Source: Bacillota bacterium (GTDB taxonomy: Bacteria; Bacillota; Sulfobacillia; JAJZYS01; JAJYTV01). Taken from it: a stretch of DNA of 34,762 nucleotides. The notes under the pieces are model-generated. The model had not been told where the DNA came from. It saw only the letters and a list, made by a program, of their open reading frames with translations, and did not search any database. The position numbers were made by a program, and so were the translations under genes. Numbering within the stretch: position 1 is the stretch's first letter; every line of letters begins with the position of its first letter. The DNA is taken from assembly GCA_021847575.1 (NCBI GenBank), contig JAJZQO010000024.1, positions 1 to 34,762 of the forward strand, written 5' to 3'. Positions 1-34,762 of the stretch are shown piece after piece.

Positions 1-73
1 AGCCCGTCGAGGAGCTCCTGCGCCGCCGGCGCGATCGTGCCGGACGGCAGCTCCGGGAAGCCGAGTTCGACGA

Positions 74-83
<10 letters not shown>
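1..83 (-). CDS. glyS: glycyl-tRNA synthetase beta subunit, N-terminal fragment (cut by window edge)
   Basis: Only the first 27 or so codons are inside the window. The minus-strand reading from GTG at 83 gives an N-terminus of the form [13 protein letters not shown], matching the 'LLVEIGTEELP' start known for GlyS. GlyS is the beta subunit of the bacterial alpha2beta2 glycyl-tRNA synthetase; it carries the tRNA-binding and editing-like domains. A Shine-Dalgarno GGGGAGGG lies just upstream of the GTG. The start overlaps the end of glyQ by 10 bases, indicating translational coupling under the same T-box leader. Confidence 0.85.
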
Positions 84-958
<875 letters not shown>

Positions 959-975
959 TTCGCTCGCCTCCCGCC

Positions 976-1018
976 AAGAAGATAGGCGCCTCCCGTCCCT
1001 CAGGGACGGGAGGCGCCT
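976..1018 (-). terminator. intrinsic terminator of the T-box leader
   Basis: A near-perfect 16 bp stem (GGCGCCTCCCGTCCC with its complement, TGA loop) is followed on the minus strand by TATCTTCTT. It sits between the T-box sequence and the glyQ ribosome-binding site, as expected for the regulated terminator of a T-box leader. Confidence 0.85.
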
Positions 1019-1204
1019 CCCGCGGTTCCACCCTGCTTCCCCCATGCGGGGGCCACTCTTCGTTGGGGCTTTACTGGCGGCCGGTGGCCGCGTTCCTCCC
1101 CTGGCTTGCGGGCGCCCGAAAAGCCTCACGGCGGCCCGGCTTCCACCATCCCGGGCTCGCTTCGCGCCTTGCGGGGCTTCACTCTCCCGCGCATCGCCAT
1201 CCAC
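976..1204 (-). promoter_or_regulatory. T-box riboswitch leader of glyQS
   Basis: Read on the minus strand, the leader holds the near-invariant T-box sequence GGGTGGAACCGCG at 1033-1021, followed by a terminator hairpin (985-999 with 1003-1017). The T-box segment can pair upstream to form the competing antiterminator. Further upstream are Stem I-like elements: AGTGA (around 1178), an AG-bulge-type AGCGAG and a GGTGGAAGCC distal-loop-like block (around 1143-1160). A GGC at 1125-1123 in GTGAGGC is a candidate glycine specifier codon; this choice is tentative. Uncharged tRNA-Gly should stabilise antitermination and switch on glyQS. A TTGACT at 1238-1233 may be a -35, but I see no well-spaced -10. 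Confidence 0.88.
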
Positions 1205-1328
1205 AGTTTAAGGTGCCGTAGAGGCAGGGGGAAGTCAAGTTGCCGAAGGTGTCGAACCGCTCTGTCGCACGCTGGGCGCAGGCCCGCCCGAGGCTGTCGG
1301 TTTCAGTCGGCCGAGGCCGTGGGGAGCG

Positions 1329-2045
1329 TCAAAGGCCCATGACGCTCTCGGCGAACGCGACCGCTTTGAGTGGCCCTTCGAGGTGGCCCTGCCACGTCAG
1401 GTGCAGCAGCCTGCGCGCCTCGGCGCCACCCGGGCCCGGATCCTGGCCGGCCGCCGCGGCCCGCATCGCTTCGAGCGCCGCCCGGCTCGCCGCTACGCCC
1501 CCCATGTGGCCGCAGCGGCCGCAGGTGAAGCCGCCGAGCTCCACCTGATACTTCACAGGGGCCGCGAGTTCCCCCCCGCATCCGACGCAGCAAGAGAGCT
1601 CGAGACCCCAGCCATAGGCCAGAAGCAGGCCCAGTTCCCCCTGCAGCCAGGCCGCCGCGGGCTCTTCGGCCTCGTCGAGCAGCCGCAGGGCCTGCGCCAG
1701 CATCGCAAAGGGACGCAAGGCCTCCTCCTCGCCGCTCTGGATGTCGCAGATCTCGAGCAGCACCTGCGCGGCGGCCATCCTGGCGAGATCGTCGTGCAGC
1801 GTGCGGAAGGCCGCGATCTGCGACGCGCCAGTCACCACAGGCTGGAGGCCAGGCCGCTCATAGAGCGTCACCTGCGCAAGCGACGCGGGCTGCAGCATGC
1901 CCGCGAGGCGACTTTTCGCCTTGCGGGCGCCAGGCACGCGCGCGAGCGCGCGTCCCTCAGGCGTGAGCAGGCTGACGCGGCGATCGGTCTCGCGCAGGTC
2001 CTGCGAGCGCAAAACGATCGCCTGCGTCTCGCGATAGCCCGTCAT
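1329..2045 (-). CDS. recO: DNA repair protein RecO
   Basis: RecO helps load RecA on SSB-coated single-stranded DNA in the RecFOR recombination pathway. The 238 aa product starts with the typical MTGYRETQAIVLRSQDLRETDR block of the OB-fold domain (about 1-80). A C4 zinc finger follows at about Cys153, Cys156, Cys175 and Cys178. The length is normal for the family. The start ATG (2043-2045) overlaps the dgkA stop in an ATGA arrangement, so it is translationally coupled. In most Firmicutes era lies between dgkA and recO, but not here. Confidence 0.93.
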   Translation of the reverse strand: MTGYRETQAIVLRSQDLRETDRRVSLLTPEGRALARVPGARKAKSRLAGMLQPASLAQVTLYERPGLQPVVTGASQIAAFRTLHDDLARMAAAQVLLEICDIQSGEEEALRPFAMLAQALRLLDEAEEPAAAWLQGELGLLLAYGWGLELSCCVGCGGELAAPVKYQVELGGFTCGRCGHMGGVAASRAALEAMRAAAAGQDPGPGGAEARRLLHLTWQGHLEGPLKAVAFAESVMGL

Positions 2046-2497
2046 GAGCGGTCCACGGCCCGCCGCACCGGGGGCCGGAAGGTGAGGAACACGGCGAGAG
2101 CCAGCACCACCAGCCCGAGCGCGAGCGGCGCGCTCGCGAAAATGTGCTGGAGGCGACCCAGGCGCGGCCAGAGAACGACGAAGCCGACCGCCGCCGCGCC
2201 AGCCGCCGCGAGCAGCACGGCCCCGGCCGCGGCGTCCTTGGCCGCGGCCGCCAGGGGATGCATCCGCTGCCCTACCGTCAGGTCGACGGCGCGCTCGATG
2301 GCGGTGTTGACGAGCTCGATGGCGAGGACGAGTGCGATCGCGAGGATGAGGGCGGCCCACTCGATCCGCGGCAGGCCCTCCACCGCGGCTACGTAGAGCA
2401 CGGCCTCCGCCACCGCCAGATGGACGCGCAGGTTCGCCTCCGCGGCGAAGGTGAGCGCGATGCCGCGCACAGCGTAGCGAAAGGCGTCCGGTCGCAT
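2042..2497 (-). CDS. dgkA: undecaprenol kinase / diacylglycerol kinase family
   Basis: Small integral membrane kinase. In Bacillus-type Firmicutes this family phosphorylates undecaprenol to recycle the lipid carrier of peptidoglycan synthesis. The family signature ELVNTAIERAVDL (about 60-72) followed by AKDAAAGAVLL (about 85-95) is present, carrying the catalytic Glu and metal-binding residues. Three or four hydrophobic segments are visible (about 27-42, 47-67, 89-110, 122-140). The last one is an extension past the usual length of about 120-130 residues (here 151). The ATG overlaps the ybeY stop by one base (TGATG). Confidence 0.9.
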   Translation of the reverse strand: MRPDAFRYAVRGIALTFAAEANLRVHLAVAEAVLYVAAVEGLPRIEWAALILAIALVLAIELVNTAIERAVDLTVGQRMHPLAAAAKDAAAGAVLLAAAGAAAVGFVVLWPRLGRLQHIFASAPLALGLVVLALAVFLTFRPPVRRAVDRS

Positions 2498-2970
2498 CAG
2501 CGCGCGATGCCCAGCGCGGCGAGCACGTCCTCCTGCAGGCGCTGCATCTCCTGGTCCTCTTCAGGCGTCATATGGTCGTAGCCCAGGAGGTGGAGCGTGC
2601 CGTGGACCACGAGAAAGCTCATCTCGCGCAGCAGGCTGTGCCCGTACTCCCCGGCCTGCTGCCTGGCCCTGGGCGCCGAGACGACGATATCGCCGAGCAG
2701 GCAGGGCTCCTTGGGCCGCTCCTCCTCGAGCGGAAAGCTGAGAACGTCGGTCGTGCGGTCGACGTTGCGGTAGCGCAGGTTGAGCTCGTGCATCTCGCGG
2801 TCGTCGACAATGCTGAGGGACACCTCGGATCCCGCAAGTCCCTGGCGCTCGAGACATGTCTCGATGGACAACTCCATCGCGCGCATGACGGAACTGTCGA
2901 GAGCCACCTCGTCCTGACGCACCTCGATCTCCACCAAGCGGTCGCGCGCCCCGGGGGGCGCTCCCTCCAA
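2497..2970 (-). CDS. ybeY: endoribonuclease / rRNA maturation factor YbeY
   Basis: Zinc-dependent endoribonuclease involved in 16S rRNA 3' maturation and ribosome quality control. The three-histidine metal site HGTLHLLGYDH lies at about residues 123-133 of 157, and the upstream RTTDVLSFPL and GDIVVS blocks match the family. The start is uncertain. The longest form uses TTG at 2970. Comparison with the family (first strand VEIEV) favours GTG at 2934 or TTG at 2937. A GGAGGGAG followed by a GCGCCCC/GGGGCGC hairpin lies between the two options. It is packed between pgpH and dgkA in one operon. Confidence 0.92.
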   Translation of the reverse strand: MEGAPPGARDRLVEIEVRQDEVALDSSVMRAMELSIETCLERQGLAGSEVSLSIVDDREMHELNLRYRNVDRTTDVLSFPLEEERPKEPCLLGDIVVSAPRARQQAGEYGHSLLREMSFLVVHGTLHLLGYDHMTPEEDQEMQRLQEDVLAALGIAR

Positions 2971-2972
2971 TC

Positions 2973-5048
2973 CTAGCCGCGCCGGCGCAGGAGCTCTTCG
3001 AGTCCCTCCGTCTGATACTCGACACGCGTGTGGTGCACGGCGCTCAGCACCCGCACGAACGCCTTGCCGATCATCTCGAGGTCCCTGAGGGTCAAGTCGG
3101 TCTCGTCCAGCTGCCCCTCGTGCAGGCGCTCCTGGATGAGCCGCCTGACGGTCGCCTCGATCCCGCTCGTCGTGCGGCCGCGCATGGCGCGCACCGCCGC
3201 CTCGCAGGTGTCCGCGAGCATCAGCACGCCGGTTTCACGGCTTTGCGGCTTCGGCCCCGGATAGCGGAAGTCCTCCTCGCGCGGCGGGTTTTCGGGATGC
3301 AGGTCCTTCGCCTTGCGATAGAAGTACTGGACCAGCGTCGTGCCGTGGTGTTCGGCGATGAAGCGCCAGAGGTCCCGCGGCAGCCGGTACTCCTGCGCCA
3401 GTTCGAGCCCTTCCTTGACATGCGACGTGATCACCAGGGTGGAGAGCATTGGCGACAGCTTGTCGTGCGGGTTCTCCATGTCCGTCTGGTTGTCGATGAA
3501 GAAGTAGGGCCGGCGCATCTTGCCGATGTCGTGGTAGAAGGCGCCGACGCGGCCGAGCAGGCTCTGCGCGCCGATCGCGTCGCAGCCGGCCCCCGCCAGG
3601 TTCGAGACGATCAGCGAGTGGTAGTACGTGCCGGGGGCCTCGAGCAGCAACCGGCGCAGGAGCGGCTGGCTCGGCGAGGAGAGCTCGAGCAGCCTGAGGC
3701 TCGTCAGGACACCGAAGGCGTTCTCGAGCAGCGGCGCCGTGGCGAGCGGCGCCCCGATCGAGATGAGGCTCCCCACGAGAAGCCAGCCGATCGCGGGCCA
3801 GAATGTGGGGTCGGGCGCGAAGGGAGCGCCCAGCAGTTCCAGCGTGCCGAGCGCCAGCACGCCGCTCAAGGCGACGACACCGCCGGCGCGCAGGAGCTGG
3901 TTGCGGTCCGCGAGGCGCTGGACGACGAGGGCGCCGACGAAGGTCTCGAGCGCCAGCACGACCGTGACGCGGGGATCCACGCCGAAGGCGGCCTGCAGCA
4001 CGAGCCCCGTGACGAGGCCGATGCCGAGTCCGACGCGCGCGTCGAAGAGCATCGCGCCGAGCACCGCCACGGCGGCGAGCGGCACGAGGTAGGGTGAGAC
4101 CACGAGGGCGAGCCGCGCCAGACCGAGCTCTCCCACGATCAGGACGATGATGAGTCCGAGGTTCGCCTCGTCCCGCATCAGGCCGGGGAAGAAGCGCTGC
4201 AGGTAGCCGAGCAGCACGAGAAGCGACGCCGCCGCCAGGAGTACGGCGCCGGCCACGGCGGGCCAGTTCTGCTGGCCGTTGAGCAGGCCGTACTGGCGCA
4301 GGACGACGATGTCCTCCCTGGTGACGCGCGCGCCGCGCTGCACGATGAGCTGGCCCTGCTCGATGACGGGCTGCGGCACCGCGGCGACGGCGCGGCTGCG
4401 CGCGAGCTCCGTCTCGGAGGCGCTCACACGCATGTTCGGCGTGGCGGCCTCGCGCTCGACCGCCGTCAGGAAGTAGGTCTCTGAGGCCTGCGTGAGGCCG
4501 AGTGACTCGACGGCGAGCGACAGCGCGTCGCGCTCCGCCCCGATCTGCGATGGCTGATAGTTCGCCTGCTGCAGGACGCGCGACGCGACAGCCCCGGCCA
4601 GGTGCTGCAGGTTGCCGAGTTCTGCCGGGCTCAGGGCGAGGATGTGCACGATGTCGGCCTGCGGCAGGGCAATTCCCACCTGATCCGTCCAGGCGGCCTG
4701 CGCGGCGGCAGGCGCCGTGTTCTTGGCCAGGCTCCCCTCGAGGGCGGTCACGGTGCCGAATACGCTGGAGATGTGGTTCTCCATGTTCGGCAGGGCCTTC
4801 TGGTCGGTGACGTAGACCGGCTGCACCGAGCGCAAGGCCTGGTCCTTGAGCTGCTGGTAGAGCGGCTGGTTCAGCTCGCGGCGCGGCGCGTAGACGTCGC
4901 GCGGAGCGACCTCCCCCGCGCGCAGCGAAACCTGGCCGGTGAAGAGTCCGCTGAGGAGGAGGAGCGTGATGGCGACGAAGCCGCCCAGGACCCATCCGAG
5001 CCTGCGGTGTCCCACCGCGTGGTACCAGAGGGTCAGACGGCGGACCAT
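2973..5048 (-). CDS. pgpH: 7TM-HD cyclic-di-AMP phosphodiesterase PgpH (YqfF)
   Basis: Membrane phosphodiesterase that degrades the second messenger c-di-AMP in Firmicutes. The 691 aa layout is: an N-terminal membrane anchor (about 19-38), a large extracytoplasmic region (about 45-265), seven closely spaced membrane segments (about 270-460), then a cytoplasmic HD domain. The HD domain shows YHSL, FYHDIGKMRRP and AEHHGT, with D-containing ADTCEAAVRA later, so the metal-binding residues look intact. It lies between phoH and ybeY, the conserved Firmicutes position. Confidence 0.93.
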   Translation of the reverse strand: MVRRLTLWYHAVGHRRLGWVLGGFVAITLLLLSGLFTGQVSLRAGEVAPRDVYAPRRELNQPLYQQLKDQALRSVQPVYVTDQKALPNMENHISSVFGTVTALEGSLAKNTAPAAAQAAWTDQVGIALPQADIVHILALSPAELGNLQHLAGAVASRVLQQANYQPSQIGAERDALSLAVESLGLTQASETYFLTAVEREAATPNMRVSASETELARSRAVAAVPQPVIEQGQLIVQRGARVTREDIVVLRQYGLLNGQQNWPAVAGAVLLAAASLLVLLGYLQRFFPGLMRDEANLGLIIVLIVGELGLARLALVVSPYLVPLAAVAVLGAMLFDARVGLGIGLVTGLVLQAAFGVDPRVTVVLALETFVGALVVQRLADRNQLLRAGGVVALSGVLALGTLELLGAPFAPDPTFWPAIGWLLVGSLISIGAPLATAPLLENAFGVLTSLRLLELSSPSQPLLRRLLLEAPGTYYHSLIVSNLAGAGCDAIGAQSLLGRVGAFYHDIGKMRRPYFFIDNQTDMENPHDKLSPMLSTLVITSHVKEGLELAQEYRLPRDLWRFIAEHHGTTLVQYFYRKAKDLHPENPPREEDFRYPGPKPQSRETGVLMLADTCEAAVRAMRGRTTSGIEATVRRLIQERLHEGQLDETDLTLRDLEMIGKAFVRVLSAVHHTRVEYQTEGLEELLRRRG

Positions 5049-5064
5049 GCGTTCATCTCCTGCC

Positions 5065-6017
<953 letters not shown>

Positions 6018-6021
<4 letters not shown>

Positions 6022-7139
6022 TCTTGGGTTCTGCCCCCTGCCTTGGCGTGCGCGATGTCGGTCTCGGCCTCGACGGACACCACCGCCTGGAGGTTGCCGC
6101 CGACCCGTCGCACCTGCGTACGGAGCGCCAGGAGCTTTGCTCCCGGCATGCTGCGCTTCACCGTTGCTAGAGCCAGGGAGGTCGCACGCAGTTCGACATA
6201 TGTAGCGCTTCGCACGACCTTGAGCGTACGCAGTTCGACATATGTATAGCGGCCCACTTCGACGGAGCCGAGGGGAATCCTCCAGATGGTGGCCGTGCGG
6301 CGGGCCTGGCCAAACGGTTTGGTGGAGCCTTGTGGCGTCCATTGTCGCCCCATGGGCAGCGAGATATACCAGCGCGTCGCCCGCCGGCCCGTCGCATAGC
6401 TGCGGCGCGAGCGCACGGGGAAGGTGTAGTGGTAGCTGCGCCACACCCTGGCGAACACCTCGCCGCGGCTGGACCCCCCGCGCGGCGCGACGAGCGGCTC
6501 GCCCCGCACCACCGTGTCGCCGGACTTGACGAGAGGCAGGCCCTGCAGCACGACGACGCGCGTCACGTAGCCGCGCTCTGCGGCGAACAGCGCGCCTCGC
6601 GCTGCCGGCGGCTCAGGCTTGGCCGGCCGCCAGTCGGGAGCGGCGTAGATCACCGCGCGCACGCCGTCGACGCGCACCGCCGCGAAGATCAGGCCTGGCA
6701 CCTGGAGTGGGATCTGCTGGCCGATGCGGTAGGGGTCGAGCGCCGCGCGCAGGGCCCCTTGGCGCAAGCCGAGCCGATGCGCGGCGGCGAGGATCCGCGC
6801 CTTCGGGATGCCGTTCGGGCCGACAACCGCGACCTGCCAGATGTGGCCCGCTGCGAAGGCGTAGAGCAGGAGGGCCAGGGCGGGCCAGACGAGGCGCCAT
6901 GGCCGCCGGCGCAGGGCGCGCAGCATGAGCGGCCAGCCGCCGTGTCCCAGCACGGCGAGCCGCCCTTGGCCGGCGAGCGCCCGCCGCAGCGCCATGAGAT
7001 CGCCGATCGGCACATCGAGCTCGATCTGGCCATGCCGCTGCACGATGCGGCGAACACGCGCACCGCTCTCGGCGATGGCCCGCCAGAGCCGCCCGCCTTC
7101 GCCGCGGTAGGCGAGCCGCAGCCAGATGCCCTCAGCCAC
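6018..7139 (-). CDS. yqfD: sporulation protein YqfD
   Basis: YqfD family protein of endospore formers, produced in the mother cell under SigE in Bacillus; its molecular role is not settled. The N-terminal cytoplasmic region is followed by one clear membrane segment (about 80-101, WPALALLLYAFAAGHIW), then an extracytoplasmic domain with RGYVTRVVVLQGLPLVKSGDTVVRGEPL. The GTG at 7137-7139 gives 373 aa (MAEGIWLRLAYRG), overlaps yqfC by eight bases and has GAGGG upstream. Near the C-terminus the residues TYVELR occur twice, 14 residues apart, encoded by identical 19-base copies (see the repeat entry). Confidence 0.88.
6186..6246. repeat. 19-bp direct repeat inside yqfD, 42-bp period
   Basis: ACGCAGTTCGACATATGTA occurs exactly at 6186-6204 and again at 6228-6246. 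The 42-base offset equals 14 codons, so the repeat is in frame within yqfD (TYVELR twice). Each copy holds the AT-rich palindrome ACATATGT, unusual in this GC-rich DNA. The bases between and around the copies are not conserved, so this is not a simple tandem duplication of the full 42 bases. Confidence 0.9.
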
Positions 7140-7401
7140 TTTGGTAGCGCATGCCCTCGATGCGCCCCGTGACGAGGATGGCGTCACGATCGACCGCCCC
7201 GACGGTCAGTTCCTTGCCCCAAATCTCAAGCGGTCCGATGCGGGTCGCCACGACGGCGACGCCGTCCTTGAAGGAGCGCACCCCGAGATGATTCTCGACC
7301 AGCACCTGCAGGTTGCCGATGCAGCGCAGCTGCGGCAGATCGAGACTGGCCGTCTCGGGCAAGTCAAGCCAGCGTCCCAGGCCGAGACGCAGGTCGGCCA
7401 C
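7132..7401 (-). CDS. yqfC: sporulation protein YqfC
   Basis: Small conserved protein of spore-formers, always directly upstream of yqfD. The sequence LGRWLDLPETASLDLPQLRCIGNLQVLVENH matches the YqfC/YabP-like family start, and the product is 89 aa (family about 90-100). I choose GTG at 7399-7401, which has a GGGGGG ribosome-binding site eight bases upstream. A GTG at 7422 would overlap that site. First gene of the yqfC-recO operon. No convincing SigE promoter could be assigned by eye, although this gene is SigE-dependent in Bacillus. Confidence 0.85.
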   Translation of the reverse strand: MADLRLGLGRWLDLPETASLDLPQLRCIGNLQVLVENHLGVRSFKDGVAVVATRIGPLEIWGKELTVGAVDRDAILVTGRIEGMRYQSG

Positions 7402-7453
7402 CGCAGAGGCCCCCCTTGCCACCGTCTCGCATGCAGGCTATGCCGGGTCCGCT

Positions 7454-7472
7454 CCCGCCATGTCCTGGCGGG
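7454..7472. repeat. inverted repeat between divergent yqfC and DUF5069 gene
   Basis: CCCGCCA and TGGCGGG (7454-7460 and 7466-7472) form perfect 7-bp arms around a 5-base spacer, in the divergent intergenic region. No T-tract follows on either strand, so it is more operator-like than terminator-like. Function unknown. Confidence 0.5.
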
Positions 7473-7539
7473 AAGCCGGGGCGAAGCCCTAGAATAGGCA
7501 GCAGTGGCCAAGCCATGACGCATCGAGGGGGAAGAAGAC

Positions 7540-7983
7540 ATGCGCAAGATCCCGCCGATCGCCTCCGTCGCCGCAAAGGGCCCGCTCGGAATCGTCCAGT
7601 TGCCGCGCCTTTGGAGCAAGGTGCTGCTCGATCAGAAGGGCCTCCTGCCGGAGGGTTACTACCCCTGCGGCCAGGGCTTCGACCGCGTGGTGCTGGAGGG
7701 CCTCGGCCTCGATCGCGAGGAGGTGCTGGCCTACCTCACCGGCGAGATGCCCACCTACGCCCAGTTCGAGGCGTGGGTCGTCGCGAAGTGCGGCGGCCAG
7801 GTGCCGCAGGAGAAGATCGACAAGGTGAACGACTACATCCTCGGCCGCGAGTTCCCCGAGGATCGCTCGGCCGCCATCCTGGAGCGCTGCGGCTACCCTG
7901 CCGACACGGCCATCCGCCACGGCGCGGTGCTGAACCAGCTCGACGACTGGGACGAGTTCCACCGCTACCTGACCGGCGCGTGA
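7540..7983 (+). CDS. DUF5069 domain-containing protein
   Basis: A 147 aa soluble protein. Blocks such as LPRLWSKVLLDQKGLLPEGY and GLGLDREEVLAYL, with a central YAQFEAWV, resemble DUF5069 proteins, whose function is unknown. There is no signal peptide or membrane segment. The ATG at 7540 has GAGGGGG eight bases upstream. It starts a short plus-strand pair with the pentapeptide-repeat gene (20 bp apart), opposite to the surrounding minus-strand operons. Family assignment is from memory of conserved blocks and is moderately sure. Confidence 0.7.
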   Translation: MRKIPPIASVAAKGPLGIVQLPRLWSKVLLDQKGLLPEGYYPCGQGFDRVVLEGLGLDREEVLAYLTGEMPTYAQFEAWVVAKCGGQVPQEKIDKVNDYILGREFPEDRSAAILERCGYPADTAIRHGAVLNQLDDWDEFHRYLTGA

Positions 7984-8002
7984 AAGGCGCGGTGCGGGCC
8001 GC

Positions 8003-8611
8003 ATGACGTCGAGGCAGGGCGAGGCGTTCCGTGACAGGGCGTTCGGCGAAAGCGATCTCGCGGAGCTGGAACTGAAGGACTGCCGCTTCGAGCGCTGCGA
8101 CTTCACCGATGTGCGCTTTCGCGACGTTGTGCTTGAGCGGTGCACCTTCAGCGACTGCCGCTTCGCCGGCGCCGACCTGGGCGGTCTCGCCGCCCACGCC
8201 TGCTCGTTCCTCACCTGCGACTTCCGCGGTGCGATCGCGATGCTCGGCGGCCTGCTCGACGATTGCCGCATGACCGGCAGCAGCTTCACCGAGGCGAGGA
8301 TTCCCGGACTGCGCATCCTGGGCGGCGACTGGTCGCTCGTCAACCTGCGCGGCCTGGACCTGCGCGGGCGGCGGCTCGCCGGCCTGCGCCTGCGGGAGGC
8401 GGATCTCTCCGCTTGCAACCTCGAGCGGGCAGACCTGCACGGCGCGGATCTGCGCCAGGCCATGCTCGCCGGCGCGCATCTGCGCGGCGCCGACCTGCGC
8501 GGGGCCGAGCTCGGCGGCACCGACCTCGGCCACCTGGACCTCACGGGCGTCAGGCTGGACGCCGAAGGCGCCCTGGCGGTCGCCCGCTCCCTGGGAGCCA
8601 TCCTGGACTAA
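8003..8611 (+). CDS. pentapeptide-repeat protein
   Basis: The 202 aa product has A(D/N)LXX-type pentapeptide repeats along most of its length: FRDRAF/SDLAEL near the N-terminus, then CRFERCDFTD, CRFAGADLGG, and the clearest run LREADLSACNLERADLHGADLRQAMLAG at about 131-158. Such repeats fold into a right-handed quadrilateral beta-helix. Some members mimic DNA and protect gyrase (Qnr-like), but most have no known function, and nothing here specifies one. The N-terminal half is Cys/Phe-rich like Qnr proteins. The ATG follows the DUF5069 stop by 20 bases, so the two are probably cotranscribed. Confidence 0.85.
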   Translation: MTSRQGEAFRDRAFGESDLAELELKDCRFERCDFTDVRFRDVVLERCTFSDCRFAGADLGGLAAHACSFLTCDFRGAIAMLGGLLDDCRMTGSSFTEARIPGLRILGGDWSLVNLRGLDLRGRRLAGLRLREADLSACNLERADLHGADLRQAMLAGAHLRGADLRGAELGGTDLGHLDLTGVRLDAEGALAVARSLGAILD

Positions 8612-8635
8612 CCGCGAGGCGTTCCGCGATCCGCC

Positions 8636-8971
8636 TCAAGACCTGATCGCCGAGACGATCTCCTGCACGAAGTGCCAGGTCGCCTTGCCGCCGTCGCGGG
8701 AGTCGATCAGTCCCCAGATCTCTTCGAGAAAGTCCTCGCGATCGCCCGCGGCAGATCTCCACCGCCTGAAGCGTCAGGCCGAGGCGGGCGAGCGGCACGC
8801 TCAGCTGGCCCGTGCCCAGCCGATCTCGAGCGCCCGGCTTTCGGCCGTGAGCCCACCCGCGTTTGCGACGCCCCGCACCACCTCGTCCGGGTAGCCCGGC
8901 CGGTAGCGCTCGCAAAGCGCAGCGACCGTGTCGAAGGCCTCCCGCCGGCGCCGCGGATCACGGTCCGCCAA
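8636..8971 (-). pseudogene. decayed class I SAM-dependent methyltransferase
   Basis: From TTG at 8971 (GGAGG upstream) the frame reads LADRDPRRRREAFDTVAALC, then ERYRPGYPDEVV and ALEIG, the N-terminus of a class I methyltransferase. At the SAM-binding glycine motif the frame breaks. GGCTGGGCACGG lacks one base compared with the expected GGCTGCGGCACGG, and the original frame stops at 8801-8803. In the shifted frame GTGQLSVPLARLGLTLQAVE continues motif I. The typical C-terminal block FLEEIWGLIDSRDGGKATWHF then follows almost at once, ending in TGA at 8636-8638. The middle of the enzyme (over 100 codons) is therefore missing. A frameshift plus an internal deletion makes this a pseudogene. Confidence 0.75.
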
Positions 8972-8989
8972 GGATCGTCCTCCTCTGCC

Positions 8990-9826
8990 TCAGGGGCCGC
9001 TTCCCTCCGAGAGGATCTGCCATGGGCCGTTCAGGTTCGAGACAGCGAAGAAGTAGGTGTTGCCACCCGAGCGGCGCGGTGCCCCCTCGGGATACCTCAC
9101 GTCGGCGCCGAAGCAGAGGTCGTAGAACGATGCGCGCCCCACCCTGTCGACGGTGCCGCCCTCGAAGCGCACTTGCGTCGCGGTGCGCAGAGCGAGGTCC
9201 GGGCTGCCGCCGGACTGGGGCGCCATCAGCGATTTCGCGGCCGCGACGCGCCCTGCGACCAGGTCCTCGAAGTACCGCTCGACCACCTTGGCGGCCGCCG
9301 GCCTCGCGGTCTCGTGCACCTGGCTGTGCAGGGACGGCAGACGGGCGAGGGGCAGGAGGTCCGCCATCCGCTCGCTCTCGCCCGGCCACTCCTGCACGGT
9401 GACGAGTACCCACTGCGCCTTCCTGCCGTCGCGTGCCGTGACCGTCACCGGGTGCCACCAGATGTCGACGCCCGGCCCCCACGCGCTGCCACCACCGACC
9501 ACGACGGATCGCGGGCTGCCGAACTTGATGCGGCCGGGCCGGACGCTGGGACTCGCGAGCCGCCAGATCAGCCGGCGGTCGTAGGTCTTGCGCAGGCCGA
9601 GCTCGGCCTGCCAGTACTGGCGCATGCGGGTGCTGTTGTCGGGGGCAGTGCCGTTCACGACGGGCAGCTGCACCCTGATCGCGGTGGGCGCCGCAGACGC
9701 CCCCGCCGCGACGCCGATGGCAGCGGACGAAAGCAGGGCGATCAGCAGAGCCGGCACGAGGGTTCCGCGCCGCAAGGCGGCCACCACCTCTGACGGGTCT
9801 TCGCCATGATCGTACGCCGGCCGCAT
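8990..9826 (-). CDS. unknown membrane-anchored or secreted protein, possible NTF2-like C-terminal domain
   Basis: I do not recognise this 278 aa protein. One hydrophobic segment (about 24-46, LVPALLIALLSSAAIGVAAGA) follows a positively charged stretch, so it is an N-terminal anchor or signal peptide with the rest outside the cell. The C-terminal part (about 170-278) has the pattern of NTF2-like extracytoplasmic domains: VVERYFEDLVAGRVAAAKSLM near its start and YFFAVSNLNGPWQILSEGSGP at the end. That is inference from pattern only. The start ATG at 9824-9826 has GGTGG upstream; the frame is open for 17 more codons. It lies between yqeY and the methyltransferase pseudogene. Confidence 0.6.
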   Translation of the reverse strand: MRPAYDHGEDPSEVVAALRRGTLVPALLIALLSSAAIGVAAGASAAPTAIRVQLPVVNGTAPDNSTRMRQYWQAELGLRKTYDRRLIWRLASPSVRPGRIKFGSPRSVVVGGGSAWGPGVDIWWHPVTVTARDGRKAQWVLVTVQEWPGESERMADLLPLARLPSLHSQVHETARPAAAKVVERYFEDLVAGRVAAAKSLMAPQSGGSPDLALRTATQVRFEGGTVDRVGRASFYDLCFGADVRYPEGAPRRSGGNTYFFAVSNLNGPWQILSEGSGP

Positions 9827-9878
9827 GGCAGTTCCACCGGGCATTGTTCGCGTTCTTGCGCAGACCCCCGGCAACATC

Positions 9879-9910
9879 GGGACCCGGCCGCCATCCGGCG
9901 TCCGGGTCCC
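9879..9910 (-). terminator. hairpin downstream of yqeY (terminator-like)
   Basis: GGGACCCGG (9879-9887) and CCGGGTCCC (9902-9910) form 9-bp arms with an inner GCCG/CGGC pairing, just after the yqeY stop on the minus strand. No strong T-tract follows (GATGTTGCC), so termination is only a suggestion. Confidence 0.4.
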
Positions 9911-9924
9911 CTTCCTGCGCCGCC

Positions 9925-10374
9925 TCAGCCGCCGAGCAGCCGCTTCGCGGTCTCCTGCACCAGGCGGCCGTCCGCCTTGCCGCGCATGGCCTGCATCACG
10001 GGCCCCATCACCTTGCCGATGTCGCGCATGCCCTGCGCGCCCGACGCCTCGATCTGCGCCCTGACGGCCGCCTCGATCTCCTCGGGGGTCGCCTGCCGCG
10101 GCAGGTACTCCTGCAGCCAGCGGATCTCCTCGCGCATCTTTTCGACGAGGTCGGCCCGTCCGCCCCGCTCGTAGTCCGGCAGGACATCCTGGCGCGAGCG
10201 CACCTCGCGCGCGAGCACGTCCACGACCTCGTCGTCCGTCAGCTCGCGCCTGAGTTCGATCTCCCGGTTCTTGACCGCCGCGAGCGCCAAGCGAAGCACG
10301 GAGAGGCGGGCCTTGCCCGCCTCCCTGGCCTTGAGCGCCGTGCGCATGTCATCGTTCAGCCGTTCCCTGAGCAC
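9925..10374 (-). CDS. yqeY: GatB/YqeY domain-containing protein
   Basis: A 149 aa YqeY-family protein, related to the C-terminal tRNA-binding helical domain of the amidotransferase subunit GatB; the physiological role is unclear. The sequence opens with LRERLNDDMRTALKAREAGKARLSVLRLALAAVKNREIE and ends with the typical GKVMGPVMQAMRGKADGRLV block. The GTG at 10374 has GGGAG upstream. It follows rpsU by 18 bases, the common Firmicutes rpsU-yqeY pair. Confidence 0.92.
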   Translation of the reverse strand: MLRERLNDDMRTALKAREAGKARLSVLRLALAAVKNREIELRRELTDDEVVDVLAREVRSRQDVLPDYERGGRADLVEKMREEIRWLQEYLPRQATPEEIEAAVRAQIEASGAQGMRDIGKVMGPVMQAMRGKADGRLVQETAKRLLGG

Positions 10375-10392
10375 GAAGCTCCCTCCACGATC

Positions 10393-10569
10393 TCAGCCGT
10401 GCTTGCGCTTGCGCGCAGCCTCGGACTTCTTCTTGCGTCGTACGCTTGGCTTCTCGTAGTGTTCCCGCTTGCGCACTTCGGAAAGCACGCCCGCGCGTTG
10501 GCATTGGCGCTTGAAGCGGCGGAGAGCTTGGTCCAAGGTCTCGCCCTTGCCGACCTTGACTTCGGACAT
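10393..10569 (-). CDS. rpsU: small ribosomal subunit protein bS21
   Basis: A 58 aa basic protein with the hallmark start [21 protein letters not shown] and a lysine/arginine-rich tail ending in KRKHG. It binds near the 3' end of 16S rRNA in the 30S subunit and helps initiation. ATG at 10567-10569 follows GGAGGGTGACGTA, a strong ribosome-binding site. It is preceded by its own promoter and is cotranscribed with yqeY. Confidence 0.95.
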
Positions 10570-10605
10570 TACGTCACCCTCCCCTCCGACAACGCTAATT
10601 ATTTC

Positions 10606-10634
10606 ATCCTAGACAAGAATCCCGGCGCAGTCAA
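10606..10634 (-). promoter_or_regulatory. sigma-A-type promoter of rpsU-yqeY
   Basis: On the minus strand TTGACT (10634-10629) and TAGGAT (10611-10606) are separated by exactly 17 bases, in a locally AT-rich stretch just upstream of the rpsU ribosome-binding site. It overlaps the last codons of the HIT gene, so rpsU can be expressed independently of the heat-shock operon. Confidence 0.8.
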
Positions 10635-10639
10635 CTTCA

Positions 10640-10981
10640 TTAGCCCGGCGGCCACACCATCTGTCGGCCGCCCAGTAGGTGCAGGTGCAGATGCGATACG
10701 GTCTGCCCGCCCTCGGGACCGGAGTTGACCACGAGCCGGTATCCTGAAGGCCATATTCGCCGCTGCACCGCGAGCTCCTGCGCCGCGCGCGCCAAGCCTG
10801 CGACAATGCCGACATCCTCTGGCGGCACGTCCTGCAGCGAGCCGTAGTGCCTGCGCGGAATGACAAGAATGTGGGTCGGCGCCTGCGGGTGCAGATCCTC
10901 GAACGCGACCACGTCCTGGTCCTCGTAGAGCAGCTGCGTCCCCATCTCGCCCCGGGCGATCGCACAGAAGATGCAATCCAC
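10640..10981 (-). CDS. HIT family (HINT-like) nucleotide-binding protein
   Basis: A 113 aa histidine-triad protein; HINT-type members hydrolyse AMP-lysine or AMP-amine phosphoramidates. It begins DCIFCAIARGE and carries the triad HLHLHLLGG near residues 93-101, with CIFC as the N-terminal Cys pair common in bacterial HINTs. GTG at 10979-10981 is chosen because GGAG overlapping the ddl stop lies eight bases upstream. A GTG six bases further up is possible. Last gene of the hrcA-grpE-dnaJ-prmA-ddl series. Confidence 0.9.
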   Translation of the reverse strand: MDCIFCAIARGEMGTQLLYEDQDVVAFEDLHPQAPTHILVIPRRHYGSLQDVPPEDVGIVAGLARAAQELAVQRRIWPSGYRLVVNSGPEGGQTVSHLHLHLLGGRQMVWPPG

Positions 10982-10992
10982 GGCATCCACTC

Positions 10993-12078
10993 CTACGACC
11001 CGGTTTCGCGGCCGCCGCCCGGATTCCTTTCGGCGTGGCGCTGCAGCGCAAGGTCGATCAGCCGGTTGCACAGCTCGCGCGCGGGAACGCCCGTCGCCTG
11101 CCAGAGCAGCGGGAACATCGAGAAGGCGGTCATGCCCGGAATGGTGTTGATCTCGTTGATGTAGACCTGATCCGTCCCTTCGTCGTAGAAGAAATCGACG
11201 CGCGCGAGGCCGGCGGCGTCCACCGCCTGGAACGCCCTGACGGCATAGTCGCGCACGCGCTGCGAGACGTCCTGCGGCAGCTGGGCGGGGATCTGGAGCC
11301 CTGACGAGCCGTCGTACTTCGCGGTGAAGTCGTAGAAGACGCCGGACGAGACCACCTCGCCCACGACCGATGCCTCGGGCCGGTCATTGCCGATCACGCC
11401 GCACTCGAGTTCGCGCGCCCGCACACCCTGCTCGACGATGATGCGCCGGTCGTGGCGCGACGCGGCAAGCAGGGCCGCCGGCAGTTCGCCTGGGTCGGCG
11501 ACGCGCGAGATGCCGATCGAGGAGCCGAGGTTGCACGGCTTGACGAAGAGCGGATAGGCGAGGTCCTTCAGCCGGTCCGCGACCAGTTCGTCGTCGGCGA
11601 GCTCCGAGCGCAACAGCAGCCTGTACGGCCCTACCGGCAGACCCGCCTGCCGGAAGACCATCTTCATCACGGCCTTGTCCATCGAGACGGCCGACCCGAG
11701 CACCCCGGCGCCGACATACGGCAGACCCGCCAGTTCGAGCAGGCCCTGCAGGGTGCCGTCCTCGCCGTGCGGCCCGTGCAGCACCGGAAAGACGACGTCG
11801 ATGTCGTTCATGCCGCGCGCCGCCTCGGTCAAAGGCAGCCGGGGCGCCACGGGCGCGATCTCCTCCCCGGCTGCGCCCCGCTCGCCCGCCTGGGCCGAGA
11901 GTGCCCGCAAAGCATCGCTGCCGATCGCGAACCGCCCGGCGCGCGAGATGCCGATCTCAACCACATCGAAGCGCTCCGGGTCCAGGCTGTCGAGCACAAA
12001 GCGCGCCGACTGCAGCGACACGTCGTGTTCCGCCGACTGCCCGCCGAAAATCACGCCAACCCGGATCCGCCTCGACAA
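10993..12078 (-). CDS. ddl: D-alanine--D-alanine ligase
   Basis: ATP-grasp ligase that makes D-Ala-D-Ala for peptidoglycan. The 361 aa product shows the Ddl signatures IRVGVIFGGQSAEHDVSLQSA (near 4-23), FPVLHGPHGEDGTLQGLLE, KPCNLGSSIGI, YDFTAKYDGSSGLQIPA and YINEINTIPGMTAFSMFP near the C-terminus; the ATP and Mg sites look intact. The start is TTG at 12076-12078 with GGGGGTGG upstream, and the frame is open far beyond it. Its place between prmA and a HIT gene is unusual: this slot usually holds rsmE and mtaB. Confidence 0.92.
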   Translation of the reverse strand: MSRRIRVGVIFGGQSAEHDVSLQSARFVLDSLDPERFDVVEIGISRAGRFAIGSDALRALSAQAGERGAAGEEIAPVAPRLPLTEAARGMNDIDVVFPVLHGPHGEDGTLQGLLELAGLPYVGAGVLGSAVSMDKAVMKMVFRQAGLPVGPYRLLLRSELADDELVADRLKDLAYPLFVKPCNLGSSIGISRVADPGELPAALLAASRHDRRIIVEQGVRARELECGVIGNDRPEASVVGEVVSSGVFYDFTAKYDGSSGLQIPAQLPQDVSQRVRDYAVRAFQAVDAAGLARVDFFYDEGTDQVYINEINTIPGMTAFSMFPLLWQATGVPARELCNRLIDLALQRHAERNPGGGRETGS

Positions 12079-12118
12079 CGCCGCCACCCCCGCCCATGCT
12101 ATGCCGATGCCCGCGGGT

Positions 12119-12991
12119 TCATGCCCGCTCTGCCGCCACCGCCCGCCAGTCGCCCTCGCTCGCCTGAGCGGCGAGCCGCAGCCCGGCGGCGCGGACATCG
12201 CCGTCGAACGTGCTGTCGTCGCGCAGGATGCCGCCGAGGATCGCGCAGCCGCCGGCGGCGAGCCTGCGCCGCAACAGCGGCAGATACGGCCGCACGCCAC
12301 GTCCGGAGATGTTCGCAAGGATGATGTCCGCCGGCCTGCCGCCGCCCGGCAGGCTGCCCTGGCGCACGTAGCCCTGCAGGCCATTTCGACGCAAAGTGTC
12401 GCGCGTGGCCGCCACCGCGAGCGGGTCGAGATCGTACGCCCTGAGGCGCCCCGCGCCGAAAACCAGGGCCGCAGCGCCAAGGATGCCGCTGCCGGAGCCC
12501 ATGTCGATCACGTCCTGCCCGGGCCGCACCCGCTCGAGCAGCAGGCGCAGGCAGGTGACGGTCGTCGGGTGGTCGCCGTAGCCGAAGGCCGCGCCTGGCA
12601 TCACGCGCAGCACGCGCTCGCCCGCCATGGGGCTCGCCGACCGCCAGGGCGGCTCAACCCAGAGCCCGGGCGCCACGCGGATCGGCCCGACACTCTTGCG
12701 GTATTCCCGGACCCAGTCTACCGCCGGCGCAGGCCCCGCCTCCACCCGTGCGGGGCCGAAGTACGGCTCGATGCGGCTGCGCACGAGTCCGTGCAGCGTC
12801 TGCGCGAGCTGTCGCGCCTGCCTGGCCGGCAGCCAGATCGCAGCGCCGCTCTCGAGCGAAGCCGCCGCGGGCGGCGCCGAGATGTCGTCGCCCGCCGGCA
12901 GCGCGGCGGGGCCCAGAATCTCGACGCCGTAGGCGCCGGTCTCCTGCAAGAGCTCCGCCACCGCGTCGACCGCCTCGGGGCTCGCGAGCAC
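12119..12991 (-). CDS. prmA: ribosomal protein L11 methyltransferase
   Basis: SAM-dependent enzyme that methylates ribosomal protein uL11. The family SAM motif I appears as DMGSGSGILGAAAL, preceded by MPGAAFGYGDHPTT (normally GTGTHPTT), with AYDLDPLAVAATRDT and the post-motif LANISGRGV. The C-terminal half is thus well supported, while the N-terminal domain is more diverged. The start is uncertain. GTG at 12991 is the nearest canonical codon, but comparison suggests the protein begins about five codons earlier, where no ATG/GTG/TTG exists. GTG at 13060 or ATG at 13072 inside dnaJ would give 313 or 317 aa, the usual family length. Confidence 0.85.
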   Translation of the reverse strand: MLASPEAVDAVAELLQETGAYGVEILGPAALPAGDDISAPPAAASLESGAAIWLPARQARQLAQTLHGLVRSRIEPYFGPARVEAGPAPAVDWVREYRKSVGPIRVAPGLWVEPPWRSASPMAGERVLRVMPGAAFGYGDHPTTVTCLRLLLERVRPGQDVIDMGSGSGILGAAALVFGAGRLRAYDLDPLAVAATRDTLRRNGLQGYVRQGSLPGGGRPADIILANISGRGVRPYLPLLRRRLAAGGCAILGGILRDDSTFDGDVRAAGLRLAAQASEGDWRAVAAERA

Positions 12992-13007
12992 CGCAAGGCG
13001 CCAGAGC

Positions 13008-14138
13008 TCAGCGGAAGGCGTCCCGGACCCGTCCGAAGAAGCCGCGATCGTCCTCGCCACCCTTGTGCGCATCCCGCAGACGCTGCAGAAGTTCCCTCTC
13101 CTCGGACGAAAGGCGCTTGGGCACCTGCACCACGACGTGGACGACGAGGTCGCCCCGGCCGCCGCCCCTGAGATGCGGCATGCCCCTGCCGCGCAGCCGG
13201 ATCTCCTGGCCTGGCTGCGTGCCCTCGCCCACCTTGACCTTGATCGGCCCGTCGATGCCCTTGAGGTCGTACTCGTCGCCGAGCGCGGCCTCGGGGAAGC
13301 CGATCGCCAAGTCGACGTGCAGTTCCGTGTCCTGGCGCGAGAAGCGGTCGTGCGGCCGCTCGCGCACGAAGACGTACAGGTCGCCGGGCGGGCCGCCGCG
13401 CTGGCCGGGCTCGCCCTCGCCCGAGATGCGCACGCGCGCGCCGTCGCCGACGCCCGGCGGTATGCGCACCTTGAGGGTGCGGCTGCGCCGCTGGCGCCCG
13501 CTGCCGCGGCAGACCGGGCAGGCCTCCGCAACGGTCTGGCCGGCGCCGTGGCAGGTGGGGCAGGGCCGCGCCGTGACGAAACGCCCGAAGGCGGTGTCGC
13601 GCGCCTGCTGCACCTGGCCGCTGCCGCCGCAGCGCGTGCAGCGGGTCGGCTGCTGGCCGTCCTTGCCGCCCGTGCCGTGGCAGGCCTCGCAGGCCTCCTG
13701 GCGCTGGACCCTGAGCTCGCGCTCGACGCCGTGGAAGCAGTCCTCGAGCGTCAACTCGACGTCGACGCGCAGATCCTCGCCGCGCGCGGGACCCGTGCGC
13801 CTGGCCGCCCCGCCGCCGCCGCCGCCACCTCCGAAGAAAGCGTCGAAGATGTCGCCGATGTCGCCGAACGGATTCTGACCGCCCCCGAACGGGCCCTGGC
13901 CACCGAAGCCGGCTCCCGGGCCGTCGGCCGAGCCGAACTGGTCGTAGCGGCTCCGCTTCTCGGCGTCCGAGAGCACGGAGTAGGCCTCGCCGATCTCCTT
14001 GAACTTCTCCTCGGCGCCCTTGTCGCCCGGATTCATGTCCGGGTGGTACTGGCGGGCCAGTCGGCGGAAGGCCTTTTTGATCTCCTCTTCGGAGGCGCCG
14101 CGCGGCACACCCAGCACCTCGTAGTAGTCCTTCGCCAA
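13008..14138 (-). CDS. dnaJ: chaperone protein DnaJ
   Basis: Hsp40 co-chaperone that stimulates the DnaK ATPase and delivers clients. It has the full type I layout: a J domain (1-70) with HPD at 32-34; a Gly/Phe-rich linker (about 70-130) including an eight-glycine run; four CXXCXGXG zinc motifs ([32 protein letters not shown], about 150-215); and a C-terminal client-binding region. It starts at TTG 14138. dnaK, usually between grpE and dnaJ, is absent here. Confidence 0.95.
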
Positions 14139-14149
14139 CCTTCAGCCCC

Positions 14150-14707
14150 TCACTCTCGCGCCTTCGCCACGCGCACCAGGGCGGGACGGACGACGCGGTC
14201 CTGGATGCGGTATCCCGTGCGGACCTCCTGGGCCACGGTGCCTGGCGCCAGATCCGACTCCTGCTCGCCGATCGCCTCGTGCAGCGCCGGGTCGAACGGC
14301 TGCCCGTCCGCGGCGATCGGCTCGAGCCCGAGGCGGGCGAGGACGTTCAGAATCTTGCCGTGGACGAGCGCGACGCCCGCGCGCAGCGGGTCGTCCGCCG
14401 GAGCGGCGCCGAGCGCCAGCTCCAGATCGTCCTGGATCGGCAGCAGGAGCGCTGCGGTCTCCTGCTGCAGGCGGAGCCTCTGCTCATCCTCGTCGCGCCT
14501 CTGGCGCCGCCTCAGGTTCTCGAAATCGGCGAGCAGCCTGAGATTCTGCTGCTCGAGCTCCGCGACGCGCTCCGCGAGCGCCGTCCTGGCGGATTCCGCC
14601 TCCGGCCCGGAGTCCGCACCGCTCAAAGTCTCCTCCCCGCCTGCGCGGGTTTCGTCGTCGTCGCTGCGCGTAGCCGTCCCTCCAACGTCAGTTGATCGCC
14701 TGCTCAA
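14150..14707 (-). CDS. grpE: nucleotide exchange factor GrpE
   Basis: GrpE releases ADP from DnaK. It has an acidic low-complexity N-terminus (about 1-40), a long coiled coil (about 45-95, ERVAELEQQNLRLLADFENLRRR), then the family C-terminal blocks DDLELAL, FDPALHEAIG and GYRIQDRVVRPALVRVAK. The total length of 185 aa is normal. TTG at 14707 overlaps the end of hrcA by 20 bases. GGAGGG lies a few codons inside the frame without a canonical start after it, so the exact start is uncertain. Confidence 0.93.
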   Translation of the reverse strand: MSRRSTDVGGTATRSDDDETRAGGEETLSGADSGPEAESARTALAERVAELEQQNLRLLADFENLRRRQRRDEDEQRLRLQQETAALLLPIQDDLELALGAAPADDPLRAGVALVHGKILNVLARLGLEPIAADGQPFDPALHEAIGEQESDLAPGTVAQEVRTGYRIQDRVVRPALVRVAKARE

Positions 14708-15698
14708 GGCCCTTGAAGACCTCCTCGGCCAGCGCGAGGGCCTTGGCGTAGTCCATGCGCTTGGGGCCGATCAGCCCGAAGCGGGCCACGATCTCGCCCT
14801 GGCGCTCGATGCCGAACGCCACGATCGAGAGCTCGCGCGTCTCGGGCGAACGGTTCTCCTCGCCGATGCGCACGCTGACGCCGCCGCGGCCGCTGGCCGC
14901 GAGCAGGAGCTCCTGCAGGACGCCCGACTGCTCGATCAGCTGGACGGCGCCGCGGATGCGTTCGGGCTCGCGGAACTCGGGCTGCGCCAGGAAGTGCGAC
15001 GTGCCGGCGATGCGCACCCTCTCTTCGCCGGTAGCCAGGCAGTCCTCCAGGAACGCGAGGAGTTCCTCCTGCATGCGCCCCTTGATCTCGCGCGCGACGG
15101 CCTCCACCATCGTGCGCGTCAGGCGCAAGAGGCTCATGCCATGCAGTTCCTGCGATAGCGCCCAGAGCGCCTGCTGCAGGCTCTGCAACTGCATGCCGTC
15201 GGGCATCTCGAGCAGTCTGTGCTGCACGAAGTGGTCCGTGACAAGCACGAGCGCGATCTGGCCCTCGCCGGCCTCCAGTGCGTCGAGCCGCCTCAGGTGG
15301 GCGTTGCGGGGACCCGGTCCGAGACCGACGGCGAGAAATTCGCCGGCGGTGGAGAGCAGCCCGAGCGTCTGGCTCACAAGGTAGTCGATCTCCCGAACCT
15401 GCCGCAGGTAGAGCGAGCGGATGCGCCGGAACGCCTCCTGCTCCATCGGCCGCGGCTCCATCAGTTCATCGACGTAAAGGCGGTAGCCGCGGTCGGAGGG
15501 AACGCGTCCGGCCGACGTGTGGGGCTTGTCGAGCAGGCCGAGCGCCTCGAGGTCCGCCATCTCGTTGCGGATCGTGGCGGAACTCACGCCAAGGCCGAGC
15601 GTGCGCGCCAGCGTGCGCGACCCGATCGGCTCGGCCGATGCCACGTAGTCCTCGACAATGGCGCGCAGGACCTGCCGCTTGCGCCGGTCGAGTTCCAC
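14688..15698 (-). CDS. hrcA: heat-inducible transcription repressor HrcA
   Basis: Represses class I heat-shock genes by binding CIRCE. The N-terminal winged helix (about 1-75) includes SATIRNEMADLEALGLL and HTSAGRVPSDRGYRLYVDELM, the invariant family block. The central and C-terminal parts match HrcA through the closing IGPKRMDYAKALALAE. GTG at 15696-15698 (AAGGGGG seven bases upstream) gives 336 aa and the usual N-terminus. An ATG at 15731 lies inside the CIRCE element and is unlikely. First gene of the heat-shock cluster. Confidence 0.94.
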   Translation of the reverse strand: MELDRRKRQVLRAIVEDYVASAEPIGSRTLARTLGLGVSSATIRNEMADLEALGLLDKPHTSAGRVPSDRGYRLYVDELMEPRPMEQEAFRRIRSLYLRQVREIDYLVSQTLGLLSTAGEFLAVGLGPGPRNAHLRRLDALEAGEGQIALVLVTDHFVQHRLLEMPDGMQLQSLQQALWALSQELHGMSLLRLTRTMVEAVAREIKGRMQEELLAFLEDCLATGEERVRIAGTSHFLAQPEFREPERIRGAVQLIEQSGVLQELLLAASGRGGVSVRIGEENRSPETRELSIVAFGIERQGEIVARFGLIGPKRMDYAKALALAEEVFKGLEQAIN

Positions 15699-15717
15699 AT
15701 CGACGCCCCCTTCTCGT

Positions 15718-15744
15718 TTAGCACTCAACATATGAGAGTGCTAC
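15718..15744. promoter_or_regulatory. CIRCE operator (HrcA binding site)
   Basis: TTAGCACTC, nine bases, then GAGTGCTAC: one half-site is perfect and the other has a single mismatch to the CIRCE consensus TTAGCACTC-N9-GAGTGCTAA. It lies between the hrcA promoter and start codon, implying autoregulation. Confidence 0.95.
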
Positions 15745-15748
15745 GTTG

Positions 15749-15778
15749 AACGTACCATGCGACAAAAAAACGTGTCAA
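15749..15778 (-). promoter_or_regulatory. promoter of the hrcA operon
   Basis: On the minus strand a perfect TTGACA (15778-15773) and TACGTT (15754-15749) are 18 bases apart, with a run of seven T in the spacer. The -35 includes the hemW stop codon, and CIRCE covers the expected transcription start. Confidence 0.75.
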
Positions 15779-16920
15779 GGCAGGAACGGCTCCGCCACGC
15801 GGTGCAAAAGCCAGCGTCCGGCCGCCGTCGGCCGCACACGCCCCGGCAGGGCTTCGAGCAGGCCCTGCCGCACGAGCTGGCGGCGCACGCCCGGATAGGC
15901 GGCGTCGAGCGGGACGCCGAAGCGCAGGCTGAACGCCCTGAGCGAGAAACCCTCCGTCAGGCGCAGGCGCAGGTAGATCCACTCGCCGCGCCTGCCGTCC
16001 GGCGACAGCGTCTCCTCGCCGGCGCAGGCCTCGCCCTGCGCCCCGACGGCCTTCAGGTACGGCCCGGGGCCCGCCACGTTCCACGAGCGCCGGCCGGACA
16101 TGTGCGAATGCGCGCCTGGACCGAAGCCGCGGTAGTCGCCCTGGTGCCAGTAGAGCAGGTTGTGGCGCGAGCGGCGGCCGGGCCGCGCGAAGTTCGAGAT
16201 CTCGTAGCGCTCGAGGCCATGCTGGAGGCAAGCCCTGGCGACGGCCTCGCCGGCCTCGACCACCTCGTCGTCGGAGGGCAGCGGCAACGTGCCGCGCGCC
16301 CGCAGCGCACCGAAGTAGGTGCCATCCTCCACTTCGAGCGCATAGGCGGAGAGGTGCTCGGGACCGAGCGCCAGCGCCTCGCGGGCGTCCCTTTCGGCCT
16401 CGGCGGCCGTCGTGCCGGGCAGTCCGTAGATGACGTCGATGTTCAGGTTGTCGAAGCCCGCCTGACGGGCGGCCCGCACCGCAAGGCGCGTGTCCTCCGG
16501 CGCATGGCCGCGGCCGAGCCGCCGCAGCATCGCCGCATCGAAGCTCTGGGCACCGATCGAGAGGCGCGTCACGCCGGCCCGCGAGAGCTCTTGCAGCAGG
16601 GCGACGTCGACCGTACCCGGGTTGCACTCGAGCGTCACCTCGGCGCGCGGCACGACCCGGTAGCGCCGCCGCAGGGCCTCGAGGATGGCCGCGATCGCCC
16701 GCGGCGGGAACAGGCTCGGCGTCCCGCCGCCGAAGTAGATCGACCTCGCCTGGCGGCCCCGATCGTCGCCAGGGGCCCGCGCGATCTCCTCGACGATGCC
16801 CGCGGCCATCGCCTCGAGCGTCCCCGGCCGCGGCGGCAGGCGGTAGGCGTTGAAGTCGCAGTAGTGGCACTTGTAGGGGCAGTACGGCATGTGCAGGTAG
16901 ACGCCGACCCCGTCACTCAC
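15775..16920 (-). CDS. hemW: radical SAM heme chaperone HemW
   Basis: HemW is a radical SAM protein that binds heme and delivers it to haem proteins, long misnamed an oxygen-independent coproporphyrinogen oxidase (HemN). The [4Fe-4S] motif CPYKCHYC (Cys14, 18, 21) lacks the extra HemN Cys. Family blocks [30 protein letters not shown] and the heme-linked HNLLYW are visible; 381 aa is normal. GTG at 16918-16920 overlaps the lepA stop by eight bases. lepA-hemW is a conserved Firmicutes pair. Confidence 0.93.
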
Positions 16921-18712
16921 CGCGTCTCAGGACGGCCATGAAAGCCTCCTGCGGCACCTCCACCTGGCCCAGCCGGCGCATGCGCTTCTTGCCTTCCTTC
17001 TGCTTCTCGAGGAGCTTGCGCTTGCGCGTGATGTCGCCGCCGTAGCACTTCGCCAGGACGTCCTTGCGCAAGGCGCGGATCGTCTCGCGCGCAAGCACCT
17101 TGCCGCCGACGGCGGCCTGGATCGGCACGTCGAAGAGCTGGCGCGGGATCACCTCGCGCAGCTTCTCGCAGACGGCGCGCCCCTGGCTCTGCGCGCGGCT
17201 CTGGTGGACGATGAAGGAGAGCGCGTCGACCATCTCGCCGTTCAGCAGCAGGTCGACGCGGACCAGGTCGCCGTCCCGCTCGCCCGCGAGCTGGTAGTCG
17301 AGCGAGGCGTAGCCGTGCGTGCGCGACTTCAGCTGGTCGAAGAAGTCGTACATGATCTCGCCGAGCGGCAGCTCGTAGGCCAGCATCGCCCGCTCGGGCG
17401 AGGGGTACTCGATCGTGCGGAAGACGCCGCGGCGCTCCTGGCAAAGCTCCATCACGGGACCGACGAAGCTCGTCGGCGCGATCAGCGTCGCCGCGACGTA
17501 CGGTTCCTCGACCCGCTCGATCCCCCTGCCGGCGTCGAGGGCGGCCGGGTTCTCGATCCGCTCGACGCCTCCGTCGTGGTAGTGGATCGTGTAGACGACG
17601 CTCGGCGCCGTGACGACGAGGTCGATGTCATACTCGCGCTCCAGGCGTTCCTGCACGATCTCGAGGTGCAACAGCCCGAGGAAGCCGCAGCGGAAGCCGA
17701 AGCCCAGCGCCCCCGACGTCTCGGGCTCGAAGGACAGGGCACCGTCGTTCAGCTGCAGCCGCTCGAGCGCCTCGCGCAGCAGGCCGTAGTGGCTGGGCTC
17801 GCTCGGGTAGAGGCCGGCGAAGACCATCGGCACCGCGGGGCGGTAGCCCGCAAGGGGCTCCTGCGCGCCGCCCTCGACCGTCGTGACGGTGTCGCCGACG
17901 CGCGCGTCGCGCACCACCTTGATGCCTGCGGCGAAGTAGCCCACTTCGCCCGCGGCGAGCTCCGCGACGGCGGTCGGCTGCGGCCGGAAGACGCCGAGGT
18001 CGCTGACCTCGTAGGCGGCGCCGGTGGCCATCAGGCGGATGCGCTGTCCCGCCCTGATGCGCCCGTCCACCACCCGGATGTGGCAGACGACGCCGCGGTA
18101 GGCGTCGAAGTGCGAATCGAAGATCAGGGCCTTGAGCGGCCGTTCGCTGTCGCCCCGCGGCGGCGGCACCCGCTCGACGACGGCGTCCAGGATGGCGCCG
18201 ATGCCGGTGCCCTCCTTGGCCGACGCCTCGATCGCGAGGGCGGGATCGAGGCCGATCTGTTCCAGCTCCGCCCTGACGCGCTGGGGGTCGGCCTGCGGCA
18301 GGTCGATCTTGTTGATCACGGGGATGATCTCGAGGTCGTGCTCGAGCGCGAGATAAAGGTTGGCAAGCGTCTGCGCCTCCACGCCCTGCGCCGCGTCGAT
18401 GACCAGCAAGGCCCCTTCGCAGGCGGCGAGCGAGCGGGAGACCTCGTAGGAGAAGTCGACATGCCCTGGCGTGTCGATCAGGTTGAGCACGTGCAGGCCG
18501 TCCTGGCTCCGGTACTCGAGCCGCACCGCCTGGGCCTTGATCGTGATGCCCCGCTCGCGCTCGAGATCCATCGAGTCGAGCACCTGGCTTTGCATCTCGC
18601 GCGCCTGCAGGGTGCCTGTGGCCTCCAGCAGCCGGTCCGCGAGCGTGGATTTGCCGTGGTCGATATGCGCGATGATACAAAAGTTGCGCAGGTCCGTACG
18701 GTCGCCCATCAC
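16913..18712 (-). CDS. lepA: elongation factor 4 (LepA)
   Basis: Ribosome-associated translational GTPase. G1 AHIDHGKST (about 15-23), the RGITIKAQ switch, G3 DTPGHVDF (about 82-89), G4 NKID and the full LepA-specific C-terminal domain ending [17 protein letters not shown] are present; 599 aa is the normal length. The start is either GTG at 18712 or the next codon, ATG at 18709. It is divergent from the yuiD-like gene and probably drives lepA-hemW. Confidence 0.96.
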
Positions 18713-18799
18713 TTTCGGTCCGCCTTTCAGCTCGGGTCTTCAGGACGCCTGCGGCGGGTGGCCGTTCGACCTTCGGGCCTTCGCCGACGGGGCCGATGC

Positions 18800-18827
18800 A
18801 TCCTGCTCGTCTCCCGCACAGCAGGAT
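18800..18827. repeat. inverted repeat between lepA and the yuiD-like gene
   Basis: ATCCTGCT (18800-18807) and AGCAGGAT (18820-18827) form perfect 8-bp arms with a 12-base spacer in the divergent intergenic region. No T-tract follows. It may be an operator; nothing identifies a partner. Confidence 0.5.
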
Positions 18828-18878
18828 TCCCCCGCTCGGGATGGAAGTGAAGGACGCCGAAGATCTGGGAGGAGTCCG

Positions 18879-19340
18879 TTGCACGCCATGTTTCAGGCCA
18901 TCGCCTTTCTCCTGCATGAGTTCGCCGATGAGAACCGTATGCTGGTTACCGCAGGCACGGCGGTCATCGTCGCGCAGGCTCTGAAGTTCATCGTATCCTC
19001 GCTGCGCAACCGCACCGTGCTGAGCGAGCGGCTGGTCTCGTCCGGGGGCATGCCGAGCGCCCACTCGGCGATGGTCACCTCGCTCGCGACGGCGGTCGGC
19101 TCCACCCACGGCTGGCATTCCGACCTTTTCGCGATCGTTGCGGTCTTCTCGGTCATCGTGCTCTACGACGCCGTGAACATCCGCTACGCCGTGGGCCAGC
19201 AGGCGCGCTTCCTGAATTCCCTCCTGGGCCGGCGCGACGGCGAGAGCCCGGAGTTCAAGGAACAGCTCGGCCACACGCCGCAGGAGATCGTCGCCGGAGC
19301 CGTGCTCGGCGTCATCATCGCGACGCTCTACTACATCTGA
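18879..19340 (+). CDS. divergent PAP2 family protein (YuiD-like)
   Basis: A 153 aa membrane protein of the DUF212/divergent PAP2 family (Bacillus YuiD). The conserved SSGGMPSAHSAMVTSLATAVG is at about 58-78, with LYDAVNIRYAVGQQA and GHTPQEIVAGAVLG further on; three or four hydrophobic segments are visible. The family resembles acid phosphatases, but its substrate is not known. TTG at 18879 lies six bases after GGAGG and is preferred over ATG at 18888. The M20 dipeptidase follows 31 bases downstream in the same direction. Confidence 0.9.
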   Translation: MHAMFQAIAFLLHEFADENRMLVTAGTAVIVAQALKFIVSSLRNRTVLSERLVSSGGMPSAHSAMVTSLATAVGSTHGWHSDLFAIVAVFSVIVLYDAVNIRYAVGQQARFLNSLLGRRDGESPEFKEQLGHTPQEIVAGAVLGVIIATLYYI

Positions 19341-19371
19341 GCCCTCAAGAGTCTTGCCTGGAGGTGGCCCG

Positions 19372-20730
19372 ATGACCGATCCCCGGAGCTATCTGGCCGA
19401 ACACCGCCCCGCGCAACTCGAGGAACTCTTCAAGCTCCTGCGCATCCCCTCGGTCTCGGCGGTCGCCAGGCACCGCGGGGATATCCTTTCCGCGGCCGGT
19501 GCCTTCGCCGACCTGATGCGCCGCTCCGGACTCGAACGCGTGGCGGTCCTCGAGACCGGCGGCCATCCGGTCGTCTACGGCGAGCACCTGCACAGCCCCG
19601 GACACCCCACGGTGCTGGTCTACGGCCACTACGACGTCCAGCCGCCCGAGCCGCTCGAACTCTGGCACTCGCCGCCCTTCGAACCGGAAGTGCGCGATGG
19701 CAGGATCTTCGCACGCGGGTCGACCGACGACAAGGGCCAGGTCACGATGCACATCCTGGTCGCCGGCGCCCTGATCGGCCTCGGCGCCTTGCCGCTCAAC
19801 CTCAAGTTCCTGATCGAGGGCGAGGAGGAGATCGGCTCGGTCCATCTCGGCGACTTCATCGCCCAGCACAAGGACCTCCTGGCCGCCGACTATGTCGTGA
19901 TCTCGGACTCGACCATGCTGCGCCCCGGCGTGCCGGCGCTCTGCGTCGGCCTGCGCGGGCTCGCCGGACTCGAGCTGAGGCTCAGGACCGCCCAGCACGA
20001 CCTGCACTCCGGCACCTTCGGCGGCGCGGTGCCGAACGCGGCGCACGTCCTCGTCGACCTGCTCGCCAGCCTGCACGACAGCGAGGGCCGGGTGAGCGTC
20101 GAGGGCTTCTACGACGACGTCAAGGATCTGACGCCGTCCGAACGCCGCGCCTTCGCCTCCCTGCCTCTGACCGACGCCGAGTTCCTGGACCAGTCCGGCG
20201 CCTACCGCCTCTACGGCGAGAGCGGCCGCACGACGCTCGAGCGCGTCTGGACGCGTCCGACGCTCGAGCTCAACGGCATCTGGTCCGGCTTCACCGGCGA
20301 GGGCCGCAAGACGGTCATCCCCTGCGAGGCGGGGGCCAAGATCACCTGCCGCCTCGTGCCGAACCAGGACCCCGACAAGGTGCTCGCGGCCCTTGCCCGC
20401 CACCTGCGCAGGCACTGCCCCGACACGACGCAGCTCGAGATCATGGACCCCGGCGGCGCGCCCGCCTTCCTCGCCCCGCAGGGCCACCCTGCCCTGCGCG
20501 CCGCCGAGCAGGCCCTGCGCGAGGCCTACGGCCACGATCCGGACGTGATCCGCATGGGCGGCTCGATTCCGGTCGTCACCGCGTTCCAGGAGATCCTCGG
20601 CCTGCCGACGCTGCTCATGGGCTTCGGCCTGCCGGACGAGAACCTGCACGCGCCCGACGAACACTTCTCGCTCGAGAACTTCGCGAAGGGCATGGTCGCG
20701 CTCTGGCGCTTCTGGCAGCTCGCGGCCTGA
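19372..20730 (+). CDS. M20 family dipeptidase
   Basis: A 452 aa zinc-dependent peptidase of the M20/CNDP-like (PepV/carnosinase-type) group. The metal and catalytic blocks are in order: YGHYDVQPPEP (His and Asp, about 82-92), RGSTDDKGQ (bridging Asp), IEGEEEIGS (catalytic Glu pair), then DLHSGTFGGAVPNAA and a late GLPDENLHAPDEHF. All expected residues are seen, so it should be active on dipeptides or small amides; the exact substrate is not inferable. ATG at 19372 has GGAGGTGG upstream. Confidence 0.92.
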   Translation: MTDPRSYLAEHRPAQLEELFKLLRIPSVSAVARHRGDILSAAGAFADLMRRSGLERVAVLETGGHPVVYGEHLHSPGHPTVLVYGHYDVQPPEPLELWHSPPFEPEVRDGRIFARGSTDDKGQVTMHILVAGALIGLGALPLNLKFLIEGEEEIGSVHLGDFIAQHKDLLAADYVVISDSTMLRPGVPALCVGLRGLAGLELRLRTAQHDLHSGTFGGAVPNAAHVLVDLLASLHDSEGRVSVEGFYDDVKDLTPSERRAFASLPLTDAEFLDQSGAYRLYGESGRTTLERVWTRPTLELNGIWSGFTGEGRKTVIPCEAGAKITCRLVPNQDPDKVLAALARHLRRHCPDTTQLEIMDPGGAPAFLAPQGHPALRAAEQALREAYGHDPDVIRMGGSIPVVTAFQEILGLPTLLMGFGLPDENLHAPDEHFSLENFAKGMVALWRFWQLAA

Positions 20731-20736
20731 GAAATT

Positions 20737-20770
20737 GCGGCGGGGGCTCCCGAACGGGAGCCCCCGCCGC
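20737..20770. terminator. bidirectional terminator hairpin between convergent M20 gene and trxA
   Basis: GCGGCGGGGGCTCCCG and its exact complement form a 15-16 bp stem with a tiny loop between the two convergent genes. On the minus strand it is followed by CAATTTCTC, a weak U-tract for trxA; the plus side has no T-run. Confidence 0.75.
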
Positions 20771-20782
20771 CATGTCCGAGCT

Positions 20783-21112
20783 TCAGCCCAGGTTGCGCTC
20801 GAGCTCCTGCCTGAGCTGGTTCTTCGGCCGGTAGCCGATGATGCGGTCCTTGAGGCGTCCCTCCTGGAACACGGCCAGGGTGGGGATGCTCATGATGCCA
20901 TAGGTCGAGGCGATCTGCGGGTTCTCGTCGACGTTGAGCTTAAGCACCTTGAGACGGGCGCCGAACTCTCCCGCCAGTTCCTCGACGATGGGCGACACCA
21001 TGCGGCAAGGGCCGCACCACTCGGCCCAGAAGTCCACCAGAACAGGGCGATCCGCGCCCAGTACCTCCGTGGCGAAGCTGTCCTCCGTCACGTTAGCTAC
21101 AGCACCGCTCAA
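20783..21112 (-). CDS. trxA: thioredoxin
   Basis: A 109 aa cytoplasmic thioredoxin that reduces protein disulfides. The active site WCGPC is at about 33-37 within VLVDFWAEWCGPCRM, and the cis-proline loop SIPTLAVF and C-terminal helix are present. TTG at 21112 has GGGAGG upstream. It has its own promoter with a CsoR-like palindrome in the leader (separate entries), so copper or sulfur-species control is possible. It sits between lepA and spoIIP, not a usual location. Confidence 0.94.
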   Translation of the reverse strand: MSGAVANVTEDSFATEVLGADRPVLVDFWAEWCGPCRMVSPIVEELAGEFGARLKVLKLNVDENPQIASTYGIMSIPTLAVFQEGRLKDRIIGYRPKNQLRQELERNLG

Positions 21113-21136
21113 ACCATTCCCTCCCGACGGATGCCT

Positions 21137-21150
21137 TACCCCCAGGGGTA
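21137..21150. promoter_or_regulatory. palindrome TACCCC-N2-GGGGTA in the trxA leader (CsoR-like operator?)
   Basis: TACCCCCAGGGGTA is a near-perfect palindrome with six-base arms about 10-25 bases after the predicted transcription start of trxA. Its TACCC/GGGTA arms resemble operators known for the CsoR/CstR/RcnR repressor family (copper, persulfide or nickel sensing). This resemblance is the only evidence; no such regulator gene lies in the window. Confidence 0.45.
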
Positions 21151-21166
21151 GGTGATTCGTATTGAC

Positions 21167-21195
21167 ATGCTACGCCGCCAGGCGGCACCGGTCAA
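21167..21195 (-). promoter_or_regulatory. promoter of trxA
   Basis: On the minus strand TTGACC (21195-21190) and TAGCAT (21172-21167) are 17 bases apart, 55 bases before the trxA start. The -35 overlaps the spoIIP stop codon. Confidence 0.7.
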
Positions 21196-22292
21196 GGCAC
21201 CGGCGCACCGCCCAGGAAGTCGGCGATCGCCCCGGCCACGCCCGGCAGTACCGCCTGGACCTGCTCCGGGGTCGCCTGGGGACCGCCGATGTCGATCGTG
21301 AGCATCGTCGGGGAGAGTTGCTGGTTCAGCCGGTCGGGCGAGCGGACGATGCCGCGGAAGACGCCAGGGAGCCTGGCCTGCAGGTAGCTGCCCAGGCTGC
21401 GCGCCAGCTGGAGGTTCTGGCCAGCGTTCGGCTCCGGCAGGTTGGCACCGGTGCCCACCGCCAGCGAAACGCTGGCCACAGGGCCCGCGCCGGTCTTGAC
21501 GGTGGCGGGCACCTCGGGGAAGGTGGGACGCTCAACGTCGAGCAGGATCGCAAGCTGCGGCTCAGCCCTAAGTATGCTGCGCGCGACCGCGTACGATTTC
21601 AGGTAGACGCCGAGTTCGCCCTCGCTGTCGTTCTTCTGCAGCGAAGCGACGGTCGGCACGCCATCCCGCGCGAGCTCCCTGCCAAGGGCCCGCACGACGC
21701 CCAGCACGTTGTCGCCGGGGTCCTGGCTGGTCGGCGGCGGCTGGCTGGCCGACGCCTTGTGCCCGATATAGGCGGCAAGACCCTCCGTCGCGTAGAGGCC
21801 CACCAGCGGCGTCCCGCCGCCGTAGACCTGCAGGCCCTGGTCGAGGTGCCGCGGCGGCGCGGCCGCGGCGGCGGGCTGCGGCAGCTCGACCAGCCACTGC
21901 GCAAGGGACGAGGAAGCGGGTGCGGCGGCGTTGGGACTCAGGCCGAAGCCGACGAAGGCGCTCTCGAAAAGACTCAGGGGATCATGCGGCAGGAGACCGA
22001 GAAAGGCGTAGGCGCCGATGGCCGCAATCTGTTCCCCGGCGATGCCGAACGGGCCCTGCGCCGGCCGCATGCCGCCCAGCGTGGGCAGTCCCTCGCCCAG
22101 GAGGTAGTGCAGGCTCGCCGAGGGCAAGGGCAGGCTGCGGTTCGCGCCGGCGCCGCCCAGCGTGCCCGCGCCGAGCGTCGGCACGGCCGGACCGCCGCGC
22201 GCGTACAGGACGAGCAGCACGAGCAGCACGAGAGGCACCGCGGCGCGCCGCAGGAGCGCCCGCACCAGGCCGCCCACGTCGCGAATCAGCAA
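21192..22292 (-). CDS. SpoIIP-like protein with degenerate active site
   Basis: SpoIIP is the membrane-anchored peptidoglycan amidase that works with SpoIID during engulfment. Here an N-terminal membrane segment (about 14-32) leads to LHYLLGEGLPTLGG and a C-terminal domain matching SpoIIP in order: SQDPGDNVLGVVRALGREL, AEPQLAILLDVERP, SLAVGTGAN, GVFRGIVRSPDRLNQQLSP and TIDIGGPQAT. But the signature expected as YHTHTSE reads VGLYATE, LDIHRD reads LDVERP, and the late GGHGNT-type block is GGPQAT. The family's conserved histidines are thus gone, suggesting a non-catalytic or altered protein. TTG at 22292 (GGGAGG eight bases upstream) is preferred to GTG at 22301. The usual neighbour gpr is absent. 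Confidence 0.75.
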   Translation of the reverse strand: MLIRDVGGLVRALLRRAAVPLVLLVLLVLYARGGPAVPTLGAGTLGGAGANRSLPLPSASLHYLLGEGLPTLGGMRPAQGPFGIAGEQIAAIGAYAFLGLLPHDPLSLFESAFVGFGLSPNAAAPASSSLAQWLVELPQPAAAAAPPRHLDQGLQVYGGGTPLVGLYATEGLAAYIGHKASASQPPPTSQDPGDNVLGVVRALGRELARDGVPTVASLQKNDSEGELGVYLKSYAVARSILRAEPQLAILLDVERPTFPEVPATVKTGAGPVASVSLAVGTGANLPEPNAGQNLQLARSLGSYLQARLPGVFRGIVRSPDRLNQQLSPTMLTIDIGGPQATPEQVQAVLPGVAGAIADFLGGAPVP

Positions 22293-22489
22293 ACGAGCCA
22301 CCTCCCTACGGCTCTATGCCCAACGGCCCTGCCGCAGAAGCCGCGCCGCCGCTCCCGCTTCTGCCGCGGCGGATCCCGCCAGGTTCCGGCGTCCGGGGCT
22401 CAGGCAACAGCGTGGGCGAGCCGCAGCCACGCCACGTTTCCGCCAGGTGGGTGACGGTGTGACCTGGACTCGCGGTGCAGATCGCAACA
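22293..22489. other. intergenic region upstream of the spoIIP-like gene
   Basis: Non-coding as far as I can see. GCAGAAGC (22334-22341) and GCTTCTGC (22357-22364) form an inverted repeat, but no T-tract follows. No convincing SigE promoter for the spoIIP-like gene was found by eye. If the upstream fragment is a tnpB relic, this stretch would be its 3' flank. Confidence 0.4.
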
Positions 22490-22675
22490 TGCGCCGGCAG
22501 CCGCCTGCCGGCTACTGAAACAGAACTGCCGGACGATGTGTCGTCCTGCCGGTTCCACGCAGCGCCCTGGGCATGCCACTCCCAGCCAGGCCCATCTACA
22601 GGTGCGCACTCCGAGGGGCTTAAACGGCAACTTCTTCTGGGTGACGCCACAGGTTGAACAGATCTGTAGCGTCAT
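22490..22675 (-). pseudogene. probable tnpB (IS200/IS605-type) zinc-ribbon C-terminal remnant
   Basis: From 22675 the minus strand reads MTLQICSTCGVTQKKLPFKP, then LGVRTC. This resembles the first half of the C-terminal zinc ribbon of TnpB/OrfB proteins (SQxCSxCG ... LPL..R.Y.C). In a different frame just downstream comes GAAWNRQDDTSSGSSVSVAG, like the low-conservation tails of such proteins. The second CXXC pair and DRDxNAA motif are not intact. It seems a short frameshifted relic with no upstream RuvC-like domain. The call is tentative. Confidence 0.4.
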
Positions 22676-22691
22676 TCCCGCCTTCTGGCAG

Positions 22692-22720
22692 TTCCTGCCC
22701 GAGCCAAGGTCGGGCAGGAA
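22692..22720. repeat. perfect 11-bp inverted repeat
   Basis: TTCCTGCCCGA (22692-22702) and TCGGGCAGGAA (22710-22720) are exact complements around a 7-base spacer. No T-tract follows on either side, so a terminator is unlikely. It lies close to the tnpB-like fragment and may be part of an old mobile element end. Confidence 0.7.
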
Positions 22721-22813
22721 ATCGAACGTCCAGCCCTGGCGTGAACCATGGAACCCGAAGGCCCACTCTCGCGGAGCCCTTTACGCCGCGTCCACTAGGC
22801 CCGGGAGGCGGGA

Positions 22814-22843
22814 TTGCCATAGGTTTCGGGTCTGCTGTAGCAT
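22814..22843 (+). promoter_or_regulatory. candidate promoter of the DUF5680 gene
   Basis: TTGCCA (22814-22819) and TAGCAT (22838-22843) are 18 bases apart and lie about 50 bases upstream of the ATG of the DUF5680 gene on the plus strand. Confidence 0.5.
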
Positions 22844-22892
22844 CCAGGCCAAGATCATGTGCGTCACAAATGGCGTGATGGGGGATCGGGCG

Positions 22893-23363
22893 ATGATCTC
22901 GACGTTGGTGGAGTTCATCCTGGAAGCCAAGCGCAGGACGTATGCAGCTCAGGGGGATGACGCTTCAGTGGAGCCGGCGTTGCCTGGGTCGCAGCAGCTC
23001 GAGTACCAAAGAGGCGAGTACGTCTACAGGGATGTTTACTTCGGCATGAGGCGCTTCGTAGGGCAGGAGACCGTGTATCACGCCGGACTTCCCGTGTGGT
23101 CGATGGCCTACGGCGGTGGCGTCGAGCGACCGGACATCAATTCGGATCAGGTCCGATCCCTCTACGCTTTCTTGCGGGAGGCGATGCGCCAGGTTTCGTC
23201 GCAACGGCCCTACCGAGGCCCGACAAGCCACCACAGGCCGCCGTACACCTATTCCTGCGCTTCCACGGGCGCAATGGCCGCGTTCTGGGGCGAGGAAGCG
23301 ATCTCAGACGCGTCGGACATCGTGTACCGGCTTCGTTTCGCAGGAGGACGAGTGAACGAGTAA
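22893..23363 (+). CDS. DUF5680 domain-containing protein
   Basis: A 156 aa soluble protein. FILEAKRRTYAAQG (about 8-21), LEYQRGEYVYRDVYFGMRRFVGQETVYHAGLPVWSMAYGG (about 38-77), LREAMRQV and the final VYRLRFAGGRVNE match the DUF5680 family, whose function is unknown. ATG at 22893 has GGGGGAT upstream; the frame is open further 5' but that part has no family similarity. The gene is intact, although it sits in a decayed, gene-poor stretch, so it is likely acquired or retained cargo. Confidence 0.7.
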   Translation: MISTLVEFILEAKRRTYAAQGDDASVEPALPGSQQLEYQRGEYVYRDVYFGMRRFVGQETVYHAGLPVWSMAYGGGVERPDINSDQVRSLYAFLREAMRQVSSQRPYRGPTSHHRPPYTYSCASTGAMAAFWGEEAISDASDIVYRLRFAGGRVNE

Positions 23364-23639
23364 CTTCTGGAACTCAGCCACGGCTTCGACTTCCTCGATC
23401 TCGTCAGTCTCGTGCCGCCCTGCCCCAGTCAGGTCGACGAGCCGTCTGGACTGATAACATGCGGGCAGTATGTGAACACAGCGGCGAATTCCACGCCGAT
23501 GCTGCGGCGTGTGGGCAGACGCGGTATGCGCGACAGACAGGCCGTGGATCGGGCAGGGCATTTGAGAGCGAAGGGCGGCAGAGCGACAGGCGATCCGCTA
23601 CCGCATGTATCACCCCACAGCATCGCGCTCGACTCCCTG
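23364..23639. other. gene-poor stretch without recognisable gene
   Basis: Several overlapping open frames exist on both strands, but none shows a family pattern or a credible start. It probably includes the eroded 5' part of the IS110-like transposase that becomes recognisable after 23640. Confidence 0.4.
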
Positions 23640-23902
23640 CAAGGTGCGCGGACGCGCGAAGTTGTGCCAACAGCCCAAAGGGAGATCTCCACAAACGTCA
23701 GGAGGGGCAGACCGCCCAGGTGTGCGAGATCTCATGGCGGGCACAGAACCGGCTGCACAAGACGTACGTGCGTCTCATCATGCGCGGCAAAGGGGGTGGT
23801 GTGACGGCTGCAGCAGTTGCCCGAGAGCTGCTCGGCTTCGTGTGGGCCATCGCCTGCGCCGTCGAGCGGGAGCAGCGCAATCTGCGTACACCGGCTACCT
23901 GA
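23640..23902 (+). pseudogene. IS110/IS1111-family transposase, C-terminal remnant
   Basis: The plus-strand frame ending at 23902 reads KRQEGQTAQVCEISWRAQNR (from about 23694), then LHKTYVRLIMRGKG and AAVARELLGFVWAIACAV. This matches the C-terminal end of IS110-family transposases of the type ending 'W+AQ.RL..RY..L..RGK ... AiARELlGF.WAI'. No N-terminal DEDD domain or start can be found upstream, so the gene is truncated. Confidence 0.65.
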
Positions 23903-24303
23903 GACCGCACGCGCTACTTCGACGCCCGGGCCAGCCCACATGATGCACGATACGGTGGGAGCGACTGACGGCAAGGCGATCTGACGGCCCCGCTTCGCGG
24001 CTACCGGCCTTGCCTTCACCCGCTCCCACCCCGGCACTTGCTTTCCAGGTGGGCCGGATCCGCCCAGCAGATCTTGAAGCTTGGTTCGGTTGCTGAGGGG
24101 ACCAACGGACAGGGAGATTCTTCGACCACGGCTATGTGCAGGGCCCAGGCTCCACGCACGACTTTAGTCCGAAGCAGCTCCCCAGACGGTTACATGAAAT
24201 GCGGTACTCAACCCGCGAATATCCGGCTGTACACCGTCGCTAAAGACCTCCCGGCACCGAACCAGGATCCTTTCTCACGAGGGGCTTGACGGCCTCGTTC
24301 ATA
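23903..24303 (+). mobile_element. 3' non-coding tail of the IS110/IS1111-type element (candidate bridge-RNA region)
   Basis: About 400 bases after the transposase stop carry no gene, but include stretches (around 24165-24245, with TTTAGTCCGAAGCAGCTCCC and CGGTACTCAACCCGCGAATA) that I recall as conserved downstream of such transposases. In IS1111-subgroup elements the non-coding end after the transposase gene encodes the bridge RNA. Element end not located; assignment is inference. Confidence 0.4.
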
Positions 24304-24627
24304 TCAGCCGTGGGGTGGTTGACTCGTCAGCGGCACGGTCTGGGCGACCCTGAGCAAGCCATCAATGTCGAGTTCCTTCATCGATCTCGCGCAACAGAAC
24401 TTATACTTCTTACCACTCCCGCAACGGCAAGGAGCGTAGGGGTCAGATTGGGCGAACTGGACTAAGAGTGCCCTTCTGAGATCCGATACGTCTTCGAAAG
24501 AGTCAAAGCCCAAGATGAAGTGCCAGCCAAATTGCTCGCAGATCCCTACCACCTGCTCGGCTCGCTCTTCCGAGGCAACTCTCACGATGATCGGATGCAT
24601 CTTGGACCCCCAGGGAACGTTCCCCAT
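24304..24627 (-). CDS. SEC-C motif protein (PBPRA1643-like)
   Basis: A 107 aa protein with PIIVRVASEERAEQVVGICEQFGWHFILGFDSFEDVSDL in its first half and a SEC-C metal-binding motif PCRCGSGKKYKFCC at about residues 77-90. It resembles short SEC-C proteins of the PBPRA1643 type, whose function is unknown; the motif binds zinc. ATG at 24627 has GGAG nine bases upstream. The frame is open back to 24918, and part of that could belong to the protein, but no similarity is visible there. Confidence 0.7.
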   Translation of the reverse strand: MGNVPWGSKMHPIIVRVASEERAEQVVGICEQFGWHFILGFDSFEDVSDLRRALLVQFAQSDPYAPCRCGSGKKYKFCCARSMKELDIDGLLRVAQTVPLTSQPPHG

Positions 24628-25516
24628 CTTCGATGTCTCCTCCGCCCGTGATGGCCCGCCAGTTGCCTTCGGCGGTTCCTCGCACCCGCTGTTCGCCTCG
24701 GGGGTCCGCATCTCCTTGTCGAGCAGTTGCCGCGAGCCTCCCTCAAAGAGGCCGCTCTCAGCTGAATCACGATCCTGTGCAGCGGCCGCCCCCGGGATGA
24801 ACCGCTCGACCAGGAGAGGCGTGGCGAAGCCCACCGAGCGCATGCCCTTGGGAATCAGCCGCGGCCGCGGCGACACTGTGAAGATCGCCAGCCAAGGTAG
24901 GCACTTGCACGTCCCCAACTAACGGTGCCGCCGACGCAGCCCGCGACAGAGCCGCACCTGCCAGTCGATATCATCGCCTTCCTCCACGCTGCTCCTGTCT
25001 CTGTAGGGCGGACCGACGCCGAGCCGCCGAGCTCATCCACAGGGATCCCCTGCTCGGAGAACCTGCGTCGTCACCTCTGGGTGCAGACACCGTCCGTGCC
25101 CCTTCGCGTCCTCCTGCCTCCCCGCTTGCAATCGCCCGAGGCCGGCAATCAGGTACGCGATATGGTCGAGCCCGCATCGTCCATATCCGTGTCGCCTACC
25201 CGGTCCTGCGCCTGATAGGCTGCTTTGGCTGCAGTTTGACCCTGGGGTACGCCACGCTCTGCCCGCACCTTCGTCCGTCGGCGCTACAACCGCGTCACCA
25301 GCGCCTGGGGCTGGTCCGCCCAGCGCCGCTCCTTCTCTATCAGGCGCAGCCCACCGGTCTCACGCTCGCCGCATCCGGCATGCCCTGTGGCCTGGAGTTG
25401 GGGTTCAGCAGGTTGCCCGCGCAGCGGGCGCACTGTGGAGCCGCTCCCTCGAACGGTCCCCATTGTCCCGCAGTTGACCATAATCTCCGACCGGTTGCGC
25501 TGGACAGCTCTGTTGA
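24628..25516. other. gene-poor stretch upstream of rpsT
   Basis: Nearly 900 bases with only weak, overlapping open frames on both strands and no recognisable family, RNA gene or terminator. Base composition appears less GC-rich than the flanking operons. It may be a graveyard of an insertion at the position where gpr is normally found. Confidence 0.4.
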
Positions 25517-25537
25517 CATGCAGCACGCCGCTGCATG
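25517..25537. repeat. palindrome just upstream of the rpsT promoter
   Basis: CATGCAGC and GCTGCATG form perfect 8-bp arms around ACGCC, ending five bases before the rpsT -35. Such placement fits an operator, but no regulator is known for it. Confidence 0.5.
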
Positions 25538-25542
25538 GCCAC

Positions 25543-25571
25543 TTCCAAAGTCTCGTCGCCAATGCTAAAAT
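25543..25571 (+). promoter_or_regulatory. candidate promoter of rpsT
   Basis: TTCCAA (25543-25548) and a good -10 TAAAAT (25566-25571) are 17 bases apart, 22 bases before the TTG start of rpsT. An AT-rich -10 is rare in this region, which supports the call. Confidence 0.6.
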
Positions 25572-25593
25572 GCTATGTCGGAGGTGGAGACGC

Positions 25594-25854
25594 TTGGCCA
25601 ACATCAAGTCCGCAAAGAAGCGGGCGGCACTGACGGAAGTGCGGCGGCTCAGGAACCATGCCGTACGGTCCACGGTGCACACGGCGGTCCGGCGCTTCGA
25701 GCGGGCTGTGGCCACCGATGCGGCGGCTTCCCAGCAGGAGTACCGTGAAGCCTGCCGTCAACTCGATCGGGCGGTGACGCGCGGCGTGCTGCATCGCAAC
25801 GCTGCGGCCCGCAAGAAGTCGCGCCTCGCCAAGAAGCTTGCGATCCCTTCCTGA
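25594..25854 (+). CDS. rpsT: small ribosomal subunit protein bS20
   Basis: An 86 aa basic protein starting LANIKSAKKRAALTEVRRLRN and ending NAAARKKSRLAKKLA, the classic bS20 pattern; it binds 16S rRNA directly in the 30S body. TTG at 25594 is preceded by GGAGGTGG; the longer open frame upstream is rejected. It is convergent with holA, from which it is separated by a strong hairpin. Confidence 0.95.
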   Translation: MANIKSAKKRAALTEVRRLRNHAVRSTVHTAVRRFERAVATDAAASQQEYREACRQLDRAVTRGVLHRNAAARKKSRLAKKLAIPS

Positions 25855-25863
25855 ACCCGAGCA

Positions 25864-25898
25864 GCGCGGCGCCCCGGCAGATGGCCGGGGCGCCGCGC
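25864..25898. terminator. bidirectional hairpin between convergent rpsT and holA
   Basis: GCGCGGCGCCCCGGC and its exact complement form a 15-bp stem with a 5-base loop ten bases after the rpsT stop. The flanking sequence (TACTGTCCT) is only modestly T-rich. Confidence 0.75.
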
Positions 25899-25951
25899 TA
25901 CTGTCCTGCCGCCCAGAAATTTGCACATCTGAAGCCGCTGCTTGGCAGCGG

Positions 25952-26950
25952 TCAAAACTGTGCGCCCGCGACGCGCATCAACCCGAGCTCGAGGGCGAGC
26001 GGCTGGCTGCCGCCCGATTTGAGCGCAAGATCGCAGCGCAGGAGTTCGCGGAAAGCGGCGACGATCCCGGCCTGGCTCCAGAGCGGCGCCGCCTGGCACA
26101 GCTTTTGCGCGACGAAGGGGTGGGCGCCGATGATCTTGGCGAGTTCCTGGGCCGACCGGCCCGCGGCGAGTTCCGCCCTGGCGGCGGCGAGTTGGCGCAG
26201 TTGACGCGCGACGAGGGCGAGCAGACCAAGCGGCGCCTCCCCCTGGCCCAGCAGCTGACCGAGCACTGTCGCGACACCTGTCGGCCGCCGCTGCAGGATC
26301 GCATCGGTCAGGGCGAACACCCTGAGCTCCACCGCAGGCGGGGCTGCCCACGCGGCCACGTCCGCGGTGATCGGCGAGCCCTCGTCCATGGCCAGTTCGG
26401 CGGTCCCGAGTGCCGTGGCGAGGCTGTCGAGGTCGAGCCCGCTCGCAAGAAAGGCCTGCGTCGCCTGGGGCGGCAACTTCACCCCCGCCTGCCGCGCAAG
26501 TTCACCGAGCCAGGCGCCGAGCTCCTTGCCCGCGTCGGCAGGCAGGAGCCAGCCCCGCTCAACGGCCCTGCGCACCGGTGCCAGCCTGCCGTCCGCTTCG
26601 GGAGCCCAGACGAACAGCGTCGCGCCGCGTGGCGGCCGCTCCATATGGTCGGCCAGGGCCCGCAGCTCGAGGGCCCTCTCCTGCTCGCCCCTGCCCTTCT
26701 GGCCGGTGAGCGCCTGCGTTCGCCAGGCGACGACGAGGCCCGCGTCGCCGAAGAACGACGGCGTCGCCGCCAGTTCGCACGCCTCGCGCAGCTGACCGTC
26801 GCCCGCGCCGACCCGCTCCACGTCCGCCTCGCGACCTTTGACAAGCTGGCTCAGCGCCATGCCGGCCAGCGTGGCGGAGGGCCCGACGCAGAGCACCACA
26901 GGTGCCTCGGCCAACCGCGCCGACAGGGCCAGAAACTCGCGCGGACCCAT
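25952..26950 (-). CDS. holA: DNA polymerase III delta subunit
   Basis: Clamp-loader subunit that opens the beta sliding clamp. The 332 aa protein has the diverged AAA+ fold of HolA. Recognisable parts are the N-terminal block with the 'tpsFFgdaglVvaw' strand, RGWLLPADAGKELGAWL in the middle, and the C-terminal collar with VLGQLLGQGEAPLGLLALVARQLRQL and HPFVAQKL. ATG at 26950 has GGGGGGA upstream. The convergent holA/rpsT pair is typical for Firmicutes; comEC, usually upstream of holA, is absent. Confidence 0.88.
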   Translation of the reverse strand: MGPREFLALSARLAEAPVVLCVGPSATLAGMALSQLVKGREADVERVGAGDGQLREACELAATPSFFGDAGLVVAWRTQALTGQKGRGEQERALELRALADHMERPPRGATLFVWAPEADGRLAPVRRAVERGWLLPADAGKELGAWLGELARQAGVKLPPQATQAFLASGLDLDSLATALGTAELAMDEGSPITADVAAWAAPPAVELRVFALTDAILQRRPTGVATVLGQLLGQGEAPLGLLALVARQLRQLAAARAELAAGRSAQELAKIIGAHPFVAQKLCQAAPLWSQAGIVAAFRELLRCDLALKSGGSQPLALELGLMRVAGAQF

Positions 26951-27041
26951 GCGCGTCCCCCCAAGGCCACAAGGCTGTACTGCTCCAATGTAGCACGCCG
27001 CGGACCTGTAGCGCGCAACGCCGGGCGCGGGACCGCTCTCG

Positions 27042-28172
27042 CTAGCTCGAACTGCCGTCCGGCCTGAGCGCGTCGCGCACGCCGGAGCGCAGTTCGTCCG
27101 CGGTGTAGGGCTTGGGCACGACGCCCAAGAAGCCGAGGCGCTGGCATTCCTGCAGGGGCAGCCCGTTCTGCCGGCCCGTCGAGATCAGAATCGGCAGGGC
27201 GGGATCGAGCGCCTGCAGCTCCCGTCCCGCCTCCTCGCCGCCCATGCCCCCCGGGACCGTCAGGTCGAGCACGGCAAGCTGGAAGGGACGCATGTCCCTG
27301 CGCGCGTCGCGAAACATCTGCAACGCGGTCCGGCCATCGGGCGCCTCGCTGACCTCGTAGCCGGCCGCTGCGAGGATGCGTGCGGCCACCGCCCGCACGG
27401 GCTTCTCGTCGTCCATGAGCAGGATGCGCGGCTGGCCGCAGGCGGCCGCCGCGGACAGGCCCTGCGGCGGGGCGGTGCACGCCGCCGCCAGGCGGTGCGG
27501 CAGCGACTGCGTCAGCTCCCTCACCGCGATAGCCGCCTCCTGCGCCGCCTGGAGCAGTTCGCCCTGCTGTCCCTGCGCGTCCGCCGCAGCCAGGCTTAGA
27601 TTGCCGAGCAGGACCGTGAGCAGGTTGTTGTAATCGTGAACGAGGCGCCCGCCTGCCGCCTTGATCCCCGCGAGGACAAGGGACGCCTCGCCCTGCTCTT
27701 GGAACTTCACGCTGCAGCGGGCCCCCACCACCTGACCGTCCTCGTCCACCAGCGGGAAGCAGCTCACCCGGCTCTGCCCCGCGGGAATCCCGCACCCCAG
27801 GTCCGAGGCGCGACCCTCCCGCAGCGCGGCGTCCGCTCCCCGCCGGACGGCGGCCACGATGTCGGCCCCCGCCGCGGGCCCGACAACGGCCAGGTTGCCA
27901 CCCTTGCGCAGCCCGAGGCCGGCTGCCCGCCGATTCACTTGCACGAGCCGCCCGCGCCGGTCCACGATGACGCAGGCATCCTCGTCCTGATCGAAGGCGT
28001 AGCGGAGCAGGGCGGCGGAACCGCCGCGCTCCTTCCTGACGCCCTGCGCCGCGGACGACGCGGCCGGGGGCTCGCCCCAGAGCCAGCCCTGCCCGGCGGC
28101 CGCCGACAAGCGGGCGCCTCGGCCCACGGACTTGCCTCTCCTGGTAACCAGTGCGGTGCTGCGCATCGCCAT
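27042..28172 (-). CDS. PAS - histidine phosphotransfer - receiver protein lacking a kinase ATPase domain
   Basis: The 376 aa product contains a PAS-like sensor domain (about 55-165, DEDACVIVDRRGRLVQVNRRAAGL), then a DHp-like helix with the phospho-acceptor pattern LVHDYNNLLTVLLGNL (about 176-191). After a short Ala/Pro-rich linker comes a receiver domain (about 247-370) with the acidic pair MDDE, phospho-Asp in LAVLDLT, Thr in LISTG and Lys in PKPYT. The ATP-binding (HATPase_c) domain that normally follows HDxNNL in hybrid kinases is missing, with no frame disruption. It may relay phosphate from another kinase. ATG at 28172 or, with better spacing to GGAGGGG, ATG at 28166. Confidence 0.8.
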   Translation of the reverse strand: MAMRSTALVTRRGKSVGRGARLSAAAGQGWLWGEPPAASSAAQGVRKERGGSAALLRYAFDQDEDACVIVDRRGRLVQVNRRAAGLGLRKGGNLAVVGPAAGADIVAAVRRGADAALREGRASDLGCGIPAGQSRVSCFPLVDEDGQVVGARCSVKFQEQGEASLVLAGIKAAGGRLVHDYNNLLTVLLGNLSLAAADAQGQQGELLQAAQEAAIAVRELTQSLPHRLAAACTAPPQGLSAAAACGQPRILLMDDEKPVRAVAARILAAAGYEVSEAPDGRTALQMFRDARRDMRPFQLAVLDLTVPGGMGGEEAGRELQALDPALPILISTGRQNGLPLQECQRLGFLGVVPKPYTADELRSGVRDALRPDGSSS

Positions 28173-28204
28173 GCCCCCTCCGCGCTCGCCACATCTCTAC
28201 AAGG

Positions 28205-28233
28205 ATTGCCGTCGCCAGCAGAGGAATTGCCGT
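28205..28233. repeat. ATTGCCGT direct repeat, 21-base period
   Basis: ATTGCCGT occurs at 28205-28212 and 28226-28233, two helical turns apart, in the divergent region between the PAS-receiver gene and the metallo-beta-lactamase-fold gene. It could be a response-regulator site; no other support. Confidence 0.4.
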
Positions 28234-28337
28234 ACTAGGACAAAGATAGAATCCGGTATTCGGCGGGCGGTGTCGAAACGGATCGTGTCGAACGATTCTG
28301 ACCCGGGATTCGCGGCGCAAAGTTTGGGGGGCAGGGC

Positions 28338-29156
28338 ATGTTCCAGGCGTATGAAGGCGGACTCTGGCTTCAGCCGTCGCTTCTTTGGCAGACGCAGTGC
28401 GCCGTGCTGGCGGGCGATGGCGCCGTCCTGGTCGTCGATCCCGGCTACTTCCCGGAGGAGATCGAACGGGCGCAGAGGCTGGCGGCGGACCTCGACAAGC
28501 CGGGACGCGACCCCTTGCTCGTCCTGACGCACAGCGACTTCGACCACATCGTCGGCGTCCCGCACTTCCCCACGGCGCCCGTGGTTGCCTCAGCCCGCTG
28601 GGACACGCGCAACGAGGCGCGCGCGCGGCGGGCGCTCAGGAATTTCGACGGTCTCCACTACATCGCCCGCGACCGCCCGCTCGACGCGCCTGTGCGCCCG
28701 GACCGGCCGATCGCCGCGGACGGCGAGGAACTCGCCGGCTGCCGCTTCTTCCTGCTCAGGGGCCACACCTGGGACGGTCTCGCCATCTTCCATCCGCCCA
28801 GCGGGGCGCTCATCGTCGGCGACTACCTCTCGGACTGCGAGTTCCCGTTCATCTACGTGAGCGCCTTGGCCTATCGCGAGACGCTCGAAAAGCTCGCGGA
28901 ACTCAACCGGCAACTCGCCCCGAGGCTGCTCGTCTCGCAGCACGGCCGGCCAGCGGAAGGCCGGCCAGCGATCGAGGGGCGCATCGACGAGGCCCGGCGC
29001 TACCTGGACCTGCTGCTCGCGGGCGTTGCCACGGCCTCGGGACCGCGCGAGCTTGCCGACGCCACCCTGGGCGCCTGGCGCGACGGCGTGCCGGACTACA
29101 TCCTGCACTACCACCGCCGCAACGCGCGCGTCGCCTGGCGCGAGCTGCGGCGCTAG
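28338..29156 (+). CDS. MBL-fold metallohydrolase
   Basis: A 272 aa metallo-beta-lactamase-fold protein. It begins VLVVDPGY, with the metal motif as THSDFDHIVG (about 63-72; H-x-D-x-D-H instead of the usual HxHxDH), then GHTWDGLAIF, LIVGDYLSD (bridging Asp) and a late SQHG. Substrate unknown. ATG at 28338 has GGGGGG upstream. It is divergent from the PAS-receiver gene. Its stop overlaps the stop of the convergent oxidoreductase gene within a single CTAG. Confidence 0.88.
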   Translation: MFQAYEGGLWLQPSLLWQTQCAVLAGDGAVLVVDPGYFPEEIERAQRLAADLDKPGRDPLLVLTHSDFDHIVGVPHFPTAPVVASARWDTRNEARARRALRNFDGLHYIARDRPLDAPVRPDRPIAADGEELAGCRFFLLRGHTWDGLAIFHPPSGALIVGDYLSDCEFPFIYVSALAYRETLEKLAELNRQLAPRLLVSQHGRPAEGRPAIEGRIDEARRYLDLLLAGVATASGPRELADATLGAWRDGVPDYILHYHRRNARVAWRELRR

Positions 29157-30094
29157 ATCTCCAGCACGATCTTGCCGAGGGCCCCGGGGGCCAGCACCGC
29201 CTCGTGGGCCTGCGCCGCCTGCGCAAGCGGGAAGCTCCTGCCGATCACGGGCTTCAGCCAGCCGGCCGCCAGAGCGGCCACGAGGCGCAGGTGGATGCGG
29301 CGCAGGGTCTGGGGCGGCGTCTGGAAGAGCAGGACGCCCCGCACGGCGCCGCCGCTGCGCATCAGGTCCCTGGGGTTCACCTGCACAGGGCCGCGCGAGC
29401 CGACCACCACGATAGACCCGCCCTGTGCCAGCTCGGCGAGGTCCTGGCCAAGGTTGCGGTCCGCCGCCATTTCGAGGATGACGTTGAAGGCCCTGCCGCC
29501 GAACGCCTCGCGCGCTTCGGCGTAGGCGCCGTGCGCCACCGCCACCGCGCCCAGGCCCGCGAGCAGCCGCCTGCCCTCCTCGCTCGACGCGGTCGCGGCC
29601 ACGTCCATGCCGAGGCCGCGGCAGATCTGCACAGCCGCGGTGCCGACGCCACCGCTGCCGCCGTGCACGAGCACGAGGTCTCCCGCCTGAGCTCCCCCGA
29701 TGTCGAGGGCGCGCAGGGCTGTGGCGTAGGGGACGCCCATGGCCGCGCCCTGCGCGAAGCTGACGCCGTCTGGCAGGGGATGCACGCCGCCCCCGGGGCA
29801 GAGCGCGTATTCCGCGTAGCTGGGGCAGCCGGAGACGTAGACCCGCTCGCCCACGGCGAAACCCTGCAGCCCGGCTCCGACCGCCTCGACGACGCCTGCC
29901 CCGTCGCCGCCCGGCGTGTAGGGCAGTTCCGGCAAGGGGTCGTACCGGCCGGAGCGGATGTAGGTCTCGACGGGGTTGACCCCCGCGGCATGCAGGCGGA
30001 CGAGGACCTGCCCTGGACCCGGAACGGGCACGGGCACCTCCCTCAGCTCGAGCACTTCGGGACCGCCGAACGCCTGCGCGACGATGGCTTTCAT
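29153..30094 (-). CDS. zinc-independent NADPH:quinone oxidoreductase (MDR family)
   Basis: A 313 aa medium-chain dehydrogenase/reductase of the quinone reductase type. The GroES-like N-terminal domain reads MKAIVAQAFGGPEVLELREV, then AGVNPVETYIRSGRY and the catalytic-site-like TPGGDGAGVV. The NADPH Rossmann motif is VHGGSGGVGTAAVQ (about 138-151). No structural zinc Cys cluster is seen. It probably reduces quinones or enones; substrate not inferable. ATG at 30092-30094 has GGAGGACG upstream and overlaps the end of the upstream alpha/beta hydrolase gene. Confidence 0.9.
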   Translation of the reverse strand: MKAIVAQAFGGPEVLELREVPVPVPGPGQVLVRLHAAGVNPVETYIRSGRYDPLPELPYTPGGDGAGVVEAVGAGLQGFAVGERVYVSGCPSYAEYALCPGGGVHPLPDGVSFAQGAAMGVPYATALRALDIGGAQAGDLVLVHGGSGGVGTAAVQICRGLGMDVAATASSEEGRRLLAGLGAVAVAHGAYAEAREAFGGRAFNVILEMAADRNLGQDLAELAQGGSIVVVGSRGPVQVNPRDLMRSGGAVRGVLLFQTPPQTLRRIHLRLVAALAAGWLKPVIGRSFPLAQAAQAHEAVLAPGALGKIVLEI

Positions 30095-30825
30095 AGTTCG
30101 TCCTCCCTCCGGGTCTCTTCGACGTCCGCGCTGCCAGCCTGCCGCAGGACGATCCTGTCCAGCAGGGCCGCAAGTTCCAGCGGCAGTTCGGTCGGGGCCC
30201 TGTGGCCGCAGGCGATCTCGTGGACAGTCACGCCCGCCGCGGCAAGTGCGGCGAGCGAAGCCGCCACGGGCTGAAAGAGCGGTGTCGCCGCCCGGCCCGC
30301 GCATGCGATCGCCTGCCTCGGCACGCGCGGCGGGTGGCGCAGCGCGAGCGGCTCGCTGAACGTGGCGAGCGGCTGCGCCGTCACGCGCACGTCGGCCGGC
30401 GCGAACGGCGGCGTGATCCGCCAGCCGTCGCCGTAGGCCTGTGCCTGGCCGACGAGCTGCTCGCGGATCGGCGTGCCACCGAAGAGGTCGAGGAAAGACT
30501 GTCCCCGTGCCGGCAGGTAGGGGTCGAGCAGCACCAGAAGGCGCACGCGCTCCGGCAGGTCGTCGGCCACACCTGTGGCCACGGCGGCGCCGTAGCCGTG
30601 CCCGACCAGCACGACGCCGTGCAGTTCCTCGTAGGTCAGGAGTTGCCCGACGTCCTCGCGGTGCGTCGTGAGATCCACGCCGGCGTGGGCGAGATGGCGC
30701 CGCTCGCCGAGTCCGGTGTACGTCGGGCGGTACGCGTCGTGCCCGAGCGCGGCGAGCGCCAGGGCAGTCTCCTGCCAGACCCAGCCGCCCTCCCAGGCAT
30801 CGTGGCAGAGTACGAAAGTTGCCAG
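30091..30825 (-). CDS. alpha/beta hydrolase-fold protein with Ser-to-Gly nucleophile
   Basis: A 244 aa protein similar to small esterases of the salicylate-esterase-like group: ATFVLCHDAWEGGWVW (2-17), RPTYTGLGERRHLAHAGVDL (33-52), THREDVGQLL, VVLVGHGYGAAVATGVAD (71-88) and LLDPYLPARGQSFLDLF. The nucleophile elbow, normally GHSYG, is GHGYG (Gly77, codon 30595-30597), so ordinary Ser-hydrolase chemistry is not expected. The late GH of CGHRAPTELP may be the former catalytic His. The start is best placed at CTG 30825, after GGGGAGGAAGG. The next canonical in-frame start is a GTG at 30942, with a non-homologous extension. Probably in one operon with the quinone reductase. Confidence 0.8.
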   Translation of the reverse strand: MATFVLCHDAWEGGWVWQETALALAALGHDAYRPTYTGLGERRHLAHAGVDLTTHREDVGQLLTYEELHGVVLVGHGYGAAVATGVADDLPERVRLLVLLDPYLPARGQSFLDLFGGTPIREQLVGQAQAYGDGWRITPPFAPADVRVTAQPLATFSEPLALRHPPRVPRQAIACAGRAATPLFQPVAASLAALAAAGVTVHEIACGHRAPTELPLELAALLDRIVLRQAGSADVEETRREDEL

Positions 30826-31058
30826 TCGATCCTTCCTCCCCCGAACGGCGGCTCCCCTCGGTAGCTTCGCGGTGCCCGCCCGCCGCCCCTGCGTTCCCGG
30901 ACAGGCAGGGATGCTTGACCGATCGCCCAGCCGGCACGGCACCGGACCGGCACACGCCGGACGAGATCCCCCCGAAACGGAGAGGATCCGCCCCAGCCTT
31001 GGGCCCCCGACCGCACATGGGGCGGCGCGGGCCCCTGCCGCGTGCCGCCGCCCTTGCC

Positions 31059-32060
31059 TCAGCTGCCGGTGAAGAGCCCTGTCAGGGCGTAGAGACCCGG
31101 CACACCGCCTGTGTGCAGGAAGAGGACTTTCTCGCCCGGCCTGAAGACGCCCTGATGCGCGAGGTCGATCAGCCCTGCCATGGCCTTGCCGGTGTAGATC
31201 GGGTCAAGCAGGACCCCCTCCGTGCGTGCAAGTAGCCTCACCGCCTCGATCATCTCAGGCGTGGGCTGCGCGTAGCCCGGACCGATGTACTCGTCGCCAC
31301 ACGTGAGGAGCTCCTCGTCGACCGCCGCGGCGGCGCCCAGCAGCTCCGCCGCCGCGCGGGCGATCTCGCGCGCCTCGTCGCGGAGCTTCTCCTTCGGGTT
31401 CAGCACGCTGATCGCGGTCAGGGGCACGTCGAGGCGGTTGCCGCCGAAGCCGAGCCACAAGCCCGCGAGCGTGCCTGCGCTGCCGCCCGCCAGCACGACG
31501 TGGTCCAGGCGCAGTCCCGTCTCGAAACACTGGCCCATGAGCTCCTCGGCGCACGCGACATAGCCGAGGGCCCCGACGGCGTTCGACCCACCCATCGGGA
31601 TGATGTACGGTCGCCTGCCGGCCGCGGTGGCCTCGGCGGCCGCGGCCGAGAGCTCGGCCCACGTGTCCACGCCGTCCCCCACCAGCTTGATGCGCTCCGC
31701 TCCGAGCAGCTGGAAGAGAAAGATGTTGCCGTTCGCGTCAGGGCGATAGGCGCCGGGCTCCGCTTCCGTGAGCACAAGCCAGCAGTGCATGCCTTCCTTC
31801 ACGGCCGCCGACAGCGTCAGGCGGCAGTGGTTGGACTGGATGCCGCCGCAGGTGATCAGCGTGTCGGCGCCCTTCGCCAAGGCGTCCGCGACCAGGAATT
31901 CGAGCTTGCGCGTCTTGTTGCCGCCGCCCGTGAGGCCGAGGAGATCGTCGCGCTTGATGTAGATGTCCGGCCCGCCGACCGCCTGGGAAAAGCGCGGCAG
32001 GCGCTCCATGGGAGTTTCGCCGGACGTATACCGCCGCCGCGGGAATCTCGCCAGGTGCAT
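31059..32060 (-). CDS. D-cysteine desulfhydrase / ACC deaminase-like PLP enzyme
   Basis: A 333 aa fold-type II PLP enzyme of the DcyD/ACC deaminase group. The start MHLARFPRRRYTSGETPMERLP, the PLP-lysine region LTGGGNKTRKLEFL (about 49-62), CGGIQSNHCR, IIPMGGSNAVGALGY and the closing TGKAMAGLIDL with FLHTGGVPGLYAL match D-cysteine desulfhydrases, which convert D-cysteine to pyruvate, ammonia and sulfide. ACC deaminase activity cannot be excluded from sequence. ATG at 32060 has GGTAGG upstream. It follows the ECF transporter gene by 83 bases on the same strand and may be cotranscribed with it. Confidence 0.87.
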   Translation of the reverse strand: MHLARFPRRRYTSGETPMERLPRFSQAVGGPDIYIKRDDLLGLTGGGNKTRKLEFLVADALAKGADTLITCGGIQSNHCRLTLSAAVKEGMHCWLVLTEAEPGAYRPDANGNIFLFQLLGAERIKLVGDGVDTWAELSAAAAEATAAGRRPYIIPMGGSNAVGALGYVACAEELMGQCFETGLRLDHVVLAGGSAGTLAGLWLGFGGNRLDVPLTAISVLNPKEKLRDEAREIARAAAELLGAAAAVDEELLTCGDEYIGPGYAQPTPEMIEAVRLLARTEGVLLDPIYTGKAMAGLIDLAHQGVFRPGEKVLFLHTGGVPGLYALTGLFTGS

Positions 32061-32143
32061 AGGGCCTACCCCCACCCTTGTCCTGCGTTCGGACGCAGTC
32101 GCTGCCAGCCTATGGCGCCGCCCACCTGCCTGACACGCGCCCT

Positions 32144-34465
32144 TCAGCGGCCCAGCATAAGCAGGAGGACGCTGGCTGCCGTCAGCAGGACGGGGTAGAG
32201 CAGGTCGGCTGGGCGCAGTGCGAGCTTGCGGTAGTAGGTGCGTGCCGTCGCGCGCTCCATCGCCGGACCGTGGAAGCCGCGCGCCTGCATGGCGATCGAG
32301 ACCCGCTCGCCCAGTCGGATGGCCTGCGCGAGCAAGGGCAGGGCGTAGGCGACCGCCTGTCCCGCCCAACTGCCCCGCGTGGGGCGCTGGGCCCGAGCGC
32401 GCCGCAGCTTGCGCCACTCCTCCGCGAACAGCGGAAAGAAGCGCAAGCCGGCCAAGGTGCCGTAGGCGAACTTGGGCCGCACGCGGAAGTTCTGCGGCAG
32501 GCTGACAAGGAGATCGGTGAGGTCGGTCGTGGCGACGAAGAGGACGGCGAACGTCACGGTCGCGAGCATGCGCATGCCGAGCGAGAGGCCCGCCATAAGG
32601 CCGAAGAGGCTCAGCCGGAAGAGGAGGAAGCGCACGGTCGGGGATCCCGGCGGCACCTGCGCGTAGGCGGTCAGGGTCCAGGTGTAGAGGGCGAAGAACA
32701 GCACGAAGGGCCCGATCCGCGCCGCCACCTGGCGCAGGCCCAGGCGAGCCCCGCAGAAGAGCAGCGCGAGCGGCAGGAGCGTCAGGTACAGGCCCTGGCG
32801 CACATTGACCGTGAACACGAGGACAGCCATGGCGAGCAGCGTAGCCAGGAGTTTCATCGCCGGGTGCAGGCGGCCGATCGGCGAAAGCGCCTGCCTCGGC
32901 GCGATGCGCACGAACTGGGCCGGGCCCGTGTCGCCGAGGCCCGCCGGCTCTGCGTAGGGGACCTGCCCCTCTTCCGGCAAGAGGTGCGCCTCGCGCAGGA
33001 TGTCCGGCCGCGCGAAGAGTTCCTCCGGCGGCCCAGCGAAGGTGAGCCGGCCGTCCGACAGCACCAGGACCTGCGTCGCATACCGGCGCACGAGGTCCAT
33101 ATCGTGCGTCGTCACGACAATCGTCCGGCCTGCCCGCTGCAGATCGAGCAGCCTGTGCAGGATCATCTCCTGCGTGCGCGCGTCCTGGCCGAAGGTCGGC
33201 TCGTCCAGGAGATACGCCTCGTGTTCCTGGAGAAGCATGGCGGCCACCGAGAGCCTGCGCTTCTGCCCCTGGCTGAGCGCGAACGGACTCTGCCCTGCGT
33301 GACCCGCGAGGCCGAACTCCCCGAGTAGCCGCGCGACGTCCTCCGGCAGCTCTGCCGCGCCGAGGTAGCGGCTCATCAGCTCGTCGGCCACCGTCTCGTA
33401 GACGAACTGGTGCTCGGGGTTCTGGAAGGCGAACGCGACGGCCTGCCTGCCCTCGGGCCGCCGGAGCGATCCCCGGGTCGGCTTTTCGAATCCCGCGAGG
33501 ACGGCGAGCAGCGTCGACTTGCCGGAGCCGTTCGGACCGACGATGGCGGTGAAGCCGCCGGCGGGGATCGCGAACCCGAGATCGCGGAAGGCGTAGCGCG
33601 GCTCCGCGTGGCGCCGCATGAGGCGCCGGCGCAGGGACGCGGACGCGTAGGTGTACGACAGCTCCCGCGCCGCGAAGACGGGCGGAGCGGCCGCAGCGGC
33701 GGGCAGGCGGGCGGCCCGCGGCGCAACCCTGGCAAAGGGCGACGGCCGCCAGGACGGCACGACGCCGAGTTCCTGCAGCTCGCCCCAGCGCTCTGCGATC
33801 GTCTCGGGCAGCGGACCCGCGAAGACCTGGCTGCCGCCGGGTCCCAGCGCGACGACGCGGTCCAGGGAGTCGAGCAGCCCCGAGAACTTGTGCTCGATCA
33901 CGAGCAGGGTCCGTCCCTCGGCCCTGAGGCCGGCGATCTGGCGGAAGACCTCAGCCGTCGCCTGCGGGTCGAGGTTGGCCGTCGGCTCGTCGAGCACCAG
34001 GAGGTCGGGCCCGTAGGCCAGGGCGCAGGCGATCGCGAGCTTCTGCTTCATGCCCCCTGAGAGCACGGTGTCGAACTCCTCGGGATCCACGGCGAGGTCC
34101 GCGCGGGCCAGGGCCCGCCGGATGCGGTCGGGCATCTCGGCGGTCGGCACGGCGACGTTCTCCAGCCCGAACGCGACCTCCCGGCCGACCGTGAGCTGGC
34201 AGAGCTGGGCCTCGGGGTCCTGGAAGACGTAGCCGGCTCCCCCTGGCCGCGCCAGCGCCGGGGCGCGCCAGATCTCGCCCCGCACCTCCGCCTCCACGGC
34301 GCCCGGGATGATTCCCGCCGCCAGCATCGCGAGCGTCGACTTGCCGCAGCCGCTCGGGCCGATCAGCAGGAGGGCGTCGCCGCGGTGCAGCTCGAAGGTC
34401 AGGTCTGCCAGGACAGGCAGGCCCTCTCCGTAGGCGACCGACACGCCATCGAGGCGCAGAAGCAG
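32144..34465 (-). CDS. ECF transporter: two ATPase domains fused to EcfT (YkoD-YkoC fusion)
   Basis: A 773 aa fusion. ABC domain 1 (about 1-235): GPSGCGKST, Q-loop FQDPEAQLCQL, signature LSGGMKQKLA, LLVLDEPTANLD. ABC domain 2 (about 255-500): GPNGSGKST, LSQGQKRRLSVA, YLLDEPTFGQD. Then a membrane domain (about 540-773) with several hydrophobic segments and the EcfT coupling motifs (RAQRPTRG, AMQARGF). Normally the two-domain ATPase (YkoD) and EcfT (YkoC) are separate proteins working with the substrate subunit YkoE, whose homologue lies directly upstream; by family this suggests thiamine or hydroxymethylpyrimidine uptake. The start is CTG at 34465 (GAGG eight bases upstream). GTG at 34444 would remove the first strand LLRLDGVSVAYG. 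Confidence 0.9.
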   Translation of the reverse strand: MLLRLDGVSVAYGEGLPVLADLTFELHRGDALLLIGPSGCGKSTLAMLAAGIIPGAVEAEVRGEIWRAPALARPGGAGYVFQDPEAQLCQLTVGREVAFGLENVAVPTAEMPDRIRRALARADLAVDPEEFDTVLSGGMKQKLAIACALAYGPDLLVLDEPTANLDPQATAEVFRQIAGLRAEGRTLLVIEHKFSGLLDSLDRVVALGPGGSQVFAGPLPETIAERWGELQELGVVPSWRPSPFARVAPRAARLPAAAAAPPVFAARELSYTYASASLRRRLMRRHAEPRYAFRDLGFAIPAGGFTAIVGPNGSGKSTLLAVLAGFEKPTRGSLRRPEGRQAVAFAFQNPEHQFVYETVADELMSRYLGAAELPEDVARLLGEFGLAGHAGQSPFALSQGQKRRLSVAAMLLQEHEAYLLDEPTFGQDARTQEMILHRLLDLQRAGRTIVVTTHDMDLVRRYATQVLVLSDGRLTFAGPPEELFARPDILREAHLLPEEGQVPYAEPAGLGDTGPAQFVRIAPRQALSPIGRLHPAMKLLATLLAMAVLVFTVNVRQGLYLTLLPLALLFCGARLGLRQVAARIGPFVLFFALYTWTLTAYAQVPPGSPTVRFLLFRLSLFGLMAGLSLGMRMLATVTFAVLFVATTDLTDLLVSLPQNFRVRPKFAYGTLAGLRFFPLFAEEWRKLRRARAQRPTRGSWAGQAVAYALPLLAQAIRLGERVSIAMQARGFHGPAMERATARTYYRKLALRPADLLYPVLLTAASVLLLMLGR

Positions 34466-34502
34466 TTCGCCCGCCTCGGCCTGCTTCTGCCGGGCAAGCC
34501 CT

Positions 34503-34762
34503 TCAGGACGCGTGGCTGGCCTCGCGCGCGATTGCGAAGTTGCGCAGGACCCCCGTGCGCCTCAGGGCATCGCCGATCAGCTTGGAGAGCACGCCGGAGA
34601 GGACCGCGCCCGAAACCAGCGAGGCGATGAGATAGCCGGCCTGCAGCGCTGCCGAGTACGCGTTCACGCCGTAGTAGAAGTACGAGTAGATGTAGTTGCC
34701 GACGGCCCCGAGCGCTGTCGCGAACAGCATGAAACCCCAGCCGTAGCGCTTCCAGCCGCCGA
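34503..34762 (-). CDS. YkoE-like ECF substrate-binding subunit, C-terminal part (cut by window edge)
   Basis: The frame is open to the window end and reads GGWKRYGWGFMLFATALGAV, then GNYIYSYFYYG, a last membrane segment (LIASLVSGAVLSGVLSKLIG) and ALRRTGVLRNFAIA. This is the pattern of the C-terminal end of YkoE-type membrane S-components, here for an ECF transporter whose remaining subunits are fused in the next gene (37 bases downstream). In Bacillus ykoEDC is preceded by a TPP riboswitch; here that region is outside the window. Confidence 0.75.
   Translation of the reverse strand, partial: GGWKRYGWGFMLFATALGAVGNYIYSYFYYGVNAYSAALQAGYLIASLVSGAVLSGVLSKLIGDALRRTGVLRNFAIAREASHAS

Follow-up and report, generated by a model that had tools for sequence, protein, structure and literature searches.

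SpoIIP normally cuts the cell wall as the mother cell engulfs the spore. The window analysed here, the whole stretch of 34,762 nucleotides, encodes a protein that a sequence-only reading had taken for a SpoIIP homologue with the fold kept and the active-site histidines gone. This raises two questions, namely whether the gene is a true spoIIP and whether its product can still cut the wall. The gene and its neighbours are as follows.

21192..22301, minus strand: spoIIP orthologue, 369 aa, GTG start (profile match and synteny)
21204..21824, minus strand: SpoIIP / amidase-like C-terminal domain, residues 160-366 (profile and predicted model)
20783..21112, minus strand: thioredoxin gene adjoining spoIIP, kept within the family (synteny)
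16913..18712, minus strand: lepA, neighbour of spoIIP in every genome compared (synteny)
25387..25854, plus strand: rpsT (ribosomal S20), neighbour on the other side of spoIIP (synteny)
25952..26950, minus strand: holA (DNA polymerase III delta), neighbour (synteny)

The assignment to SpoIIP was borne out, as residues 163-356 score 59 bits against the Pfam SpoIIP profile (PF07454), above the GA cut-off of 24.4; the NCBIfam spore_II_P score (TIGR02867) is 68.7 bits, below the cut-off of 123.15. A hydrophobic helix at about residues 16-35, which we read as a membrane anchor, is followed by a linker and then the C-terminal domain. The order holA-rpsT-spoIIP-lepA is the same in relatives and also in distant members of the class, barring insertions and some rearrangement, and the gene in the window is therefore the spoIIP orthologue. 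It thus shares with SpoIIP of B. subtilis and C. difficile the profile match, the N-terminal anchor with an amidase-like C-terminal domain, the rpsT-spoIIP-lepA position and the co-occurrence with a SpoIIM-like protein and sporulation genes. The sequence-only reading had also considered that another spoIIP exists, which is refuted for the source genome: a profile search across the assembly (2.86 Mb, 137 contigs, 99.4% complete) gave a single PF07454 match and no second spoIIP. The gap of about 3 kb between spoIIP and rpsT (22302-25386) contains an ORF that encodes a DUF5680 domain (22536-23363, plus strand) and an ORF without a Pfam match whose C-terminus is CxC-rich and SEC-C-like (24304-24918, minus strand). 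No gpr, the usual neighbour of spoIIP in B. subtilis, was identified in this gap.

In C. difficile SpoIIP, H142 and H222 are needed for peptidoglycan cleavage and for sporulation, and both are abolished by H142R and H222R (PMC6221140; PMC6934232). The role of the catalytic His itself is unsettled because no bound metal was seen in that protein (PMC6221140). We aligned a profile of the source family with a profile of intact SpoIIPs (hhalign, Prob 100, E 5e-46), which placed the residues of interest at the following codons.

21783..21785, minus strand: Glu173 codon, at the position of catalytic H142 (C. difficile numbering), the second His of motif 1 (alignment)
21774..21776, minus strand: Ala176 codon, aligned with the Glu of motif 1 (HxxE) (alignment)
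21531..21533, minus strand: Glu257 codon, in LDVERP, at the position of catalytic H222 (alignment)
21291..21293, minus strand: Asp337 codon, in TIDIGG, aligned with the Glu conserved in the late block (E309 in C. difficile) (alignment; PMC6934232)

In motif 1, YATEGLAAY pairs gaplessly with YHTHATESY, so that the pairing of VGLYATE with YHTHTSE that had been proposed earlier is three residues off. The replacement of LD(I/L/V)HRD by LDVERP was confirmed by the alignment. The positions of the two catalytic histidines are thus held by E173 and E257. As for the third block, in which a further histidine was thought to be lost, the change itself stands, since VEVGG has become IDIGG (Glu to Asp337) and an Asn has become Ala; the histidine loss does not, as this block never held a catalytic His and reads GGVDNT or GGPENT in intact SpoIIPs. 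Asp337 still provides the late acidic residue, a position at which Asp is tolerated and Glu-to-Asp is a functional substitution in some SpoIIPs (PMC6934232). As judged from the alignment, the real losses are the two catalytic histidines and the motif-1 Glu. Zinc-binding or catalytic residues conserved at shifted positions were looked for and none were found: no C-domain column of the source-family alignment holds a conserved His. Therefore the active site has not simply moved, and shifted His ligands are ruled out. Unlike the B. subtilis and C. difficile proteins, the source SpoIIP has Glu for both histidines, Ala for the motif-1 Glu and Asp for the late Glu. The strict conservation of these histidines that has been stated in print is thereby contradicted, and we found no description of eroded histidines or inactive SpoIIPs in the literature searched (open-licence papers only).

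Because a search of PDB sequences with the source SpoIIP gave no match, the fold was searched instead. The AF2 model of the C-domain, of moderate confidence (pLDDT mostly 60-92), matches the N-acetylmuramoyl-L-alanine amidases Ami1, AmiC2 and CwlV (Foldseek E 1.5e-5 to 4.5e-4, with Ami1 at 1.5e-5) at a TM to target of about 0.55-0.6. The source protein would thus share the predicted fold of the Amidase_3 enzymes CwlV, Ami1/Rv3717 and AmiC2 without their zinc ligands. The family profile did not align with the Amidase_3 profile (E 0.32); only the intact-SpoIIP profile did, and there H222 matches the His of IHAN and the late Glu matches the Glu of EVGF. Taken together, the family alignment, the profile comparison and the predicted model support the earlier view that the fold is kept and the active-site histidines are gone.

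The family sample comprises ten genomes from two genera, and the relatives with names are MAGs labelled 'Bacillota bacterium' or 'Clostridia bacterium'. Nine of the genomes carry one spoIIP each. The two genera are about 50% identical in SpoIIP, and E173, E257 and D337 do not vary within the family, both Glu being common to all nine genes found. An assembly error is excluded, as the same substitutions occur in nine genes. It might be argued that the gene is a decaying relic, on its way out because SpoIIP is no longer needed. This fits one genome of the same genus (G006, 90% complete), which has no SpoIIP match, by loss or through an assembly gap, and which keeps the SpoIID/LytB-like protein and SpoIIM. 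It also fits a sister family of the same order (f2), in which three genomes of 1.5-1.6 Mb (G016, G042, G071) are without SpoIIP, SpoIIM, SpoIID and Amidase_3 and the two tested also lack Spo0A and SpoIIIAH, so that sporulation appears to have been lost altogether. The stem branch of the source family is long as well (1.99 changes per site, its placement being unsure), a length that a change of function could explain too. However, reading frames are intact in 9/9 genes, and within the source genus the dN/dS of the C-domain is 0.14-0.33, values that are rough because synonymous sites are strongly GC-biased. By this measure the C-domain is under purifying selection. Conservation within it is highest in the old active-site motifs, with 34 of 50 columns invariant in the four motifs as compared with 42 of 171 elsewhere in the C-domain (Fisher p 5e-8), and the sporulation genes described below are retained. 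We therefore regard decay as an unlikely explanation.

Which sporulation and wall enzymes accompany this SpoIIP? In the source genome Spo0A scores 381.8 bits (cut-off 200) and SpoIIIAH is above its cut-off. The SpoIIM-like protein, at 93.6 bits, lies just under 100.2, and the best matches to SpoIVB, a SigF-type sigma factor, SpoIIAA, SpoVAC and SpoVAE are each somewhat under the equivalog cut-off. Canonical SpoIID (TIGR02870) was not found in the source family, and in the source genome nothing exceeded the equivalog cut-off, the best match reaching 151.9 against 234.75 bits. The sole SpoIID-domain protein fits the SpoIID/LytB domain model and exceeds canonical SpoIID in length (open frame of 577-624 aa in most members). 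The source thus differs from B. subtilis and C. difficile in having no canonical SpoIID partner. The idea that its SpoIIP is a non-catalytic partner of SpoIID is left unsupported, and we rejected SpoIID as partner since the only candidate is LytB-like. The genome encodes a single Amidase_3 protein, which is CwlD-like although below the CwlD cut-off and which keeps the ligand and catalytic H-E-H-E residues, as read from the alignment.

Dead paralogues often act as activators or allosteric partners, and SpoIIP might play such a part for the SpoIID/LytB-like protein or for the CwlD-like amidase. Most members of the family have both enzymes, whose catalytic motifs look intact by eye, and the cleft motifs of SpoIIP are still conserved. 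On the other hand, spoIIP is linked to the gene of neither enzyme (they lie on different contigs) and CwlD should work at a later stage and another site, which makes this role improbable in our judgement.

We then compared 84 SpoIIPs from the wider class, comprising 32 whose genomes have a SpoIID above the threshold and 52 whose genomes have none. Histidines were lost in 0/32 of the former and in 19/52 of the latter, a difference (Fisher p 2.7e-5) that is not corrected for kinship; the association lacks phylogenetic independence, and in an independent-pairs test the pairs were too few for significance. Outside the source family the class alignment shows both histidines absent from G101, G141 and G143 (F/Q), G124 and G135 (R/N), G122 (E/Q), G086 (F/A), G094 (R/A) and G026 (I/E). 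Like the source SpoIIP, these nine have no threshold-passing SpoIID beside them, but they carry other replacement residues. In G102 and G047 the first His alone is lost, to Asp, and G047 has a fragment of a SpoIID-like gene at a contig edge. On a SpoIIP tree built with the motif residues masked, at least three changes are needed for the first His and at least four for the second, and histidine loss occurred at least three separate times in the class. Conversely, 33 genomes without canonical SpoIID, as judged by the cut-off, keep both histidines of SpoIIP, and therefore the loss of SpoIID most likely came first. The absence of SpoIID from Sulfobacillus has been reported earlier (PMC7924749). 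Genomes of family f47 encode SpoIIP-like proteins with motif 1 largely deleted (L069, L070) together with second copies (L071, L072) in which both catalytic histidines are present.

The replacement residues also bear on a further alternative, in which SpoIIP would be an active hydrolase with a rebuilt site, Glu173, Glu257 and Asp337 forming an acid carboxylate centre or a site for another metal. Such a site would suit an acidic exterior where histidine sites are protonated. At least one family member, LSA2.bin86, carries the name of sample LSA2, a link made through the sample name, and another MAG from that sample was described as originating in acid mine drainage with a pH below 3 (PMC10833072). 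Until engulfment is complete, the space within the septum stays in contact with the medium, and it is the CwlD-like Amidase_3, expected to act after sealing, that keeps its H-E-H-E residues. The invariance of the three acidic residues in the family also favours a rebuilt site. However, other His-less lineages have unrelated residues at the same positions (R/A, F/Q, R/N, I/E, F/A), a pattern that favours loss over a new site, and most Sulfobacillaceae-like SpoIIPs keep both histidines. Moreover, we know of no amidase that works by a Glu/Glu/Asp acid site. We thus consider a rebuilt hydrolase very unlikely, even if the Glu/Glu/Asp site could still hold a metal or do acid chemistry.

The reading that we prefer, with a probability of roughly 0.6, is that the source SpoIIP is a true orthologue that has become a non-hydrolytic pseudo-amidase, an envelope protein held by SpoIIM in putative sporulators that have given up the SpoIID/SpoIIP hydrolase pair. 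As both cutting histidines have become Glu, spore engulfment in this family is probably not carried out by the textbook wall-cutting machine. Canonical SpoIID probably disappeared before the catalytic function of SpoIIP decayed, and this decay would have occurred several times. SpoIID attacks glycan strands only once SpoIIP has stripped them (PMC6221140). Once SpoIID had gone, cutting by SpoIIP would have lost part of its use and the binding of SpoIIM and of the wall may still have mattered, which makes a pseudo-amidase scaffold the most likely outcome. The protein would sit at the septum, anchored in the membrane of the mother cell and held by SpoIIM, and its old cleft may still bind peptidoglycan or a partner, as a tether or scaffold and not as scissors. 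Engulfment would be driven by other means, for example by a SpoIIQ-SpoIIIAH zipper together with wall synthesis, or by another hydrolase. The earlier proposal that engulfment here uses a different enzyme holds to the extent that a different engine is the best reading, SpoIIM and SpoIIIAH being present; its other part, a partnership with SpoIID, is not supported. A precedent for an engulfment protein with a hydrolase fold and a lost catalytic site is SpoIIQ of Bacilli, with its degenerate LytM domain (PMC6934232), although SpoIIQ has another fold, lies on the forespore side and is part of the Q:AH zipper.

The retention of SpoIIP and SpoIIM and the repeated loss of the histidines, in our sample only where no threshold-passing SpoIID is present, suggest that the scaffold and cutting roles of SpoIIP are separable. 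More tentatively, and at somewhat less than even odds, engulfment may proceed without SpoIID/SpoIIP hydrolysis in this organism and in several related lineages, with SpoIIP as a scaffold that binds the wall or is bound to SpoIIM or, much less likely, as an acid-active Glu/Glu/Asp hydrolase, since histidine catalysis would fail in a septal space exposed to a medium with a pH below 3. The question of what drives engulfment, whether cutting, synthesis or zippering, thereby becomes testable, for example in cultivable Sulfobacillaceae-like relatives.
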